A DNA stretch of 64,000 bases from positions 1 to 64,000 of the forward strand of contig NZ_JAQYWQ010000010.1 of assembly GCF_029379315.1 (NCBI RefSeq), written 5' to 3'. The translations under genes were made by a program, and so were the position numbers. Below are positions 1 to 64,000 of this stretch, in pieces. Positions within the stretch are counted from its first letter, which is position 1, and each line of letters opens with the position of its first letter. The notes under the pieces were generated by a model. It saw nothing but the letters and a program-made list of their open reading frames with translations. It was not told the origin of the DNA and made no database searches. The stretch is from Nostoc sp. S13 (GTDB taxonomy: Bacteria > Cyanobacteriota > Cyanobacteriia > Cyanobacteriales > Nostocaceae).

Positions 1-66
1 CCCGCAATCATCGTTGCTCAACTGCTTAAGAATTATTTTATAAACACGCTCTTAGCTAACTTATTG

Positions 67-414
67 ATGTCTGTCTCTAAAAATCCTGATGCTTGCCCTG
101 TTAGTATTCTGATGTCCTTACTATCAGGCCCCTGGACAATGTATATACTGTGGGTATTGTGTAATAGTGGGCCGACTCGCTTTGGTGCATTGAAGCACCT
201 AGTCGAGGGCATCTCCACCAAAGTTCTGACGGAAAGACTGAGGATGCTTGAGACAGCAGAGATTATTTATCGCCACTATGAACCAACTGTTCCACCTCAA
301 GTAACTTACGGCCTGACAGAACGTGGTCAGGAACTCATTGAAATCCTTCATCAACTCAATGCACTTGCTGAACGCTGGTATGGCAGCGAACAACGGGAAC
401 ATAGCAATATTTAA
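67..414 (+). CDS. HxlR-family winged-helix transcriptional regulator
   Basis: A 115-residue protein with the HxlR layout. An early Cys lies in the DACPVSILMSLLSGPW segment, followed by a helix-turn-helix containing RFGALKHLVEGISTKVLTER and a wing around YGLTERGQEL. HxlR proteins are dimeric DNA-binding regulators, often redox- or electrophile-responsive through the N-terminal Cys. I take the ATG at 67 rather than the TTG directly before it. It stands alone: the next gene is on the other strand and its target cannot be told from the window. The family call is firm and the stimulus is unknown. Confidence 0.85.
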   Translation: MSVSKNPDACPVSILMSLLSGPWTMYILWVLCNSGPTRFGALKHLVEGISTKVLTERLRMLETAEIIYRHYEPTVPPQVTYGLTERGQELIEILHQLNALAERWYGSEQREHSNI

Positions 415-506
415 AGGGAATAGGGAATACCTATTCCCTAAGACAGTTCCATCCACGCGGAAAGTTCTTCCATGTCAATAGGATACCGTTTGGAAACAGT
501 AGTCTA

Positions 507-1424
507 CTATTCCTGAATTGCTGCTACTTTGGCAGGAAACTGAATTCTGGGATCTGGCATGAAGTTGTATCTCAAGTACAATCCTCCCCAGACAAACAGG
601 ATAATTAACAACCCACCAATACCAAGGGGACTAGGAAGCCAAAAAACAGCTTCTATGTGGTTTAGCTCCCCAGGCTGGAGTTTCCACACTAGTTGATTGC
701 CATTTTTTTCTGGCTGTATTGCAGTTTCAGTTAGTTGAATGTTTTTGGCTCCCCAAGGAGTCTTTAAGCTAAATTCCAAATCGAGAATTGAACCAGCATT
801 AGCCAGGACGTTACCTTTGCTGGCAATTAGAGACAGCGATCGCAAATCCAAATCATAAATCAACCGATTTCGGACTAAAAGTAAAAAATTATTCTGCTCC
901 AAGAGGACGTTTGATTCAATTTTCGGCAGTTCTGAATTAGATTCGCTCTGCACAGTCTCAGAGGATTGATTCGCACGGGAGTTAAAAAATCCGTTGAACT
1001 TCTCTTGCAATTCACTACCACTATTAAAAGGAATTGTGACGATGATTTCTTCTTGAGAAACTCGTTGCGCTTTACCATCAAGTTGACGGGCGCGGCGTTC
1101 TATGGTATTTAACCATTGGTACACATAATCGCCGCTAAAACTCGTTAGCCGCTCTCCCAACTTAATATGCTGTACTACTTCGCCACTATTTGAATTATCA
1201 AAGTTAACCCCCACATCGTACTTCACACAGCCAGACAGTAACAGGGATGTTAACAGCACTACCCACAGTATAGGATTTCGGATGGGAAAGACGTAGTTGA
1301 TTCGATTTCGACTAATTAGTGGCGAGAGAAATTTCCTTTTTGCCAACACAAAACTAAATGGTCTGATTAACCACAAGAAAATCTTTCCGAAAATTGAAGA
1401 AGTTAAAACCATAAGTATCCCCAA
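507..1424 (-). CDS. DUF3153-type membrane-anchored lipoprotein
   Basis: A 305-residue protein with a lipobox-like LLSGC (Cys about residue 66), an extracytoplasmic beta-rich region (residues 67-260) and one C-terminal membrane helix (about 268-290) followed by a short basic tail. This matches the cyanobacterial DUF3153 / LppM-like family, whose biochemical role is not established. The stretch of about 60 residues before the lipobox is long for a signal peptide and holds a first hydrophobic segment, so the true start may be further in. No closer ATG with a good ribosome site was found. It lies downstream of the TPR gene on the same strand but 320 bases away across a repeat-filled gap. Confidence 0.7.
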   Translation of the reverse strand: MGILMVLTSSIFGKIFLWLIRPFSFVLAKRKFLSPLISRNRINYVFPIRNPILWVVLLTSLLLSGCVKYDVGVNFDNSNSGEVVQHIKLGERLTSFSGDYVYQWLNTIERRARQLDGKAQRVSQEEIIVTIPFNSGSELQEKFNGFFNSRANQSSETVQSESNSELPKIESNVLLEQNNFLLLVRNRLIYDLDLRSLSLIASKGNVLANAGSILDLEFSLKTPWGAKNIQLTETAIQPEKNGNQLVWKLQPGELNHIEAVFWLPSPLGIGGLLIILFVWGGLYLRYNFMPDPRIQFPAKVAAIQE

Positions 1425-1745
1425 TCAACATATTTTGGATTTTAAATTTTGGATTTTGGTGAAGCAGCGCGTTGGGCGGGTTTCCCGACTTGTTCGCGCA
1501 GCATCTCCCCTTGGGAGAAGCGACTGGCGTTCGCCTTGGCGTGCCGGAGGCATCACCCGGAGGGATTGACCCCACCGATAAACGGATGGGGCTTGAAGAC
1601 TTTAAATTTTGGATCAGAGGATTTGTGTCAACCATAAAGGTGAAAGCACGTAGCGGGACGTTAGTCCGACATGAACCAAAAGATTCTTTAATCTAAAATA
1701 CGTTCGACTAAACGCTCACAACAAGTCCAAAATCCAAAATTGGTA
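1425..1745. repeat. Gap filled with interspersed cyanobacterial repeats
   Basis: There is no credible gene. The left part repeats TTTTGGATTTTAAATTTTGGA-type AT words. The centre (about 1470-1580) is GC-rich and built of the short palindromic words (CTTGGGAGAAGCGACTGGCG and relatives) that recur at 12.2 kb, 19.05 kb, 19.6 kb and 27.1 kb. Short ORFs through it come from the repeat and have no family signature. Confidence 0.6.
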
Positions 1746-2285
1746 TCAGCCGGGGGTTCCTGAAAAATTTAACCAAAGCAAGTACGAGATGCTTAAACCA
1801 ATGGCAATTAGCGCCACCCAGATAAAGCGATTATCTCTGGTATTGACCTGACTGAGGTCAATGAATTCTGGCTCAGTAGGTTTAGGCTTCTGCTGCACAG
1901 AAGATTTTGTCGTAGCAGCTACAGAAATTTTGAGTTCATTATCGGGTAGTGCGCCCAAATCGGGGATTTGGGTCATCCATTCGCTCGGTCTTTTCAGCTT
2001 TGGTGCTTTTAAGATGTAAAGCATCTGTCGCGCTTGTTTGCTGGTTTCTAAATAGGGATGGCGTTTGAGTCTTTCGCAAACAGCGATTGCATCATCCGTG
2101 CGTCCAGCTGCTTCATAAGCTGTCACCAGATCAATTTCTACTTCGCCCCCAAGGCGAGAATTACGAGCTAACAGGGCGCTGGCCTTTTCTAAATTTTCTA
2201 CGGCTTCGCGGTATTGCCCATTTTCAAAGGCAAATTTCCCAGTCTGGTAGAGGGTTTTAGCAATTTCTAAACTTTCTGCACTCAC
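1746..2285 (-). CDS. TPR-containing membrane-anchored protein
   Basis: A 179-residue protein. The N-terminal half has two to three TPR-like helical repeats (FENGQYREAVENLEKASAL and VTAYEAAGRTDDAIAVCERL are clear units). A Pro/Lys-rich linker (about 100-150) and a single C-terminal membrane helix (about 154-171) follow. The topology suggests a tail-anchored protein with a cytoplasmic protein-binding TPR face. It is encoded 85 bases downstream of argB on the same strand, so co-transcription is possible although no shared function is evident. The partner is unknown. Confidence 0.7.
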   Translation of the reverse strand: MSAESLEIAKTLYQTGKFAFENGQYREAVENLEKASALLARNSRLGGEVEIDLVTAYEAAGRTDDAIAVCERLKRHPYLETSKQARQMLYILKAPKLKRPSEWMTQIPDLGALPDNELKISVAATTKSSVQQKPKPTEPEFIDLSQVNTRDNRFIWVALIAIGLSISYLLWLNFSGTPG

Positions 2286-2370
2286 GTCTTATACACAAAT
2301 CAGCACTATTTTTATTTTGCCAATGCCAGCAATCTTTTTGGAATCTTTTCAAAAGTTCCCTCATCGCCCT

Positions 2371-3267
2371 CTAGCTGGTAAACTGCGAACCCAGAATCAT
2401 TGTCCCAATCCCAACATCAGTAAAGATTTCCAGTAACAGGGCGTGAGGAATGCGACCATCAATGATGTGTGCTGCACGGACTCCTTGAGCAAGCGATCGC
2501 ACACAGCAACTTACTTTGGGAATCATCCCACCACTGACTATACCATTAGCAATCAACTCGCGGGCTTCGCGAATATCTACTTTTGGAATCAAAGTAGATT
2601 GGTCTTTATAATCTTTTAAAATTCCACTGGTGTCGGTCAGTAAAATTAACTTTTCTGCTCCTAGTGCCGCAGCGATTTCTCCAGCTACAGTATCAGCGTT
2701 AATGTTATAAGCTTGTCCCGTTTCGTCTGCGGCGACGCTGGACACGACGGGAATATAGCCATTGCTAGCGAGGGTGTCCAAAATCTTAATATTCACATTG
2801 CTGACTTCCCCCACAAAACCGATGCCTTCTTGACCTTGGGGACGGGCTGTAAATAGATTACCGTCTTTGCCGCAAAGTCCTACAGCCAATCCACCAGCTT
2901 GGTTAATCAGGGAGACAATTTCTTTATTGACTCGACCGACTAAAACCATTTCCACCACATCCATTGTGGCGGCATTAGTGACTCGCAAACCATTTTTAAA
3001 TTGTGGTTCGATGCCCAGCTTATCTAACCAACTGTTAATTTCTGGGCCACCGCCGTGTACTACAATTGGACGCAAGCCCACGCAGGATAAGAATACAATG
3101 TCGCGGATAACTTTGTCTTTGAGTGTGGTATCTTTCATCGCTGCGCCACCATATTTGACAACAACAGTGCGACCTGCGAATTGTTGAATATAAGGTAGTG
3201 CTTCGCTTAGTACACGTACACGAGTGGCTTCAGTTTGCCTGATGTATTCAGAATCGTTGTCCGTCAT
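2371..3267 (-). CDS. argB: Acetylglutamate kinase (arginine biosynthesis)
   Basis: A full-length 298-residue N-acetyl-L-glutamate 5-kinase, the second and PII-controlled step of arginine synthesis. Family motifs are intact: [11 protein letters not shown] near the N-terminus (phosphate binding), VHGGGPEIN (substrate loop), [10 protein letters not shown], the [16 protein letters not shown] segment and LTDTSGIL near the nucleotide site. Cyanobacterial homologues are hexameric and are activated by the signal protein PII (GlnB). The long C-terminal region ending [11 protein letters not shown] is the regulatory end. The ATG at 3267 is preceded by an AGGAG-like sequence. Confidence 0.97.
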
Positions 3268-3540
3268 GAGGAGCCTAACAGAGAGAGTTAAAACCTATTT
3301 CAGTCAGTGTAGAAGACTTTGTACCTTGTAACAATATCTCATAGCTGCCAAGAGCAAAATAAGCTTTTTGGGTTCTACCGATCCCTTTATGGAGATTTAA
3401 CTCTAAAGTGCCAGGATAGTAGGCAGCGTCACCCGCACTTAATAAAGCGCAGATATTTGGGATTACGATGGGCTACGCCCCGCCGTAGCCCATCCCGCAT
3501 GGTAAGCGCAAACCGAATTACTGGAAACAAAGAAATAATT

Positions 3541-3954
3541 TTATTTAGGGCTAATCTCAAATGCTAAATCAGCACAATAAAAACATACATTGAATTCTAA
3601 GAAAAAATTCATCTGTCCTAAAACGAGGGGAGCATTTCTGTCTCTTGTCCAAGCAAAAGCCAATTCCACAGTTGGAAATTCTTCAACTGTGGCCATTACA
3701 ACCAATGCTCACGCCTCAAATCTAGACAAATTACCTCCCCAAGAAACGGAAACTGTTTGATGTTCCCAAACAGCCCCTAATCTCAATCCGATTTTGTAAG
3801 GTAAGACATTAACACTCGAACCTGTATCCAGTAAACCTGATACATTCAAAGAATTATTCTGATAAGTTAGGGTCAAAGGAAGATAAGGAAATGTACTGAA
3901 TGCACCTAACTCTGGGTTAACTTCAGTAAACCCAAATGTGATTGTATCAACCAT
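3541..3954 (-). pseudogene. Retropepsin-like aspartic protease, in-frame TGA
   Basis: The frame opens with MVDTITFGF and carries the retropepsin catalytic signature LLDTGSSVNVLPY. It stops at a TGA (3709-3711) after residue 81. Reading on in the same frame gives 55 more residues with the expected second half, including VEEFPTVELAFAW, NAPLVLGQMNFF and a terminal SPK, ending at TAA (3541-3543). The sense length is 137 residues, normal for these small cyanobacterial single-domain proteases. A CGA (Arg) to TGA change would explain the break. Its start overlaps the end of the upstream small gene by 8 bases, so the two formed one unit. Confidence 0.75.
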
Positions 3955-4165
3955 TTTTTGCTGCTTTTGATTCTGCCAAAGCTTTTGCTAAAACAGCAGC
4001 AGCTTCAAAAGAATCATCCAGACCAAGATTCGCAGTTTTACCTTGAGTATCTAATGGAATTAAACCGGATTCATTCACTATTTCACTTACCAGAAAATGT
4101 AGTAATAAGAGTTTATCAGTGTGAGATAATTCTTTTAAATGAGGCAAAAATTTGGTGATAGCCAT
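3947..4165 (-). CDS. Small conserved-type protein upstream of retropepsin
   Basis: A 72-residue protein (MAITKFLPHLKELSHTDKLL at the start) that is mostly helical, with an acidic and alanine-rich C-terminus. I chose the ATG at 4165. A TTG 33 bases upstream would add eleven residues. The stop codon overlaps the ATG of the retropepsin-like gene, which is typical of translationally coupled pairs. The size, composition and coupling resemble the antitoxin-like first gene of two-gene units, but I do not recognise a family. Confidence 0.5.
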   Translation of the reverse strand: MAITKFLPHLKELSHTDKLLLLHFLVSEIVNESGLIPLDTQGKTANLGLDDSFEAAAVLAKALAESKAAKNG

Positions 4166-4380
4166 AAGAATGACTTGATCAATCAGTTGATAATTCAATT
4201 ATAGAGTAATTGGCATTGAATATCGAGAGCTATTGCATATTATAAATTATGACACTCTGAAAAATAAAAAAAATCTGATGTATTAACAACTTAATCTACT
4301 ATTATTTAGCTTCTTAAAATGCCATTAGCGATCGCATCTATAATACTTTTAAGATGTCATGTATTGCATTCCTATATGTA

Positions 4381-4869
4381 ATGCTAGATGAAGCAGATTT
4401 GAGTAATGCCGATTGAACTGAGTGTAATTTTCAATATGCTAGCTTAAAAAGGACAAAACTAACAAACTGCAAAATATTGGAAAGTAGTTTAGAAGGTGCA
4501 AATTTAGAAAATGCAGACATAGTTGAGACAAGTTTAGAGGATACAAATCTCACAAACGCTAATTTAAGTAATGCTGAGATTGTGGAAACAAGTGGTTCCC
4601 CAAAATTCATGCTTAAGTAATTCGATTTTAAAGTATATTAGACATCTCCGAAAAAGAATGTAGGGAGGTGAAATTTCGCGTCTCTACAAGGGTTTTAAAT
4701 AACACATATTTAATTTCTGGAGATGTCTATTGACCTAAGTTATACAAATCTCAGTAATGCTAATCTAACTAATGCAAATTTGGAAGGCACGATTTTAGAT
4801 GGTGCAAATCTGGAAGGAGCAATATTTTGTAAAACTATTGTGCCTAATGGTAGTGTTCGGAATAACTGA
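4381..4869 (+). pseudogene. Pentapeptide-repeat gene broken by nonsense codon and MITE
   Basis: From the ATG at 4381 the frame spells pentapeptide repeats of the A(D/N)LxN kind (ADLSN, ANLEN, TNLTN, ANLSN). It has an in-frame TGA at 4414-4416 at the central hydrophobic position of one repeat. A 91-bp inverted-repeat element occupies 4639-4729. Immediately after it pentapeptides resume (TNLSN, ANLTN, ANLEG, ANLEG) and end at TGA 4867-4869. Pentapeptide proteins form right-handed beta-helices of mostly unknown role. Here the gene is clearly dead. Confidence 0.75.
4639..4729 (-). mobile_element. MITE family A, copy 1
   Basis: A 91-bp element with perfect 11-bp ends TAGACATCTCC / GGAGATGTCTA, so a TA target duplication is likely. 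Its inner part holds GTAGGGAGGTGAAATTTCGCG, a decayed version of the inner palindrome of the other copies. It is in reverse orientation relative to copies at 21994-22084 and 28410-28502. It sits inside the pentapeptide pseudogene. Confidence 0.75.
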
Positions 4870-4967
4870 TACTAAATAAATCACTATTCCCAGATTACGC
4901 GACACAACAAGCAAGCGATCGCTCCTTCAAACCTCTAGAATTGAAATCATTCGGCTGAAGCTAGGGA

Positions 4968-5576
4968 ATGAAAATGACGACGCTGCTAATTCAAACTGAA
5001 AGCACACCCCTAACGGTAAATTTCCCCTCCCTTGTGCAGATGACAAATGAGCAGTTCTACGAATTTTGTCAAGCCAATGGAGATTTACGAATTGAGCGTA
5101 CTGCCAATGGGGAAGTCATCATTATGCCACCAGCTTTTTCAGATACGGGCAACCGTAACTTTAACATTGCTGCACAGCTTGGGTATTGGACTGAACAAGA
5201 TGGCACTGGCATAGGCTTTGACTCCAGTGCAGGTTTTACACTATCCAATGGAGCGATGCGTTCCCCTGATGCTTCTTGGGTTGAACTGGAGCGCTGGAAT
5301 GCCTTAACAGATGCACAAAAAGCCTCATTTGCACCAATTTGTCCCAGCTTTGTGATTGAGTTACGCTCCTCTAGCGACCGCCTGATAAAATTACAAGACA
5401 AAATGCAGGAGTATATCGATAATGGTGCATCACTAGGCTGGTTAATTGATCGGCAGAATCGAAAAGTCTACATTTACCATCATCATCGAGAACTTGAAAT
5501 TTTGGAAAATCCCGAAGCAGTTATCGGTAATCCAGAATTACCAGGGTTTGTCCTACGAATGGCCAAAATTTGGTAA
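4968..5576 (+). CDS. Uma2-family (DUF820) putative endonuclease
   Basis: A 202-residue protein of the Uma2/DUF820 group, a PD-(D/E)XK-fold family hugely expanded in filamentous cyanobacteria and linked to mobile DNA, with no firmly known role. The sequence shows the usual order: an ERTANGEVIIMPPA strand-turn, the SPDASWVELERW motif with the core Asp, the FVIELRSSSDRL motif with the core Glu, then a DKMQEYIDNGASLGWLID helix-strand. The length is normal and all core acidic residues are present. It is a single gene; its 3' end faces aroK convergently with only 11 bases between. Confidence 0.85.
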   Translation: MKMTTLLIQTESTPLTVNFPSLVQMTNEQFYEFCQANGDLRIERTANGEVIIMPPAFSDTGNRNFNIAAQLGYWTEQDGTGIGFDSSAGFTLSNGAMRSPDASWVELERWNALTDAQKASFAPICPSFVIELRSSSDRLIKLQDKMQEYIDNGASLGWLIDRQNRKVYIYHHHRELEILENPEAVIGNPELPGFVLRMAKIW

Positions 5577-5587
5577 TTTGAGTTTTC

Positions 5588-6133
5588 CTAATGAGAAACT
5601 TGTGTTTTAAGAACGCTAGGAATTGCCTCAAGTACTCGCTTGGCAACGTCTTCAGGTGTATCTCCCTCTCGCTCAATGATGTGCAAATCGGCTTGAGAGT
5701 AAAGTGGTGTTCGTTGTTCGAGGAGCGATCGCAATTTACCTTTAGGATCAACATCTTGCAGCAGTGGTCTTGTGGTATCGTCAGCTAAACGGCTGTAAAT
5801 TATCTCCACTGGCGCATCTAGCCACACTATCAAACCGTGGTGCAAGTAACCCCAGTTTTCTCGCCGCATTACAATGCCCCCACCGGTTGCTATAGTCAAC
5901 TTTGTAAAAGCACAAACTTGTGAAAGCACGTCGCTTTCTAACTGGCGAAACTCGGCTTCACCAACTTGTGCAAATAACTGATTGATGGATTTACCTGTTG
6001 CTTGGGCAATGACATTATCGGTATCCACAAACCCATAACCTAATTCCTTTGCCAGTAAGCGCCCTACCGTCGTCTTACCAACGCCCATAATACCAATTAA
6101 GTACAGGTTGACTCTTTGTAATAAGCTGCTCAC
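5588..6133 (-). CDS. aroK: Shikimate kinase
   Basis: A protein of about 181 residues phosphorylating shikimate in the chorismate pathway. Present are the Walker A loop GIMGVGKTTVGR, the shikimate-binding Asp in VDTDNVIAQ, the TGGG motif (LTIATGGGIVMRR) and the lid region around TTRPLL. I chose the GTG at 6133 (V-S-S-L-L-Q), preceded by a GGAG-type site. A TTG ten codons further up is possible but less likely. It is the last gene before a 1-kb gene-poor stretch. Confidence 0.95.
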   Translation of the reverse strand: MSSLLQRVNLYLIGIMGVGKTTVGRLLAKELGYGFVDTDNVIAQATGKSINQLFAQVGEAEFRQLESDVLSQVCAFTKLTIATGGGIVMRRENWGYLHHGLIVWLDAPVEIIYSRLADDTTRPLLQDVDPKGKLRSLLEQRTPLYSQADLHIIEREGDTPEDVAKRVLEAIPSVLKTQVSH

Positions 6134-7146
6134 CAGTTTCTTCGCTCCAATTCTCAGCAGCAATCGGGTTTTTCAAGTGATTGATTACCCTTCCAGTATT
6201 GTTATTTTACCATGTTGACGCAGATTAAAATCTACGGCTCAGGGCTATTTCATTCGCTCTTTGGGTAGTCATAAAGGCGTCACCAAACAGCCCGCACTTC
6301 TCTACCAGACGCTGCGCGTAGCTTGTTAAGAGTAGGGGTACGACAAAGTTTTACAGTGAGCCTGCCGAACTGCTCAGTGACCGTCGTAGACATCGCTAGT
6401 TAGCTGATAATTAGAATATAAATTGTTCTTATATTTTTCACTTTCACTGAGTATTTGGTTTGGTTACTCAGTATTTATAAGAAGAATTCAGAACTCAGGA
6501 GTCAGAATTCAGTATGAATTCTGTACGAGTGGGTGATGAATATTGGTTAAAACCTCGCCCCTGGTGGGCGAAAAAAATTAAAATATTCTCGCCTTAAAAC
6601 TCTATCTTTTTATGGGTAGAGTATTCTGAATTCTGAATTCTGTATTCTGACTCCTGTTTTATTCTATGTTTTTATCTAATCAATTAGAAAAATAAACTCT
6701 AACAGTACTCCTACTACGACTTTGATAACCGACATTAGTAATTTCCGCAGAAATACAACCACAAAGTCAACCTCTGAGAAATTTATTTTCAATGGATGTC
6801 AAGGCTTTTTCCTTTGCAAATTCCAAATTTACGTATAACTTTTCTAACTTCATCTTGTTTTTAACTTCTACAAATATTTAAGATGAATCAACTGCGGTCA
6901 TTACTGGCATTAATGTATTTAAAGTAACTCAGGCAATATATTAACGATTCTTCTGTGAAATCAACATTAATAATCAACGGTGAATTTATCACAAATTTAG
7001 TAACTTTCGTTATGTGACCTGACAATTGCTGCTTGGGTATTTTTAGACTTAGCGATAAAATTAACATAGCTTGTTTGAAACTTTATCCAAACAATTTCTG
7101 TCTATGTAAATAGTTCCGGTTTTAACTTTGGTGTGTCATTTTAAGT
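6134..7146. other. 1-kb gene-poor stretch
   Basis: No confident gene. About 6484-6656 is an inverted-repeat element (separate entry). Between about 6670 and 6900 the minus strand shows a patchy protein-like reading (KMKLEKLYVNLEFAKEKALT, then a stop, then AEITNVGYQSRSRSTVRVYF). This may be the remains of a gene, but no family is recognisable. The remainder is AT-rich with no hairpin of note. Confidence 0.4.
6484..6656. repeat. Inverted-repeat element with GAATTC-rich ends
   Basis: The ends are GAATTCAGAACTCAGGAGTC and, inverted, GTATTCTGACTCCTG, each made of reiterated CAGAATTC words. The middle is unrelated AT-rich DNA. A second element with the same ends lies at about 9168-9428, so this is a dispersed family, probably a non-autonomous insertion. 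Confidence 0.55.
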
Positions 7147-7566
7147 ATGCACAATACTGTGTTCCTAACAGTACAGGCTCGTTATTCTAAAAGTTCAGTT
7201 ATAAAAAGCGCTGGCCAATTAAATGTTTCTGATAAAGGTATAAATGATGACTTATTTACTGCGATCGCCCAAAAAAAATTGGCAAATTTGAAGTTTCGAC
7301 ACAAAAGCTACTGCATATTACACCCTAATAAGCCTGAATTAATAAATAGTAGGATGAATGAGGCATCAACTATGACTCGAATTCGTGACATTGTACAAAA
7401 AGCCTTAGCAACTGGCTATTTGACAGTGGAAGCTGAAAATCAACTACGACAACTGTTGACTACCCGGTATGGCTTGGAAGATTTTAATGCTTTCATGACT
7501 TTGCAAGAAGCTGCCATGACTGGTAAGGTCAAGCAGGAATCTAGAGAGCGGTGTGGCATTAAGTAG
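7147..7566 (+). CDS. Conserved-looking hypothetical protein
   Basis: 139 residues as opened at 7147. The C-terminal 65 residues (from MTRIRDIVQKALATGYLTVE, ATG at 7372) form a compact helical unit that looks like the real domain: helix, LTTRYGLEDFNAF, helix. The N-terminal part is low in secondary-structure signal, and an in-frame ATG at 7354 behind AGTAGG may be the actual start. Cyanobacterial genomes hold many small proteins of this form with unknown role. No neighbour suggests a function. Confidence 0.5.
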   Translation: MHNTVFLTVQARYSKSSVIKSAGQLNVSDKGINDDLFTAIAQKKLANLKFRHKSYCILHPNKPELINSRMNEASTMTRIRDIVQKALATGYLTVEAENQLRQLLTTRYGLEDFNAFMTLQEAAMTGKVKQESRERCGIK

Positions 7567-7585
7567 AGACGTAGCCTGCTACATC

Positions 7586-8287
7586 TCACCGACGGGGGCG
7601 TTTACCATCATTCTCAAAATCATCATCATCGTCAAAAAATTCCCAATCATCATCATCTGCTTGATTGGTCGTCGGTGGCTGATAAGGGGGGATGATTACC
7701 CGGTAATCAGCATCGTAAATTGATTCAGTTTTTCCCGCAGCCGTATTTTTTGGCTCACGGTAGCTGTAGGAGTAAACTGAACCAGATTGAGAACTGCTTT
7801 TGGCTTCTGATTGACGTTCGTAAGTTGTTGAGTCTTTAGCAGATTGAGCTTGAGGATTAGGAGTAGACGCTTCCTCTGGCTTTTCATCAAAATTCCAATC
7901 ATCATCTTTACTACTATTTGTCTCCCAATCATCAAATACATCACTGCTAGGCGCTTCTTTTTTACTAGCTGGTGGTGGAGGACTGGCAGGGCGAGATGTG
8001 GGTTCTTCTCTCCGGGTTGCCTTGGCACGAGGCGAAGTTGCAGTTGAGCGGTCAGGAGTTCGGCGTTGTCTTCCGACAAAATAATTGGATAAGTTAAACA
8101 AGGTAGCAATCAATATCGATGTGAAAGCACCAGTGGCAATACTGAACAAAATCCATATCGCTAGTGGTAATGGTTGAGTTCGCACGCCCAAAAATACTAG
8201 CGATAGGGCAGGTGACCAATTTTGGACTAACAACAGCGTTAGTCCTCCCAGTACCGCCACCAATAGAATTAAGCGAATTACAGCCAT
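7586..8287 (-). CDS. LapA-domain (DUF1049) membrane protein
   Basis: A 233-residue protein. Two membrane helices (about 4-21 and 40-66) make the LapA/DUF1049 hairpin with the VQNWSPALSLVFLG turn. A long cytoplasmic tail follows, low in complexity and rich in Ser, Pro, Lys and Asp. It carries acidic Trp-containing repeats (VFDDWETN, DDDWNFDE, DDDDWEFFDDDDDFEND). LapA-domain proteins take part in envelope or lipopolysaccharide assembly in proteobacteria; the acidic tail is the cyanobacterial variation. It is convergent with the preceding small gene. Confidence 0.75.
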   Translation of the reverse strand: MAVIRLILLVAVLGGLTLLLVQNWSPALSLVFLGVRTQPLPLAIWILFSIATGAFTSILIATLFNLSNYFVGRQRRTPDRSTATSPRAKATRREEPTSRPASPPPPASKKEAPSSDVFDDWETNSSKDDDWNFDEKPEEASTPNPQAQSAKDSTTYERQSEAKSSSQSGSVYSYSYREPKNTAAGKTESIYDADYRVIIPPYQPPTTNQADDDDWEFFDDDDDFENDGKRPRR

Positions 8288-8345
8288 AGCAATTTTGTCA
8301 ATCTGATTACTCTATCATTACCATTTCAAGCCCTTTTAGGACTAT

Positions 8346-8486
8346 TAGACTTATCCGGAAATGAGAACTTTATTTGGCTGAAACCTAGCTCTGGAGAGGG
8401 TTTTAGAGGTTCCTGTTTTATATAAGCTAAAAAGCCAGCTATGTAAGGGTTTCAGCTATTTTGAGGTTTATTTGTGGATAAGTCTA
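8346..8486. mobile_element. MITE-like inverted repeat, 141 bp
   Basis: The ends are TAGACTTATCCGG and, inverted, TGGATAAGTCTA (outer 11 bp match). A second nested inverted pair GGCTGAAACC / GGTTTCAGC lies inside. It lies between the LapA-domain gene and ubiX, with TA at both ends as expected for TA-targeting MITEs. No ORF. Confidence 0.6.
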
Positions 8487-8517
8487 TTGTAAAATTACGA
8501 TAAATCCACTGAGGGCG

Positions 8518-9138
8518 TTAGCGACGACCTTGCCACCGTTGAATTGGGATGCAGTCAATATCTAGTTGATCTAAAGCACGGGCAACTACAAAATCAACTA
8601 AATCCTCAATGGTTTGGGGATTGTGATACCAGGCGGGAATAGCGGGAACAACTCTGACTCCAACTTCTGCTAAAGAGGTTAAGTTACGTAGATGGATGAG
8701 GCTAAAAGGCGTTTCACGAGGGACAATGACCAGCTTTCGCCCTTCTTTGAGTTGGACATCCGCCGCCCGTTCTAGTAAATCGGAACTCAAGCCAACTGCC
8801 AGCTTTGCCACTGTGCTCATGCTGCATGGAATGATCATCATCCCCAAAGTGGCAAAGGAACCACTGGCAATCCCGGCTCCAACATCACTCCAAGGATGGC
8901 AGCGTAGTTTACCCTCAAGTGAAACTCCAGCTTGCTCTCGCCAGAATTGTTCTTGCGCGGTTGGTTCTGGTGGCATCCGAATTTCCTGTTCTGACTGCCA
9001 AACCATGTAAGTTGATTTAGAGGCAACCAATTCAATACTATACTCCGCTTCTAGCAAAAATTTGATGGCGCGAACAGCGTAAATCAGACCAGATGCGCCC
9101 GATACGCCTAAAATTAGAGGTTTAGTATGATTTGACAC
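8518..9138 (-). CDS. ubiX: UbiX-type flavin prenyltransferase
   Basis: A 206-residue enzyme that prenylates FMN to make the cofactor of UbiD-type decarboxylases. Family signs are the glycine-rich ILGVSGASGLIYAVRAIKF start (FMN phosphate binding), the EIRMPPEPTAQEQ region, the conserved IIPCSMSTVAKLAVG motif carrying the active-site Ser, and the VIVPRETPFSLIHLRN motif. The length is normal. In cyanobacteria it supports plastoquinone synthesis. No ubiD is in the window. Confidence 0.95.
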   Translation of the reverse strand: MSNHTKPLILGVSGASGLIYAVRAIKFLLEAEYSIELVASKSTYMVWQSEQEIRMPPEPTAQEQFWREQAGVSLEGKLRCHPWSDVGAGIASGSFATLGMMIIPCSMSTVAKLAVGLSSDLLERAADVQLKEGRKLVIVPRETPFSLIHLRNLTSLAEVGVRVVPAIPAWYHNPQTIEDLVDFVVARALDQLDIDCIPIQRWQGRR

Positions 9139-9167
9139 GTAAATTTTAGTGGATTTTACCGAAGAAG

Positions 9168-9428
9168 AATTCAGAATTCAGGAGCCAGAATGGATTCTGT
9201 GCGATGGTTACTGAGCTTCGCCTGCCCTGAGCTTTTCGTACCCTTCCCTACGGGACGCCAGGGGCGAACGGGAAGCAAGCTACGCGTAGCGTCTCCAAGA
9301 GTTGGGTCGAAGTACTGGATGTATTTAAAGGAAGCGATTTTAATCATGGAGAAGAAAAAATTCGTTTCCGTGACTCTTCGCCCTGACTTGACTGCTGGGG
9401 TATTCTGAATTCTAAATTCTGTCTTCTA
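9168..9428. repeat. Second GAATTC-ended inverted-repeat element with GC-rich repeat core
   Basis: The ends match the 6484-6656 element (GAATTCAGAATTCAGGAG and, inverted, TTCTGAATTCTAAATTCTGT). The core contains the dispersed Nostoc-type repeat TTCCCTACGGGACGC / GCTACGCGTAGCGTCTC. A 72-codon open frame across it is judged a by-product of the repeat. Confidence 0.5.
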
Positions 9429-9437
9429 CAGGACTTT

Positions 9438-11792
9438 TCATTCATCCTCTGAGTAAGAGTCTAGGTCGTCAGGCTCAATGTCATTTGGTAAGTAGAGGTC
9501 TGAAAGTTCTTCATTGGAAGCACTCCCAGTTAAACCTTTGGCTAGACCATCGCTGCCGACTGTTACCAAATCAATTTGCTGGCGGTAGTAATCGACACTT
9601 TTAACTTGCACGGCGACGCGATCGCCTAGTCTATAGGAAGCGCGATTTTTGCGACCAAACAGTGCCTGTTGTCTGGCGCGATATTCATACCAATCGTCTT
9701 TAAGAGAACTGACGTGTACTAATCCTTCTACCCTTAAAGGCACACCAGGATTACTTCTGGACTCCACCTCAGCTGCTGATACTTCAATTTCCACAAAGAA
9801 ACCGTAGGATTGAACACCAGTAATCACGCCTTGAAATACCTGACCAATGCGCTGCTTCATCAGTTGGGCTTTTTGCAGTCCGGCTAAATCGGCTTCAGCT
9901 TCTTGGACTTCTTTTTCTCGGTCGTTGATTTGGACAATTACCCTAGTTAAATCGCTTTGGAGTTCTTGTTGCAATTCTGGGGGTAAAACGTTCCAGTTAA
10001 TTTCCTCATGGCTTACGGAGTGGCGCAGGTTAACGCGTTCTCTGACACGGGTATTGCGGCGATCGCGTCCGTTTTCGAGTAGCGTGTAATACACTCTCTG
10101 CATGAGCAAATCTGGGTAACGCCGCAAGGGAGCACTAAAGTGGATATATTGCGGTAGTGCCAGACCAAAGTGAGATCCTTTGGTGGTGCTGTATGCAGAC
10201 GGCTTAAGTGTATCTTGCAACAAGTATGTAAGAACTTGCTCAGAAGGAGATTCGGCAAAAGCTGTGGTCAAATGTTGATAATCTAAGGGTTGGATATCGA
10301 CTTCTGGATCTAGTGTTAAGTCAACGCCTAAATTGACTGCCAATTTCAGCATTTCCTGGACATCTTCAACATCGGGTGTGCCTTGGACTCGCCAGATGGC
10401 AGGAACACTAAGGGCATTTAAGTGAGTTGCGATTAGTTGATTAACTAGCAGCACCAACTCCGTAAGTAGCGATCGCACTGGTAAATCATTCACCACCACA
10501 GTACCGAGAATCCCCTCGTCATAATAGGCGTTTTGGCTGGGCGGCAGATTCAACTGGAGGCTACCACGAGTCAACCTTACCTGTTTCACGGCTGTTTGCA
10601 AGGCTTGGAGGTCTTGCAATATCTGGGAAACCTGTGGGGATTGATCTTGAGATTGACCTGTAAGAATTGCTTGGGCTTGTTCTGTACTCAGTGCAGTTTC
10701 TACGTTGATCACACTGGGTTGAATTTCCCATTCCAACACTTGTCCTGATTTGGGATCAATTGTAATTAAAAAAGAGATGGTTAAGCGATCGCTCCCAGGT
10801 ATTAAAGAACAGCGTTCTGCCACAGCTGCGGGCAACATTGGCAGCACTAATTCTCCCAGATACACTGATTTGCCCCGTTTGAGTGCTTCTCTATCTAGAG
10901 GTTCGTCAGGTTGGACATAGTGAGAAACATCAGTGATATGAACGCCCAAAAGCCAATTTCCGGCTAAGTTTTTTTCTAAACTAAAAGCGTTTTCTATAAC
11001 TTTGGTATCGCCATTTACCCCTTTAATAGTGAGAGTAAACAAATTACGCAAATCCAGCCGATTTTTGAGGTCTGCTTTCAGCAGCTTTTTGGGCAACTTG
11101 ACGGCTGCTTCTAGCACATGATCTGGAAAAGTCCGGGAAAGGTCGTGCTTGCATGTAACTAAATCTATATCAGCAGCAGCTTCAGCATCGCTGCCAAGAA
11201 CTTGCACCACTCGACCCAGTGGGGGATATTGTGCCAACGGGTAACGCAAGACTTCCACATGAACCAGGTGATCGATCGCTTCTTCTAACTTCGCCCCGTT
11301 AGATTGAATCTTCAGTTCAAACAGCAATCGATCATCTAAGGGCACAGCCCTAAAACCGCTTTCCACCTGCTTAATTCGTGCCAGTAATGTGTGGTTGGAA
11401 CGTTCTAGAATCAGCTTCACCTCCCCTTCAGGAGAGCGACGGCGACTGCCTTCTTTGAGAACTCTGACCAAAACGCGATCGCCATTCCAAGCATTACTCA
11501 GATGACTTTCGCGGATGTAAATATCCTCAGCTCCTTCCACATCTTGAATAGCAAAGCAAAAGCCTTTACTAGAACAACGGAGTTTTGCCTCGATTATTCC
11601 CTCTTCTGAGACACGGCGATACTTGCCCCGTTCTTTCACTAAAATACCGATTTTTTCAAGAACATCTAAGGCAATGTGAAGTTTTTGTAAACTTTTTTCA
11701 TCTTCACAGCCAAGTTTCTTTTCCAAAACCTTCCGAGCTACCAATTTATCATCGGTGAAATTGGCAAGGAGTGTAGCGATTGAAAATTCCAT
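9438..11792 (-). CDS. rnr: Ribonuclease R/II-family 3'-5' exoribonuclease
   Basis: A 784-residue processive exoribonuclease. In order: an N-terminal winged-helix/cold-shock part (1-190, with GKYRRVSEEGIIEAKLRCSS), the RNB catalytic domain (about 240-600) and a C-terminal S1 RNA-binding domain (about 630-750, GVITGVQSYGFFVEIE). The RNB domain has the metal-binding stretch GVHITDVSHYVQPDEPLDRE, the ERCSLIPGSDRLTISF motif and HFGLALPQYIHFSAPLRRY. The C-terminus is acidic rather than basic. The length fits the cyanobacterial form, slightly shorter than E. coli RNase R. The symbol is by family; RNase II and RNase R types are hard to separate here. Role: turnover of structured RNA and rRNA quality control. 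Confidence 0.9.
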   Translation of the reverse strand: MEFSIATLLANFTDDKLVARKVLEKKLGCEDEKSLQKLHIALDVLEKIGILVKERGKYRRVSEEGIIEAKLRCSSKGFCFAIQDVEGAEDIYIRESHLSNAWNGDRVLVRVLKEGSRRRSPEGEVKLILERSNHTLLARIKQVESGFRAVPLDDRLLFELKIQSNGAKLEEAIDHLVHVEVLRYPLAQYPPLGRVVQVLGSDAEAAADIDLVTCKHDLSRTFPDHVLEAAVKLPKKLLKADLKNRLDLRNLFTLTIKGVNGDTKVIENAFSLEKNLAGNWLLGVHITDVSHYVQPDEPLDREALKRGKSVYLGELVLPMLPAAVAERCSLIPGSDRLTISFLITIDPKSGQVLEWEIQPSVINVETALSTEQAQAILTGQSQDQSPQVSQILQDLQALQTAVKQVRLTRGSLQLNLPPSQNAYYDEGILGTVVVNDLPVRSLLTELVLLVNQLIATHLNALSVPAIWRVQGTPDVEDVQEMLKLAVNLGVDLTLDPEVDIQPLDYQHLTTAFAESPSEQVLTYLLQDTLKPSAYSTTKGSHFGLALPQYIHFSAPLRRYPDLLMQRVYYTLLENGRDRRNTRVRERVNLRHSVSHEEINWNVLPPELQQELQSDLTRVIVQINDREKEVQEAEADLAGLQKAQLMKQRIGQVFQGVITGVQSYGFFVEIEVSAAEVESRSNPGVPLRVEGLVHVSSLKDDWYEYRARQQALFGRKNRASYRLGDRVAVQVKSVDYYRQQIDLVTVGSDGLAKGLTGSASNEELSDLYLPNDIEPDDLDSYSEDE

Positions 11793-11823
11793 GCAGTGAA
11801 CCGACCTTTGGTCAAAACATCAT

Positions 11824-12110
11824 TTGTTGTTTAATCTGGTTCTTTCCTGTATACCCTCACGGCTTACAGAAATAAGCTGGAAACAAATTGCCCTGAAGCA
11901 AGGCTTCCTAAGTTCTAAGGAAAGGAAGCCCGACCCAGCAAGAGCGGGAAACTACTCCCGCAGTTCCTTTGCAAGAAGCCGGCCCACGCACAACTCTGGG
12001 CATATACGAACTTCTCGCTGCACGATGCTCTCAGAGTTCGCCTGCGTTCAAGTCTCTTCACCTAACCAAACTTAAGATTGCACGCCTGATTAAAATTTAG
12101 CCCCGCTAGG
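11824..12110. other. Unassigned structured region, possible RNA
   Basis: No protein is recognised. The stretch is unusually structured: an 8-bp stem GGCTTCCT...AGGAAGCC at 11902-11930 contains a competing inner TTCCT/AGGAA pair. A perfect 6-bp hairpin GCGGGA-AACTAC-TCCCGC follows at 11944-11961, with further GC-rich complementary words down to about 12070. Its style differs from the dispersed repeat immediately downstream. I could not match it to tmRNA, RNase P, SRP or 6S RNA, and the transcribed strand is undetermined. Confidence 0.35.
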
Positions 12111-12164
12111 TAATTACGCGACGGGTTTTTGAGAAGTTGGGTTTAGAGAATCCATACTGCCCAA

Positions 12165-12425
12165 AAGCGCTATGCAGGGAAGCCACTGCGGTGAGGCAGC
12201 CCCCGTCTTCTCTACGAGACGCTCCGCGTTGGCGGAGCCTCCCTACGTCGCTAACGCTACGCTATCGAGCGTCTGGGGGACTACCGAACCCGAAGGGTCT
12301 TCTCCCAAAGGGAGACGCTAAAAGCGATGGGGTCTCCCCAAGAGGAGGAGCCAGCCGCTCTTTCGGGTCTCCCGACTTGAGTGGACTGGCGTCAAGTGGC
12401 GTGGAAACTACAGGTGTTTGATTGT
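12165..12425. repeat. GC-rich dispersed palindromic repeat cluster
   Basis: A block of the short GC-rich words that recur across the window (CTACGAGACGCTCCGCG, GACGCTAAAAGCG, CGAACCCGAAGGG, TCTCCCAAAGGGAGACGC). It contains several overlapping hairpins and an open frame on the plus strand with no protein signature. The rest of the gap to 12956 is AT-rich without a recognisable gene. Confidence 0.6.
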
Positions 12426-12956
12426 CTAGAGTGAAGGTAATTTTACGCCATTAGCCTCTGATTTTAACTAGGAGGAACTGCCGTGAACCCAATTTTCCCA
12501 CATGTAGAATCGGTAACAATTAGGTGAGCAGCTTAATAAGCAGTGAGGGTGAACCTTATCTCTATTATTGTAGATTTAGAGCACACTTCCAGAAAATAGT
12601 TCTAGATATTAAGTTGGGTAATCAGTATAGCATTGCAGGCAAGACTACCCAGATAAGTTCGCACTAGCCAAAAATTTCGTCAAAAAAGAGCTACTGCTAC
12701 AATTGGAACACGAGACAAAGCAAGAATATCACCTTGATAGAGAATTCTCCTTACTCATCGTCTGCCAAGAAACTAATTACACATAATAGTAAGCAATTAA
12801 AAATGTTCGCGGAGCGTCTCGTAGACAAGAAATGCAATATTGGCAGGCATCCTGGGTATCGAGTGGATGTAAATTAAAGTAAGGGCAGTTTACCTCGCTT
12901 GAGCATACAGGCAGTATCACCCCGTTATTAAAAATATTTAGATTGGTAGCAGTATT

Positions 12957-13841
12957 ATGTTGGCTCAATTCCAGAGCTTGTATCCCAAGGGCAGTCTGAT
13001 TTCTGAATTAGTGCAAATTTTTCAAGGAAAATATATTGTCCGGGCAAGCGTGCAAATTGAAGGCGTAACCCGTGCTACGGGTATGGCAGCAGCAGAAACA
13101 GTAGAAGCAGCAGAAGACCAAGCCAGAACGAGGGCGTTGATAGTTTTGGGTATTACAAATGCGCCACCAGAATCAGTGGCATTTAGCTCAAATCCAATTT
13201 CCCCGTCGCAGCTAAATCCTTCCTTGAATATTAAAGGTGGATTAAATGAATCTGGCTATTCCTCTGCAAAAGATGAGGATTTTGTTAGTAGTCAATGGTC
13301 AGTGGTCAGCGACAAAGAAATATCTATCCCGCCTTCCAGAGTCCGGAACATCAAACCAGAAGTAGTAACAAGCAGTAACGAACAGTACGAACACAGCAAT
13401 GCTGCGCCTTTATCAAGCGATACCTATAGCCAGGATTTAGGTCAAAACTTTCCTGTAACTACTAACCAGGAGCTAGAATTTGATCCTCCAGTTGAAAACT
13501 TGGAAATAACCTTTGATAACCAGGTGGAAAATCAAACCTTTCCAGGAATTTCTGCCAATAATGTTACACCATTTACACCTCGGAGTTACAGTCCTCAAGA
13601 GGATGTCGCCGCTCCGTCAGGGACAGGAAAGAGAAAGAAGAAAGCTGAACCCGTGGATTTATCGGATGTAATTGCTAAAACAGATGTCGAACTTCAGCGC
13701 TTAGGCTGGACACCAGAACAGGGACGGGAGCATCTGATTGAAACCTACGGTAAGCGCGGGCGGACTTTGCTGACTGAAGAAGAATTGCACGGATTCCTCA
13801 AATACCTCCAATCTCAGCCAGACCCATTAGCGGGATTTTGA
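12957..13841 (+). CDS. Unrecognised protein with N-terminal alpha/beta and C-terminal repeat domain
   Basis: A 294-residue protein. The first 70 residues form a compact alpha/beta unit: strand IVRASVQIEG, then the alanine-rich helix ETVEAAEDQARTRALIVLGI. This pattern vaguely recalls single-strand-annealing (Rad52-type) cores, but too weakly to name. A disordered Ser/Asn/Pro-rich linker (about 75-225) ends in a basic patch (GKRKKKAEP). The last 60 residues hold a small helical domain (ELQRLGWTPEQGREHLIETY, then GKRGRTLLTEEELHGFLKYL). The downstream gene is made of two copies of that same domain. DNA binding is possible but is inference only. Confidence 0.6.
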   Translation: MLAQFQSLYPKGSLISELVQIFQGKYIVRASVQIEGVTRATGMAAAETVEAAEDQARTRALIVLGITNAPPESVAFSSNPISPSQLNPSLNIKGGLNESGYSSAKDEDFVSSQWSVVSDKEISIPPSRVRNIKPEVVTSSNEQYEHSNAAPLSSDTYSQDLGQNFPVTTNQELEFDPPVENLEITFDNQVENQTFPGISANNVTPFTPRSYSPQEDVAAPSGTGKRKKKAEPVDLSDVIAKTDVELQRLGWTPEQGREHLIETYGKRGRTLLTEEELHGFLKYLQSQPDPLAGF

Positions 13842-13921
13842 TTAGTCAATAGTCATTTGTCTTTTGTAATCGGTAAGGGTCAATCAGAAAAGACATAGGC
13901 TATTGAAATACTAATGAAGCT

Positions 13922-14293
13922 ATGGAACCGGTAAATTTTTCTCAAGTAATTGCTCAAATGGATATCGAAATGCAGCTACGAGGCTGGACAACAGTCCAAG
14001 GACGGGAATATCTTAAAAAAACTTATGGGAAGCGCTCGCGTACTTTACTGACAGAAGTAGAGTTATTAGACTTCCTTCAATACCTTGAATCTCTACCTAC
14101 ACCAACATTAGACCAAGTTCTAATTGCCAAAATTAATGTCGAAATGCAGCGATTAGGCTGGACAACACAGCAGAGACAGGAATATCTTAAAAAAACTTAT
14201 GGAAAGTGATCGCGTTTTTTGCTGACCAATCAGGAATTGCATGAATTCCTCCAATATCTCCAATCTCGGCCAGACCCAAGAGCAGGATTTTGA
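13922..14293 (+). pseudogene. Tandem copy of the helical repeat domain, in-frame TGA
   Basis: The frame starts MEPVNFSQVIAQMDIEMQ and contains two copies of the C-terminal domain of the preceding gene. Copy 1 is complete (LRGWTTVQGREYLKKTYGKR, then SRTLLTEVELLDFLQYLES). Copy 2 reads LGWTTQQRQEYLKKTYGK and then hits TGA at 14207-14209, exactly where copy 1 has Arg. The same frame continues SRFLLTNQELHEFLQYLQ and ends with the family ending PDPRAGF at TGA 14291-14293, mirroring PDPLAGF of the upstream protein. A CGA to TGA transition explains it. Either a 95-residue truncated product is still made or the gene is dead. Confidence 0.7.
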
Positions 14294-14300
14294 TTTCCAA

Positions 14301-14380
14301 CTTCTAAATCAAGTTTTGCACTTCTAAATCGAGTTTTGAACTTCTAAATCAAGTTTTGAACTTCTGAATCAGGTTTTGAA
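14301..14380. repeat. Four 20-bp tandem repeats
   Basis: Four back-to-back units of CTTCTAAATCAAGTTTTGAA with one to three changes each, starting 7 bases after the final stop of the broken domain gene and ending just before the terminator hairpin. Unit length is exactly 20. Confidence 0.85.
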
Positions 14381-14383
14381 GTC

Positions 14384-14421
14384 AAATAACCCCTCTTCAC
14401 TTATAAAGAGGGATTATTTTT
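14384..14421. terminator. Bidirectional hairpin terminator
   Basis: The AATAACCCCTCTT stem pairs with AAGAGGGATTATT around a short loop, with T runs on both sides. It is placed between the plus-strand domain gene and the convergent clpP gene, so it can end both transcripts. Confidence 0.7.
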
Positions 14422-14472
14422 AGGGTTTAAGGGAATTAAAAGTGGTAATTCCCCATTTGCCAATCATGACTA

Positions 14473-15084
14473 TTAATTAACAAGAGCAACTGCTGGGCGG
14501 CTACCAGCGGCGTGACGGTCAATCACTTGGTCAATCAAACCGTATTCCCTGGCTTCCTCTGGCGACATGAAGAAGTCACGTTCAGTATCTTCAGCAATCC
14601 GCTCAATTGGTTGACCTGTATGTTCAGCTAAATAGTCGTTTAGCCGCCGCTTGTGGTACAGAATTTCCCGCGCCTGAATTTCAATATCAGTCGCCTGTCC
14701 TTGAGCGCCGCCTAAAGGTTGATGAATCATAATCCGAGAATGGGGTAAACTCATCCGCTTACCCTTAGCACCAGCACTGAGGAGGAAAGCGCCCATACTC
14801 GCCGCCAATCCGGTACAAATTGTACAGACATCAGGGCGAATGTGTTTCATAGTGTCAAAAATGCCCATACCAGCCGTCACCGAACCACCGGGAGAATTGA
14901 TATACATATAAATATCTTTCTCCGGGTCTTCAGCATCCAAATACAGCAGTTGGGCAACAATCAAGTTAGCAATGTTGTTATCAACTTGTTGTCCCAAAAA
15001 GATGATGCGCTCACGTAACAGCCGTGAGTAGATGTCAAAGGCGCGTTCACCTCGACCCGATTGTTCAATAACGATAGGAATCAT
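14473..15084 (-). CDS. clpP: ATP-dependent Clp protease proteolytic subunit
   Basis: A 203-residue serine peptidase forming the tetradecameric ClpP barrel that works with ClpC/ClpX unfoldases. The catalytic triad is intact: Ser96 in GLAASMGAF, His121 in [12 protein letters not shown] and Asp170 in [11 protein letters not shown]. The oxyanion region [10 protein letters not shown] and the processing-site-like N-terminus ([20 protein letters not shown]) are typical. Cyanobacteria carry several ClpP paralogues plus ClpR; the catalytic Ser shows this is a true ClpP, but which paralogue cannot be told. No clpX is adjacent. Confidence 0.96.
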
Positions 15085-15563
15085 GGAAGCGTGTTTGTGG
15101 CTACTTTAAATACATTTTATCGGTGACAGCATCAAACTGGGGTTGATCTCTACTGTTCCCAGGTAGATAAATTAAATCTTTCTCGTTTTCCCTTCTCTAA
15201 TAAAAGTGCAAAAGGTGCTTATGCATATAGATTTAACCCCTAAGGGCACTTTTTAGCGACAAAAGCTGTCTAAAAGAATATCCCGATTAAGGGAAGAATA
15301 AATCAAAAAACTCCAACTGTCGCCAATCTCATATCTCCGACTTTGCGGCACAACCTTGGCGATGTGGTAATTAGACCGATAACCGAAATCTGAATTGCTT
15401 AGGGAATTACGTTAAATATCGAGTAACATTTTAAACATTTTTTTAGGGTTTCCCTCAGCAATTATTAAGTTATTTTTGTTAGATTCGGTAAATCCATAGA
15501 ATAAGGTGTATTTAGAATAACCAGTCTTACTTGAAATGCTATCCACTCAGAGAGAGACGTGCC
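15085..15563. other. Gene-free intergenic region
   Basis: 480 bases upstream of clpP and of the small membrane gene, divergent from each other. It is AT-rich with ordinary composition. I see a weak TATAAT-like word upstream of 15564 but no conserved operator or hairpin worth naming. Confidence 0.4.
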
Positions 15564-15719
15564 ATGCTGGAAAAATTTTTACAAGCCGCCATCATCACCT
15601 TCTTGCTCCACCTGATAGTAGGACTTAGCCCAAATACTTTAATTCAGACAAAGACAGCATCACCTGTGCAAGAAACGCCACCAAATATCGTTAGCTTGCT
15701 ATTGCGATCTTTTCAATGA
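15564..15719 (+). CDS. Small single-helix membrane protein
   Basis: 51 residues starting MLEKFLQAAIITFLLHLIVG, one membrane helix (about 5-24) and a short polar tail rich in Thr and Pro. ATG 15564 is chosen over the upstream in-frame ATG because an AGAGAGA purine tract lies 6-12 bases before it and the helix begins at once. Such small proteins are common in cyanobacteria; no function is known to me. Confidence 0.5.
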   Translation: MLEKFLQAAIITFLLHLIVGLSPNTLIQTKTASPVQETPPNIVSLLLRSFQ

Positions 15720-15913
15720 GAATGTTTCATAAATTGTACGGGTGTCGGCGATGTCAAACAATTTTGGATTTGATACGGTCAAAGACATGCACTACTTCTA
15801 CCCAAGGGGTAATTCGCTCGTAGGGTTTCTTGCGTATGTACATAGCCGTCTAGGCTAACACTCCTCTTAACAGGGTAGACTGAGCAAAGAAGGCAACTCA
15901 TTTGCATTTGATC

Positions 15914-17968
15914 ATGACTAATCGCCTTGCTGAAGCTAAGAGCCTCTATCTCCGCAAACACGCTGAAAACCCGATTGATTGGTGGCCTTGGTGTGACGAA
16001 GCACTTGCAACTGCAAGGGCGCAAAATAAACCGATTTTTCTCTCCATTGGCTACTCTAGTTGCCACTGGTGTACTGTCATGGAAGGCGAGGCTTTTTCTG
16101 ATATTGCGATCGCTGACTACATGAATGCCAATTATCTTCCCATCAAAGTAGACAGGGAAGAAAGACCTGACCTGGATAGCATCTATATGCAGGCTTTGCA
16201 GATGATGAGTGGTCAAGGGGGTTGGCCTTTGAATATTTTTCTTTCCCCAGAAGATTTAGTGCCGTTTTATGCTGGTACTTATTTTCCTGTAGACCCGCGC
16301 TATGGTCGTCCGGGATTTTTGCAACTGTTGCAAGCCCTTCGCCGTTATTACGACACAGAAAAACAGGACTTACAGCAACGCAAAGCTCTAATTATTGAGT
16401 CTCTCCTAACGTCTGCGGTGTTGCAAGAGGGTACAACAAATGAGCTTGAAGACCATGAATTACTCCGCCAAGGTTGGGAAATCAGTACAGGTGTAATTAC
16501 TCCTAGTCAATCTGGCAACAGTTTTCCAATGATTCCCTATACACAATTAGCACTGCGGGGAAGTCGATTTAATTTTGAATCTCGTTCTGATGGCAAGCAA
16601 GTTTGTACCCAACGGGGACTAGACTTAGCGTTGGGAGGCATTTATGACCATGTGGGTGGTGGTTTTCATCGCTATACTGTTGACCCTACTTGGACAGTAC
16701 CCCACTTTGAAAAGATGCTTTACGACAATGGACAGATTGTGGAATATCTGGCTTCTTTATGGAGTACAGGAGTACAAGAACTAACCTTTGAGAGGGCAGT
16801 TGCTGGTACTGTACTATGGCTAAAGCGGGAAATGACCGCGCCGGAAGGTTACTTCTATGCTGCTCAAGATGCCGACAGCTTCACTGTTCCCACGGCAGTA
16901 GAACCAGAAGAAGGAGCCTTTTACGTCTGGAGTTACAGTGAACTACAACAACTGTTAACACCTGAAGAACTAAAGGAATTAGAACAGTTTACAGTCACAC
17001 CTAACGGCAACTTTGAAGGTCGTAATGTCTTGCAAAGACGTTATTCAGGGCAACTGAGTGCAACGCTGGAAACAGTACTGAGTAAGCTGTTTACCGCTCG
17101 CTATGGCGTTAGTTCTGAGTCTCTAGAAACTTTTCCCCCTGCTCGTAATAACCAGGAAGCAAAAACTGCTAACTGGCCAGGTCGCATTCCTTCGGTGACA
17201 GATACAAAGATGATTGTCGCTTGGAATAGCTTGATGATTTCTGGGCTGGCTAGGGCTGCTGGGGTGTTCCAACAACCGTTATATCTGGAATTAGCAGCAC
17301 GAGCAGCGAATTTTATCTTGAAAAATCAGTTTGTGGATGGGCGTTTCCACCGACTCAACTATCAAGGAGAACCAAGCGTTTTAGCTCAGTCTGAAGATTA
17401 CGCCTTTTTTATTAAAGCTCTGTTGGATTTACAAGCTTCCAACCCTGAGCAGGAGCAATGGTTAGAAAAAGCGATCGCTATTCAAGATGAATTCAACGAA
17501 TTTCTCTGGAGTGTAGAGTTAGGGGGTTATTATAACACATCAAGTGATTCCAGTCAAGATTTAATTGTCAGAGAGCGGAGTTACGCGGATAATGCTACAC
17601 CATCAGCTAATGGAGTTGCGATCGCTAACCTTGTCCGTCTGGCGTTACTCACCGATAATCTAGATTATTTGGATTTAGCAGAACTTGGCTTAAAAGCTTT
17701 TAGAAGCGTCATGCATCGCGCTCCCCAAGCTTGTCCCAGTTTATTTACAGCTTTGGATTGGTATCGTAATTCTACCTTGATTCGCAGCACAACTGAGCAG
17801 ATTAACGCTTTGATCCCCAAGTATTTACCGGCGGCTGTGTTTGCCGTAACATCTGATTTACCAGAGGGAAGTGTTGGGTTAGTTTGCCAAGGTTTGAAGT
17901 GTCTTGCACCGGCAGAAAGTGTAGAGCATTTATTACAGCAAGTGCAGCAAAGTCAAAATAGGGCATAG
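15914..17968 (+). CDS. YyaL/Spata20-type thioredoxin-domain protein (DUF255)
   Basis: A 684-residue protein from the ATG at 15914 ([20 protein letters not shown]). The N-terminal 150 residues are a thioredoxin-like DUF255 domain with the family motif [11 protein letters not shown] (Cys50 and Cys53). The rest is a six-hairpin alpha/alpha-barrel of glycosidase type, with [29 protein letters not shown] and [19 protein letters not shown] conserved. The family (bacterial YyaL, animal Spata20) is widespread with no settled reaction. The stop codon lies inside a heptamer repeat. A shortened, chimeric copy of residues about 515-610 occurs at 20.8-21.1 kb. Confidence 0.9.
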
Positions 17969-18033
17969 GGTATGGGGCATAGGGCATAGGGCATAGGGCA
18001 TAGGGCATAGGGTATAGGGTATGGGGCATGGGG
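17960..18033 (+). repeat. Heptanucleotide tandem repeat (STRR), locus A
   Basis: About ten units of GGGCATA / GGGGCAT / GGGTATA in a row. The stop codon of the YyaL-type gene is within the first unit. The same unit recurs at 43121-43205 and 53105-53158. Heptamer STRRs are characteristic of heterocystous cyanobacteria. The rest of the gap to 18379 holds a GC-rich dispersed repeat (about 18100-18190) and no gene. Confidence 0.9.
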
Positions 18034-18379
18034 TTATTTTCCTTGCCTGTCTAGTGCCTACTCCCTAGTTTTTAGGTGAATTCTAGTAATAAAATTACCA
18101 TAGCCGTTGGTTTCGACTTCGCTCAACCAACTGAGTAATCAAGAGTTGAACGTTCCCGTAGCGTCTGGCAAAGAAGTCGAAACTCGTCAACATAGGTATT
18201 TTTTTCATCAGAAATCACCTTAGGAAGGTGAATTAAATAAAATGCAAAACTTCATCCTGTATCTAGCTTCCCTCTCCTTTATAAGGAGAGCGATTGAGGG
18301 TGAGGTAAGCCAGGGACATAAATCATATGTTATTTAATTCTTATTCCTTAGTACCCAGACTCGGATTCGATGTATAACT

Positions 18380-18976
18380 ATGACGACCCAAAGCAAATTA
18401 ACCGCAATTGTGCTAGCAGGCGGTAAGAGTTCTCGGATGGGTCAAGATAAAGCCTTGATTCCCATTCAAGGAGTGCCGTTGTTACAGCGAGTTTGTGGTA
18501 TTGCTCAAAGCTGTGCTGATGCTGTTTATGTAGTAACTCCTTGGCCAGAACGCTATCAAGACTTGCTTTTGTCTGGTTGCGAGTTTATCCGGGAGGTACC
18601 TTTGTCTGGAGAACCTCTAGCCCACGGGCCTCTAGTTGGATTTGCCCAAGGACTAGCCGAAGTGCAAACAGAATGGGTGTTGTTGCTAGCTTGCGATTTG
18701 CCGAGGTTGCGAGTTGAGGTGTTGCAAGATTGGGTAACTAAACTTGATAGTGTGGGAGATGATGCGATCGCAGCTTTAGCTGATCATCCCAAAGGCTGGG
18801 AACCTCTGTGTGGTTTCTATCGCCGTCACTGTCTACCACAACTTCTAGAGTTTATCAACCAAGGGGGGCGATCGTTTCAACAGTGGCTTCGGCAATATTT
18901 TGTAGAAGTTTTGCCCTTAGCAGAACCAGAAATGTTGTTTAACTGTAATACACCAGAGGACTTGGCTTTAAGTTAA
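18380..18976 (+). CDS. mobA: Molybdenum cofactor guanylyltransferase
   Basis: A 198-residue nucleotidyltransferase that transfers GMP to molybdopterin, giving the MGD cofactor used by nitrate reductase. The diagnostic N-terminal loop LAGGKSSRMGQDKAL is present, as is the mid-protein metal-binding LLLACDLPRL and the later HPKGWEPLCGFYRR strand. The length is normal for MobA. It stands alone; the stretch encoding AIAALADHPKGW has been copied into the chimeric pseudogene at 21.07 kb. Confidence 0.94.
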   Translation: MTTQSKLTAIVLAGGKSSRMGQDKALIPIQGVPLLQRVCGIAQSCADAVYVVTPWPERYQDLLLSGCEFIREVPLSGEPLAHGPLVGFAQGLAEVQTEWVLLLACDLPRLRVEVLQDWVTKLDSVGDDAIAALADHPKGWEPLCGFYRRHCLPQLLEFINQGGRSFQQWLRQYFVEVLPLAEPEMLFNCNTPEDLALS

Positions 18977-19009
18977 TTGAAAAAGAATACAGAATTTTTT
19001 TAACGAACT

Positions 19010-19090
19010 GCTAAAGACGCATACTCCTACGGAGAAGCAAGCTAGCAAGAGCGTCTGGTAGAGAAGTGGGGGCTACGCCTACGCCCATTT
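19010..19090. repeat. Short GC-rich dispersed repeat
   Basis: Contains the words CTACGGAGAAGCAAGCTAGC, AGAGCGTCTGGTAGAGAAG and GGGCTACGCCTACGCCC of the dispersed repeat family. It sits between mobA and the P450 remnant. Confidence 0.5.
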
Positions 19091-19113
19091 CAACTATTTC
19101 TCTAATAAAACAC

Positions 19114-19495
19114 TCAAGCTTTCCAGTCCATGTACCAACAGTGTTGGAATACTCTAAGAGTTTGGGTTGAGTCAACCCGAAGATTAGGAAATTCTTCCAG
19201 CAAAGCCTTCAGTGCAATCTTGGCTTCTAGTCGAGCAAAAGGTGCGTTCAAACAGAAATGAATTCCATTACCAAAGGCAAAATGTTTATTAGGTTGTCGA
19301 TCAACGATCAAGTGATCGGCATTCTCAAACCGAAGTTCATCTCGATTGGCAGAAATTATCCATGCCCGCACAAGTTGCCCTTGAGGAATTATCTGGTCTC
19401 TAATTTTGGTTTTCCCGACGCATTTTAGCCAGCCAGGGAAAAGGATTGAGCAGGAATTGTGAATCGGTCGGTAGGAATTGTAAATCGTTAGTCAT
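19114..19495 (-). pseudogene. Cytochrome P450 remnant with large internal deletion
   Basis: Both ends of a class-I-type P450 survive. At 19495 a good start (AAGGAG then ATG) opens MTNDLQFLPTDSQFLL, NPFPWLAKMRREN, the normal N-terminus, and runs into TAG at 19400-19402. In the next frame the C-terminal part follows immediately: KIRDQIIPQGQLVRAW, ISANRDELRFENADHL, then the heme-binding signature FAFGNGIHFCLNAPFARLEA with its Cys. Roughly 280 residues in the middle (I-helix, ExxR) are missing and the junction is out of frame. Asn replaces the usual Gly two residues after the heme Cys. It was a monooxygenase gene; it is now inactive. Confidence 0.8.
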
Positions 19496-19772
19496 GATAA
19501 ATCTCCTTGTGTAAAAAATTGCAGGTTGAACTGAGTCGGATGCTGTTACCATCTGGCACTTCATCGATTACGAGAAATCTGTTATGGAATTACGGAGTCA
19601 GGGGAAGAGCAATGTCTGCGACAAGACGTTCGCGTAGCGTCTCCGACAGGAGAAGCGTCTACGCGCTGACTCGAGATGTAATCAACACAGCTATGGCAAA
19701 AATCTCTACACGCAAACACCAAATTAGGAAAGCGCCCAAATCAAGCTTTTTTAAAACTGTCTTAATTACGAA
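19496..19772. other. Intergenic with dispersed repeat
   Basis: A gene-free stretch between the TetR regulator and the P450 remnant, presumably the former P450 control region. A GC-rich repeat (ACAAGACGTTCGCGTAGCGT and neighbours) lies at about 19620-19665. The open frame crossing it is not protein-like. Confidence 0.45.
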
Positions 19773-20336
19773 TTACTCTTGCGCCAGTTTTAGCAGAGTT
19801 TCAATGACCTGCTTTTGCAAAGACTCCTTTGGGACTCCAAGACCAAAGAGGTGGACGAAGGATAGACCATTAATCGCTAGACGAATCACGGTTGCCATCG
19901 CTGGATCGAGTCCACTTGCTTCAATTAGCCGTTGCCAATCAGCAAACTTTTCTTGAATTGGCTGAAGTAATTCTGGATTTTCAGCGATCGCTGCTAGCAA
20001 ACTGAATTGAATTGCAGTAGAGTGAGCATCAAAGTTTCCATGTGACCGGATATAGGCTCTTAGCCAATGTCCTGGTGTATTCGGTGCATCATCTTGCTCC
20101 AATTCATCCTCTAGTGATGTTGCCTTTTCATCAATTAGCTGTTGCAACATCCCAGCAATCAAGGCTTCTTTGTTGGGAAAGTGATAAAGTAATCCACCTT
20201 TACTGACACCTGCTTCGCGGGCAACTGCCTCCAACGTCAATGCCTTTGAACCATGAGCTACCATCACTCGCCCTGCTGCTTCTAGCAATGCATTACGGGT
20301 GACAGACGTAAATTTTGTTTTTTTGGTAGCAGTCAT
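19773..20336 (-). CDS. TetR/AcrR-family transcriptional regulator
   Basis: A 187-residue regulator. The N-terminal DNA-binding part reads NALLEAAGRVMVAHGSKALT, followed by the helix-turn-helix LEAVAREAGVSKGGLLYHFP. The C-terminal ligand and dimerisation domain has the conserved WLRAYIRSHG helix. It lies upstream of, and on the same strand as, the P450 remnant, so it may once have controlled that gene (inference). The start codon follows a GAGCTCTATG context without a strong Shine-Dalgarno. Confidence 0.9.
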   Translation of the reverse strand: MTATKKTKFTSVTRNALLEAAGRVMVAHGSKALTLEAVAREAGVSKGGLLYHFPNKEALIAGMLQQLIDEKATSLEDELEQDDAPNTPGHWLRAYIRSHGNFDAHSTAIQFSLLAAIAENPELLQPIQEKFADWQRLIEASGLDPAMATVIRLAINGLSFVHLFGLGVPKESLQKQVIETLLKLAQE

Positions 20337-20413
20337 AGAGCTTGAATGATGGAACTAGATAAATTGTCCGGTGAACACAGTTTATCTGGCAACGAGATTG
20401 TCAATATCTTCTC

Positions 20414-20626
20414 TCATTGCTTCATCTGTGGGGCAGCAAGGCTAGGATTAGATTTATTGGGTCTTGAGGCTCTGTTTGAAAATCGGTAGGATGTAATCAT
20501 ACAGTGTAAAGTTTCATCCAACAAATCTGTAGCACGTCGAACCTGCAAATTTTGAGACAGCAGCGAATTGCTATGGTAACTGAAAGCAGTTTGATTAGCA
20601 AAGGGATTTGCAATGGTAAACATCAT
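20414..20626 (-). CDS. Small hypothetical protein
   Basis: 70 residues from the double ATG at 20626 (MMFTIANPFANQTAFSYHSN, later NLQVRRATDLLDETLHCMI). Composition is protein-like and the C-terminus is polar and basic. No family is recognised. It overlaps only the chimeric remnant frame on the other strand, which is itself not a gene there. It could be a real small protein; evidence is limited to composition. Confidence 0.3.
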   Translation of the reverse strand: MMFTIANPFANQTAFSYHSNSLLSQNLQVRRATDLLDETLHCMITSYRFSNRASRPNKSNPSLAAPQMKQ

Positions 20627-20764
20627 ATTCTCAATCCAAGATTGATACAGATTGGATTCAAGTATCAACTATTAACTAACCGTCCAGACGGTAAGGCATC
20701 AATTAGGATAATTAATTTCTTGGAGAGTTACTCCTGTGCATTTTTCCAGACTCAGGACTCTCTT

Positions 20765-21103
20765 TGGTTAGAAAAAGCGTTGGCAAAGCCCACCCTAGGT
20801 ATCGCTATCCAAGATGAATTCAACGAATTTCTTTGGGGTGTAGAATTAGGGGGTTATCACAACACATCTAGTGATTTTAGTCAAGATTTAATTGTCACAG
20901 AGGGTAGTTATGCTGATAATGCTACACCAGCAGCGAATGGAATTGCGATCGCTAACCTTGTCCGTCTGCCGCTACTCACCGATAATCTAGATTATTTGGA
21001 TTTAGCAGAAATTGGCTTAAAAGCTTTTAGGAGTGTCATGCATCGCGCTCCCCAAGATTGTCCCAATGCGATCGCAGCTTTGGCTGATCATCCCAAAGGC
21101 TGG
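20765..21103 (+). pseudogene. Chimeric duplicate: YyaL-type fragment fused to mobA fragment
   Basis: Bases 20765-21065 are a diverged copy of the YyaL-type gene (bases about 17459-17740): WLEKA, then [50 protein letters not shown] ending. At 21066 the copy switches, at a GCGATCGC site, to a piece of mobA (bases 18762-18800; AIAALADHPKGW). About 20 extra bases are inserted near 20780. Both parents lie 3 kb upstream in the same order and strand, so a tandem duplication followed by deletion explains it. No complete domain remains. Confidence 0.75.
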
Positions 21104-21338
21104 CGCTTCATTTTTATAATTCTTAATATTTTTACTTATAATTTTACCTTCTCTGCGCCCACCGTACCTCTACTCGTTGGCGCAGCCTTTCGTAGAGGCT
21201 GTACTTGCACTCACAATCAAATCTCTACCTTAGCCATGAGGTATTGGCTGAGGTAGAAGCATTTTCAATTGCCGATTCCACAAAATAGCCCTAACGTGGA
21301 ACTGCTAACTATATATATTAAGGACGCGAGGAGTGATC

Positions 21339-21965
21339 ATGGGGCAGACACAGGAGCTAGGACAGATTATCATCCTGAATGGTGTCCCGCGATCGGGGAA
21401 GTCGAGCATTGTCGCAGTCATCCAGGAGACATTTGAGGGTGTGTGGATGAACTTGGGTGTCGATAGGTTTATGCAAATGACTCCCGCACGATACCTGCCT
21501 GGGATCGGTCTGCGGCCAGGAGGAGAACGCCAGGACATCGAACCCCTCGTTCCTATTCTGTACAGCGCCATGTATGAGTCCATCGCCGCCCACAGCCGCT
21601 TGGGTCTGAATATCGTGGTTGATGTCGGACACCATGACGCCTACGCAATAGAACGGGGCATTCTGGCCGATAGTGCCCGGCGTTTGAACGGATTGCCGGT
21701 CTTGTTTGTAGGCGTTCGCTGCCCCATCGAGATCATTATGGAACGACGACAAAACACGGGGTGGAACGTGGTCAGTACAGCCGACTCCTCGATGCCACGT
21801 CCGGTTCAGTTATGGCAACGTGAAGTCCACATTCCTGGCATCTATGACCTTGAAGTCGATACCTCGTTGTTAAGTTCGGGTGCGTGTGCCGAGGTGATAC
21901 GCCAGTACCTCGCAGATAGTCCAGCACCGTCGGCATTCCAACGACTCGCTGCACACCATACTTAA
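21339..21965 (+). CDS. Chloramphenicol phosphotransferase-like kinase
   Basis: A 208-residue P-loop kinase resembling chloramphenicol 3-O-phosphotransferase. It has Walker A in ILNGVPRSGKSSIV, the segment WMNLGVDRFMQMTPARYLPG near the substrate site, a VVDVGHHDAY strand and the basic lid VGVRCPIEIIMERR. ATG 21339 is preferred since GAGGAG lies 6-11 bases before it. Base use differs from its surroundings: GC-rich codons (CGC, CTG, ATC, GGC) and no GCGATCGC site. This suggests recent import from a GC-richer bacterium. The natural substrate is unknown; annotation as antibiotic resistance rests on family only. Confidence 0.8.
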   Translation: MGQTQELGQIIILNGVPRSGKSSIVAVIQETFEGVWMNLGVDRFMQMTPARYLPGIGLRPGGERQDIEPLVPILYSAMYESIAAHSRLGLNIVVDVGHHDAYAIERGILADSARRLNGLPVLFVGVRCPIEIIMERRQNTGWNVVSTADSSMPRPVQLWQREVHIPGIYDLEVDTSLLSSGACAEVIRQYLADSPAPSAFQRLAAHHT

Positions 21966-21993
21966 GCTGTAGTTATGACTGTGTTTAGTATAT

Positions 21994-22084
21994 TAAACAT
22001 CTGGTGAAATTAAATATGCGTTATCTAGAACCCTTGTAGAGACCCGAAATTCCGCGTCTCTACATTCTTTTTCGGAGATGTCTA
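21994..22084 (+). mobile_element. MITE family A, copy 2
   Basis: A 91-bp element. The left end TAAACATCTGG is diverged, the right end GGAGATGTCTA is perfect, and the inner palindrome GTAGAGACCCGAAATTCCGC has two changes. Same family as copies at 4639 and 28410. Confidence 0.75.
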
Positions 22085-22170
22085 TTTGGGATGAATTTGT
22101 AAACTGTATGATTCTATAAGGTGAAAGTTGAAAGGGAAATTCGATCCCTTTCAGTACTTCTGTAATCAGT

Positions 22171-23670
22171 CTACTTAACCCGACAGAATTTGCGATCGCT
22201 ATCACTCTCAGGATATTGCCAAGAATAGGCAAAATGGCTAACTCCCTTCAGTTGGGGGGCAAATTGGCGAAGTGCCTGCATTTGCGCTTCTAGGGATGGA
22301 CGATTAGTGATGGGTTTTCCCCACTGACCAGCTAAAGCCGGGATTATCTGCGTACCCGGTTTTGCCATACTCAAAACCCGTTGCACTTGCGCCACAATAC
22401 AACTGACATCACCGCAAGTCGCATATAACATCGGATGCCACTCTAATGTAGTGGGAAACCGATCCCAAGGTTGCAAACGGGAATCATACCCTTGTCCTAC
22501 AGTTTGATTGCCCTCAGGGAAAAACACCACTCCTGTGGGAATATTTTGCTGCTTTGCTGGATAACTGCCTATGGTAACAAAATCTAGAATTCCTTGCATA
22601 GCGTGGGCAACGGCAAGCTGCCACAACTCCCATTGCAAAAGTGGTTGTCTGTCGATTGCAGGCAGGATTGACTTTGGCGCTGGTGGAAGAATACGTCCTT
22701 GCCAGAGGGGTTCTCCTTCCTGGGGATAAAGTTTATCGATTTCGGTTATATCTGTGCCAGTGATGTATCCCTTACTCAAAAAGCGGCGAATTAAGTCCAG
22801 CCCTTTGTAATTCTGTGCCCGTTTGAATAAAGCTTCTTGGGTTGCAGGACTAAATAGCCATAAATCTGAAACTTTGGTGGCGATAGAATCACTTCCTGCT
22901 TGTCGCGGATAACGCACGTAATCAAATAGCAAGCCATCTGGGCGACGGCGCAAAATTTCTTTAACTAATTGGTAGTAGTCGCGTTTTGCTTGCAAGTTGT
23001 AGGGGTCGATAAATACTTGAGAGCCATTATCTACAACATATAGGCTCGTTTGACCTTTGCCATTACGAGCGATCGCATCTTCTCGATTTCGGCGCTGGGC
23101 GTAAGTATAGCCGAAATTTATGGTAAACATCCACGCGTAGACCTTCAAACCGCGTTGCCGACCTTTTTTAATTGCTGTGGCAAGTATATCGGTGTTTTCT
23201 GCTCCTGGAGTGCGAATCACAGCAGGCCAAACCGTCGGGTTAGCTTTTGCTGGCAATAATACCTGTCCGTCGTAAAATACTTCCAAATAAACTTGGTTAT
23301 AGCCACGGTTAACAATCCGATCCATAATCTGATCAATTGTTCCTGGCCGAATGTCACAGGGATACAAGCGTAACCAAATGGCTTGGATTTGCGGCCAAGT
23401 CCGAGTGCGGCATTCCTGTAATTCCTCTCCCTGTTTTTCTACCATATTTTGGTAACGCGTTTCAGCATCTTGATTGCCTTTGAGGGCTGATAAACGTAAG
23501 TTTTCTTTTTCTTGCACCGCCGTTGATGATAACTGACAATACTCAGTTCCTTGCGCCCTTGCTGCTTCGCTCTCAAAGTTGGGGAGCAAGGAACTACTAG
23601 TGAAAACAACAGCGAATAGGCACCGCCAAAATAATGTTACTCTTGCAACGTTCAAGGGATGGTTAGACAT
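22171..23670 (-). CDS. Secreted glycoside hydrolase-like protein (GHL10/DUF187)
   Basis: A 499-residue protein with an N-terminal signal segment (hydrophobic residues about 8-28). A family-10-like TIM-barrel hydrolase domain follows from about residue 85 to the end. Conserved pieces are IWLRLYPCDIRPGTIDQIMD, GYNQVYLEVFYDGQVLLPAK, GLKVYAWMFTINFGYTY, RRPDGLLFDYVRYPR and the C-terminal PGTQIIPALAGQWGKP. This group is common in cyanobacteria and is thought to act on cell-wall or sheath polysaccharide, without a demonstrated substrate. It stands alone, divergent from the binding-protein gene. Confidence 0.8.
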   Translation of the reverse strand: MSNHPLNVARVTLFWRCLFAVVFTSSSLLPNFESEAARAQGTEYCQLSSTAVQEKENLRLSALKGNQDAETRYQNMVEKQGEELQECRTRTWPQIQAIWLRLYPCDIRPGTIDQIMDRIVNRGYNQVYLEVFYDGQVLLPAKANPTVWPAVIRTPGAENTDILATAIKKGRQRGLKVYAWMFTINFGYTYAQRRNREDAIARNGKGQTSLYVVDNGSQVFIDPYNLQAKRDYYQLVKEILRRRPDGLLFDYVRYPRQAGSDSIATKVSDLWLFSPATQEALFKRAQNYKGLDLIRRFLSKGYITGTDITEIDKLYPQEGEPLWQGRILPPAPKSILPAIDRQPLLQWELWQLAVAHAMQGILDFVTIGSYPAKQQNIPTGVVFFPEGNQTVGQGYDSRLQPWDRFPTTLEWHPMLYATCGDVSCIVAQVQRVLSMAKPGTQIIPALAGQWGKPITNRPSLEAQMQALRQFAPQLKGVSHFAYSWQYPESDSDRKFCRVK

Positions 23671-23910
23671 ACCTACCAGTAGATGGACACATTAATCATC
23701 GACTCCAATTCAGATAATTGTGGGCAATGTGTATCGAATTATATAGTTAAGTAGTAAGGGTTTTAAAACCTATTTTTTTAAGACTGCCAAAGACCTATTT
23801 GTGTTGCCGCATTTTTTATCAAGACATAAACGCATACAGGGCAGTATAAAACAGCTGAATACAAAGCAAGTTTAGTCTGCTGCCATTTTTACCCCAGAAG
23901 GAATTTTAAT

Positions 23911-24846
23911 ATGCATCGTCGTTGGCTCTTATCTGCTTTAGCACTTTTGATCAGTATAGTTTTAGCTGCTTGCACGACTGCAACCACTCAGCAGCCACAA
24001 ATAAAAGTCACAAACCCTACTGAGACAACAAATACAAATTCTCAGCAATTACCAAAAGGATCAGCAAAAAGAGTTGTTGCTCTTTCTTCTCTTTCTGCTG
24101 ACATTATCTTTCGACTCGATCAAACAAAAATTGTCGGAATCACTGGTAGCAGATTATTTAAGAATGATTCCAGATTCCAGAATATTCCCCGTGTTAGTGA
24201 AGGTCAAAGTCCGCCAAATTTAGAAAAAGTGGTGGCACTCAAACCTGATTTAGTTATTGGTGCAGAAGGTTTTTCTAACATCCCAATTCAAAAACTTCAG
24301 CAGCTAGGAATTCCGACCTTTCTCACTAAGGTGAATAACTGGGAGTCTTTAGAAGAACTTACTAAAACACTTGCTAAATCAATTGACGCTGATCCTCAGC
24401 CTTTATTAAATCGTTATAAAACTTTCTTACCAGAAAAACCAACTCAGGGTTTTTCTACTCTAGCGTTGGTTAGTCGTCAACCAATTTTAGCGCCGAATAA
24501 AAATAGTTGGGCAGGGGATTTGCTAGCGAAATTCCAGACGAAAAATATAGCAGCAGATTTACAAGGAAAAAGTCCAATTGCTGGCTATGTGACGCTTTCG
24601 GCTGAGAAAGTTTTAGAAGCAAATCCAGAGGTAATAATTTTGGTTAATCCCCCGCAAGGGAATTCGGAAGTAGCGCTTTTAGATTCGCTGAAAAAGGAAG
24701 CTTTTTGGCAGCAACTGCAAGCAACTAAAAATAACCGAGTCTATGTGTTTGATTATTATGGTCTGGTGAATCCAGGTAGTATAGATGCAATTGAAAAGGC
24801 TTGTCAGCAGCTTAAGCAAGCGCTGTTTGCACCACAGGGTACTTAG
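23911..24846 (+). CDS. ABC transporter substrate-binding lipoprotein (Fe-siderophore/cobalamin type)
   Basis: A 311-residue class III binding protein. A lipobox ending in Cys21 (ISIVLAAC) makes it membrane-attached. Two lobes follow, joined by a long helix: KRVVALSSLSADIIFRLDQT, VALKPDLVIGAEGF in lobe 1 and LEANPEVIILVNPP in lobe 2. The fold is that of FecB/BtuF/FepB proteins. No permease or ATPase gene is adjacent, so this is an orphan subunit. Siderophore-iron, heme or cobalamin are all possible ligands. An iron role would fit the nearby FTR1 cluster but is not shown. Confidence 0.85.
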   Translation: MHRRWLLSALALLISIVLAACTTATTQQPQIKVTNPTETTNTNSQQLPKGSAKRVVALSSLSADIIFRLDQTKIVGITGSRLFKNDSRFQNIPRVSEGQSPPNLEKVVALKPDLVIGAEGFSNIPIQKLQQLGIPTFLTKVNNWESLEELTKTLAKSIDADPQPLLNRYKTFLPEKPTQGFSTLALVSRQPILAPNKNSWAGDLLAKFQTKNIAADLQGKSPIAGYVTLSAEKVLEANPEVIILVNPPQGNSEVALLDSLKKEAFWQQLQATKNNRVYVFDYYGLVNPGSIDAIEKACQQLKQALFAPQGT

Positions 24847-25036
24847 CTCAATAATGGGAGAACGTCGCAGTCAATCAAGGATGCATTTATCGGAGGTGAT
24901 GACAATAGTGATCGCTTCTCTACCAGATGCTGGGCGTAGCTTGCTTTCTCGTAGGGGTACGCCAACGCCAAGGGCGATCGCATTTCATGGTAATGATAAA
25001 AGTCAACACAGCACTGGTCGAACTTACGTTAATTAT

Positions 25037-25128
25037 AGGACTTACGCACAAGTTACGGAATAGCTAACCGCTCTAGGCGCAGAGGACACCGAGAAATCAG
25101 AGTTTGAGAGATATTTTGCGTAAGTCCT
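25037..25128. mobile_element. MITE family B (AGGACTTACGCA ends), short copy
   Basis: A 92-bp element with perfect 12-bp inverted ends AGGACTTACGCA / TGCGTAAGTCCT, lying three bases after the amidase remnant's stop codon. The same ends bound a longer element at 41071-41402. Confidence 0.8.
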
Positions 25129-25400
25129 GAATTACTTGAAAACATTTGTATTCAATTCCAATGGCATGATAAAAGGAGAAACGCTTTCGTAAGCTTTAGC
25201 TGCTTGCAATACCAGTAAATCTCTATATTTCGCAGCAACAATTTGCATTCCTACAGGCAAACCATTTGTAGTGAAGCCACAAGGTACAGACGCAGCAGGT
25301 TGTTGTGTGAGATTAAAAGGATAGGTAAAAGGCACCCAATCGCGTTGCGGATTCTCGATAGATGATTGGGGTCTGTTTTGTCCAACTGGAAAAGCGACTG

Positions 25401-25528
25401 TAAGTAGGTAGGCACAATTAAAGGAAACTACATAAACTTATGTAAAGCATCAAAAACGCTTTAAATATAAGCTTTTAAGCGATTTAGATTTCTTAATTTA
25501 GTTGTATTTTTTAGCGCCCACCTACTTA
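25401..25528. mobile_element. MITE inserted in the amidase gene
   Basis: 128 bp with inverted ends TAAGTAGGTAGGCAC / GCGCCCACCTACTTA (13 of 15 match), TA at both borders. Removing it and one TA restores the amidase codons ACC TTA CCT ACA GTC GCT, which proves the insertion point and a TA target duplication. Confidence 0.85.
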
Positions 25529-25728
25529 GGTAAGGTAGGAGTAATCAGTAAATCATAGTTTTCATGAAAGCGTTGCATTTGTCGTCCCAATGCTTCACGA
25601 GCATCTTAGCGCTCTTTTATTACTCTCATGAGAGTATAATTAATTACTAACAGTTTAACTTAGCAAGGGTATTTAATTGGGTTCAAGAACGGCTACCTCC
25701 ACGATCACCGTGGTAGATCAGTACTGCG

Positions 25729-26532
25729 ATGCCTATAGAGATTTGTTTCCACTTATTGAGGACATTTGAGAATTTTAAACATCTTCATGCTGGGATGTTA
25801 TCTGATATAAAGCGTAAATCTTTACCAGAAATAGCGAAAGCAGTAGGTTTACATGATGCACAACCACTGCAAAACTTCCTTACGAATTCACCTTGGTCAG
25901 TAGTTGCTTTACGAGAGAGACGTTTAGAACTGACTCTCTTAATGTTAGAGGGACGTTCATTTAAGTTAGTAATTGATGAAACTGGAGATAAAAAGAAAGG
26001 GAAGCATACAGATTACGTTGCGAGACAATATATTGGGAACTTGGGGAAAGTTGATAATGGAATTGTCTCAGTTAATGCTTATGGAGTATTAGGAGACTTG
26101 ACTTTCCCTTTAATATTTTTAATATATAAACCACGAAAAAGACTCGAAGTAGGAGGAGTCTATAAAACTAAACCTCAATTGGCAGTCGAAATAATTGAGG
26201 CATTGCTCAAAATTGGATTTAATTTTGATTTGGTTTTAGCGGATAGTCTTTATGGAGAAAGTCCAACATTTATTGCTGTGTTATCCAAGTACGAAAAACA
26301 TTATTTATTAGCGATAAGAAGTAATCATCGAGAGTTTAGCTTGCCAGATCAAGAGGCTAAGTATGGTGTGTGGCAAGAGTTTGAGCGGAAATTTAGTGAT
26401 GGAAAGTCAGAAAAAAGATATATACAACAGATAAATGAAAGCGAATCTAGACTGATGTCTAAATATCGTGCATACCTCATTAATTCTTGCTCAAAAGCTT
26501 TTGGTATACGGATTGTACTCGTTTGTTTATGA
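25729..26532 (+). pseudogene. IS701-family transposase, C-terminally truncated
   Basis: 267 codons open. The first 235 match the IS701 DDE transposase pattern: FKLVIDETGDKKKGKHTDYV with the first catalytic Asp, ARQYIGNLGKVDNGIVSVNA, YGVLGDLTFPLIFLIY and LVLADSLYGESPTFI with the second Asp. After SEKRYIQQI the reading turns into unrelated sequence shared antisense with the CopG-like fragment, so the catalytic Glu region and the last 120-150 residues are missing. The product cannot be active alone but the ends could still be moved in trans. Confidence 0.8.
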
Positions 26533-26624
26533 TTCCATGTAGATTTTCTGCCAGATTTTTCTCTATACCCTCCCCAGCTAGGGTTTAAGGCTTTTTTAGT
26601 AGTTTTTTTATTCACATTCAACAT
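26440..26624 (-). pseudogene. CopG-like small DNA-binding protein, truncated
   Basis: The frame opens at 26624 with MLNVNKKTTKKALNPSWGGY and continues EKSGRKSTWNHKQTSTIRIP, KAFEQELMRYARYLD. This is the N-terminal form of small cyanobacterial proteins with a GRKSTWNH core followed by a ribbon-helix-helix-like TIRIP strand. After ARYLD the frame runs into the antisense of the transposase. The two genes were joined tail-to-tail by a deletion within the IS. Confidence 0.55.
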
Positions 26625-27089
26625 GATTTTGTGGCTTAATCATGTTACCTCTAATCTATGCCATGCCTTGGTTTTTTCACACATATATTTGATTACTTGC
26701 CAATATTTCCGACATAGTAGCGCCTGTATTATTCACAGCCTTCAAGGAATTTCAAGAATCTCAGCAAATCACAGCATTTTTCTCTCACCAGAGACATAAA
26801 AGAGCGTTAGGCGCTGAGATATTCTGCTAGTGTGATGCCATCACCTTCTTTGGCAATTAAGAGCAAGCCTTCTTCAATGACAGCTTGTTGTTCTGGACTA
26901 AAGCCACGCAGTAACTTGGCTGCACCAGCTTGCCACAAGGTTTGGAAAATACTGCGGGGATTTGCAAAACCAGGATCGACTTCTTCAACAACAGCATCAA
27001 GTTTGGCAAAAATATCAACTGCGGCTTTAACTAAGGCAGCTACTTCTGGCTCGACATCAGCGTAGCCAAAGTTAGGGCTGTAAGCGTTA

Positions 27090-27240
27090 GCGTCTCCCCT
27101 TGGGAGAAGGACGCAAAAAAGAGGCAGCGCGTTGCGGTGAATCCAGCGCTGTAGGCGGGTTTCCCGCCGTAGGCGACTGGTGAACCCGAAGGGGGGTTCC
27201 AAGAGTTGTAGCGACTGCCGTCACAAAGAAAGAAAGAAGT
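27090..27240. repeat. GC-rich dispersed repeat at the truncated amidase end
   Basis: Contains TCTCCCCTTGGGAGAAG, GCGGGTTTCCCGCC and CTGGTGAACCCGAAGG, the same words as at 1.5 kb and 12.2 kb. It marks the point where the amidase N-terminal half was lost. Confidence 0.6.
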
Positions 27241-27388
27241 TAAAAGGGTTTAGCGCAGCCTCACAAAGAAATGGTATCAATCTTCAAACCAGTGCTGGAT
27301 GATAAGCGATCGCTAAAGCTATTCCTAGTAATAGACTGGGAACAAGGGAGACTCTTAACGAGGCAAAAATATAAAATTAACTCTGCTT

Positions 27389-28357
27389 TTAATCCTTTGT
27401 AGAACTAATTGGTTTTTGAGCAAAGGGAATATTTTTTTTACCTTTAGGAGAAGCACCCCCAAGGCTGCGGAAATACAGTCCTCCAATAGTGAGTAAAAAT
27501 GTCACATATCCCACTGCTTGGACAAGATAGAGATTGTCTCTGTAACCAAATAAAGATTTGAGGATAATGCCAGGAAACTGTTCGTCAGGCAAAATTGTGG
27601 AAGTATTTGAAACCATTGGCCCCAAAATACAGGAGTGGACTTTAGTAAAGCGTTCGTAATAGAAACAAAGGTTTTCTGTGGCACGACTGCTAAGGGCAAG
27701 GTTAGCCACAGCGTCGTCAAAATGTTTCAAGGCTGAAACTACCAATCCAGCCACAATCAACACTAATAAAACGCCCATTACCTGGAAAAACTGGCGAATG
27801 TCAATTTTGACACCCCATTTAAATAGCAGCACCCCAATGGCAGATGCTCCTACCAAACCAGCAATAGCACCCAACGCTGGCATTAATCCCTGTTGAAAAT
27901 TAGCAGCAACGAACAGAACAGTTTCAAAGCCTTCGCGGACAACGGCAATTAAAATTAAAGTAAAAACGCCCCAACCAGCATTTGAGTTTTGTGTCAACGC
28001 TTCTGTTACCGCTCCTTCAACTGTAGCTTTCATGAATCTGGCTTGTTTAGTCATCCAGATTAGCATCCAACTGAGCATGGCGATCGCTAACACACTAAAC
28101 ACACCTTCTAGCCCTGGCTCAACTACGGAAGTGTATTGAGGATTCGCCGCTCCCAGTACTTGAATTACCCAACTGAATAGCACTCCTATTAAGGCACTGA
28201 CGACAATGCCAACGCCGACACCAGCATATACCCAAGAGTTGAGTCGGGATTGTTTAGCTTTTTTTAGCAAAGCTAGCACAATGCCAACAACAAGGGCAGC
28301 TTCCACTCCTTCTCGGAGTGTTATTACAAAAGTAGGTAGAGCAGTACTAAAATTCAT
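27389..28357 (-). CDS. FTR1-family high-affinity iron permease
   Basis: A 322-residue protein with about seven membrane helices and the two obligatory iron motifs: REGVE (residues 15-19, helix 1) and REGFE (residues 141-145, helix 4). FTR1/EfeU takes Fe(III) made by a copper oxidase or an Efe partner across the inner membrane. Extra periplasmic loops rich in Phe and Tyr occur around residue 230. It is the last gene of a minus-strand run with a ferritin-like protein, an HHH lipoprotein and a multicopper oxidase, which fits oxidase-coupled uptake as in fungi. Confidence 0.9.
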   Translation of the reverse strand: MNFSTALPTFVITLREGVEAALVVGIVLALLKKAKQSRLNSWVYAGVGVGIVVSALIGVLFSWVIQVLGAANPQYTSVVEPGLEGVFSVLAIAMLSWMLIWMTKQARFMKATVEGAVTEALTQNSNAGWGVFTLILIAVVREGFETVLFVAANFQQGLMPALGAIAGLVGASAIGVLLFKWGVKIDIRQFFQVMGVLLVLIVAGLVVSALKHFDDAVANLALSSRATENLCFYYERFTKVHSCILGPMVSNTSTILPDEQFPGIILKSLFGYRDNLYLVQAVGYVTFLLTIGGLYFRSLGGASPKGKKNIPFAQKPISSTKD

Positions 28358-28409
28358 CTTTTGTCCTTTGTCTTTTGTCTTTTGTCATTAGTCCTTAGCC
28401 AATAACTAA

Positions 28410-28502
28410 TAGACATTTGGGGAAATTAAATATGCGGTATCCAGAACCCTTGTAGAGACGCGAAATTTCGCGTCTCTACATTCTTTTTCACTTCTATGTC
28501 TA
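28410..28502 (+). mobile_element. MITE family A, copy 3
   Basis: 93 bp, ends TAGACATTTGG / ATGTCTA, with a perfect inner palindrome whose arm is GTAGAGACGCGAAA. It is nested in a longer imperfect inverted pair made of AGTCCTTAG and CTAAGGACT flanking words. Confidence 0.75.
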
Positions 28503-28532
28503 ATGACTAAGGACTAATCACTATTAGAGATG

Positions 28533-28683
28533 ATTTATAAAGTAAACCTTAAATTGTCGGGTGCGTTATAGCAACGCTTAACGCACCGAGAAACATGGTG
28601 CGTTACGGCTACTTCTCACTCTCTCGAACTCCCAAATCCTTGCATAGCCGTAACACACCCTACTTAATATTTACTTTATAAAT
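28533..28683. mobile_element. MITE-like element with TTTATAAAGTAAA ends
   Basis: 151 bp with inverted ends ATTTATAAAGTAAA / TTTACTTTATAAAT. Inside is the GTGCGTTA...TAACGCACC repeat unit and GGTGCGTTACGGC / GCCGTAACACACC pairing arms. It lies six bases after the ferritin-like gene's stop codon and may supply its transcript end. Confidence 0.75.
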
Positions 28684-28689
28684 AGCCTC

Positions 28690-29124
28690 TTAACCAAAAT
28701 CGCGTAGCATCTTTTTGAGCTCGAGATTATGCATCTCTTCTTGCCCAATCATACCGCGAGCAAATTCTTCCAGATAAATGCTGGCATTGGTGACAGTTTC
28801 GAGCAGATCTTTATACAGATCCAATGCCTTTTTTTCATGGGATAAGCTTTCTGCTAAGATATCCTTGACTTTATGCTGGTAAGTTTCTTCCATTGGGGCA
28901 ATTTTCAGTGAGGGATGCCCATCTAAACCAGTGAGAATTTCTCCCACTTGTTCGGCATGAAGTAAAGACTCACTTGCCTGTGCTTTGAAAAAAGCCACGA
29001 TTGGAATGCGATTAGGACCAGTCACCATCAAAGAATAATGTGTATAGCGCACTACCCCTGCTAGTTCAAATTCCATGATGGCGTTCAGCAGGTCAATGGT
29101 CTTTTTCTGGTCAAGTTCTTGCAT
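28690..29124 (-). CDS. Ferritin-like / bacterioferritin-type protein
   Basis: A 144-residue four-helix ferritin-like protein. Metal-site residues are visible: Glu20 in IMEFELAGVVRYTHYS, the ExxH pair in ASESLLHAEQV, a Glu in the third helix (SLSHEKKALDLY) and the last-helix EExxH in MIGQEEMHNLEL. This is a complete di-iron set. It is shorter than classical bacterioferritin (about 158) and no heme-ligand Met is evident. Role: iron storage or detoxification in the FTR1 cluster. Confidence 0.82.
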   Translation of the reverse strand: MQELDQKKTIDLLNAIMEFELAGVVRYTHYSLMVTGPNRIPIVAFFKAQASESLLHAEQVGEILTGLDGHPSLKIAPMEETYQHKVKDILAESLSHEKKALDLYKDLLETVTNASIYLEEFARGMIGQEEMHNLELKKMLRDFG

Positions 29125-29139
29125 TAGTTGTTAGTTCAA

Positions 29140-29260
29140 GTAACGAATGGAGTGTAATGAGTTAGGAGTTAGAAGTTCGGAGTTGGAAGTTCGGAGTTAG
29201 CAGATCGAGATTCTTAACTCATAACTCCTAATTCATAACTCTTAACTCCTAACTATTTCC
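29140..29260. repeat. GAGTTAGGAGTT-type short repeats
   Basis: An AT/AG-biased block in which GAGTTAGGAGTTAGAAGTT words on the left are mirrored by AACTCATAACTCCTAA words on the right. It forms an imperfect long hairpin between the HHH lipoprotein gene and the ferritin-like gene. Confidence 0.6.
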
Positions 29261-29310
29261 TCATTTTAAACTCCTTACCCTCTGCTTCCCATTAAATCAA
29301 AATGTTATCG

Positions 29311-30342
29311 TTATGCTTGAGTATTGGATTTGTCAACCACTTTTTGAGAGTTTTCCTCAATGGTTTTCACCAGCTTGGTAACTTCATTAGCAGTTTTCAC
29401 TGCTTTCGCTGGTGGGGTGGCGGCGGGCCAAACTTTTATGAGTTCAGCGAAACTAGTGTCGATCGCTTTGTGTGCTTCGGGATCTGCTTGAGCTACTTGA
29501 CTAGAAATTCCTTTGTATAATTCATTGGCGTAAACGACAAAACCACGGGAGTCTTGATACTCAATTGGCGCGGTTATTTTACCATCTGCAATCGCAGCGC
29601 CATATTCGGAGTTAGCTGAATCTAACAATTCGTTAATTACCTGGAGCACAAATCCCGGTTTTGAGCGTTCAGCTTCTGGCAAAGCTGCGATCGCTCCGTC
29701 AACTGCTTGCACTGAAGAAGTAAAATTGGTTTTAACTTTGCTATCCTTCGGATTAGATTTCACTAAATCTTGCAAACTCACCAAAGTTGTCTTAAATTCT
29801 TTGACTTTGCGCTCATTCAATTGTTCTTCTACGTCAACGTAAATCTCCTCAACTGGATGTCCAATATGAGGTTCTGCCTGTTTCGGCTGATTCTGATCCA
29901 GCAGTTCTTGTGCTACCAAAAGATGTCCTTTCATTAAGCCTAATTTAGACATATAGTCAACATCTTTGGCTTCACCCGTGAGTACCACTTCTTGAACACT
30001 AACCTGGTCTTTTATTTGGTCAAACTGCTGTTGAGTAATTACTTTTTTAGTAACTAAATCTTCTGGGCTGCCATAGGGACGATTTGCCTGGATTTTGTTC
30101 GATAAAGCCGGAACACCTAGTTTGGCTTCAAACTTATCTAGTTCTGACAATATTGCACTGTTAATGTTAATTTTTTCTTTGCCACTGTGACCACTATGAC
30201 TGTTTTCACTTACTGCCTCTGTAGCTTGAGGGCTAGTAACTGGTGCTGATGGATTTTCTGCGGTTGGTGTACTGCTACAGGAACTCAAGGTAACTATTAA
30301 GGCTGCTGCTGCTGTTAAACAGATATAACGAAGTTTTATCAT
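29311..30342 (-). CDS. HHH-domain lipoprotein with FTR1-partner-like C-terminus
   Basis: A 343-residue protein from ATG 30342, which follows GAGGAG. The signal peptide ends in a lipobox (VTLSSCSS). Residues about 55-110 form a ComEA-like helix-hairpin-helix segment (INSAILSELDKFEAKLGV, YGSPEDLVTKKVITQQQFDQ). The C-terminal half is an all-helical region with a His-containing HIGHPVEEIYVD and SEYGAAIADGKITAPIEYQD, RGFVVYANELYKGI. The latter style recalls the imelysin-like periplasmic partners of FTR1/EfeU iron systems. Position between the oxidase and ferritin-like genes supports an iron role rather than DNA uptake (inference). Confidence 0.7.
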   Translation of the reverse strand: MIKLRYICLTAAAALIVTLSSCSSTPTAENPSAPVTSPQATEAVSENSHSGHSGKEKININSAILSELDKFEAKLGVPALSNKIQANRPYGSPEDLVTKKVITQQQFDQIKDQVSVQEVVLTGEAKDVDYMSKLGLMKGHLLVAQELLDQNQPKQAEPHIGHPVEEIYVDVEEQLNERKVKEFKTTLVSLQDLVKSNPKDSKVKTNFTSSVQAVDGAIAALPEAERSKPGFVLQVINELLDSANSEYGAAIADGKITAPIEYQDSRGFVVYANELYKGISSQVAQADPEAHKAIDTSFAELIKVWPAATPPAKAVKTANEVTKLVKTIEENSQKVVDKSNTQA

Positions 30343-30513
30343 CTTTGCTCCTCGCATAACTAAAAAAGGTATTAATTGAAACATTTCAAACTATTATTAG
30401 AAAGTAGTTTGTTTGACAGATTGTCATAGATTTTACTGTCGCATATAATGAGATTCTTTATCAACTAGTTAGCTAAACTTTAATGAATTAATTACAAATT
30501 ACTAATAATATTG

Positions 30514-31539
30514 TCAGGAATGTTTAACAGGATTTTGAGAGTTGCTCTGGGCAAGTACTTCAAATTGACCCATGCAACCATTTTCTGCGATCGCATCCTG
30601 ATGGGGATGGAACATATACTTACCTGGGTAGCGAAAAGCAAATTCCAAAATGTGCCTTTCTGCTACACCCATCGTAATCACATCAGTTTTCTCGCTAGGA
30701 GTCATACTCATGCCATAGCGATAGACATCAAAGAAGTTGGCGTGGAGATGAAACGTCACTGCCGGATCGTATTCAATGATGTTGAGGACATATAGCCGAA
30801 TCAACTGATCTTTGTAAATAGGAATCGGATGATGCATGTAATGATGGGGCGAACCGTTGAAGGCATAATAATCATTATGTCCATCATCATTCACGTCATA
30901 TCCAGCCATCACTAGTACAATCTCATCAGCCGGGGGACGGGGATTAGGTGGATCGATGATAAACATTCCGTACAGCCCCTTGGCGATGTGACGGGTGACT
31001 GGTTCAATATGGCAGTGGTATAAGTGAACACCATAGGGTTCAGCATCAAATTCATAAATTGTGGCTTTGCCGTTGCTGATTGGGCGAACACCATCCATTT
31101 CCGCCGGATGAACGCCATGAAAATGCAAAGAGTGAGAATGTCCTGCTTTGTTGAGAAAAAGCACTCGGATGCGATCGCCCTGTTTTGCCCGTAGCGTTGG
31201 CCCTGGTATGCGACCGTTTAAATCCCAGATGTTGTAAGAGACAGCGCTATTGAGTTTTATTATGGAAGTACCGGCAGTTAACTGAAATTCCCGGATAGTC
31301 CGCCCATTTTCTTGCTTTACCGTCCCATAATCAAAATCCCTTAACATCTTCATCGGGTTAGTACCGTCGTCTGGTACTTCCATATCGAGTGGTGGCACTT
31401 TGACGATTGACTTACTTTGTAGATTTAGCATCTGCCAAAGTCCAGCTGCACCAATCACTCCAGCACCTGCTAGTCCCAGCTTCAATAATTCACGACGGCC
31501 CCAAGGTTTTCCGTTACCTAGAGCGAAGTTGTTGGGCAT
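30514..31539 (-). CDS. Two-domain multicopper oxidase
   Basis: 341 residues. The N-terminus has a twin-arginine-type signal (GRRELLKLGLAGAGVIGAAG). Two cupredoxin domains carry the copper ligands: HSLHFHGVHP and VHLYHCHIEP in domain 1, TFHLHANFFDVY and YMFHPHQDAIAENGCMGQF in domain 2. The small size marks a two-domain oxidase rather than the three-domain CueO type. In the context of FTR1 downstream it probably oxidises Fe(II) to Fe(III) for uptake; Cu(I) or phenol oxidation is the alternative. It is the first gene of the cluster. Confidence 0.88.
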   Translation of the reverse strand: MPNNFALGNGKPWGRRELLKLGLAGAGVIGAAGLWQMLNLQSKSIVKVPPLDMEVPDDGTNPMKMLRDFDYGTVKQENGRTIREFQLTAGTSIIKLNSAVSYNIWDLNGRIPGPTLRAKQGDRIRVLFLNKAGHSHSLHFHGVHPAEMDGVRPISNGKATIYEFDAEPYGVHLYHCHIEPVTRHIAKGLYGMFIIDPPNPRPPADEIVLVMAGYDVNDDGHNDYYAFNGSPHHYMHHPIPIYKDQLIRLYVLNIIEYDPAVTFHLHANFFDVYRYGMSMTPSEKTDVITMGVAERHILEFAFRYPGKYMFHPHQDAIAENGCMGQFEVLAQSNSQNPVKHS

Positions 31540-31949
31540 GACATTTAGTTACGGTTAGCGTCAAAAAAGAATTGCAAAAGATTTTCAATTACTTTTAAAT
31601 ATTAGAGGAATTAATAATTATTGTCAATAATTTTAATAGTGCTTGAAAACTGCTACTGAAGTTATTAGATTCAGGTCGAGCTATAATCTGTCTTGAAAAT
31701 AGGGAGTAGGTATTCCTTTTTCGTTCTTGGTTGTGGGATTTTACTGTGATTAGCTGTCTTGCAAAACTCTAGGGAATTTTCTCCTTTAAATAGTATTTTT
31801 ACTTAAATAGAAAGTATAAAGAAGTTAAGTTTTGAAGTGCTTTATTTAAAGCTAACTCCAAAGAATTCAATGTCCTCATATTTTTCTAAATGGTAATGAA
31901 CCCCATTACTCATGAAAGCAAAAAGTACTTACATAAGTTAGTAAAATGT
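31540..31949. other. Intergenic region upstream of the oxidase
   Basis: An AT-rich 410-base gap holding the promoter region of the iron cluster (minus strand) and the 3' side of the DUF1636 gene. A run of AT-rich direct words (TCAATAATTTTAATAG, GTCAATAATT) lies 60-90 bases before the oxidase ATG and could be a regulator site. I cannot assign a Fur box with confidence. Confidence 0.35.
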
Positions 31950-32351
31950 CTATTGACAGGGCGGCATCGGTGGAATCCGTGCGATCGCTCCGGCTCTGAG
32001 CAGTTCCGGGCGCTTGGCGTAGGGGAGCAAACCATCCGGTTTGGTGTGATACTGACTAGCACAGTCAAGTACGGCAGTTGCTGTGTTCTCTACACATTCA
32101 GCATCAGCAGGCAGATCGCCGAATAAGTAAGTGTGTTTGTTAACACAGACGAAAGCAATTGCACAAGCTTGGTCACAAACACCCATGCATTCAACGGGTC
32201 GAATCGAGAAATCGTCTTGCAACACCCAGTTATGATATAGGGTTTGTAATTTCTCTAGCAACAATTCACCGCCGCTTTTAGCAACATACTCTTTTGTCTA
32301 ATGACTACTTCCACAGCTAGTGCAGATGAATATAATGTGTTGATGATTCAT
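31950..32351 (-). pseudogene. DUF1636 metal-binding protein gene, in-frame TAG
   Basis: From ATG 32351 the frame reads MNHQHIIFICTSCGSSH and then TAG (32298-32300). It continues in the same frame with TKEYVAKSGGELLLEKLQTL and later RPVECMGVCDQACAIAFVCV, ending at 31950. The full 133-residue sense frame has the DUF1636 plan: an N-terminal CxxC and a central Cys cluster of the thioredoxin-like 2Fe-2S type. An intact downstream ORF of 104 codons lacks the first Cys pair. A single CAG or AAG to TAG change explains it. DUF1636 genes often neighbour cobalamin genes, which fits the CbtB-type gene upstream. Confidence 0.72.
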
Positions 32352-32641
32352 AGATGAATTGCAGGGTTCAATTTCTAATACTGTGTCTATAAAAATCCAT
32401 ATCGAACACTCAATGGTATCCGACATGGATTTTAGGCAATCAGCCTGTCTGGTCAGCCCCTTCCCTACGGGACGCTACGCGAACGGGGAATTAAAAATTA
32501 AGAATTAAAAATTAACATTCCCATAAATAAATTTATTTGCTTTGAAGTAAGGATGCCGTATTTCTCTCTACAAGAGGCAGCAGATTCGCGCTGCGCGTCT
32601 CAAAATACATTTTTCCTTCTTTTCCATAAATGAATTTAGCG

Positions 32642-32678
32642 CAAAGTCTGAGCGGAGGTTTCCTCCGCTCAGACTTTG
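32642..32678. terminator. Perfect 17-bp hairpin after the membrane-protein gene
   Basis: Arms CAAAGTCTGAGCGGAGG and its exact complement around a TTT loop, 25 bases beyond the stop codon of the 408-residue gene (minus strand). No strong T run follows on the minus strand, so it may act as an RNA-stabilising or repeat structure rather than a simple terminator. A GC-rich dispersed repeat (CCCTACGGGACGCTACGCG) lies at about 32460-32490. Confidence 0.55.
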
Positions 32679-32702
32679 TAAGAGAGGGGCTTGTATCCTT
32701 TT

Positions 32703-33929
32703 TTAATTTTTGATTTTTAATTGGAGCGAAGGGACGGTCAACCCAGTAGGCGGAGTCTGCCGTTGTCGCAGCCATAGTCCCAGCAGCAAACCAATTACCA
32801 CAACTCCAGTGAAGTAGGTCAGCGAAATCAACCGGACATGCATCGGCGGAGCGACACCTTCGACTGGAATATTCTCTGCAACTTGAAATGGCTGAAATTG
32901 CCGGGTTACGTTTGCTTGCGGCGCAACGTCGACAACAACGCTATGGGGGGCACCGTCAAAGAATTCCTGCTCCCACACCAATTTTCCGTTGCTATCTGGA
33001 GTACCTTCATAAGCAAACGCCACCCAATTATTTTCGAGTTGTGTGGTTGTTACCTTCAATACTACATCTGTCACAGGTTGGCTGGTTTTGGGATCACTGA
33101 CGCTAACCTGCAATCTGGCAGGTTGACCCACCGTTGCACTCTGATCACCCGATAGTTGCATATAAAGTCCTTGAGACTGCAATTTAGCGGGCTTACCAGA
33201 GGGCGGAAGTTCTTCTCCCATACCTGGCATCGACATATGGTGCGATTCGGCAAGTTCAGCGCTGATATTGACCCAGAGGAGTGCAGCGATCGCTACTATA
33301 ATCAATCCACTCAACAACAATCGTACCTGTTGCGGGGCAATTTCTCCCGGTTGAATCGCTTGTCTGCCCCCAATCACCCAACCTCCTAGTAGCCCAACTG
33401 CCAGCAAAATCACAACCAGGATGCCAAAGTAGCGGAACTTTAAGGAATTTTCAGGCAGCGTCAGTGTCAGCTTTTGCTGAATCGGCTGAAATGCGTTGGC
33501 AACGAGCGGAGTAACTGCTACCTGGAGTTGATACGTTCCCCGGATTGGCAGGGTTTGTTGAACCTGCAACAGACCTGTTGGTGCATTGCCCTCAATGTCC
33601 AGCAACTTTGTCCCCTCGACGATCGGAAAATCTGTTGTGAACCAGGGGTTTTTAGGAGGGGTGAACAATTGCAGGTGGATTTTGGCATCCTTTAAAGATT
33701 GCCCTTGAGCATCTACGGCTTGCAGCATCAGCTGCACTGGCGGATTGTAGTGCCCTGATCCCAAAACTGTGGTGGCTTCAGCCTCAAGGGGTTGAACCTG
33801 ATTAATCGGTGGATTCGTTGTTAGCCGCACCGATGGTTGAGGGGATTGTCCAAGTCCGATCGAAGCATACAGGATAATTCCGATCATGCAAATCGCACCG
33901 ATCAGCTTAGACCACTTAAGTAAAGTCAT
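32703..33929 (-). CDS. Unrecognised membrane protein linked to CbtB
   Basis: A 408-residue protein. An N-terminal signal or anchor (about 5-26) is followed by an extracytoplasmic beta-sandwich-like domain (about 50-160; ILLQAVDAQGQSLKDAK-type strands). Two membrane helices come next (about 168-190 and 203-222), then a second extracytoplasmic domain (about 225-360) beginning with the Met/His-rich ESHHMSMPGMGEELP and a final membrane helix (about 370-392). The second domain resembles YtkA/FixH-like sandwich domains. The Met/His patch could bind copper or cobalt. It lies directly downstream of the CbtB-type gene, in the place where cbtA would be expected, but it is not CbtA by topology. Confidence 0.6.
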   Translation of the reverse strand: MTLLKWSKLIGAICMIGIILYASIGLGQSPQPSVRLTTNPPINQVQPLEAEATTVLGSGHYNPPVQLMLQAVDAQGQSLKDAKIHLQLFTPPKNPWFTTDFPIVEGTKLLDIEGNAPTGLLQVQQTLPIRGTYQLQVAVTPLVANAFQPIQQKLTLTLPENSLKFRYFGILVVILLAVGLLGGWVIGGRQAIQPGEIAPQQVRLLLSGLIIVAIAALLWVNISAELAESHHMSMPGMGEELPPSGKPAKLQSQGLYMQLSGDQSATVGQPARLQVSVSDPKTSQPVTDVVLKVTTTQLENNWVAFAYEGTPDSNGKLVWEQEFFDGAPHSVVVDVAPQANVTRQFQPFQVAENIPVEGVAPPMHVRLISLTYFTGVVVIGLLLGLWLRQRQTPPTGLTVPSLQLKIKN

Positions 33930-33967
33930 TTGATTTCTTTGCTCCTGCTAATCATTGACTCAATCAA

Positions 33968-34159
33968 CTAATGGCAACTCACCATCAGTGTGTGGTGACG
34001 CAGAGTATGAGTCGTGTCATGGATAGCGGGGTATGTAGTGAAATAAATTGTCCACAGAGTCAAAGAACACAGTGCGACATAGAGCGCTGATTGTACAGGC
34101 ACTGATAGTACGCGACCGGCGACTTGTTGCTGAATCGAACTAGAAGATTGAACTGTCAT
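33968..34159 (-). CDS. CbtB-type small membrane protein
   Basis: 63 residues: a polar N-terminus, one membrane helix (about 20-42) and a His-rich C-terminus with the family ending (AIHDTTHTLRHHTLMVSCH). CbtB is the small subunit of a predicted cobalt transporter found under B12 control. The ATG follows an ACGAGGTAC site. The candidate cobalamin riboswitch is immediately upstream; the membrane-protein gene begins 38 bases downstream. Confidence 0.8.
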   Translation of the reverse strand: MTVQSSSSIQQQVAGRVLSVPVQSALYVALCSLTLWTIYFTTYPAIHDTTHTLRHHTLMVSCH

Positions 34160-34197
34160 TTTGTACCTCGTAGATAAAACGATATTAATGATTGATT

Positions 34198-34330
34198 CGG
34201 CAGGTATTCTGACTTCTACAGGGAGCAGTCAGCAGGAAATCACTGAAAACAGATGAATAAGACTCTGTATGAGCCGTACTAGCGTACTGAGCCAGCTATT
34301 TTGTTTTCATTCATGAAGATTACCTATATT
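34198..34330 (-). promoter_or_regulatory. Candidate cobalamin riboswitch
   Basis: On the minus strand the leader of the CbtB-type gene ends with GAAGTCAGAATACCTGCC, which fits the B12-box consensus. Its TACCT can pair with AGGTA at the 5' side (34321-34325), closing a stem of about 130 nt. Between them lie a GAAAACAAAA stretch and several complementary arms. The inner CCGGTG-type elements are not canonical, so it is either a short variant or a decayed one. Placement before cbtB is where such switches are known. Confidence 0.5.
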
Positions 34331-35001
34331 AACACTGACGTAAGGTTTAGTAAAACCTATCTAAATGACAGAGGCATTACAATCTTATGTCCTAAGTGTG
34401 AGTAGTCGTGTCGCTTGCTACTCACGGACGGTGGGAGAGTTACCCTTACCTTTTTGGCTAATTTATTAACACCACCAGCAAGCGTAAATTAGTAATAAGC
34501 TGTCGCGCATTTAATTTGCACAACTAGGGCGGGCAAGATGCCTACCCCACAAGAGATTCATTTTTTTGAGGATGCAAATTAAAAGATTTTTAGCTGATCA
34601 GAGCTTTACTAAGATTCCCGCTAATCCAAAGATGTGCATTTATAACAGGACTATAGGACTCCTATTTGATTTTTGAACAAATTAAGTACTAATCGAAAAG
34701 GCTTATTCCCTACTCCCCACTCCCTATTCCCTACTCCCAGCCCACGCAAGTCAGTTCAATAATCAAAGCGGATTACTATAGCCCTTTCAAGGTGGGTAAA
34801 ATTTTTGGATAATAATTCCTCTTTTCTCTGTGTTATCTGCGCCCCTGTGGTTCAATAAATAACTTTTAAACCGCAGAGGCACGGAGAAACCAGACAGGAA
34901 AGCAGAGATTTTATCAGTGACCTTGAAAGGGCTAGTCCTAGCTAGTTATTATTTCCAAGATCATACATAGAATTAAGATTTACTGAGAAATTAACAAAGT
35001 A
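34331..35001. other. Gene-free region with one MITE
   Basis: 670 bases upstream of cofH, without a protein-coding signal. It contains TCCCTACTCCCCACTCCC-type short direct repeats (about 34700-34740) and the 156-bp MITE at 34779-34934. Confidence 0.45.
34779..34934. mobile_element. MITE family C (TAGCCCTTTCAAGGT ends)
   Basis: 156 bp with perfect 15-bp inverted ends TAGCCCTTTCAAGGT / ACCTTGAAAGGGCTA. A second, one-ended copy starts at 36148 just after cofH. Confidence 0.85.
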
Positions 35002-36144
35002 ATGCTGACAAAAATTGCTGTTGAAAAAATTCTTGAACGTGCCTTGATGGGATATGACTTATCTCCCGAAGAGGGAGTGGTGTTGTTACAACAAACTGAG
35101 CCGGAGGCGATCGCCGCAATACGTGCTACATCCGACACACTCCGTCACACTCAAGCAGGCGATACGGTTACATACATAATTAATCGTAATATCAACTTTA
35201 CTAACATTTGTGAGCAGCACTGTAGTTTTTGTGCATTCCGTCGAGATGATGGTGATGCGGGTGCATACTGGTTAGATTCGGCGCAAATATTGGAAAAAGC
35301 AACAGATGCGGTACGGCGGGGTGCGACGGAAATCTGTATGCAGGGGGGATTGAATCCACAAGCGCAGATAAATGGCAAATCTTTGCTCTACTATCTCAAA
35401 GTAGTAGAAACCATCAAACAGGAATTTCCTCAGATACATTTACATGCTTTCTCTCCCCAGGAAGTGGAATTTATCGCCAGACTTGACGGACTTGAATATG
35501 CTGATGTGATTATTGCTTTGCGCGATGCTGGTGTTGGCTCAATGCCGGGAACAGCAGCTGAAGTGTTAGAGGATGAAGTTAGGCGAATACTGTGTCCAGA
35601 GAAGATTGACACAGCCACTTGGCTAGAAATTGTCAGCACCGCTCACAAATTAGGTTTGCATACCACTAGCACGATGTTATCTGGGCATATTGAAACCCAC
35701 GAACAGCAAATCAAGCATTTAGAAAAATTGCGATCGCTCCAAAAAACCGCCATCAATCAGGGATATCCAGCAAAGATCACAGAGTTTATTTTATTACCCT
35801 TCGTTGGACAAGAGGCGCCCAAATCCCTACGTCGTCGTGTCGGACGCGATCAACCAATTTTGAGTGATGCACTGCTGCTAGGGGCTGTGGCGCGGATTTA
35901 CTTAGGTAATTGGATTCCCAACCATCAGCAGAGTTGGGTAAAATTGGGGCTTGCTGGTGCAACTGAAGCCTTAGTTTGGGGTTGCAACGATATCGGCGGC
36001 ACATTAATGGAGGAGCATATTACTACAATGGCAGGTGCTTTGGGTGGTACGTGTATGGAAGTGGAAACCTTGCAAGCTGCGATCGCTTCTTTAGGAAGAC
36101 CTTATCAACAACGCAATACTCTTTATCAAAAAGTCAGGAGTTAA
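35002..36144 (+). CDS. cofH: FO synthase subunit CofH (radical SAM)
   Basis: A 380-residue radical-SAM enzyme that joins 5-amino-6-(ribitylamino)uracil with tyrosine, the first of the two steps toward FO (8-hydroxy-5-deazaflavin). The cluster motif is intact in [17 protein letters not shown] (CxxxCxxC). [22 protein letters not shown] and the [20 protein letters not shown] segment are typical of CofH rather than CofG or MqnC/E. Cyanobacteria use FO as the antenna of photolyase. CofG is not in the window. Confidence 0.92.
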
Positions 36145-36147
36145 GAG

Positions 36148-36200
36148 TAGCCCTTTCAAGGTGGGTAAAAATTTTGGTCAAAAAATTCCTCCTCATAAAG
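36148..36200 (+). repeat. One-ended copy of MITE family C
   Basis: Begins TAGCCCTTTCAAGGTGGGTA, identical to the left end of the 34779 element, and continues similar for about 50 bases; no right end. It starts 4 bases after the cofH stop. Confidence 0.65.
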
Positions 36201-36314
36201 TTTCCTGAAACCAGGCAATAAATTTCTGTTGCGTTTTGCTCAACTGCATTTTATTTCTCAGTATAATTCTCACGAATAAAGCTAATGTGCCTTCAAATTA
36301 CATGAACTTTACGC

Positions 36315-36438
36315 TAAGGGACTTCCAACTAAAAAAATATGCTATCGCTGTGTAGGCAGGGGGGCAGGGCAGGGCGCAGGGAGAGAAAGAAAAATATTAT
36401 CTGAGTAAATTGGATAATTTATTTTCTGGAAGTCCCTA
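36315..36438. mobile_element. MITE-like element (AGGGACTTCCA ends)
   Basis: 124 bp with inverted ends AGGGACTTCCA / TGGAAGTCCCT and TA at both borders; the inside has GGGGGGCAGGGCAGGGCGC, a purine-rich simple run. It precedes the PAP2 gene. Confidence 0.7.
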
Positions 36439-36490
36439 AACCCTAATCTTATGGCGCTCAAGCCGGAATTTTTAATCACGAAATTAAAGT

Positions 36491-37171
36491 ATGCTACGAC
36501 AAGTTTCTAATTTCTGGTTGCGTTATATACATCCTCGTTTAGCTTCCTTAATTGCCACAATTGGTATTGTTGGACTGGCTAGTTCTCTGCTCATCCTTTT
36601 TGTTTTAGCAAAACTGGCTGAAGAGGTTTTGGAGCGAGAAGCTTTTGCATTTGATACTAATTTTTTGTTATGGCTGCATCAGTTTGCCAATCCAAATTTA
36701 GATAATTTAATGCTGTTGATTACAAATCTTGGTAATCCTAGTACAGTAGTTATAGTTGCAGGCGTTACTGTCTTGTTACTTTGGTGGCAACGTTACCGAG
36801 AAGAAGCGAAAGTTTTTGTAATTGCTTGCTTGGGAGGGTTAATTTTAAATACAGGGCTAAAGTTGTTTTTTTCTAAACCTCGTCCTGAACTGTGGCATCG
36901 CTTAATTTCTGAAACATCTTTTAGTTTCCCTAGTGGTCATGCACTAGGTTCTATGGTGCTTTATGGTTTTATTGCTTACGAGTTGGCAACTCACTATCCT
37001 CATTTTGCCAAAGTTATTTATAGTTTGACAGTTATTTTAATTGCTGCTATTGGTATCAGCCGCTTATATCTTGGAGTCCATTGGCCCACAGACATAATTG
37101 CAGGTTATGGAGTCGGTTTTTTGTGGCTGATGATATGTATTACGATGCTTAAATTGCAAAAATTGAGGTAG
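36491..37171 (+). CDS. PAP2-family membrane phosphatase
   Basis: A 226-residue protein with six membrane helices and the three PAP2 motifs: KLFFSKPRPELW (KxxxxxxRP), SFPSGHALGS (PSGH) and SRLYLGVHWPTDIIAGY (SRxxxxxHxxxD). Enzymes of this type dephosphorylate undecaprenyl pyrophosphate or lipid phosphates at the outer face of the membrane. The sequence alone does not tell which. It stands alone on the plus strand. Confidence 0.88.
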   Translation: MLRQVSNFWLRYIHPRLASLIATIGIVGLASSLLILFVLAKLAEEVLEREAFAFDTNFLLWLHQFANPNLDNLMLLITNLGNPSTVVIVAGVTVLLLWWQRYREEAKVFVIACLGGLILNTGLKLFFSKPRPELWHRLISETSFSFPSGHALGSMVLYGFIAYELATHYPHFAKVIYSLTVILIAAIGISRLYLGVHWPTDIIAGYGVGFLWLMICITMLKLQKLR

Positions 37172-37405
37172 GGAAAGTTAGATAACTCTAACTTCATAAG
37201 CTCTTGGCAAAGCCTCTGGTAGAGAAGGCATCGCGATGATAATTGTCCAATCATATTTTTTAATCGCCTGATTTTTTGCTCAAGATGCTTGTAAATGAGC
37301 GCCTTTTAGTGAATGAAACAGCCCCGCTCTCCACTCAATTGATCCCCAAGATACCAATTCAAGGTAGGATGGACGTTGATTTACGTATTCATCTAATTAA
37401 TGCAT

Positions 37406-37804
37406 ATGAAGCGCTATTGGTCGCGTTTGCTTGCGCTGGTTTTGGTTGTATCTATCGGCTTAATGGGCTGTTCTGGCAGTCCAGATAGTTTGACTGGGGA
37501 TTATCGCCAAGACACCTTAGCTGTGGTCAATATTATGAGACAAGCTTTGGATTTATCACAAGATTCACCAGATAAAGCAGCAGTTCAAGCAGAAACACGT
37601 CAAAAAATTAATGACTTTTCATCTCGCTATCAGCGGGTTAACTCTGTTTCTGGTCTTGGCTCCTTTACAACCATGCGAACAGCCCTCAACTCCCTAGCTG
37701 GACACTACAGTTCTTACCCAAATCGTCCCGTACCCGAAAAACTCAAAAATCGTTTAGATAAAGAGTTACAGCAAGTAGAAGCAGCGCTGAAGCGTGGCGG
37801 TTAA
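37406..37804 (+). CDS. psb27: Photosystem II assembly lipoprotein Psb27
   Basis: A 132-residue protein. The signal peptide ends in a lipobox with Cys22 (IGLMGC), so it is lipid-anchored on the lumen side. The mature part is the Psb27 four-helix bundle: TGDYRQDTLAVVNIMRQALD, KINDFSSRYQRVNSVSGLGS, FTTMRTALNSLAGHYSSYPN and a last helix. Psb27 binds CP43/CP47 in PSII assembly and repair intermediates before the Mn cluster forms. ATG 37406 is preferred to the ATG two codons upstream. A strong hairpin terminator follows. Confidence 0.95.
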   Translation: MKRYWSRLLALVLVVSIGLMGCSGSPDSLTGDYRQDTLAVVNIMRQALDLSQDSPDKAAVQAETRQKINDFSSRYQRVNSVSGLGSFTTMRTALNSLAGHYSSYPNRPVPEKLKNRLDKELQQVEAALKRGG

Positions 37805-37825
37805 CTCTTAACTCTTGCCTACTCC

Positions 37826-37860
37826 ATCATCAAGAGTTAATACTTTTGACTCTTGATGAT
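37826..37860 (+). terminator. Hairpin terminator after psb27
   Basis: Perfect 12-bp stem ATCATCAAGAGT / ACTCTTGATGAT followed by TTTTATC, 22 bases after the psb27 stop. Confidence 0.75.
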
Positions 37861-38044
37861 TTTATCAACTTCATAAGCTGTTCCACATCTAGTTTGCATA
37901 TCTAAATTTAATCAAAGTCTTGTAGGGTAGGCATCTTGCCCGCCCGCCTAATTATACAGTTTAAGTAAAGAGCCTCTATAGGCAGCGCGAATTGAAGCCT
38001 AAGCTGAATCCCCGTCACAAAACGTAATTGCGAATTGGTTTAAC

Positions 38045-40987
38045 TTACTTCGTCTCCATCCAATTTTCACCGACACGCGCATCCACCAGCAACGGCACAC
38101 TCAACTGGACTGCATTTTCCATCACCGACTTAATTTGCGGTTGTAATGCTTCCCACTCTTGAGGGGGGATTTCAAACACTAATTCATCGTGAACTTGCAA
38201 CAACAAACGCGCCTGATAGTTCTTCAAAACCTCATGCAGTCTTACCATTGCAATTTTGATAATATCAGCGTTGGAACCTTGAATTGGTGCATTAGCTGCG
38301 GAGCGTAATAAACCTGCATCATAAGCACCTAAATTCTTCAATTTACTCAGATTAATATCTTCTGGGTTACTGCCTTTTAATCTACGTAAACTGTTATTAG
38401 TAAAGTCAAAGTAACGACGACGACCGAGAATAGTCTCTACATAACCAAGAGCGATCGCTTCTTTTTTGACTCGCTCCAAATATGCAAATACTTTGGGATA
38501 TCTTTCATTAAACCGCTTAATGAACTCGTTGGCAATGGTCTTATCTATCCCAGTTGAGCGCGAAAACCTTAGAGAACCCATTCCATAAATCACGCCAAAA
38601 TTGATAGTTTTTGCCATCCCTCGTTCTTCTGATGTGATATTTTCTTTTTCAAACACTAACCGCGCGGTAACAGTGTGAACATCTTCATTTTGCTGATATG
38701 CTTGCACTAATATCGGCTCTTGACTCAAATGAGCCAAAATCCGCAATTCAATTTGTGAATAATCAGCAGCCACCATTAACCAACCAGCTTCTGGCAAAAA
38801 TGCTTTACGAATTTGGCGACTAAAAGCTGTACGAATGGGGATATTTTGCAAATTCGGATTAGAAGAAGATAACCTACCAGTTGATGTTGCTGCTTGATTA
38901 AAATCAGTATGCACTCGCTGCGTATCTGGACGCACCAATGCAGGTAATGCATCAACATAAGTAGACTTTAATTTAGATAGGGTGCGATACTCAATGATCG
39001 CCTCAACAAATCCAGTATTATCATCTTCTTGAAGTCTTTCCAATGTTGCTGCATCTGTAGAGTAGCCCGTTTGAATTTTACGAGAATGTCTAGTGCTTAA
39101 CCCCAACTTTTCAAACAATATTTGGCTCAATTGCTTAGGAGAACCCAAGTTAAAATTTTCCCCAGCTATTTCAGTTGCTTCCTCTTTTAACCTGGCTAAC
39201 TCAGTTTCTAAATGCTGCGAAAGTTCTTGTAAATAAGCTGAATTAATGCGGACGCCTGTGTATTCCATTTGGGCTAAAACTGCTTCTAGCGGCTGTTCCA
39301 CTTCCACTAATAGCTTAGATAAAGCTGGAAAATTCTCCAGTTCCTCACGCAATTTCGGCACTAAACCAAAGGTAGAATAAGCATCCATACCGCAGTAATC
39401 TGTTACAGCGGAAATATCTATATCAGCAATGGTTTTGCCTTTAGGAACTAAATCTAAGTAACTTTTAGCTATCAATCCCAAATATCGCTGCGACAAATCC
39501 ATCAAATTATGGCTAGAATCTGGATTTAGAATGTAACTTGCGAGCATGGGATCAAATACTACTCCCGCCAAATTAATTCCTTGACACTTTAGAACTAAGC
39601 GGTCAAATTTGGCATTTTGTAGAGCTTTAGGATAATCAGCACTTTCGAGAATTGGGCGTAATGCTTCTAGCGCAAAATCTTTAGGCAAATTTTCCCCAGT
39701 TTTATGCCCCAGAGGAATATAGGCTACCTCATCTGGTTTCGTTCCCCAACAGCAACCAATTCCGACTAACTCAGCATCTCTTGGTTCTAAATCGGTGGTT
39801 TCAGTGTCCCAAGCAACGGGAATCTCTGGGTTGGTGAATTTTTGCAAAAGTTTCACTAACTCAGTTAGTTTAGCTTCGGTATTGATGATGCGTGGTGTAA
39901 TTGGAGAAGTAGATTGTTGTGGAACGGCTGCTGTATCACTAGCACTGAAAAACCACAAATCATTATCTTCATCAGCGTTGAATTCTGAATTATTAGAACT
40001 GGGATTAATTGCCTCTGTTTTGGCTTCTTGGTTTTCTGCAATTTTGCCACCAAAACGTTGCTGAAGGTCGTTAATTTTCCCTAAAAAAGACTTGAATTCT
40101 AACTTTTCTAAAATTGGAGATAAGACGATTGTATCAAACCCTTTTAATTTGCAATCTTCTAAATTAAGTTCTATCGGAACATCCAGAACTATAGTTGCCA
40201 AATAGCGAGACCTATCAGCGTCTTCTTTACCACTTGCTAGTTTTTTCTGAGTTGCGCCTTTAATTTCATCTAACGCAGCATAAATATGATCAAGAGAACC
40301 ATAGGTATTCAGCAGCTGCACTGCTGTCTTTTCACCAATTCCCTTGACCCCAGGAATATTATCCGATTTATCACCACAAAGAGCTTTGAAATCAACAATT
40401 TGTGAAGGTAAAACGCCCATTTTTTCTTTAACTTGTTCTGCTTCAAATTCCGTGATGCTATTTGTAGAGCGCTTTAGGGCATCTGGACTAAAATTTAGAA
40501 CAGTGATTTCTTTGTCAGAGTCGATCAGTTGAAATAAATCGCGATCGCCCGTGAGAATCTTCACCCTATACCCAGCAGCAGTTACTCGTTGTGCTAAGGT
40601 TCCCAAAACATCATCTGCCTCGTAACCAGGGGCAGTGAACATTGGTAAATTGAAGCCATTCAGCAACTCATGGAGGTTTGCTAAGTCGGGAATAAAGTCT
40701 TCTGGCGTTTCCGGGCGATCGGCTTTATAAGTCTCGTCAGCTTCATGGCGAAAAGTTGCCTCGCCCAAATCAAAAGCGATCGCCATTGCTTGTGGCTGTT
40801 GTGTTGCCATTACCTCCAGCAGGCACTTCACAAAACCAAAACATATACTGGTAGGAATCCCCGTTTTAGTACGCAGTCCTCCATCTCGCCCTTTGGCGAA
40901 AGCAAAGTATGAACGATAAGCGAGGGAGTGTCCATCTACGAGGATGAACGTGGGGCGTGTTGCGGTTGCGGAAGTGATTTCAGACAT
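38045..40987 (-). CDS. polA: DNA polymerase I
   Basis: A 980-residue three-domain enzyme. The 5'-3' exonuclease spans about 10-310 (FILVDGHSLAYRSYFAF, YEADDVLGTLA, GDRDLFQLI, ALCGDKSDNIPGVKGIGEKT). The 3'-5' exonuclease domain spans about 375-560 with the Exo I motif AWDTETTDLEPRDAELVGIG intact. The polymerase spans about 590-980 with motif A (VAADYSQIELRILAHLS), motif B (RGMAKTINFGVIYGMG) and motif C (LLQVHDELVFEIP). An insert of about 50 residues between the first two domains is Asn/Glu-rich. Role: Okazaki-fragment processing and repair. Complete; stands alone. Confidence 0.97.
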   Translation of the reverse strand: MSEITSATATRPTFILVDGHSLAYRSYFAFAKGRDGGLRTKTGIPTSICFGFVKCLLEVMATQQPQAMAIAFDLGEATFRHEADETYKADRPETPEDFIPDLANLHELLNGFNLPMFTAPGYEADDVLGTLAQRVTAAGYRVKILTGDRDLFQLIDSDKEITVLNFSPDALKRSTNSITEFEAEQVKEKMGVLPSQIVDFKALCGDKSDNIPGVKGIGEKTAVQLLNTYGSLDHIYAALDEIKGATQKKLASGKEDADRSRYLATIVLDVPIELNLEDCKLKGFDTIVLSPILEKLEFKSFLGKINDLQQRFGGKIAENQEAKTEAINPSSNNSEFNADEDNDLWFFSASDTAAVPQQSTSPITPRIINTEAKLTELVKLLQKFTNPEIPVAWDTETTDLEPRDAELVGIGCCWGTKPDEVAYIPLGHKTGENLPKDFALEALRPILESADYPKALQNAKFDRLVLKCQGINLAGVVFDPMLASYILNPDSSHNLMDLSQRYLGLIAKSYLDLVPKGKTIADIDISAVTDYCGMDAYSTFGLVPKLREELENFPALSKLLVEVEQPLEAVLAQMEYTGVRINSAYLQELSQHLETELARLKEEATEIAGENFNLGSPKQLSQILFEKLGLSTRHSRKIQTGYSTDAATLERLQEDDNTGFVEAIIEYRTLSKLKSTYVDALPALVRPDTQRVHTDFNQAATSTGRLSSSNPNLQNIPIRTAFSRQIRKAFLPEAGWLMVAADYSQIELRILAHLSQEPILVQAYQQNEDVHTVTARLVFEKENITSEERGMAKTINFGVIYGMGSLRFSRSTGIDKTIANEFIKRFNERYPKVFAYLERVKKEAIALGYVETILGRRRYFDFTNNSLRRLKGSNPEDINLSKLKNLGAYDAGLLRSAANAPIQGSNADIIKIAMVRLHEVLKNYQARLLLQVHDELVFEIPPQEWEALQPQIKSVMENAVQLSVPLLVDARVGENWMETK

Positions 40988-41070
40988 AGCCCTATTTTAG
41001 CCAGAAGCTTTGTCACATAGTTAGCAATTTCAGATGCTCGTTCAACTTGGCTTTGGCGACAATAGCGCAT

Positions 41071-41402
41071 AGGACTTACGCAGAAGAGATCCCCCAACCC
41101 CCTTAAAAAGGGCAGGGCTGTTTCATTCCCTAAAAAGCTTTAAAAATCAAGGGTTATAGCAATTAAAAATTAGTTATTTTGTTACCAGCGTGCCGATAAA
41201 ATGAACTATCTTACTGATATTTAAGTGCTTAAATGTTCATCTCAGGGTCACTTTTACTTACAATTTTCTCGCTAACCATCTTGACAAATCCTGTTTGAAA
41301 TGGAATGAAACAGCCCTGCTTAAAAAGGGGGCTTTCAAGTTCCCCCCTTTTTAAGGGGGGTTAGGGGGGATCGAGGTTTCAAGCTTTGATTGCGTAAGTC
41401 CT
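41071..41402. mobile_element. MITE family B, long copy
   Basis: 332 bp bounded by AGGACTTACGCA / TGCGTAAGTCCT, the same ends as the 25037-25128 element. Inside the arms are CCCCCAACCCCCTTAAAAAG and its mirrored GGGGGGTTAGGGGGG. It is enlarged by a second element at 41114-41317. Confidence 0.8.
41114..41317. mobile_element. MITE nested inside family B element
   Basis: 204 bp with perfect inverted ends AGGGCTGTTTCATTCC / GGAATGAAACAGCCCT (18 bp if the flanking GC is counted). It interrupts the left arm of the outer element, whose CTTAAAAAGGG words continue on both sides. Confidence 0.75.
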
Positions 41403-41614
41403 GGCGCAGTTTTTGCATCCCAATTGCTCCTACACATAATTTTAGACAAAGTGATGTCTACGTATTTGTAGCTTGAGTACGGAAGCCCAAGAGAACCAAC
41501 TTTTGGCAGGTATGTATAAGTACGTAAGTGAGTAGAGAACCTAATTTTTCAACTACTCCCCACTGGTCGCTAGAGCCTGTTAACCTCTAACTGGAACTTA
41601 AAATCTAGGAAATT

Positions 41615-42484
41615 ATGCAGAAAGCATCTGCCACACATTTGGCATCTATTGATTATCAGGCTGCTGCAAAAGACATTAAACTATTAGTTTTGGATATAGA
41701 TGGCACGATCGCCGGACACTCTAACACCGTCAGGACAGGTGTAAAGCAAGCTATTATTGCCGCCCAAGCACGAGGAATTCAAGTGGCGATCGCTACAGGT
41801 AGAATGTATCGTTCCGCCTTACGCTTTCACCAAGAAATCGGTTCTACCCTACCATTAATGGCTTATCAAGGAGCCTGGATTCAAGACCCGATCACCCAAA
41901 AAATTCATCGCCATTGGGCTGTTTCCAGGGAAATCGCCCACCAGCTAATCGACTATTTTGAACAGCCTGAGTTGCGATCACTCCTATCTGTCCACTTTTA
42001 CATCAATGATCAGCTATACGTCCGTGAGTTAACTAGAGAAACCCAAATTTATGCAGAACGTTCTGGTGTTACACCGATTCCCGTGGGTGATTTGCGCCAA
42101 ACCTTAACGAATGAACCGACAAAAATTCTTGCTTTATCTGATGACATAGAGATGATCAACCAGCTATTGGGGAATCTACGCCGCCAATACACACCTGCTG
42201 AACTTTATCTGACAACATCTGTTGCTACCTTTTTTGAAGCAACTAACGCCTCTGTGAATAAGGGAACTGCTGTACGTTACCTAGCCGAAGAATTGCTGGG
42301 ATTACAGATAGCTAACGTTATGGCGATTGGCGATAATTTTAATGATCTGGAAATGCTGGAGTATGTTGGACTTGGTGTAGCTATGGGCAATGCACCAGCA
42401 GGAGTGCAGGCGATCGCGCAGTGGGTAGCTCCTAGTGTAGAGGAAGAGGGAGCAGCAGTAGCAATTGAAAAGTTTTTGCTCTAG
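41615..42484 (+). CDS. HAD-superfamily (Cof-type) phosphatase
   Basis: A 289-residue type IIB HAD hydrolase. Motif I is LLVLDIDGTIAGH with both catalytic Asp residues, motif II is AIATGR, motif III is the Lys in SVNKGTAV, motif IV is GDNFNDLEML. A Cof-type cap lies between about 95 and 210. Substrates of the family are sugar phosphates, PLP or flavin nucleotides; none can be fixed here. It stands alone. Confidence 0.88.
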   Translation: MQKASATHLASIDYQAAAKDIKLLVLDIDGTIAGHSNTVRTGVKQAIIAAQARGIQVAIATGRMYRSALRFHQEIGSTLPLMAYQGAWIQDPITQKIHRHWAVSREIAHQLIDYFEQPELRSLLSVHFYINDQLYVRELTRETQIYAERSGVTPIPVGDLRQTLTNEPTKILALSDDIEMINQLLGNLRRQYTPAELYLTTSVATFFEATNASVNKGTAVRYLAEELLGLQIANVMAIGDNFNDLEMLEYVGLGVAMGNAPAGVQAIAQWVAPSVEEEGAAVAIEKFLL

Positions 42485-42519
42485 TGAGGGCAGTTTTTCA
42501 ACTTTAACCCATATAAATT

Positions 42520-42625
42520 CAGAAAGGACACCGACGACTGGCCGTGTTTCGTCTCGGTGCCCCTGCTGGTTCGCTCCTCACACACCTGCTAATGTAGCCG
42601 AGGTCGTGCATTGAGTCAATAGTTG
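42520..42625 (+). ncRNA. Possible small RNA with Yfr1-like motif
   Basis: A stem CACCGA...TCGGTG encloses a loop of about 20 bases at 42528-42559 and is followed after 14 bases by an unpaired CGCTCCTCACACACC. This shares ten of eleven bases with the ACUCCUCACAC core of the cyanobacterial sRNA Yfr1. No T-tailed terminator hairpin is seen downstream, which argues against it. Weak candidate only. Confidence 0.2.
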
Positions 42626-42666
42626 TGATAAAAGTTTTTATTTTCTGGTTAAGCGACATTACCGAT

Positions 42667-43599
42667 TCATAGCTCCAAGGGCGCAAAAACCCCCAAATTT
42701 TCCTCTAGCACATATCTTAATACTGACTGAGTAGCCATCAGCAATCCAAGTCTGGCTTGGGCTACCTCTGGTGACGTAATTTTCACTTCACCCCAAATTC
42801 GGCAATTAGACCAGAACTTTTCAAAAGCTTGGCTCAAATTCAGCCCTACTTTTTCCCATTTCACAGAACCGCTAATATCAGGGCACTTTATATTATCTAC
42901 CACTTCCACTAACTCGGCAATTAGACGACGCTCATCTGGGTGATTTAGTCGCAATGTTCCATCACTGTTGAGCCAAGGTATGGGGTTGGGGGCAATAAGA
43001 CTCCAAAATGCTGGACTACTATTTGGAACTGGTTCTCTAAGTTTAATCAATCCCTCTCGGTGAGCCAGCAACACTAGCGAACAGCAGCGTGCATGGGCAT
43101 ATTGAACAGCAAACAATGAATTGGGCATTGGGCATTGAGCATGGGGCATGGGGCATGGGGCATTGGACATGGGGTATGGGGTATGGGGCATGGGGCATGG
43201 GGCATCAATTCTCCCTTCATCTCCCTCATCTCCCCCTGAACTCCCGACTGCCACGCTTTGTAACCAAGTCGCTAACGTGGAGTCAGTCAATTCAAAATGT
43301 ATCCAACCAGGGGGAACTATTTGGATGCTAAAAACGCCACCACATATCTCTGATATATCTGAGGCGATCGCACTAGCAAACTCCATAGCTTTTTGATTCT
43401 GAGATTTTGAAAGTCGCAAAGCTACACCTGAAATATAAAATAATTTACTATTATCTCTACCTTTATGTAGAGGAATTTTTTCGCCTTTTATGCGTATATT
43501 TTCACTACTGAAGGTATTAATACTTAGTAATTCTATGACGTAACTATATATTAGCTGTTTTATTGATGTATAGTTGCTAACTGGTAATTTATGATGCAC
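42667..43599 (-). CDS. DALR anticodon-binding-domain protein with in-frame heptamer insert
   Basis: A 310-residue protein. The N-terminal part (1-125) is a small alpha/beta unit with IQIVPPGWIHFEL. The C-terminal part (about 165-310) is the DALR domain of arginyl-tRNA synthetases: FAVQYAHARCCSLVLLAHRE at its start, HPDERRLIAELVEVVDNIKC and the usual C-terminal helices. The catalytic synthetase core is absent, so it is a stand-alone relative, found across cyanobacteria, of unknown role (tRNA binding is likely). Residues about 132-160 are PCPMPHT, PYPMSNA, PCPMPHA and QCPMPNS, i.e. a heptad peptide encoded by the heptamer DNA repeat, inserted in frame. Confidence 0.75.
   Translation of the reverse strand: MHHKLPVSNYTSIKQLIYSYVIELLSINTFSSENIRIKGEKIPLHKGRDNSKLFYISGVALRLSKSQNQKAMEFASAIASDISEICGGVFSIQIVPPGWIHFELTDSTLATWLQSVAVGSSGGDEGDEGRIDAPCPMPHTPYPMSNAPCPMPHAQCPMPNSLFAVQYAHARCCSLVLLAHREGLIKLREPVPNSSPAFWSLIAPNPIPWLNSDGTLRLNHPDERRLIAELVEVVDNIKCPDISGSVKWEKVGLNLSQAFEKFWSNCRIWGEVKITSPEVAQARLGLLMATQSVLRYVLEENLGVFAPLEL
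43121..43205 (+). repeat. Heptanucleotide tandem repeat (STRR), locus B, inside a gene
   Basis: About twelve GGGGCAT/GGGGTAT units. Three units equal 21 bases, so the repeat stays open and codes CPMPHAP-like heptads in the minus-strand gene. Confidence 0.9.
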
Positions 43600-43912
43600 G
43601 TAACTTTATTGAAATCACCATGTCAAATATATTGATTAATTTTCTGTCATCTATCTTGGGATAGAACTCTAATCTATATGAAGAAAAATGAGAGGAGGAT
43701 AAAATTTAATGAATAATCGATGAATAGTAAGTAAATTTTACTACCATCATTGTACAGTAGGAAGTATAACAAAAGAGTAGAGAGTAATTTGCTTTCTATT
43801 CTTTGTATGGCTGGCGCTGTTAGGCGTTAAGCCTGCCTCGCCAACACAAAGACACTCCTTGCACCTTTTTATTTACACGTCTTTGTTTTCAGCCGATCGC
43901 TCTTTGTTACCT
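43600..43912. other. Divergent intergenic region
   Basis: 313 bases between the DALR gene and the Crp-type gene. AT-rich; it should contain both promoters. The last 90 bases contain GGCGCTGTTAGGCG-like words. No operator is recognised. Confidence 0.4.
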
Positions 43913-44632
43913 ATGCAATCTCCATCCTCCTTTTCTGAGGCATCACGGCCTTTTTTGACTTGGCAACGCATTCTTGACTGGGCTCAAGAACACTACCGCT
44001 GCCGCACCTTTAGCAAAGATGAGCGCATTCCAGCCCGACCTGGATTGCTATATTTGGTGCAAAGGGGTGCGATCCGTATGGTAGGAACCGCCCAAGTTAG
44101 TGCGACTGCTAGTCAGCTAACGTCTCGACGAATCAACAGAACCCCAGAAGAAGCGTTCTTGGGTTTTGTGGGAGCGGGACAGCCATTTGAAATTGTTGCC
44201 CAATCACCATTCACACTCCAGGCTTACGCCCATGTTGACCAAACTGCGGTGCTGTGGATGTATTGGCACGACCTAGACAACTGGCCTCACTTCCGTCGCG
44301 AAGTTATGGATGCCTTTAGGTATCAGCACCAGCGTAAGCTGCTGTGGCTGAGTGCCTTGGGACAACGCCGCACAATTGACCGACTCTTAGGATTTCTCAC
44401 ATTGTTAATTGAGGAATATGGAGAGCCAGCAATGAGCGACACTGATCCTGATGTGATTCGCGGCTATTGTCTGCCCTTCCCCCTCACCCATGCCCAAATT
44501 GGTAGCGCGATTGGTTCCACTCGTGTCACCGTCACCCGCTTGATGGGCAAGCTGCGTCAACGTGGCTTAATCCTTACTCAAGGGGATAATCTCATTTGCT
44601 TGCCAGCAGAGTCGATTAATAGAGCTGGTTAA
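43913..44632 (+). CDS. Crp/Fnr-family transcriptional regulator
   Basis: 239 residues from ATG 43913 (MQSPSSFSEASRPFLTWQRI). The N-terminal part is a cNMP-binding-like beta-roll (about 35-125) that lacks the canonical cAMP-contacting RE motif, so it probably does not bind cAMP. The C-terminal HTH reads FPLTHAQIGSAIGSTRVTVT followed by RLMGKLRQRGLI. It is like cyanobacterial Crp paralogues other than NtcA, whose effector is unknown. Convergent with the binding-protein operon. Confidence 0.85.
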   Translation: MQSPSSFSEASRPFLTWQRILDWAQEHYRCRTFSKDERIPARPGLLYLVQRGAIRMVGTAQVSATASQLTSRRINRTPEEAFLGFVGAGQPFEIVAQSPFTLQAYAHVDQTAVLWMYWHDLDNWPHFRREVMDAFRYQHQRKLLWLSALGQRRTIDRLLGFLTLLIEEYGEPAMSDTDPDVIRGYCLPFPLTHAQIGSAIGSTRVTVTRLMGKLRQRGLILTQGDNLICLPAESINRAG

Positions 44633-44642
44633 AGCACAGTTC

Positions 44643-44668
44643 AGAGCGGCGATTTCCGCCACTCTGTC
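44643..44668. terminator. Hairpin between convergent genes
   Basis: AGAGCGGCG pairs with CGCCACTCT around ATTTC with one bulge. It lies 11 bases after the Crp-type stop and 20 bases before the binding-protein stop. Confidence 0.45.
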
Positions 44669-44686
44669 TGAGTGCAAACCCAGGTG

Positions 44687-45733
44687 TCAGCGAATTTTGA
44701 CAAACCCAGCTTGGGTAATCAGTTCCTGTCCCTGCTCAGTCAACAGTAAGTTGGCGTAAGCGACACCTGCTTGCTGCTCAGTCTGCCCATTCTGTTTGAC
44801 CACCACAAACAGATTACGGGTAATCGGGTATTTTCCTGATTGGAAAGCCTCAATGTTCAATTTGTTTCGTTTACCAGGACATTCAGACGGGAGGACAGAA
44901 GGTTCTTGGTAGGGAGCAATATATGTCCCTTGCGTTCGCCCCAACGGCAAGGCTTTGATTGAGCATTGAGGAATCACCTCTGGGGCAGAAGCGTAATAGA
45001 TACTACCAAGACTACCAGCCAATTTTTGCAAAGCTTGGGTGGTTGTGGAGATAAATTCCACATTTGAGCTGAAAGCTTGACCACCCAAAATCTCTTGGAC
45101 AAAAAGTTCGACTGTACCGCCGTCAGCAATGCGGCGAGAATAGGGCTTAATTGGGATATTGGGGCCGCCCACCTGGCTCCAATTATTAATTTTGCCTGTG
45201 TAAATTGACTTTAACTGGTCTATCGTTAGTCCTGGGATGTTGAGACTGGGGTTAACTGCGACTGCCAAACCATCAATTGCTACAGGAATTTGTTTCAAAC
45301 TGAACCCACGCTGCTGGGCACGGCTTAACTCCGGATCTAGAACTGGTCGAGAAGACTGAGCAAAAGCTAATTGACCGTCTATCAGCGACTGGATACCAGT
45401 ACCAGAACCAGGAGATGCATTGCTGGGTTCTACATAACGCAGCCGTAACTCTGGTCGCGCCGCTTGAATTGCTGGATCAACTACTAGTCGAATTGGCGCC
45501 CAAGATGTACTGCCTCCATAATTGAATAATCCTGTAGGAACATCCTTTACTGAAGTGAAAGTCCTACCACTAGCTTGTTCTGATCCGGTTTGAGGCGTTT
45601 TGCTGCTACCAGAATTAATTGTATTTAGCTCAAGACCAGACTTTCTGCTGAACCACCAAAAACCGCCAGCTATTAGCCCAAGCGTGATTAGGATGGATAA
45701 GACAAGAATAGGTATTTCATTTTTTTGGGACAT
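44687..45733 (-). CDS. Membrane-anchored PstS-like binding protein (paralogue 1)
   Basis: 348 residues. The N-terminus MSQKNEIPILVLSILITLG is a membrane anchor (about 8-28). A Ser/Thr-rich linker and a phosphate-binding-protein-like two-lobe domain follow, with FNYGGSTSWAPIR, GSGTGIQSLIDGQLAFAQSS, VAIDGLAVAVNPSLNIPGL and YTGKINNWSQVGGP. These are the PstS-type ligand-loop regions. About 60 percent of positions appear shared with 47500-48543 by eye. The protein stays attached rather than being released. It is the last gene of the kinase/binding-protein run. Confidence 0.8.
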   Translation of the reverse strand: MSQKNEIPILVLSILITLGLIAGGFWWFSRKSGLELNTINSGSSKTPQTGSEQASGRTFTSVKDVPTGLFNYGGSTSWAPIRLVVDPAIQAARPELRLRYVEPSNASPGSGTGIQSLIDGQLAFAQSSRPVLDPELSRAQQRGFSLKQIPVAIDGLAVAVNPSLNIPGLTIDQLKSIYTGKINNWSQVGGPNIPIKPYSRRIADGGTVELFVQEILGGQAFSSNVEFISTTTQALQKLAGSLGSIYYASAPEVIPQCSIKALPLGRTQGTYIAPYQEPSVLPSECPGKRNKLNIEAFQSGKYPITRNLFVVVKQNGQTEQQAGVAYANLLLTEQGQELITQAGFVKIR

Positions 45734-46036
45734 AGTAAATTACCGACGCATCCATTCAATATAAGTGCTTAACTTGACAAGTGCTTGCTACTTGAGATTG
45801 TATTTGGAGACGGGTGTTTTATTTACGAATCCCTGACAAATCCTCACTTGTGACTACTTTTGAAACCAAGGGATAACAAATTTCCCCTGGATTATTCGTT
45901 TCTTCTCTCAAGGCTTGATTGCTGGTGAGGATAAGTTGCTAGTTGACACTAAGATTTTTCCCCATAAAGCTCAATTTCCCATGTTGAGAGTTTTTCCAGG
46001 TTAACTATTGGTTAATTTTTAATTTTTAATTGGTGA
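45734..46036. other. Internal gap of the kinase/binding-protein run
   Basis: 303 bases without a gene, wider than other spacings in the run, so paralogue 1 may have its own promoter. No hairpin of note. Confidence 0.4.
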
Positions 46037-47434
46037 TTATCGCACTGGTTCAAAGTCATAACCAGTGCGGGAGCGAGAACCAGGAACGATTTTCACAAGT
46101 TGGACTGGCGCATTGCGATCGCCTGATGCTAAAAATCGAATTGTACCAGAAGCACCGATGGCAGAAAAGTCAGAGGAGGCTAATGCTTCTTGGACTCCCA
46201 ATCGTGTGGGATTGCGTTTTAATGCCTCAATCAAGGCGACAGTAGCATCATAGCTGAGGGCGCTTCGCCAACTCACGTCACCGCCCCATAACTGCCGAGA
46301 TTTCTGGGGAAAATCGGACTTGGGATCGCTATCAATATGCCAGGGAACTGCCAATACCATCCCCACAGCTTGTTCTCTGCCAATTTCTAAAGTTTTAGCG
46401 GTGTAAACATCATCTCCCGCCAGCAGAATTAACTTTTTCTGGTTAATCTGAATTACTTGCAGCGCTTTATCCAGAGTTTCAGTGTTAGCAGCTAACATCA
46501 ACACTTCTGCACCTTGCTTAGTTGCTTGTTCTAGGCTTTTAGCGGCACTAAAATCCACCTTGGATAAGTCAAATTCGCTCGATACCTGTCCACCTTCTAG
46601 GGAAACAGATGAAACAAACTCAGACTTTAAAGACTGGCTATAGTTACTCTGAGAATTAAAGAAAACTGCTGCATTTTTTTTCTGCAAGGTTTTCGCCATG
46701 TAGTTGGCTAAACTTCTAGCAGCCATAAAATCACTAGGAACCGTGCGAAAAACGTAGCGGCTAAAGTTAGAAATCTTTACAGATGTGCTGGTAGGAGATA
46801 CGGCTACAAGTTGTCCAGAAGTATAAATAGTACCTGCGGCTAAAGTGGAATCGCTAGTATTGGGCCCAACTACACCTAATACTTCTGGATTGCTGACTAG
46901 GCTGGAAGCGATTTGCTTGGCTATTTCTGGATTGTCGTCGTCATTAGCTATCCCTACCTTCAACGGCACTCCCTTGACTCCTCCAGAGCTATTAACTTGA
47001 TTTTGGGCTTGGGCGATGCCACGTAAAATTTCTAAAGCAGCATTGGGGTCAGTGCCTATTGGTACAGAAGCTACAATGGTGTAGCTTTTGGAACCGATAC
47101 GAGCATTGTTAAGAAAGATTAATGCTTCTGGATCGTTTCGGTTGAGTTTTAGAGCAGCTGTGAAATTAGCGATCGCTTGATCATAACTTTTCGCAGCGAT
47201 CGCCTGTACTCCTTCTTTTTTGGCGGGAGAAATCTCACCTGAAGTCAAAGTTTTTTCCCCAAAACTAATCCTGTCTTTAAGAGATGAATTACTGCCTGTT
47301 TGCTGATTTGGAATAATGTTATTACTAATTTTGACCCCAGAGCGATTAGTAAACCACCAAAAACCACCACCAACTATTCCAACTGTCAGCAACAAGGCCA
47401 AGGCTAAAACTGTGGTTTCATTCTTTTGTGACAT
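46037..47434 (-). CDS. Membrane-anchored Leu/Ile/Val-type binding protein with TPR unit
   Basis: 465 residues from ATG 47434 (MSQKNETTVLALALLLTVG). The N-terminal anchor (about 8-28) closely resembles that of both PstS-like neighbours. Next is a short TPR-like unit (EGVQAIAAKSYDQAIANFTA, LKLNRNDPEALIFLNN), then a Peripla_BP_6 receptor domain (about 105-465; PLKVGIANDDDNPEIAKQIA, VLGVVGPNTSDSTLAAGTIY, and ILLAGDDVYTAKTLEIG). That domain is the fold of amino-acid and amide binding proteins. No permease genes are near, so sensing rather than transport is likely. Confidence 0.82.
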   Translation of the reverse strand: MSQKNETTVLALALLLTVGIVGGGFWWFTNRSGVKISNNIIPNQQTGSNSSLKDRISFGEKTLTSGEISPAKKEGVQAIAAKSYDQAIANFTAALKLNRNDPEALIFLNNARIGSKSYTIVASVPIGTDPNAALEILRGIAQAQNQVNSSGGVKGVPLKVGIANDDDNPEIAKQIASSLVSNPEVLGVVGPNTSDSTLAAGTIYTSGQLVAVSPTSTSVKISNFSRYVFRTVPSDFMAARSLANYMAKTLQKKNAAVFFNSQSNYSQSLKSEFVSSVSLEGGQVSSEFDLSKVDFSAAKSLEQATKQGAEVLMLAANTETLDKALQVIQINQKKLILLAGDDVYTAKTLEIGREQAVGMVLAVPWHIDSDPKSDFPQKSRQLWGGDVSWRSALSYDATVALIEALKRNPTRLGVQEALASSDFSAIGASGTIRFLASGDRNAPVQLVKIVPGSRSRTGYDFEPVR

Positions 47435-47499
47435 GAACAATTTTTAATAAAGTAAAAATGTTTATTATTTGATTATTTTGCTAAATCTAACCGCTTTGA

Positions 47500-48543
47500 T
47501 CATTTAATTCTGACAAATCCAGCCTTTTCGATCAGTTCTTGACCTTGAGGTGTCAGCAGCCAATTTGCATAAGCTTCCCCAGCTTGCTGATCTGTTTGAC
47601 CATTCTGTTTAACGATTACAAATAAATTGCGGGTAATTGCATAGTCCCCACTACGAAACGCCTGAGTATTCAACTGATTACGCTTAGTGGGGCATTCAGA
47701 TGGAGGTACAAAGGGTTCTTGGTAGGGAGGCACAAATTGACCGCTTGTGCGCCCTAGTGGTAGGGATTTAATCGTACATTGGGGTACAATCTCTGGAGCA
47801 GAAGCATAGTAAATTCCGCCAGGACTTGCAGCTACTTTTTGTACTGCTTCAGTGGTTGTGCCAATATAAGTAACATTGGCCCCAAAATTCTCTTTATTTA
47901 GAACATTTTCGAGAAAGAATTCCACTGTACCCCCAGCTTCTTTGCTCCGAGAGTAGACTGTAATTGGTAAATTTGGCCCACCCACCTGTTGCCAATTAGT
48001 AATTTTACCTGTGTAGATATCTTTGAGTTGGGCGACAGTTAAACCAGGGATGTTGAGATTGAGGTTAACTGCGATCGCAATACCATCAATCGCCACCGGA
48101 ATTTCTTTCAAACTAAATTCTTTTTGTTTAGCTTCTGTATTTTCTTCGGCTTTAACTGAGCGAGAAGATTGAGAAAAAACTAGTTGATTATCTATCAACA
48201 TCCGAATACCAGTTCCAGATCCTGCTTGACCTAATGAAGGTTGAGTGTAGCGTAAAATAAACCGAGGGCAGAGGTTTTCTAGTACGGAGTCTACCTCTTT
48301 ACGGATGGGTGCCCAGGTTGTACTACCACCATAGTTGAATGTCCCCTCTGGGAGGTTTGACACGTTACATTTGTTGACAAACTGGTTTAGGGGATTACCT
48401 GTGTTGCCAGTTTCCGAAGGTTTAGTAACAGTTCCACTTAATTGCGCCCACCTTTCCATAAAAAACCATAGACCACCAAAAATTAAACCAATGGTGATGA
48501 CGACGGCTAAGAAAAGGCTAAGTGTTTCGTTTTTCTGAGACAT
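47500..48543 (-). CDS. Membrane-anchored PstS-like binding protein (paralogue 2)
   Basis: 347 residues, a close paralogue of 44687-45733. MSQKNETLSLFLAVVITIG is the anchor, then TFNYGGSTTWAPIRKEVDSV, GSGTGIRMLIDNQLVFSQSS, VAIDGIAIAVNLNLNIPGL and TGKITNWQQVGGPNLPI. The ligand region keeps the GSGTG and SQSSR elements. It begins 26 bases after the kinase gene's stop, so it is very probably co-transcribed and perhaps translationally linked to the kinase. Confidence 0.82.
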   Translation of the reverse strand: MSQKNETLSLFLAVVITIGLIFGGLWFFMERWAQLSGTVTKPSETGNTGNPLNQFVNKCNVSNLPEGTFNYGGSTTWAPIRKEVDSVLENLCPRFILRYTQPSLGQAGSGTGIRMLIDNQLVFSQSSRSVKAEENTEAKQKEFSLKEIPVAIDGIAIAVNLNLNIPGLTVAQLKDIYTGKITNWQQVGGPNLPITVYSRSKEAGGTVEFFLENVLNKENFGANVTYIGTTTEAVQKVAASPGGIYYASAPEIVPQCTIKSLPLGRTSGQFVPPYQEPFVPPSECPTKRNQLNTQAFRSGDYAITRNLFVIVKQNGQTDQQAGEAYANWLLTPQGQELIEKAGFVRIK

Positions 48544-48569
48544 AAGTGGCTGTTAGCAGCAGGAGTTTT

Positions 48570-49970
48570 TTAAAGTAAGATAGATAATAATTTATAAATA
48601 AGTCGAAATACGGCTGTTAATGAAATGGCTACTAAGGCTGCTGCAACTGCTAAAATAACTACCTCCTGAATGCCAAGAACCCCCCGTAAAAAGGGGAGAA
48701 AAAAAATAATTGCAAAACTAATTGTCGGAATAATTAATAAATCGAACTTTTCAATCCACCGCCTGGTTTGGGCAAATATCAGTATCCCCAAAATCACACA
48801 TGCAACAGTGAAAGTAGGTATTAGTGATTTTACTAGACTGAAGAGAGCGATCACTATTAATGCACCCTCAAATCCACTAAATGCCGCTCCAGCTAATAAT
48901 TCCACTGTAGAAAACGCTGGTTGAGTTGGTGAACGGCGGGGGACGACGGGACTAGAACCTTTGGGTGGTTGTGGCGGAAGTGTTAGAGAAGGCGAATTAA
49001 GTTGTGTAGGGGCTTGAGCCTGTGAGTTAAGTGCATGTAGAACCTCCTGGGCTGATTGGAAGCGCTGATTAGCAGCAGGTAGCAACATCTTGTCTAAAAT
49101 GTCAGCAAGGCGAGGGTTGATATTCACTTGCGATCGCCATTTCCACTGGTTGCTATAGGCATCAAATAGTTGAACTGCTTCCTGATTTGTCAACAAAGTA
49201 ATAAGAGTTACAGCCAACGCGTATAAGTCTGTAGATGGGAATACTTGACCGCCAGCCATCTGCTCAGGTGGTGCAAATCCCATAGAATAAATTCCTGTGG
49301 AAGATACAGCAGAACCAAGTGCAGCGTTTGTTACTTGCTTAACTGCGCCAAAGTCTAGTAAAAAGAGTTTACCATCACGACGGCGCATGATGTTAGAAGG
49401 TTTGATATCTCTGTGGATAATGCCTCTGTCATGGACAAACTCTAGTACCTTGAGGATTTCTTGCAGCACCTCCAACACTTGCTGTTCAGAGAATTTGCCA
49501 TTTTGAACTAATTCTTCCTCTAAGTTTTGCCCATTAATGTATTCTTGTGCCAAGTAAAAAAATTGGTCTTGCTGTCCTGGTTGCAAGCTATTAACTATCA
49601 CTGGAAAGAAGGCAAACAAGTCAGGAATTTGCTCATGATCGTTACCAAGTTGTGCTAAAACTTCTGCCTCTCTCTCAAACATCACCTGTGCTTGTTGCAA
49701 TTGAGTTGAGCTTAAATTTCCTGCTGGTTGAAACTGCTTAACTACGCATTGACGCATTCCTGGTATTCGGCGATCGCGTGCCAAAAAGGCAGCTCCAAAC
49801 CCACCCCTTCCTAGCAGCTTCGTTGTCACGTATCGGCCATCTAGCATCAGTGGCATACCACAGGTAGTACAATACTTTTGCTGCATTGTTTTCAGCGTCG
49901 TAATATCATCTAAATCGCCGAAATAGTTTTGTGGGCGTGGACAACGTGGACGAGTGCAGTAAACTTCCAT
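48570..49970 (-). CDS. Ser/Thr protein kinase with zinc ribbon and C-terminal membrane domain
   Basis: 466 residues. The N-terminal zinc-ribbon-like part has Cys5, Cys10, Cys34 and Cys37 (YCTTCG). The kinase domain (about 45-310) has a Gly-rich loop LGRGGFGAAFLA, the Lys in CVVKQFQP, the catalytic loop HRDIKPSNIM, DFG in LLDFGAVKQV and the APE-like APPEQ. All key residues are present. A Pro-rich linker follows and about four membrane helices (about 355-466). This is the cyanobacterial Hanks-kinase type. As first gene before three anchored binding proteins it is the likely signal output of a surface sensor (inference). Confidence 0.9.
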   Translation of the reverse strand: MEVYCTRPRCPRPQNYFGDLDDITTLKTMQQKYCTTCGMPLMLDGRYVTTKLLGRGGFGAAFLARDRRIPGMRQCVVKQFQPAGNLSSTQLQQAQVMFEREAEVLAQLGNDHEQIPDLFAFFPVIVNSLQPGQQDQFFYLAQEYINGQNLEEELVQNGKFSEQQVLEVLQEILKVLEFVHDRGIIHRDIKPSNIMRRRDGKLFLLDFGAVKQVTNAALGSAVSSTGIYSMGFAPPEQMAGGQVFPSTDLYALAVTLITLLTNQEAVQLFDAYSNQWKWRSQVNINPRLADILDKMLLPAANQRFQSAQEVLHALNSQAQAPTQLNSPSLTLPPQPPKGSSPVVPRRSPTQPAFSTVELLAGAAFSGFEGALIVIALFSLVKSLIPTFTVACVILGILIFAQTRRWIEKFDLLIIPTISFAIIFFLPFLRGVLGIQEVVILAVAAALVAISLTAVFRLIYKLLSILL

Positions 49971-50339
49971 TTTCGTAAATAGTCACAATAATTCGTAATT
50001 GATCATGACGCTCTCTATGTTGGGGCAGCGTGTCGAAGACAGACGCTCTTGCTAGCTTGCTTATTTGCAGGAGTATGGGGACTCGCTTTGTGTGACGCTA
50101 ACGTAATTCGTAATTAGTTCATTGAGGTTACATAGAAACTAAATTTCTTGATCAAGAACAGGAAACTTTACTTTTTTCCTGCTGTCAAACCCGTGGCTTG
50201 CCTACGGCACCCGGCACGAACAGCGATGGGTTAATAATTACGAATTACCTTAGCGCCACGGAAAGCGAGTCATCGAGCGTCATTACGAATTATTTGCTCA
50301 TTGGTCATTTACAAAAAACAAAAGACAAATAACTTGATT
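49971..50339. repeat. Intergenic with TTACGAATT repeats
   Basis: 369 bases between the kinase gene and the LysR gene. AATTCGTAATTGATCATGACG-like words occur and recur inverted (AATAATTACGAATTACC, TACGAATTATT). A GC-rich dispersed repeat lies at about 50030-50090. No gene. Confidence 0.5.
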
Positions 50340-51353
50340 TTAGGTTTCGCCGGATGAGATGGCCGTAGCTCCATCCAAGGTAGTTACCACTATACTTTTT
50401 TGTGCCAATATTAACACATCTTGATTCCATCCAGGGTTAGCAAACTGGGGCAAAATTTCCCGACTAAAAGCTTCTGCGGCCTTGGATCTATAACGATTAG
50501 GATTAAAAATCAGCCACAGTGTCCGTTTGACAACAACGCCTTCAATGTTGGCACAGTGCAGAACACCCATTTGTAACTCTTTAGCGATCGCGCTAGTTGA
50601 AACAAAGGCAGCCCCCAAACCAGATTGCACAGCATTTTTAATTGCTTCAATGGAATTCAATTCCATTTCAACCTTAAAACGCCTTGTATCAATTTCACAG
50701 CGTGCTAGCACTTGGTCAATTACTTTGCGGATAGTCGATTGGGAATCTAGAGCAATGAATTGTAATTTATATAGGTCTTCTTTGTGGATTTTTTCAAGTT
50801 TGGCAAAGGGATGAAAGACAGGTAGAATCAGCGCTAGTTCGTCTTCAGCGTAAGGAAGAACTTCTAAAGATTCTGATAGTTCACCGGGAATTTCACCGCC
50901 AATAATCGCCAGATCAACTTGTCCGTTAGCCACACTCCAAGCAGTTCGCCTAGTGGAGTGGACGTGTAATTGCACTGCCACATCGGGATATTTTTGTCGA
51001 AACATACCGATCATTCTGGGTAAAAGATAAGTGCCGGTAGTTTGAGAAGCACCGACAATCAAAGTACCGCCTTGGAGATTTTGTAAATCCTCGATCGCGC
51101 GGCAGGTTTCCTGACACAGACTGAGGATTTTTTCACCGTAGCTGAGGAGTAGATGCCCTGCTTCGGTTAATTGGGCGCGTCGTCCTCCACGGTCGAATAA
51201 GGGGACATCTAGCTGCCGTTCCAGATTTTGGACTTGCAAGCTCACGGCAGGTTGGGAGACGTAAAGACTATCAGCGGCACGCTTGAAGCTTCCTTCTTGG
51301 GCGATCGCTTTCAGAATACGTAACTGATCTAAAGTGAAAGGAAGGTCAGACAT
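50340..51353 (-). CDS. rbcR: LysR-type regulator, RbcR/Ycf30 group
   Basis: 337 residues from ATG 51353 ([20 protein letters not shown]). The HTH is [20 protein letters not shown], followed by the dimer helix [20 protein letters not shown]. The effector domain starts at [20 protein letters not shown]. This N-terminal sequence is that of the RbcR/Ycf30 group, which regulates Rubisco and carbon-acquisition genes and responds to Calvin-cycle intermediates. Related CmpR/NdhR differ in this region. The position beside ndhF/ndhD is in line with control of NDH-1 and CO2-uptake genes. A longer N-terminal extension is possible but unneeded. Confidence 0.85.
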
Positions 51354-51559
51354 AAGGCTCAAACCACAAACTTTAAAAGGAGCGGATGCACACAACAAAT
51401 TAGCTTTGGCAGTAATCAGCCAGTGATGATTTGTTGCATATTAAACTTGAAGGCTTGACTCGAAAAAGACATTAGCACAACATCTCGACTAAAGTCTCCT
51501 TTTGAATACTTTGTGGTATTGGTTGTACTGAGTTCAATTTTCTTTAAATTATTTCACCC

Positions 51560-52282
51560 GTGTATATGCTGCTGATTTCTTGGTTGACACCTAGTCATTT
51601 TGTCATACTGGGGTTACAAATAGCTTTTGCGATCGCTCACAGTGGAGGCGCTGCTTTACGCCCTTGGGCAGAAAAATACATTGGGCCAAGGCTTTATCGC
51701 ATTCTGTTTGCATTAGTTAGCATCCTGTTGGCTGTGATATTAATTATTTACTTTTTTGGGCATCGCTATGATGGTTTGCAACTTTGGCAGGTACAAGGGG
51801 TGCTAGGAGTGCGAGAATTTGTTTGGCTGCTGTCAGCGATCTCGTTTTTGTTTTTATATCCTGCTACCTTCAATCTACTAGAAATTGCTGCTATTCAAAA
51901 GCCCCAAGTTCATCTTTACGAAACAGGAATTATTCGGATTACCCGTCATCCCCAGATGGTGGGACAAATCATTTGGTGTGTTGCCCATACTCTGTGGCTA
52001 GGTACTACATTTACCCTTGTGACTTCCATTGGATTGGTGTTGCATCACTTGTTTGGGGTTTGGCACGGGGATCGCCGCCTCTTGCATCGCTATGGGGAAG
52101 CCTTTGAAATTGCCAAACAACGGACTTCAATTATTCCCTTCAAAGCAATTATCGACGGACGTCAATCTATCAAATGGCAGGAATTTCTCCGCCCTGCCTA
52201 TTTGGGAGTTGCGATTTTTATCGCTTTGCTTTGGTGGTCGCACCCTCTGTTGCTGGAAGCAACTAGTAGTATAGGATGGTAA
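51560..52282 (+). CDS. NnrU-family membrane protein, Z-ISO-like
   Basis: A protein of about 240 residues with six to seven membrane helices. Conserved pieces: LQIAFAIAHSGGAALRPWAE, GPRLYRILFALVSI, ETGIIRITRHPQMVGQIIWC (with HP) and GLVLHHLFGVWHGDRRLLHR. The NnrU family includes plant 15-cis-zeta-carotene isomerase (Z-ISO), a heme b enzyme using His ligands. The conserved His residues here fit that type. A carotenoid isomerase role is plausible in a phototroph but is inference. The start could be GTG 51560 or ATG 51566. Confidence 0.75.
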   Translation: MYMLLISWLTPSHFVILGLQIAFAIAHSGGAALRPWAEKYIGPRLYRILFALVSILLAVILIIYFFGHRYDGLQLWQVQGVLGVREFVWLLSAISFLFLYPATFNLLEIAAIQKPQVHLYETGIIRITRHPQMVGQIIWCVAHTLWLGTTFTLVTSIGLVLHHLFGVWHGDRRLLHRYGEAFEIAKQRTSIIPFKAIIDGRQSIKWQEFLRPAYLGVAIFIALLWWSHPLLLEATSSIGW

Positions 52283-52710
52283 ATTTAGTTGATCCCCAGT
52301 GTCAGCAGAAAATCCCAAATAAATGACAATTTCAGCTTATCAATTGCCCCCAAATCAATGTAGGATAAGTTCAAACATCTATTTAGTGGAGGTCTGTTCA
52401 GTCAGCTTAAGATTTTATATTGGTAGTTGTTGGTCAATTGCTTTTCGTTGGGAGTAAGTGGCAGATTCAGTCAAATTCCCAGGTAAAGACGGCAATTAGG
52501 AGTTTAACATCCCAAAAAAGCCACCGTGAAAGTCGCGCTGGCTTTTTTATCAGAGACACATCAAGGCGCTCAATTTTTGCTTAATTAATTATTCTGTGTC
52601 CTGAGATTTGGTTCCTGAAAGCATTCATACGGCAGTTACTGGCTTGCCAATGCTTCAGTTCATTGCTGATCGGTAGTTTAATATAAAAACCTTATAATCC
52701 AAGAGGTGTC
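52283..52710 (+). other. Gene-free region ending in a strong terminator
   Basis: 430 bases between the NnrU-like gene and the thioredoxin gene. A clear T-tailed hairpin at 52514-52548 lies 230 bases beyond the last stop, so either a long 3' UTR or an independent small RNA (about 52330-52548) ends here. No ORF. Confidence 0.4.
52514..52548 (+). terminator. Rho-independent terminator
   Basis: AAAAAAGCCA pairs with TGGCTTTTTT around a GC-containing loop; T run on the plus strand. Confidence 0.75.
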
Positions 52711-53097
52711 ATGGTGTTGTCGGTTAGTGAGCGGACATTTACTCAAGAAGTTTTAGAATCTCCTATTCCTGTTTTAGTTAATTTTGAAGCACCTTGGTGT
52801 GGCTTGTGTCGGATTATCCACCCACTTCTGTTACAATTTCAAGCCCAATGCGGGGAGGAAATTAAATTAGTTGGGGTTAACGCCGATCAAAATTTTAAAT
52901 TGTCTACTACTTATAGGCTAAAATCACTACCCACTTTACTATTGATTGAAAATGGCACTATTCGCCATCGCTTGGAAAGCTTTCGCGGCAGAGAAGATTT
53001 ACGTCTAGCTTTAGAAGAGATTAAAGCCAGCTACAGCAGTTGCCCCAAAATCTACAAAAGTTCAAAAACAGTTGACTTAGAGTATCGGTCAGCCTGA
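52711..53097 (+). CDS. Thioredoxin-family protein (WCGLC)
   Basis: 128 residues. The thioredoxin fold covers residues 1-105, with the active site APWCGLCRIIHP (CGLC instead of CGPC) and the cis-Pro in YRLKSLPTLLLIENG. The change of Pro to Leu in the active site marks a side-branch thioredoxin with altered redox potential. A basic and Ser-rich C-terminal tail of about 20 residues is extra. Its stop lies 8 bases before a heptamer repeat block, upstream of ndhF. Confidence 0.87.
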   Translation: MVLSVSERTFTQEVLESPIPVLVNFEAPWCGLCRIIHPLLLQFQAQCGEEIKLVGVNADQNFKLSTTYRLKSLPTLLLIENGTIRHRLESFRGREDLRLALEEIKASYSSCPKIYKSSKTVDLEYRSA

Positions 53098-53104
53098 TAG
53101 GTAT

Positions 53105-53158
53105 TGGCATGGGGCATGGGGCATGGGGCATGGGACATGGGGCATGGGGCATGGGGCA
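53105..53158 (+). repeat. Heptanucleotide tandem repeat (STRR), locus C
   Basis: Seven to eight GGGGCAT units, followed by a GC-rich dispersed repeat (53175-53200), two more heptamers near 53203 and then alternating ATGACCAATGACAA words. It fills the gap before ndhF. Confidence 0.9.
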
Positions 53159-53388
53159 ATTATAATAAGCGTTGTCGTTGGCGCAGCCTCTCGTAGAGAA
53201 GTACGGGGCATGGGGCATAGGAAAAATGACCAATGACAAATGACCAATGACAAATGACCAAATCTAAAACCATGCTTAACACCCCACCCAATCAGCCTTG
53301 GGTGGGTTATTTTATCCTAAAGGGTGTGTGTCACAATTATTAACAGTTCCGACACGCTAATCAAGAATTCTAAAAGTAGGCGTCAGTG

Positions 53389-55491
53389 ATGGAAGTAATC
53401 TATCAGTATGCCTGGCTGATTCCGGTGTTCCCTCTTTTTGGGGCAATGCTGGTCGGTCTAGGGTTAATCTCGTTGAATCAGGTGACAAACCGCCTACGGC
53501 AGCTTAACGCTGTGGTCATTATCTCCCTAATGGGAGCAGCTATGGGGCTGTCGTTTGCCTTGCTATGGAGTCAAATTCAAGGACATGCGACTTATATCCG
53601 CACCTTGGAGTGGGCAGCAGCAGGTAATTTTCACCTGAACATGGGCTACACTATTGACCACCTGACAGCCCTAATGCTGGTGATTGTGACAACGGTAGCC
53701 TTCTTAGTGATGGTTTACACCGATGGCTACATGGCTCACGATCCCGGTTACGTGCGGTTTTATGCTTATCTGAGTTTGTTTGGCTCTTCAATGTTAGGTC
53801 TGGTACTCAGCCCCAACCTAGTACAGATTTATATATTCTGGGAATTGGTGGGAATGTGTTCTTACTTGCTGGTCGGCTTTTGGTACGATCGCAAGTCAGC
53901 AGCCGATGCCGCTCAAAAAGCATTTGTGACCAACCGCGTGGGCGACTTTGGTTTGTTACTCGGCATTTTGGGGCTGTTCTGGGCAACGGGAAGCTTTGAT
54001 TTTAATGTCATGGGCGATCGCCTAGCCCAACTCGTACAATCAGGTTCTATCAGCAATTTTCTCGCTGTCCTGTTTGCGATTTTAGTTTTCTTAGGGCCAG
54101 TGGCTAAATCTGCCCAATTCCCCCTCCATGTCTGGCTACCAGATGCAATGGAAGGCCCCACCCCCATTTCTGCCTTAATCCATGCAGCAACAATGGTGGC
54201 AGCAGGTGTTTTCCTGATTGCCCGAATGTACCCAGTATTTGAACACGTTCCAGCAGCAATGAGCGTGATTGCCTTTACTGGGGCGTTTACCGCGTTTTTG
54301 GGGGCAACCATCGCCATTACCCAAAATGATATTAAGAAGGGCTTGGCTTACTCCACCATTTCCCAACTCGGTTACATGGTGATGGCAATGGGAATAGGTG
54401 CTTACAGTGCTGGTCTATTCCACCTGATGACCCACGCCTATTTTAAGGCGATGCTGTTCTTGGGTTCAGGTTCAGTAATTCACGGCATGGAAGGTGTCGT
54501 CGGTCACGACCCCGCCTTAGCACAAGATATGCGACTGATGGGTAGTCTACGGAAGTATATGCCGATCACCGCAATTACCTTCTTGATTGGTTGCTTGGCA
54601 ATTTCTGGTATTCCGCCCTTTGCTGGTTTCTGGTCAAAAGATGAAATTCTAGGGAAGGCTTTTGAGGCTAACCCACTCCTCTGGTTGATTGGCTGGCTAA
54701 CTGCCGGGATTACGGCTTTCTATATGTTTAGAATGTATTTCTCGACATTTGAAGGCGAATTCCGGGGTAATAACGAGAAAATCAAGCAAAAACTCAAGAA
54801 GGCGGCGGCGACAATCGTCCTGGAATTAGAGTCAGCAGAACCAGCCCCGAATTTTGGGCCTGGGGCAATGAAAAAAGGAGAATTGGCGGCAACTGGTGAA
54901 CACCATGATTCCCATGACTCCCACGAGCATCATAGCGATTCTCCTCATGAGTCGCCGTGGACAATGACTCTGCCGTTGGCACTGTTGGCTGTGCCTTCGA
55001 TTTTGATTGGTTTGCTAGGAACTCCCTACGCGAATTATTTTGAAGAATTTATCTTTCCTCCTAGTGAAACTCTCACCGAAGTTCTAGAAAAGGCTTCCGA
55101 ATTCAATCCGACGGAATTCTACATCATGGCAGGTGCCTCAGTGGGAATTTCTTTGATTGCAATTACTTTAGCTTCGCTGATGTATTTGCAAGGGAAAATT
55201 GACCCGGCGGCGATCGCTGCTAAAATCAAACCACTTTACGAGTTATCTCTCAACAAGTGGTACTTTGATGACATTTACCATCGGGTTTTTGTTCTCGGCT
55301 TGCGTCGCCTAGCTAGACAAGTTATGGAAGTTGACTTCCGCGTTGTCGATGGTGCTGTTAACCTCACAGGCTTTTTTACCCTTGTCAGTGGTGAAGGTCT
55401 GAAGTACCTAGAAAATGGTCGCGCTCAATTCTATGCCTTGATTGTATTTGGGGCTGTTTTGGGCTTAGTGATTGTTTTTGGTGTTACCTGA
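53389..55491 (+). CDS. ndhF: NAD(P)H-quinone oxidoreductase subunit 5 (NDH-1)
   Basis: 700 residues with about 16 membrane helices; the proton-pumping antiporter-like subunit of cyanobacterial NDH-1. Signature parts: FWELVGMCSYLLVGFWYDR, SAQFPLHVWLPDAMEGPTPI, SALIHAATMVAAGVFLIAR and the Lys of KKGLAYSTISQLGYM. A His-rich loop (HHDSHDSHEHHSD, about 504-516) precedes the last helices. The C-terminal piece with AVNLTGFFTLVSGEGLKYLE is typical of the NdhF1 form used in respiration and cyclic flow. ATG 53389 follows GTG. The C-terminal 55 codons are repeated as a diverged fragment at 57842. Confidence 0.96.
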   Translation: MEVIYQYAWLIPVFPLFGAMLVGLGLISLNQVTNRLRQLNAVVIISLMGAAMGLSFALLWSQIQGHATYIRTLEWAAAGNFHLNMGYTIDHLTALMLVIVTTVAFLVMVYTDGYMAHDPGYVRFYAYLSLFGSSMLGLVLSPNLVQIYIFWELVGMCSYLLVGFWYDRKSAADAAQKAFVTNRVGDFGLLLGILGLFWATGSFDFNVMGDRLAQLVQSGSISNFLAVLFAILVFLGPVAKSAQFPLHVWLPDAMEGPTPISALIHAATMVAAGVFLIARMYPVFEHVPAAMSVIAFTGAFTAFLGATIAITQNDIKKGLAYSTISQLGYMVMAMGIGAYSAGLFHLMTHAYFKAMLFLGSGSVIHGMEGVVGHDPALAQDMRLMGSLRKYMPITAITFLIGCLAISGIPPFAGFWSKDEILGKAFEANPLLWLIGWLTAGITAFYMFRMYFSTFEGEFRGNNEKIKQKLKKAAATIVLELESAEPAPNFGPGAMKKGELAATGEHHDSHDSHEHHSDSPHESPWTMTLPLALLAVPSILIGLLGTPYANYFEEFIFPPSETLTEVLEKASEFNPTEFYIMAGASVGISLIAITLASLMYLQGKIDPAAIAAKIKPLYELSLNKWYFDDIYHRVFVLGLRRLARQVMEVDFRVVDGAVNLTGFFTLVSGEGLKYLENGRAQFYALIVFGAVLGLVIVFGVT

Positions 55492-55497
55492 TTTTAA

Positions 55498-55532
55498 TAG
55501 GGGTGGGCGATCGTCCGCCCCTAAGTTTTTTA
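55498..55532 (+). terminator. Hairpin after ndhF
   Basis: TAGGGGTGGGCG pairs with CGTCCGCCCCTA around AT, then AGTTTTTT; 6 bases after the ndhF stop. It separates ndhF from the inserted toxin-antitoxin pair. Confidence 0.7.
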
Positions 55533-55654
55533 AGAGTCTAATTTAGACTCCTTTTTTTAGCTTGAATTCCTCAGCAGTGTTAACTGTTGAGGTTTTATGG
55601 TTTGTACTTCCAGTAAAATAAGAGGTAGTGTACTAGAGAGTTTAGGTACTTACT

Positions 55655-55885
55655 ATGACCCTTGAACAGCTTGAAGCCGAAGTTCTTGCACTTCCAAAAG
55701 ATTCTCAAGTGATTTTATTAGCAAGATTACTGGAAAGATTGGGTCAAGAAAGTGGAATAGATCAAGAAATTGCGGTTAGTTGGGCTGAAGAAGCCCAGAA
55801 GCGTGATGAAGATATGAACACCAATCAAATTACTGGTATTCCGGCTGAAGAATTGTTTCAACGAGTTCGTGCATCTTTACAATGA
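55655..55885 (+). CDS. Addiction-module antitoxin
   Basis: 76 residues (MTLEQLEAEVLALPKDSQVI at the start). This is the short helical antitoxin type with LPKDSQVILLARLLERL, an acidic middle and a C-terminus with GIPAEELFQRVRASL, as in addiction-module (TIGR02574-like) components. Its stop overlaps the toxin ATG by 4 bases (ATGA), typical for coupled pairs. It neutralises the ParE/RelE-type toxin downstream. Confidence 0.82.
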   Translation: MTLEQLEAEVLALPKDSQVILLARLLERLGQESGIDQEIAVSWAEEAQKRDEDMNTNQITGIPAEELFQRVRASLQ

Positions 55886-56178
55886 AAAGAATTGTATTTC
55901 ATCCATTGGCAGAGCAAGAACTGGTTGATGTCGCAAGTTATTACGAGGAACAAAATCAGGGGCTAGGGCTAGATTACTTGACAGAAGTAGAAGGTGCAAT
56001 CAATCTCCTTATGCGTTATCCTGCTGCTGGTGTGGTAGTTCGAGGATTTGTTCGTCGGCTGATTCTGCCTAAATTTCCTTATTCACTCCTATACCGTGTT
56101 GTTGATGATAATTTAATTCGTATTCTAGCCATAGCACATCACAAACGTAAGCCTGTGTACTGGATTGGTCGAGAATAG
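55882..56178 (+). CDS. RelE/ParE-family toxin
   Basis: 98 residues: VFHPLAEQELVDVASYYEEQ at the N-terminus, LGLDYLTEVEGAINLLMRYP and the final strands RRLILPKFPYSLLYRVVDDN, then LIRILAIAHHKRKPVYW. This is the ParE/RelE fold with the typical HxxRxPxYW end. It inhibits gyrase or translation depending on subfamily; the length and ending fit ParE-like. Complete, so the module is probably active. Confidence 0.87.
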   Translation: MKRIVFHPLAEQELVDVASYYEEQNQGLGLDYLTEVEGAINLLMRYPAAGVVVRGFVRRLILPKFPYSLLYRVVDDNLIRILAIAHHKRKPVYWIGRE

Positions 56179-56223
56179 AATTCAGAAATCAATTAGTAGG
56201 GGATTTAAACCCCCTAAATTTTG

Positions 56224-56427
56224 TTAAATATTCAAGTCTTCTTTTACATCATCTGGCGGTTCAAACATAATCTCAAAACCTCCATTGGGAATAGTTCGAC
56301 GGAAAAATCTTAAATGGTCGTCTGCATCTTGGCGGTTAGCAAAACGGGCGATAGTGTGAGATTGGGTAATCACTACAGTTTTTACTATTACCCAAGGATG
56401 ATTTTGGGCAATAACTGGTTTTATCAT
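56224..56427 (-). CDS. Small hypothetical protein
   Basis: 67 residues (MIKPVIAQNHPWVIVKTVVI). A beta-strand-rich N-terminus is followed by ARFANRQDADDHLRFFRRTI and an acidic end. The FANRQDADDHLRFFRR piece recalls small cyanobacterial proteins of unknown role. The ATG is preceded by AAAAGGAGACATTCACC, a good ribosome site, which supports it as a gene. Confidence 0.55.
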   Translation of the reverse strand: MIKPVIAQNHPWVIVKTVVITQSHTIARFANRQDADDHLRFFRRTIPNGGFEIMFEPPDDVKEDLNI

Positions 56428-56570
56428 GGTGAATGTCTCCTTTTGTTAGGGAGCCAAGAGCCAGCAGGAAGCCTCGGAAACTTATTTGCTGGCTTTTGAC
56501 AGATTTGTAATTTTGTTGCAGGGTTGCTGTAAGTATGAGTGTGTTTTCATCGCTTCTAAACACTCTCATC

Positions 56571-56960
56571 TCATAGATTTTGGGGTAAAAGCTGAGTTGC
56601 ATCATGGTCGTGCAGTCCTGGAACAACTAGCCATAGCCACATCCGGCACTTGAACAACCGCAGTGATAGTAGTTCTTCAGGGAATTTTTGATTTCTGTTA
56701 CCTTGCCAGTGTCCAAGGTGTGCAAGTTGTTGTTTGGCGCAGGTTGGGCAGAGGTCGCCTGGTTTTCCTTTGTCGATGGTGTAGTTTGAGTCTTCAGGAT
56801 TGAGGGATTTAATTCCAGGAAAGCGCCCTGCTTGGGAATGGGGGCAGGCTTTGCCGTCGAGTTCTGCGGGGATGATGCCAGTGCAAATTAGGTTGTCAGG
56901 GTATACGTTGCCGTCGGGGGAGAGGAAGAGGGCTTTGGGTTCGGTGTTTTGAATATTCAT
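56571..56960 (-). CDS. Small Cys-rich protein, probable frameshift near the end
   Basis: 129 residues from ATG 56960 (MNIQNTEPKALFLSPDGNVY). Conserved-looking Cys motifs include LICTGIIPAELDGKACPHS and GDLCPTCAKQQLAHLGHWQG. After RNQKFPEEL the frame loses protein character. Removing one base in the CAAAAATT run instead gives NSLKNYYHCGCSSAGCGYG and a stop at 56627, a Cys-rich end that matches the rest. So the gene is probably frameshifted. It starts inside an inverted-repeat operator shared with the divergent truncated gene at 57009. Confidence 0.5.
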   Translation of the reverse strand: MNIQNTEPKALFLSPDGNVYPDNLICTGIIPAELDGKACPHSQAGRFPGIKSLNPEDSNYTIDKGKPGDLCPTCAKQQLAHLGHWQGNRNQKFPEELLSLRLFKCRMWLWLVVPGLHDHDATQLLPQNL

Positions 56961-57010
56961 TTTACAATGTAGATTGTATATTGACAAAAATAAAGTCTAC
57001 ATTGTAAAAT
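56959..57010. promoter_or_regulatory. 15-bp perfect inverted-repeat operator between divergent starts
   Basis: ATTTTACAATGTAGA (56959-56973) and its exact complement TCTACATTGTAAAAT (56996-57010) flank 22 AT-rich bases. Each arm holds a TACAATGTA palindrome and ends at a start codon (ATG 56960 minus, ATG 57009 plus). The layout is that of an autoregulated divergent promoter; the candidate repressor is the XRE protein next door or the truncated CopG-like one. Confidence 0.7.
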
Positions 57011-57065
57011 GTCAACAGATAAATCAAAAGTTCTTTCGACCTTTAGCCTCTGTCTATATATTTAA
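57009..57065 (+). pseudogene. CopG/Arc-like gene, only the first codons left
   Basis: ATG at 57009 gives MSTDKSKVLSTFSLCLYI and stop. The first eight residues are those that open many cyanobacterial ribbon-helix-helix proteins, but nothing of the domain remains, and it overlaps the 3' end of the XRE gene. Judged as a truncated remnant. Confidence 0.4.
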
Positions 57066-57528
57066 ATCCAGCTTGATCGGCAATTAAGGTTAGGTATTTC
57101 GATGTAGCTAGGGTTGGCTCATAGGCTGCAATTTCCCATTGACTGACTGTTTGCTGATAGACACCTAGTCTTTCTGCAAACTCCGCCTGTGTTAAACCCA
57201 TGTGAAGACGCAGTGCTTTGATTAATTCGCCATTCCACAGTACAGTGTCACCCTGAAGCTGAACTTGAAACTTATTAGGAGGTTTATAAAATGTGACTTG
57301 CTGATTATCAATATCAACATTTTCAACACGATATCCTGCTTCTATCCAGGCTGAAGATTGTAATGCGCCTTTGCTGCGATTACTCCACCATGCCCGTTTA
57401 CTTTTCGCTGAATTAGGCAAAGTATCTTTTATTAAAGTTTCGATTTCAGCAAATGATAGAGTTATTTCATTTTGATCACTGCCACGTAAAAACTCAAGGA
57501 TTGGCTGATATTTACTGCCCTCCTTCAT
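57043..57528 (-). CDS. XRE-family HTH regulator with N-terminal extension
   Basis: 161 residues. The N-terminal part (1-85) is a small domain with KYQPILEFLRGSDQNEITLS, TLIKDTLPNSAKSKRAWWSN and WIEAGYRVENVD, a DUF7662-like unit. The C-terminal Xre HTH has GLTQAEFAERLGVYQQTVSQ and WEIAAYEPTLATSKYL. Such fusions occur in toxin-antitoxin or phage-related loci. Its start overlaps the end of the upstream small gene (ATGA). The nearby inverted repeat may be its operator. Confidence 0.8.
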   Translation of the reverse strand: MKEGSKYQPILEFLRGSDQNEITLSFAEIETLIKDTLPNSAKSKRAWWSNRSKGALQSSAWIEAGYRVENVDIDNQQVTFYKPPNKFQVQLQGDTVLWNGELIKALRLHMGLTQAEFAERLGVYQQTVSQWEIAAYEPTLATSKYLTLIADQAGFKYIDRG

Positions 57529-57755
57529 GTCACTTCTTCTTCTCCTAATATCATCCGTTCTACATAAGCTTTAGCTTCAGTGAGTAAGTTTTCAGCATCC
57601 ACATACAAACACTTGGCTTGTATATAAGTATCCTGCATAACTAGCGCTATATGATCTTCAGCTTTAAATAACTCCTGTAGATTTATATGGTGGCGATAGT
57701 TCTGTGGTATGTTAGCCGGATTTTGGTAAGGATTAGTGAAATCGGAGAAAGGCAT
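57525..57755 (-). CDS. Small partner protein of the XRE regulator
   Basis: 76 residues from ATG 57755 (MPFSDFTNPYQNPANIPQNY). One long helical stretch (INLQELFKAEDHIALVMQDT, CLYVDAENLLTEAKAYVERM). The 4-base overlap with the XRE gene points to a two-gene operon. No family is recognised. Confidence 0.55.
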   Translation of the reverse strand: MPFSDFTNPYQNPANIPQNYRHHINLQELFKAEDHIALVMQDTYIQAKCLYVDAENLLTEAKAYVERMILGEEEVT

Positions 57756-57841
57756 GAAGTTATTGCTATGCAAGACAGGTTACACAGTAAATAAATGATA
57801 TGCGATCGCGGGCAATCGCGCTTTCTCTATTAAAAAGCGAA

Positions 57842-58002
57842 GACAAGTTATGGAAGTTGACTTTTGCGTTGTCGATTGTGCCGTTAACCTCACAAGCTTT
57901 TTCACCATTGTTAACGGTGAAGGTCTGAAGTACGTAGAAAACGGTCGCGCTCAATTCTATGGCTTAATTGTGTTTGGGGCAGTTTTGGGCTTAGTGATTG
58001 TC
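57842..58002 (+). pseudogene. Copy of the ndhF 3' end
   Basis: Translates as RQVMEVDF, VVDCAVNLTSFFTIVNGEGL, KYVENGRAQFYGLIVFGAVL and ends GLVIV then TAG (58003-58005). This is the last 55 residues of ndhF with scattered changes, in the same orientation, 2.35 kb after the real end. It shows that the island between lies within a partial ndhF duplication. Confidence 0.85.
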
Positions 58003-58014
58003 TAGGAGACGAAG

Positions 58015-58242
58015 ATGATGAGATGCGTAATTTGTCAGCATGGAGAAACTAAACCAGGTTTAGTAACTGTGACATTAGAAAGAGATGAATGTATTATTGT
58101 ATTAAAAAAAGTTCCCGCAGAAATTTGTGATAACTGCGGTGAATATTATTTAAGCGATGCAGTTACGGAACAGGTTTTAGAAAAAGTAGAATCAGCTATT
58201 AATAATGGAGCAGAATTGGAGATTATTAAATATGCAGCTTAG
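58015..58242 (+). CDS. YgiT-type zinc-finger protein (MqsA-like antitoxin domain)
   Basis: 75 residues with two Cys pairs: CVICQHGETKPGLVTVTLER and EICDNCGEYYLSD. This is the N-terminal zinc domain of MqsA. The GGAGACGAAG site precedes ATG 58015. Such proteins normally pair with a DUF4258 or MqsR-like toxin just upstream; here that place holds the ndhF fragment, so the toxin is missing. Confidence 0.8.
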   Translation: MMRCVICQHGETKPGLVTVTLERDECIIVLKKVPAEICDNCGEYYLSDAVTEQVLEKVESAINNGAELEIIKYAA

Positions 58243-58356
58243 TGTTATTATTTGCTTCTCTGTTACCATTCATGAAGCTGATGGTATAGATATTGTTTAA
58301 TCAGAATTTTGAGACGGCGTTTGAAGGGAGGTGTAAAACGAACTTCTGCTATAAAT

Positions 58357-58614
58357 CTAGGCTTCGATATCGTCCCAAAGCTCTGAAACTGGAAAAGTTT
58401 GTCCTACTGCTGCTTGTCGCATGGATTCTTGCAAATCAGCTAATATTTGTGATTTTGGCTCTTGTTCATCAATCCAAGCTAAACCACTGACGTTATCAGA
58501 ATTTATGAAACTCATCATCTGTTGCCAAATTTCTACAGGGATGAGTACATCTGTTGTTTCTCCATCTACATTAGTAACATAACGAATTTGACTTTTAATT
58601 TGTGCGATTATCAT
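58357..58614 (-). CDS. Antitoxin-like small protein
   Basis: 85 residues from ATG 58614 (MIIAQIKSQIRYVTNVDGET). A beta-strand N-terminus TDVLIPVEIWQQMMSFINSD and an acidic helical C-terminus (LADLQESMRQAAVGQTFPVS, ELWDDIEA) resemble orphan Phd/RelB-like antitoxins of cyanobacteria. The upstream ATG in the same frame would add 19 residues but lacks a site. No toxin gene is visible downstream. Confidence 0.6.
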   Translation of the reverse strand: MIIAQIKSQIRYVTNVDGETTDVLIPVEIWQQMMSFINSDNVSGLAWIDEQEPKSQILADLQESMRQAAVGQTFPVSELWDDIEA

Positions 58615-58977
58615 AGGATTATTTCCCCTGTTATGCTTTTTTTGCACCAAATCGCTTTTTTCAACAACCACGCATATAGCATCGTGTATTTTTAGCGATG
58701 GGTTGGGCTATGCGTAGACGCGGAGCGGCTTGTCGTAGACATCGCACCGCTAAACTATAATTTTAGCGGCTTTTTTAGGGTAAATTTTTGACTTGATTGG
58801 GGGTATCACAACCCACATTACGCACCCACAAGTGTCAAAAGAGACTCTCAAGATAAAAATGGGGGATTGCGAATTTAATTAAATCAACCTAACGAGGAAG
58901 ACGAAATCCCTAAAAAGCTGTTAGTTAATAACTAGTGACTTTTTGCCAAACATGATTTTGATAGCAGACGAATTGTG
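58615..58977. other. Intergenic region upstream of ndhD
   Basis: 363 bases. It has a GC-rich dispersed repeat at about 58695-58745 (GCGATGGGTTGGGCTATGCG, GACGCGGAGCGGC) and a TTTTAGCGGCTTTTTT-like T-rich spot. It should hold the ndhD promoter. Confidence 0.45.
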
Positions 58978-60555
58978 ATGAATACAGCTAATTTTCCGTG
59001 GCTGACGACGATTATTCTGTTTCCGATAGCGGCGTCGCTACTTCTTCCCATCATCCCTGACAAAGAAGGCAAAACAGTGCGCTGGTACTCCCTCATCGTA
59101 GGGCTGATCGATTTTGCACTAATTGTTTACGCTTTTTATACTAGGTATGATTTCTCCAATCCAGGTTTGCAGTTGGTGGAGAGTTACCCCTGGGTATCCC
59201 AACTAGATTTGAATTGGTCAGTAGGGGCAGATGGCTTGTCCATGCCCCTAATCATTTTGACTGGATTCATTACCACGCTGGCGATTTTAGCAGCTTGGCC
59301 TATTACCTTCAAGCCCAAGCTATTTTACTTCTTGATTTTGGCGATGTATGGCGGTCAGATTGCCGTGTTCGCCGTCCAGGATATGCTGTTATTTTTCCTG
59401 GTGTGGGAACTGGAACTAGTGCCGATTTACTTTCTGCTGTCGATTTGGGGAGGCAAAAGGCGGCAATATGCAGCGACCAAATTCATTTTATACACCGCCG
59501 GCGGTTCGCTGTTTATTTTACTGTCTGCCCTGACAATGGGATTTTACGGCGATACGGTGACATTCGACATGCGATCGCTCGCCCTCAAAGATTTCGCCCT
59601 CAATTTCCAACTTGCACTTTATGCTGGCTTCCTAATTGCTTACGCCGTCAAGTTGCCGATTATTCCCTTGCACACTTGGCTACCTGATGCCCACGGTGAA
59701 GCTACAGCCCCCGTACACATGTTATTGGCAGGTATTCTCCTGAAAATGGGTGGTTACGCCTTAATTCGGATGAATGCCCAAATGCTCCCCGATGCCCACG
59801 CTTTTTTTGCGCCTGTATTGGTGGTTTTGGGGGTAGTTAATATCATCTACGCTGCCTTGACATCATTTGCCCAACGCAACCTGAAGCGAAAAATTGCCTA
59901 CTCCTCAATTTCCCACATGGGCTTTGTGATGATTGGTATCGCCTCCTTCACCGATTTGGGATTAAGTGGGGCAGTGTTGCAAATGGTTTCTCACGGGTTA
60001 ATTGGGGCGAGTTTGTTCTTCCTCGTTGGCGCAACTTATGACCGGACACACACCCTGATGCTGGATGAAATGGGTGGTGTCGGCAAGAGAATGCCGAAGG
60101 TTTTCGCCATGTTCACCACCTGTTCAATGGCTTCTTTGGCATTGCCAGGGATGAGCGGTTTCGTGGCAGAATTGATGGTATTTGTTGGCTTTGCGACTAG
60201 TGATGCTTATAGCTCTACCTTCAAAGTCATTGTGGTGTTCTTGATGGCAGTGGGAGTAATTTTAACTCCAATTTATCTGCTGTCGATGTTGCGGGAAATT
60301 TTCTACGGACAAGAGAACAAGGAATTAGTTTCTCACCAAGCTTTGATAGATGCTGAACCCCGCGAAGTATTTATTATTGCTTGTTTGTTGATACCAATTA
60401 TTGGTATTGGTTTTTATCCGAAGTTGTTGACTCAAATGTATGACGCTACAACTGTACAATTGACGGCAAGATTGCGTGATTCTGTGCCGACATTAGCACA
60501 GCAAAAAGACGATGCACTAAAGGTTTCTTTGAGTGCGCCTCAAATCGGTAATTAG
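58978..60555 (+). CDS. ndhD: NAD(P)H-quinone oxidoreductase subunit 4 (NDH-1)
   Basis: 525 residues with 14 membrane helices; antiporter-like proton-pumping subunit of NDH-1. Signatures: the Glu in [60 protein letters not shown] and [20 protein letters not shown]. The form is NdhD1-like, partner of NdhF1. ndhF and ndhD are often adjacent in cyanobacteria; here 3.4 kb of accessory DNA lies between them. ATG 58978 follows a GTG. A strong terminator follows. Confidence 0.96.
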
Positions 60556-60599
60556 TTGCGATCGCTAGTTTAGTTTAGTTTAAATATTGATTACTTTGA

Positions 60600-60627
60600 G
60601 GGCGGGTAGAAAACCCGCCCTTTTTTT
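60600..60627 (+). terminator. Rho-independent terminator after ndhD
   Basis: GGGCGGGT pairs perfectly with ACCCGCCC around AGAAA, then seven T. Confidence 0.9.
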
Positions 60628-60744
60628 AATAACTTGTAACTTTTGATTCGTTAAAGTAAAAAAAACTCATCGAACTGAGTCCAAAAAATCCTGTATGGGG
60701 TAAGTAAGTAGATGTATTTTTTACAGATTTCATAAAAATAGATT

Positions 60745-60978
60745 TTAAGCTGATTGATTCGTTTGCAACCAGTTAAGTAAATCTTCCATAGCATTAAAAT
60801 CTAACAAAGCTTCACCAAGGTTTTCTAATTGATTTAAAGAAAGAGATTGAATGCGCTCTTGCAATTGTGGTGATAATTCTCTCACTCGTCTTTGTAGTAA
60901 CCTTAAAATAAGCGGTTGTTCACCTTCTTGTTTACCGCGCTCGTAGCCGATGCGCTCACCTGTAGTTATATATCTCAT
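60745..60978 (-). pseudogene. C-terminal stub of a DUF4351 / Rpn-type protein
   Basis: 77 residues from ATG 60978 (MRYITTGERIGYERGKQEGE), with LLQRRVRELSPQLQERIQSL and LNQLENLGEALLDFNAMEDL. This is the DUF4351 C-terminal domain that follows a PD-(D/E)XK nuclease domain in Rpn-like proteins. The nuclease part is absent and there is no matching sequence upstream. It may be a free-standing small protein or a remnant; I favour remnant. Confidence 0.6.
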
Positions 60979-61140
60979 AGTCCGCTCCTGCTCAAACATC
61001 GGTCATATTTATCCAAGAGGCTGATTTTCGTCAGATTGATACGGATACCGTAATACACACTCATTTTGTCTTTGTATACCTCCTTAATTATCCATAGATT
61101 TCCTACAATCAAGGTACAATCAGATTTGGCAAAACCACTG

Positions 61141-61863
61141 ATGTTAAACTACAATCCTCTGCATTGCTTGCCATCTTCCGAAGAACTACCCGACTCAGAT
61201 GATACCTCTGTGGATAATGAACTACAAAATTTAATTCCCGGCTTGCTAAAAACGATACTGGCTTTGGTTTGGTGCGATCGCTGGGATTGGTTCTTTGGTG
61301 TTGACATGGGTATTTATTATCACCCAGACAAAGCAGCTGTTGTCTCTGATGGGTTTCTCAGCTTAGGAGTTAAACGCTTCATTGATGAGGACTTACGCCT
61401 AAGTTATGTGCTGTGGGAAGAAAATAAACTGCCAATATTAGCATTAGAAGTTGTTTCCCAAATATATCGGGAAGAATATAGCACCAAGAAAGAATTTTAT
61501 GCCAAAGAATTAGGAATTTTGTACTACGTTGTATATAGTCCCTTTCGTCGTAAAAACCCACCTTTGGAGGTGCATCACTTAGTTGATGGCGAATATATTT
61601 TAATGTCAGGAAATCCCATTTGGCTACCAGAGATTGGTTTAGGAATTGGGCGAGAACGGGGAATTTATCAAGGTATCGTGCGGGAGTGGCTGTACTGGTA
61701 TGACGATGAAGGGCAAAGATTGCTGACACCAGAAGAACGCATCAGGGAAGCGGAAGAACGTACAGCTTTTGAACAACAGCGACGTGTGGAAACAGAACAA
61801 CAAGTGAAAATGTTGGTGGAAACGTTGAAGGCGCTTGGTGTTGATCCAGAAACTTTGTCATAG
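61141..61863 (+). CDS. Uma2-family (DUF820) putative endonuclease
   Basis: 240 residues from ATG 61141 (MLNYNPLHCLPSSEELPDSD). The Uma2 core is present: WFFGVDMGIYYHPDKAAVVS (with Asp), LPILALEVVSQIYREEYSTK (with Glu and Lys) and ELGILYYVVYSPFRR. A C-terminal coiled coil rich in Glu, Arg and Gln (RIREAEERTAFEQQRRVETE) is common in these proteins. The open frame extends upstream to 61066 but without a site. Unlinked to the Uma2 gene at 4968. Confidence 0.85.
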   Translation: MLNYNPLHCLPSSEELPDSDDTSVDNELQNLIPGLLKTILALVWCDRWDWFFGVDMGIYYHPDKAAVVSDGFLSLGVKRFIDEDLRLSYVLWEENKLPILALEVVSQIYREEYSTKKEFYAKELGILYYVVYSPFRRKNPPLEVHHLVDGEYILMSGNPIWLPEIGLGIGRERGIYQGIVREWLYWYDDEGQRLLTPEERIREAEERTAFEQQRRVETEQQVKMLVETLKALGVDPETLS

Positions 61864-62117
61864 ATTCACCAAATTTTGTCATGGCAAGCGATGTCTACAA
61901 TGGGCTACGCCTACGCGTCTACAACTCACTGATACAGAAATTCTAAACTTCATTGATTACCTAAAGCTACAACTAACCCAAAACTGCCCAACTTAGCTTC
62001 TGTTGTGTGAGCTTTGGATAATTGCGATCGCTTGTCAGTTGCACTTAAATGTTAGGCTGGATAATTGCGATCGCACAATTTGAGTTAAATAAAAGTACCT
62101 GATATTAAAATACTTGC

Positions 62118-62351
62118 ATGAACCCAAGGGCTGATTTGTTGACACGTATTACTCAAACTCCTGGTCAGTGTGGTGGTCGTCCTTGTATTAGAGGTATGAG
62201 AATTCGTGTGAGTGACATTTTAGAAATGTTGGCTGAGAATGTCAGTGTTTCTGAGATTTTAGAGGATTTTCCCGATCTCGAACTCGAAGATATCCAAGCC
62301 TGTTTATTGCTCGCAGCAGGGCGAACTGACTTTCCTCGACTGACAGCATGA
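62118..62351 (+). CDS. DUF433 antitoxin-type protein
   Basis: 77 residues. The DUF433 motif is GQCGGRPCIRGMRIRVSDIL and the HTH-like region is ILEDFPDLELEDIQACLLLA. DUF433 proteins are antitoxins usually followed, with a 4-base overlap, by a DUF5615 PIN-like toxin. Here the overlap ATGA is present (62348), but the second frame ends after 13 codons (see next entry). The antitoxin is complete. Confidence 0.85.
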   Translation: MNPRADLLTRITQTPGQCGGRPCIRGMRIRVSDILEMLAENVSVSEILEDFPDLELEDIQACLLLAAGRTDFPRLTA

Positions 62352-62389
62352 AAATTTACAGTGATGTGCGTAGGCGTAGCCCATCGTAG
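62348..62389 (+). pseudogene. Start of the missing DUF433 partner toxin
   Basis: ATG overlapping the DUF433 stop gives MKIYSDV, consistent with the opening strand of DUF5615-type PIN-like toxins (with the first Asp). The following bases TGCGTAGGCGTAGCCCATCG belong to the GC-rich dispersed repeat and the frame closes at TAG. The toxin has been lost or replaced by the repeat. Confidence 0.45.
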
Positions 62390-62612
62390 ACATCGCTTCT
62401 CCATTGCATTGATGTTTTAGCCTTCCACAGGTGCGATCGCACTCAAGACGAAAACGATTGACAACTGCATTCATCACAGTCTCAAATTTATACCTTCTGA
62501 ATGTTCATTAGTTAGTATCTCCGGGAAAGATAAGTATAAGGTGATGCCTTGTCTTCATATTTAACCCGTAGACAAGTACTAACCAAATATTAATCACAAT
62601 CAAGAGTATTTC

Positions 62613-63584
62613 ATGATTCCACTGATTTTGGGTGCTGCGGCTTTGGCAAGCGCTGCTTTCGGAGCTGTAAAAGGTGCTGAAGGCATTGGCAATATGAATC
62701 AGGCAAAGGAAATTGGTGAACAGGCTCAACAAAAATACGAAAGTAGCTTGCAAAACTTAAAAGCAGCCTGGGAAATTACCAACCAGTCAGCAGAAGTCTA
62801 TGGTCAAATGCAGCTTCGTATCAAGCAGGGTACAATTTCAAACTTTATAGATTTTATTGAGAGAATTGGTCAGCAAGCTTCCCAAAACAATCTGGACATT
62901 GTAGCTGAATTAGACATCTCCACTCAGCAAATTCAGGAGTACAAAACAGAAGTTATCAAAGCTGAACAGTGGGTGAAAGGTGGTGTGAAAGCAGCCGTTG
63001 CAGCCTCAGCAGCAGGTTCTAGTGCAATTACTTTAGCAAGGAGTGTAGGTACTGTTACTGTTTCCAGGTTCTTTGGATTGTGGGCTACTGAAGTCGGTAT
63101 CTCACAACTTGGTGGTGCTGCGGCTTGGACTGGAGCCATAGGTTGGTTCGGTGGTGGTAGTATGGCGGTTGGTGGTGCTGTCTTGGGAGGTATTACACTC
63201 GGCCCGGCGTTGATGGTTGGGGGTTTTCAACTTGCTGGTAAGGGTGAGGAAGCTTTGACTAAAGCGCGAGAGTATGAAGCTAATATCAACGTAGAGATTG
63301 CCAATATTCAAGCAGCTCAAGATTTTCTCTTACAGGTTAAACGGCGAACAGTGGAACTTGCTAATTTAGTGTGTAATTTAAACAACCGTGCCAAATCCGC
63401 ACTTCAAGAGCTTGAATCGCAATCTTTTAATCGCGATCGCGATGCTAGCAAATTTCAAGAGGTCGCACTTTTAATTAAAGCACTTGCAGAAATTATGAAA
63501 ATTCCTATTTTAGATAATGAAGCACTGTTAAACCCTGCTACTTTAACCATCCAAGCTAAATACAAAACTCTCGGAGGTATTTAG
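62613..63584 (+). CDS. Unrecognised helical protein with Gly/Ala-rich hydrophobic core
   Basis: 323 residues. A hydrophobic N-terminus (MIPLILGAAALASAAFGAVK) is followed by a long helix (about 30-125). Two Gly/Ala-rich hydrophobic stretches come next (about 128-160 and 168-205; GGAVLGGITLGPALMVGGF), flanked by coiled-coil helices (about 215-290). This helix-hydrophobic hairpin-helix plan is seen in alpha-helical pore-forming proteins and dynamin-like helpers, but no motif allows a name. It is coupled to the next gene (2-base gap), which is its likely partner. Confidence 0.6.
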   Translation: MIPLILGAAALASAAFGAVKGAEGIGNMNQAKEIGEQAQQKYESSLQNLKAAWEITNQSAEVYGQMQLRIKQGTISNFIDFIERIGQQASQNNLDIVAELDISTQQIQEYKTEVIKAEQWVKGGVKAAVAASAAGSSAITLARSVGTVTVSRFFGLWATEVGISQLGGAAAWTGAIGWFGGGSMAVGGAVLGGITLGPALMVGGFQLAGKGEEALTKAREYEANINVEIANIQAAQDFLLQVKRRTVELANLVCNLNNRAKSALQELESQSFNRDRDASKFQEVALLIKALAEIMKIPILDNEALLNPATLTIQAKYKTLGGI

Positions 63585-63586
63585 CA

Positions 63587-64000
63587 ATGGTTTTACCAAG
63601 TATCGGTACAGTATGTACTGCGGTTAACGCCACAAAATCGTTAGTAAGCATTGTTTCGAGTTACAAGCAAATTGGAGAGCAAGAACGGACTAAAAGACGT
63701 GAAATAGCAGCTTTGGAAAAAACCCAATGTGTTGATATAGTTGCTTCAGCTTATAGTGAATATAAGATAATTGCTGAACAGGAACAGACAAACAGACGAG
63801 AGATTGAAGCTTGGAAAAAAGAAACAATCACTAAGATTAACGCCCAGCGAGAGTTGCTGATGGCGTATCTAGATCGCTCTTTTGATGAACGTGCAGAAAA
63901 CTTTCGCGCTTTGTTTGCTGTCATTGATAATGCGATCGCATCTGGCAATAATGACCAACTAGCCCTTACCTTAAACTCAATCACAGAAATAGCTAAATCT
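63587..64000 (+). CDS. Coiled-coil partner protein, cut by the window end
   Basis: ATG 63587 opens MVLPSIGTVCTAVNATKSLV; 138 codons lie in the window without a stop. Two imperfect repeats occur: YKQIGEQERTKRREIAALEK and YKIIAEQEQTNRREIEAWKK, followed by a charged helix (RELLMAYLDRSFDERAENFR). It starts 2 bases after the preceding stop and is preceded by GGAGGTATTTAGCA (GGAGG 8 bases upstream). Not recognised; probably acts with the preceding protein. Confidence 0.6.
   Translation, partial: MVLPSIGTVCTAVNATKSLVSIVSSYKQIGEQERTKRREIAALEKTQCVDIVASAYSEYKIIAEQEQTNRREIEAWKKETITKINAQRELLMAYLDRSFDERAENFRALFAVIDNAIASGNNDQLALTLNSITEIAKS

Follow-up and report, generated by a model that had tools for sequence, protein, structure and literature searches.

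Why should a Ser/Thr kinase be encoded directly ahead of three membrane-anchored binding proteins that belong to two unrelated folds and nevertheless all begin with the same anchor? Within the window, the 64,000-nucleotide stretch of the Nostoc sp. S13 assembly that was analysed, the four genes occupy positions 44687..49970 of the minus strand in the order kinase, PstS-like, LivJ-like and PstS-like, and are separated, in cluster order, by gaps of 26, 65 and 303 bp. A first-pass annotation, made from the letters alone, had placed the genes at these coordinates and in this order, and the Pfam and NCBIfam matches agree with it. The features on which the following argument draws are these:

48570..49970, minus strand: Hanks-type Ser/Thr kinase, 466 aa, composed of 4-Cys prefix, kinase domain, linker and four-helix membrane module
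49848..49970, minus strand: 4-Cys prefix of the kinase, residues 1-41, matched by NF045510
48573..48914, minus strand: four-helix membrane module of the kinase, residues 353-466, with short loops only; the proposed docking site
47500..48543, minus strand: receptor A, anchored PstS-fold protein, 347 aa, PBP_like_2
48460..48543, minus strand: shared anchor of receptor A, residues 1-28
46037..47434, minus strand: anchored LivJ-type receptor, 465 aa from the ATG, Peripla_BP_6 (116.8 bits), with fused relatives
47351..47434, minus strand: shared anchor of the LivJ-type receptor, residues 1-28, matched by a profile built from PstS-type anchors only
44687..45733, minus strand: receptor B, anchored PstS-fold protein, 348 aa, PBP_like_2 (92.6 bits)
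45650..45733, minus strand: shared anchor of receptor B, residues 1-28

The kinase, its receptors and their neighbours

The kinase carries a complete Pkinase domain (Pfam, 120.8 bits) and had initially been described as a zinc-ribbon/kinase/membrane protein. The kinase and membrane parts of that description stand, while the supposed zinc ribbon is instead the 4-Cys prefix, which NF045510 matches with 45 bits, above its cut-off of 24. The catalytic K, HRD and DFG residues and the four cysteines are invariant in all 77 kinases aligned, and the mean pairwise identity of the prefix is 0.82. Four helices are predicted for the membrane part and are likewise present in its structure model (pLDDT 86.8); this module has no Pfam match above cut-off, and its mean identity of 0.67 compares with 0.38 for the linker of the same kinases.

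All three receptors share a common layout in which the residues MSQKNE are followed by one helix, a polar linker and a receptor domain. Receptors A and B, about 60% identical to one another, contain PBP_like_2, and the LivJ-type protein contains Peripla_BP_6, in keeping with the two unrelated folds recognised at first reading. As listed, the LivJ-type reading frame opens with a TTG two codons ahead of the ATG. Residues 1-36 of the three window receptors include no Cys, and a lipobox is therefore absent. Mean identities of anchor, linker and body are 0.66, 0.35 and 0.75 for receptor A, 0.86, 0.53 and 0.87 for receptor B, and 0.73, 0.60 and 0.80 for the LivJ type; thus anchor and receptor domain are conserved, and the linker between them less so. 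A short stretch directly ahead of the LivJ-type receptor domain is also kept in relatives that are fused to kinases.

With regard to ligands, the structure model of the PstS-type receptor domain matches phosphate-binding proteins, and the domain has the PstS fold. Scores against the PstS family TIGR02136 (154.0 and 144.4 bits) both fall under the curated cut-off of 206.6, and, when aligned to phosphate-binding structures, the GSGT-type loop, which we take to be the loop that holds phosphate, reads AGGT and is preceded by one extra residue. On such sequence features the ligand of the PstS-type receptors may be phosphate or something else. Relatives of the LivJ-type receptor with solved structures are named as leucine- and other amino-acid-binding proteins, and its ligand is presumably amino-acid-like.

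Upstream of the cluster lies a gene for a LysR regulator and downstream, on the other strand, one for a Crp-type regulator; a promoter and terminator scan returned fewer matches than were found in shuffled sequence. The PstS and LivJ folds are those of transporter components, and one explanation of the cluster is accordingly that its receptors are orphan substrate-binding proteins serving ABC transporters encoded elsewhere, with the kinase regulating uptake or sharing the operon for the sake of expression. PstC permeases scoring above cut-off are indeed encoded elsewhere in this genome, at C203, C15 and C186, but each has a PstS-type gene of its own beside it. The first-pass annotation had remarked on the absence of a permease or ATPase nearby, and the 16 neighbouring ORFs scanned with Pfam (35.0-63.6 kb of the window) bear this out, containing neither an ABC permease nor an ABC ATPase and no pstC, pstA or pstB beside the PstS-type genes; around the clusters of relatives, a search directed at ATPases found the ABC ATPase motif in 3 of 1,096 ORFs lying in or within 5 kb of a cluster. 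Unlike the PstS and LivJ proteins of ABC transporters, whose folds they share, the window receptors are held by a conserved helix without Cys and have no permease or ATPase among the neighbours scanned. Permanent anchoring of this kind, together with the fusion of LivJ-type receptors to kinases described below, is unlike a binding protein that moves freely, and the subthreshold PstS-family scores likewise count against an explanation that we consider unlikely.

Conservation of the cluster among cyanobacteria

A gene order confined to this strain, which the first-pass annotation had named as an outcome that would speak against its proposal, is not what was found. A scan of named genomes with the PstS-type alignment yielded 272 pattern matches, of which 260 were relatives; the best 80 of these were kept and represent 79 loci in taxa that include Nostoc, Anabaena, Dolichospermum, Scytonema, Fischerella, Trichocoleus and Gloeocapsopsis. 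Among these loci, drawn from the best 80 of 260 relatives, 76 of 79 have a kinase upstream on the same strand; in each of the three that do not (L086, L091 and L092) the contig ends upstream, in L086 not until 2.5 kb away. The gap between the kinase and the first receptor is often 20-33 bp. The order seen in the window occurs in 19 of the 79 loci, kinase-PstS-PstS in 16, kinase-PstS in 12 and kinase-PstS-LivJ in 10, some loci being cut by contig ends. Given these several orders, the receptor set therefore varies around a constant kinase.

The association extends across the class. A profile search detected the kinase membrane module in 187 of 388 class genomes, and 80 module loci, about one or two per genus, were sampled from across the class. 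A receptor lies downstream in at least 53 of the 80, 52 of these having an anchor recognised by profile, and gaps below about 30 bp are frequent. In the other 27 the ORF scan found no receptor downstream, some of these loci ending at a contig edge; the figure of 53 is a lower bound because at least one adjacent pair, in G053, escaped the scan. Among the matches listed, 98 genomes have a LivJ-type match that begins no later than query residue 5, and 96 of these carry the module, compared with 91 of the 290 remaining genomes, a co-occurrence whose significance is inflated by shared ancestry. The two genomes in which a LivJ-type match reaches the anchor and no module is matched are G098 and G267, the latter 77% complete. 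Similarly, a looser form of the MSQKNE DNA pattern occurs in 64 genomes, 61 of which have the module.

Anchored receptors are also encoded at a distance from the kinase. In 19 of 20 further regions containing anchored LivJ-type genes, no kinase of the cluster's kind lies within the region, and these receptors therefore stand away from the kinase. A PstS-type profile search of 26 chosen genomes, 24 of them with the module, recovered anchored PstS-type genes in 20, of which 13 are clear and high-scoring from the anchor onward and seven are divergent; two genomes gave no match and four no clear anchored match. In one genome, G005, a LysR gene resembling that of the window stands ahead of a 4-Cys kinase, and an anchored LivJ-type receptor comes no more than about 70 bp after the kinase; the end of this kinase, judged by eye, has four hydrophobic helices, and the kinase is absent from the matches to the module profile.

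One anchor on two receptor folds

The first-pass annotation had drawn attention to a common MSQKNE start and a similar hydrophobic anchor, and both are present in all three window receptors, which begin MSQKNE and continue into one helix. A degenerate DNA pattern for MSQKNE has three matches in the 7.2 Mb assembly, all of them at the cluster, and its backwards control has none; the three genes do not use the same codons for their common Ser, Gln, Lys and Asn. More widely, the 79 loci (best 80 of 260 relatives) contain 175 receptor ORFs, from 163 of which an anchor could be extracted. The conserved helix reads MSQKNET..L.LALLIT.GL.GGG.WWF, an exact MSQKNE start is found in 123 of the 163 anchors and a looser form in 152, and K4, E6, T17, G19, G24 and W26 each occur in at least 86% of the anchors of both folds. 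The 12 ORFs without an extractable anchor include fragments as well as five LivJ-type genes of the Dolichospermum/Anabaena group, which have another N-terminus, lack the anchor and still lie in the cluster.

The likeness between folds far exceeds that to other membrane N-termini. Applied to 84 LivJ-type N-termini, a profile made from PstS-type anchors only gives a median of 51.9 bits, the lowest scores (-17 at the 5th percentile) belonging to fragments or anchorless forms, whereas shuffled versions score -0.9 and a further 397 N-termini that contain a hydrophobic stretch score -1.2, with a maximum of 7.0. The anchors are thus more alike than random signal anchors, the alternative that had been set against them at first reading. 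Alignment of the anchors with the membrane helices of the kinase, which had been suggested at the same time, gave no sequence similarity (best E 0.097 over 76 kinases), and an origin of the anchor by copying from those helices was discarded. Recent gene conversion is also not favoured as the source of the likeness, since shared residues differ in codon (mean 63%, minimum 35%).

If a single ancient source alone accounted for the anchor, PstS-type and LivJ-type anchors should be no closer within genomes than between them. In 19 genomes for which both receptor types happened to be in hand, rather than in a planned sample, anchor identity between the two types is 0.584 within genomes, a value reached by none of 2,000 permutations, and 0.468 under permutation, with three genomes registered by hand; without the hand register of these three the values are 0.554 and 0.481. 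A column-shuffled control that keeps composition gives a difference of at most 0.030, against 0.116 in the real data. Leaving out G005 gives 0.573 against 0.487, and leaving out the six divergent genomes shrinks the signal to 0.622 against 0.584, which 6 of 2,000 permutations reach. Over 39 loci, mostly of Nostocales and mostly closely related, identity within and between loci is the same (0.586 in both). In this mixed set of 19 genomes, then, the anchors of the two folds diverge in concert. The case of G005 is instructive: its PstS-type and LivJ-type genes lie 1.1 Mb apart, and their anchors, which are unlike MSQKNE, agree at 25 of 31 residues. Fresh copying of one from the other is disfavoured because different codons are used at 11 of the 23 shared positions that can be compared.

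A shared anchor of this kind could also be a sorting or insertion signal that directs proteins to, for example, one membrane or one membrane zone, in which case the kinase need not be its partner. Such a signal would be compatible with the retention of the anchor where receptors lie far from the kinase, with its dissimilarity to the kinase helices, and with the lack of co-variation between anchor and module, the divergence of the two being uncorrelated over 45 loci (rho 0.10, partial -0.03). A general signal is harder to reconcile with its restriction to receptors: at E <0.01 the anchor profile found no match lacking receptor or kinase similarity among the 2,596 ORFs of the loci scanned, the window genome holds no MSQKNE pattern match beyond those at the cluster, and the presence of the anchor follows that of the kinase module. 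A sorting role is, in our estimation, as improbable as service to distant transporters.

Single-chain relatives and a probable split receptor kinase

Kinase and receptors are separate genes in the window, with stop codons between them. Relatives exist in which the two are joined. Among the matches listed, 20 long LivJ-type ORFs were chosen, and 18 of these are single chains composed of kinase, helix and receptor, the two others being long proteins of another sort. The LivJ-type receptor domains of the 18 fusions are 44-58% identical to that of the window, and in three of them the kinase is of the 4-Cys type and shares 52-56% identity with that of the window. In three fusions scanned with Pfam, a kinase and Peripla_BP_6 were found and no PstS-type domain. 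In 17 of the 18, hydropathy places a single helix between the kinase and its receptor. The anchor signature is not significant in any of the 18 (lowest E 0.049), the helices of the three 4-Cys fusions ranking top against the anchor profile with E values of 0.05-0.22. As the fusions have one helix and no significant anchor, the conserved anchor and the four-helix module therefore go with the separate chains.

Proteins of the single-chain kind have been known for some time. 'Kinase + ANF Receptor' proteins of Nostoc 7120 were reported in 2005 (PMC1262709), and P0248, a relative of the fusions, bears the NCBI name 'bifunctional serine/threonine-protein kinase/ABC transporter substrate-binding protein'. 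Like the window, these cyanobacterial proteins combine a Hanks kinase with a LivJ-type receptor; unlike it, they do so in a single polypeptide that has one helix and a single receptor. A second parallel is found in Actinobacteria, where PMC6069109 and PMC9769921 describe an operon that encodes the Ser/Thr kinase PknG, the periplasmic binding protein GlnH and the four-helix membrane transmitter GlnX, with the binding protein and transmitter proposed to govern the kinase; direct contacts were still undemonstrated as of the 2022 paper. PknG is there also said to carry a rubredoxin domain and a TPR domain, GlnX to be a separate protein with two periplasmic domains, and GlnH to be a lipoprotein and the one receptor (PMC6069109, PMC9769921). 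The window differs in that its four helices, with short loops, sit at the C-terminus of the kinase itself, with no separate GlnX-type protein bearing two periplasmic domains, and in that its several receptors, which are held by a helix and belong to two folds, have one anchor in common. Single-chain kinase-receptors are thus already known, and a binding protein with a four-helix transmitter has been proposed for a kinase; a multi-receptor form in separate chains, in which two folds use a single anchor, was not met in the titles and abstract openings of the open-access literature searched.

Taken together, the gene order, the shared anchor, the class-wide co-occurrence, the joint divergence of the two folds' anchors in the mixed set of genomes, the intact catalytic residues and the fusions of a related kinase with a LivJ-type receptor, all of them observed, make it probable that the four genes are a split, multi-receptor form of the known single-chain receptor kinase, in which the anchors dock on the four-helix module. 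In the arrangement that we infer, including its membrane orientation, physical docking, ligands, direction of switching and kinase substrates, the kinase would supply the cytoplasmic 4-Cys and kinase parts and a compact four-helix membrane module, without an outside sensor, and each receptor would supply a ligand-binding domain on the outside and a single membrane helix, without an inside output domain. The conserved helix of the receptor would dock on the four-helix module, so that receptors for different ligands share one kinase; closure of a receptor upon its ligand would shift the packing of the helices and turn the kinase on or off, and a further, cytoplasmic input may come from the 4-Cys prefix. 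Receptor docking is the simplest account because the kinase is without a sensor, the receptors are without an output, and relatives have both in one chain.

The proposal of the first-pass annotation that anchored receptors control a kinase thus gains independent support from the single-chain fusions. Its suggestion that they dock on the membrane domain of the kinase fits the comparative data, but similarity between anchor and kinase helices, and co-variation of anchor and module over the 45 loci, are both lacking. That the receptors instead signal through another membrane partner, with the kinase acting on or downstream of it, has a precedent in the separate four-helix transmitter GlnX that mycobacterial PknG is proposed to use (PMC6069109, PMC9769921), but is very improbable here, since the four helices belong to the kinase itself and the first receptor follows it by 20-33 bp in many loci, a gap too small for a third gene.

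Whether the proposed split receptor kinase is a system of the whole class is a matter on which we are evenly divided. On such a reading, one four-helix kinase would, throughout the class, serve several interchangeable anchored receptors of unrelated folds by way of a transmembrane docking code that they hold in common; within a lineage this code would diverge jointly in the two folds, and both of its halves would be missing or unrecognisable in the single-chain fusions. If so, the cell could bring phosphate-like and amino-acid-like signals from outside together on a single Ser/Thr kinase, and the shared membrane helix would make the receptors natural plug-in units, a possible template for engineered sensing. 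Genome logic now also names candidate sensors of a widespread cyanobacterial kinase for which partners are few. The prediction is a sharp one: exchange of the anchor helix should cause signalling to fail, and exchange of the receptor domain should confer a response to the new ligand.

Two further arrangements of these modules were encountered. In G273 (L198), another species, a kinase, four helices, an anchor and a receptor run in frame until the receptor frame breaks, which makes this run weak support. In the window genome, the LivJ-type receptor module is also joined to a caspase domain, in L013, and to an AAA-like domain, in L014.

LivJ-type module in fusion proteins

The receptor module of the LivJ-type (Peripla_BP_6) recurs elsewhere in the genome of Nostoc sp. 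S13, where Pfam scans placed it in fusion with a caspase domain and, at a second locus, with an AAA-like domain:

L013:1492-3990 (contig C61), caspase domain fused to LivJ-type module, 832 aa
L014:76-2826 (contig C52), AAA-like domain fused to LivJ-type module
L015:197-2493 (contig C59), LivJ-type ORF and overlapping long ORF

The module is common to the cluster receptor and to possible cell-death proteins. At L015, the LivJ-type ORF is overlapped, in a different frame, by a long ORF whose sequence suggests a putative TIR-type plus ATPase protein, and the pair appears as if it were one split gene.

Very large and anchorless proteins

Three proteins exceeding 1,200 aa (P0250, P0257 and P0258) combine the LivJ-type module with a CHAT domain, the latter assigned from precomputed PF12770 annotation, and two very long ORFs carry the module at their end:

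L222:608-9781, ORF of 3,057 aa
L223:416-6103, ORF of 1,895 aa

The common N-terminal anchor is absent from the LivJ-type genes L057, L059, L061, L065 and L072 of the Dolichospermum/Anabaena group. ILPAIIIQ repeats are observed at the start of some ORFs among these genes.

Genes flanking the cluster

Two regulator genes and a thioredoxin gene lie near the kinase-receptor cluster in the window:

43859-44632, strand opposite to the cluster, Crp-type regulator, downstream
50340-51398, LysR regulator, upstream
52711-53097, thioredoxin, near the 4-Cys kinase

A downstream gene bearing the TWQRI motif of the window's flanking regulator is present in 21 of the 80 class-wide kinase-membrane-module loci. 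Genome G005 likewise carries an upstream LysR gene, its start similar to that of the window's LysR. A redox link between the thioredoxin gene and the 4-Cys kinase is only a thought.

Away from the cluster, three more PstS-type matches fall inside approximately 5 kb of the Nostoc sp. S13 genome (G000:C44:25646-30960).
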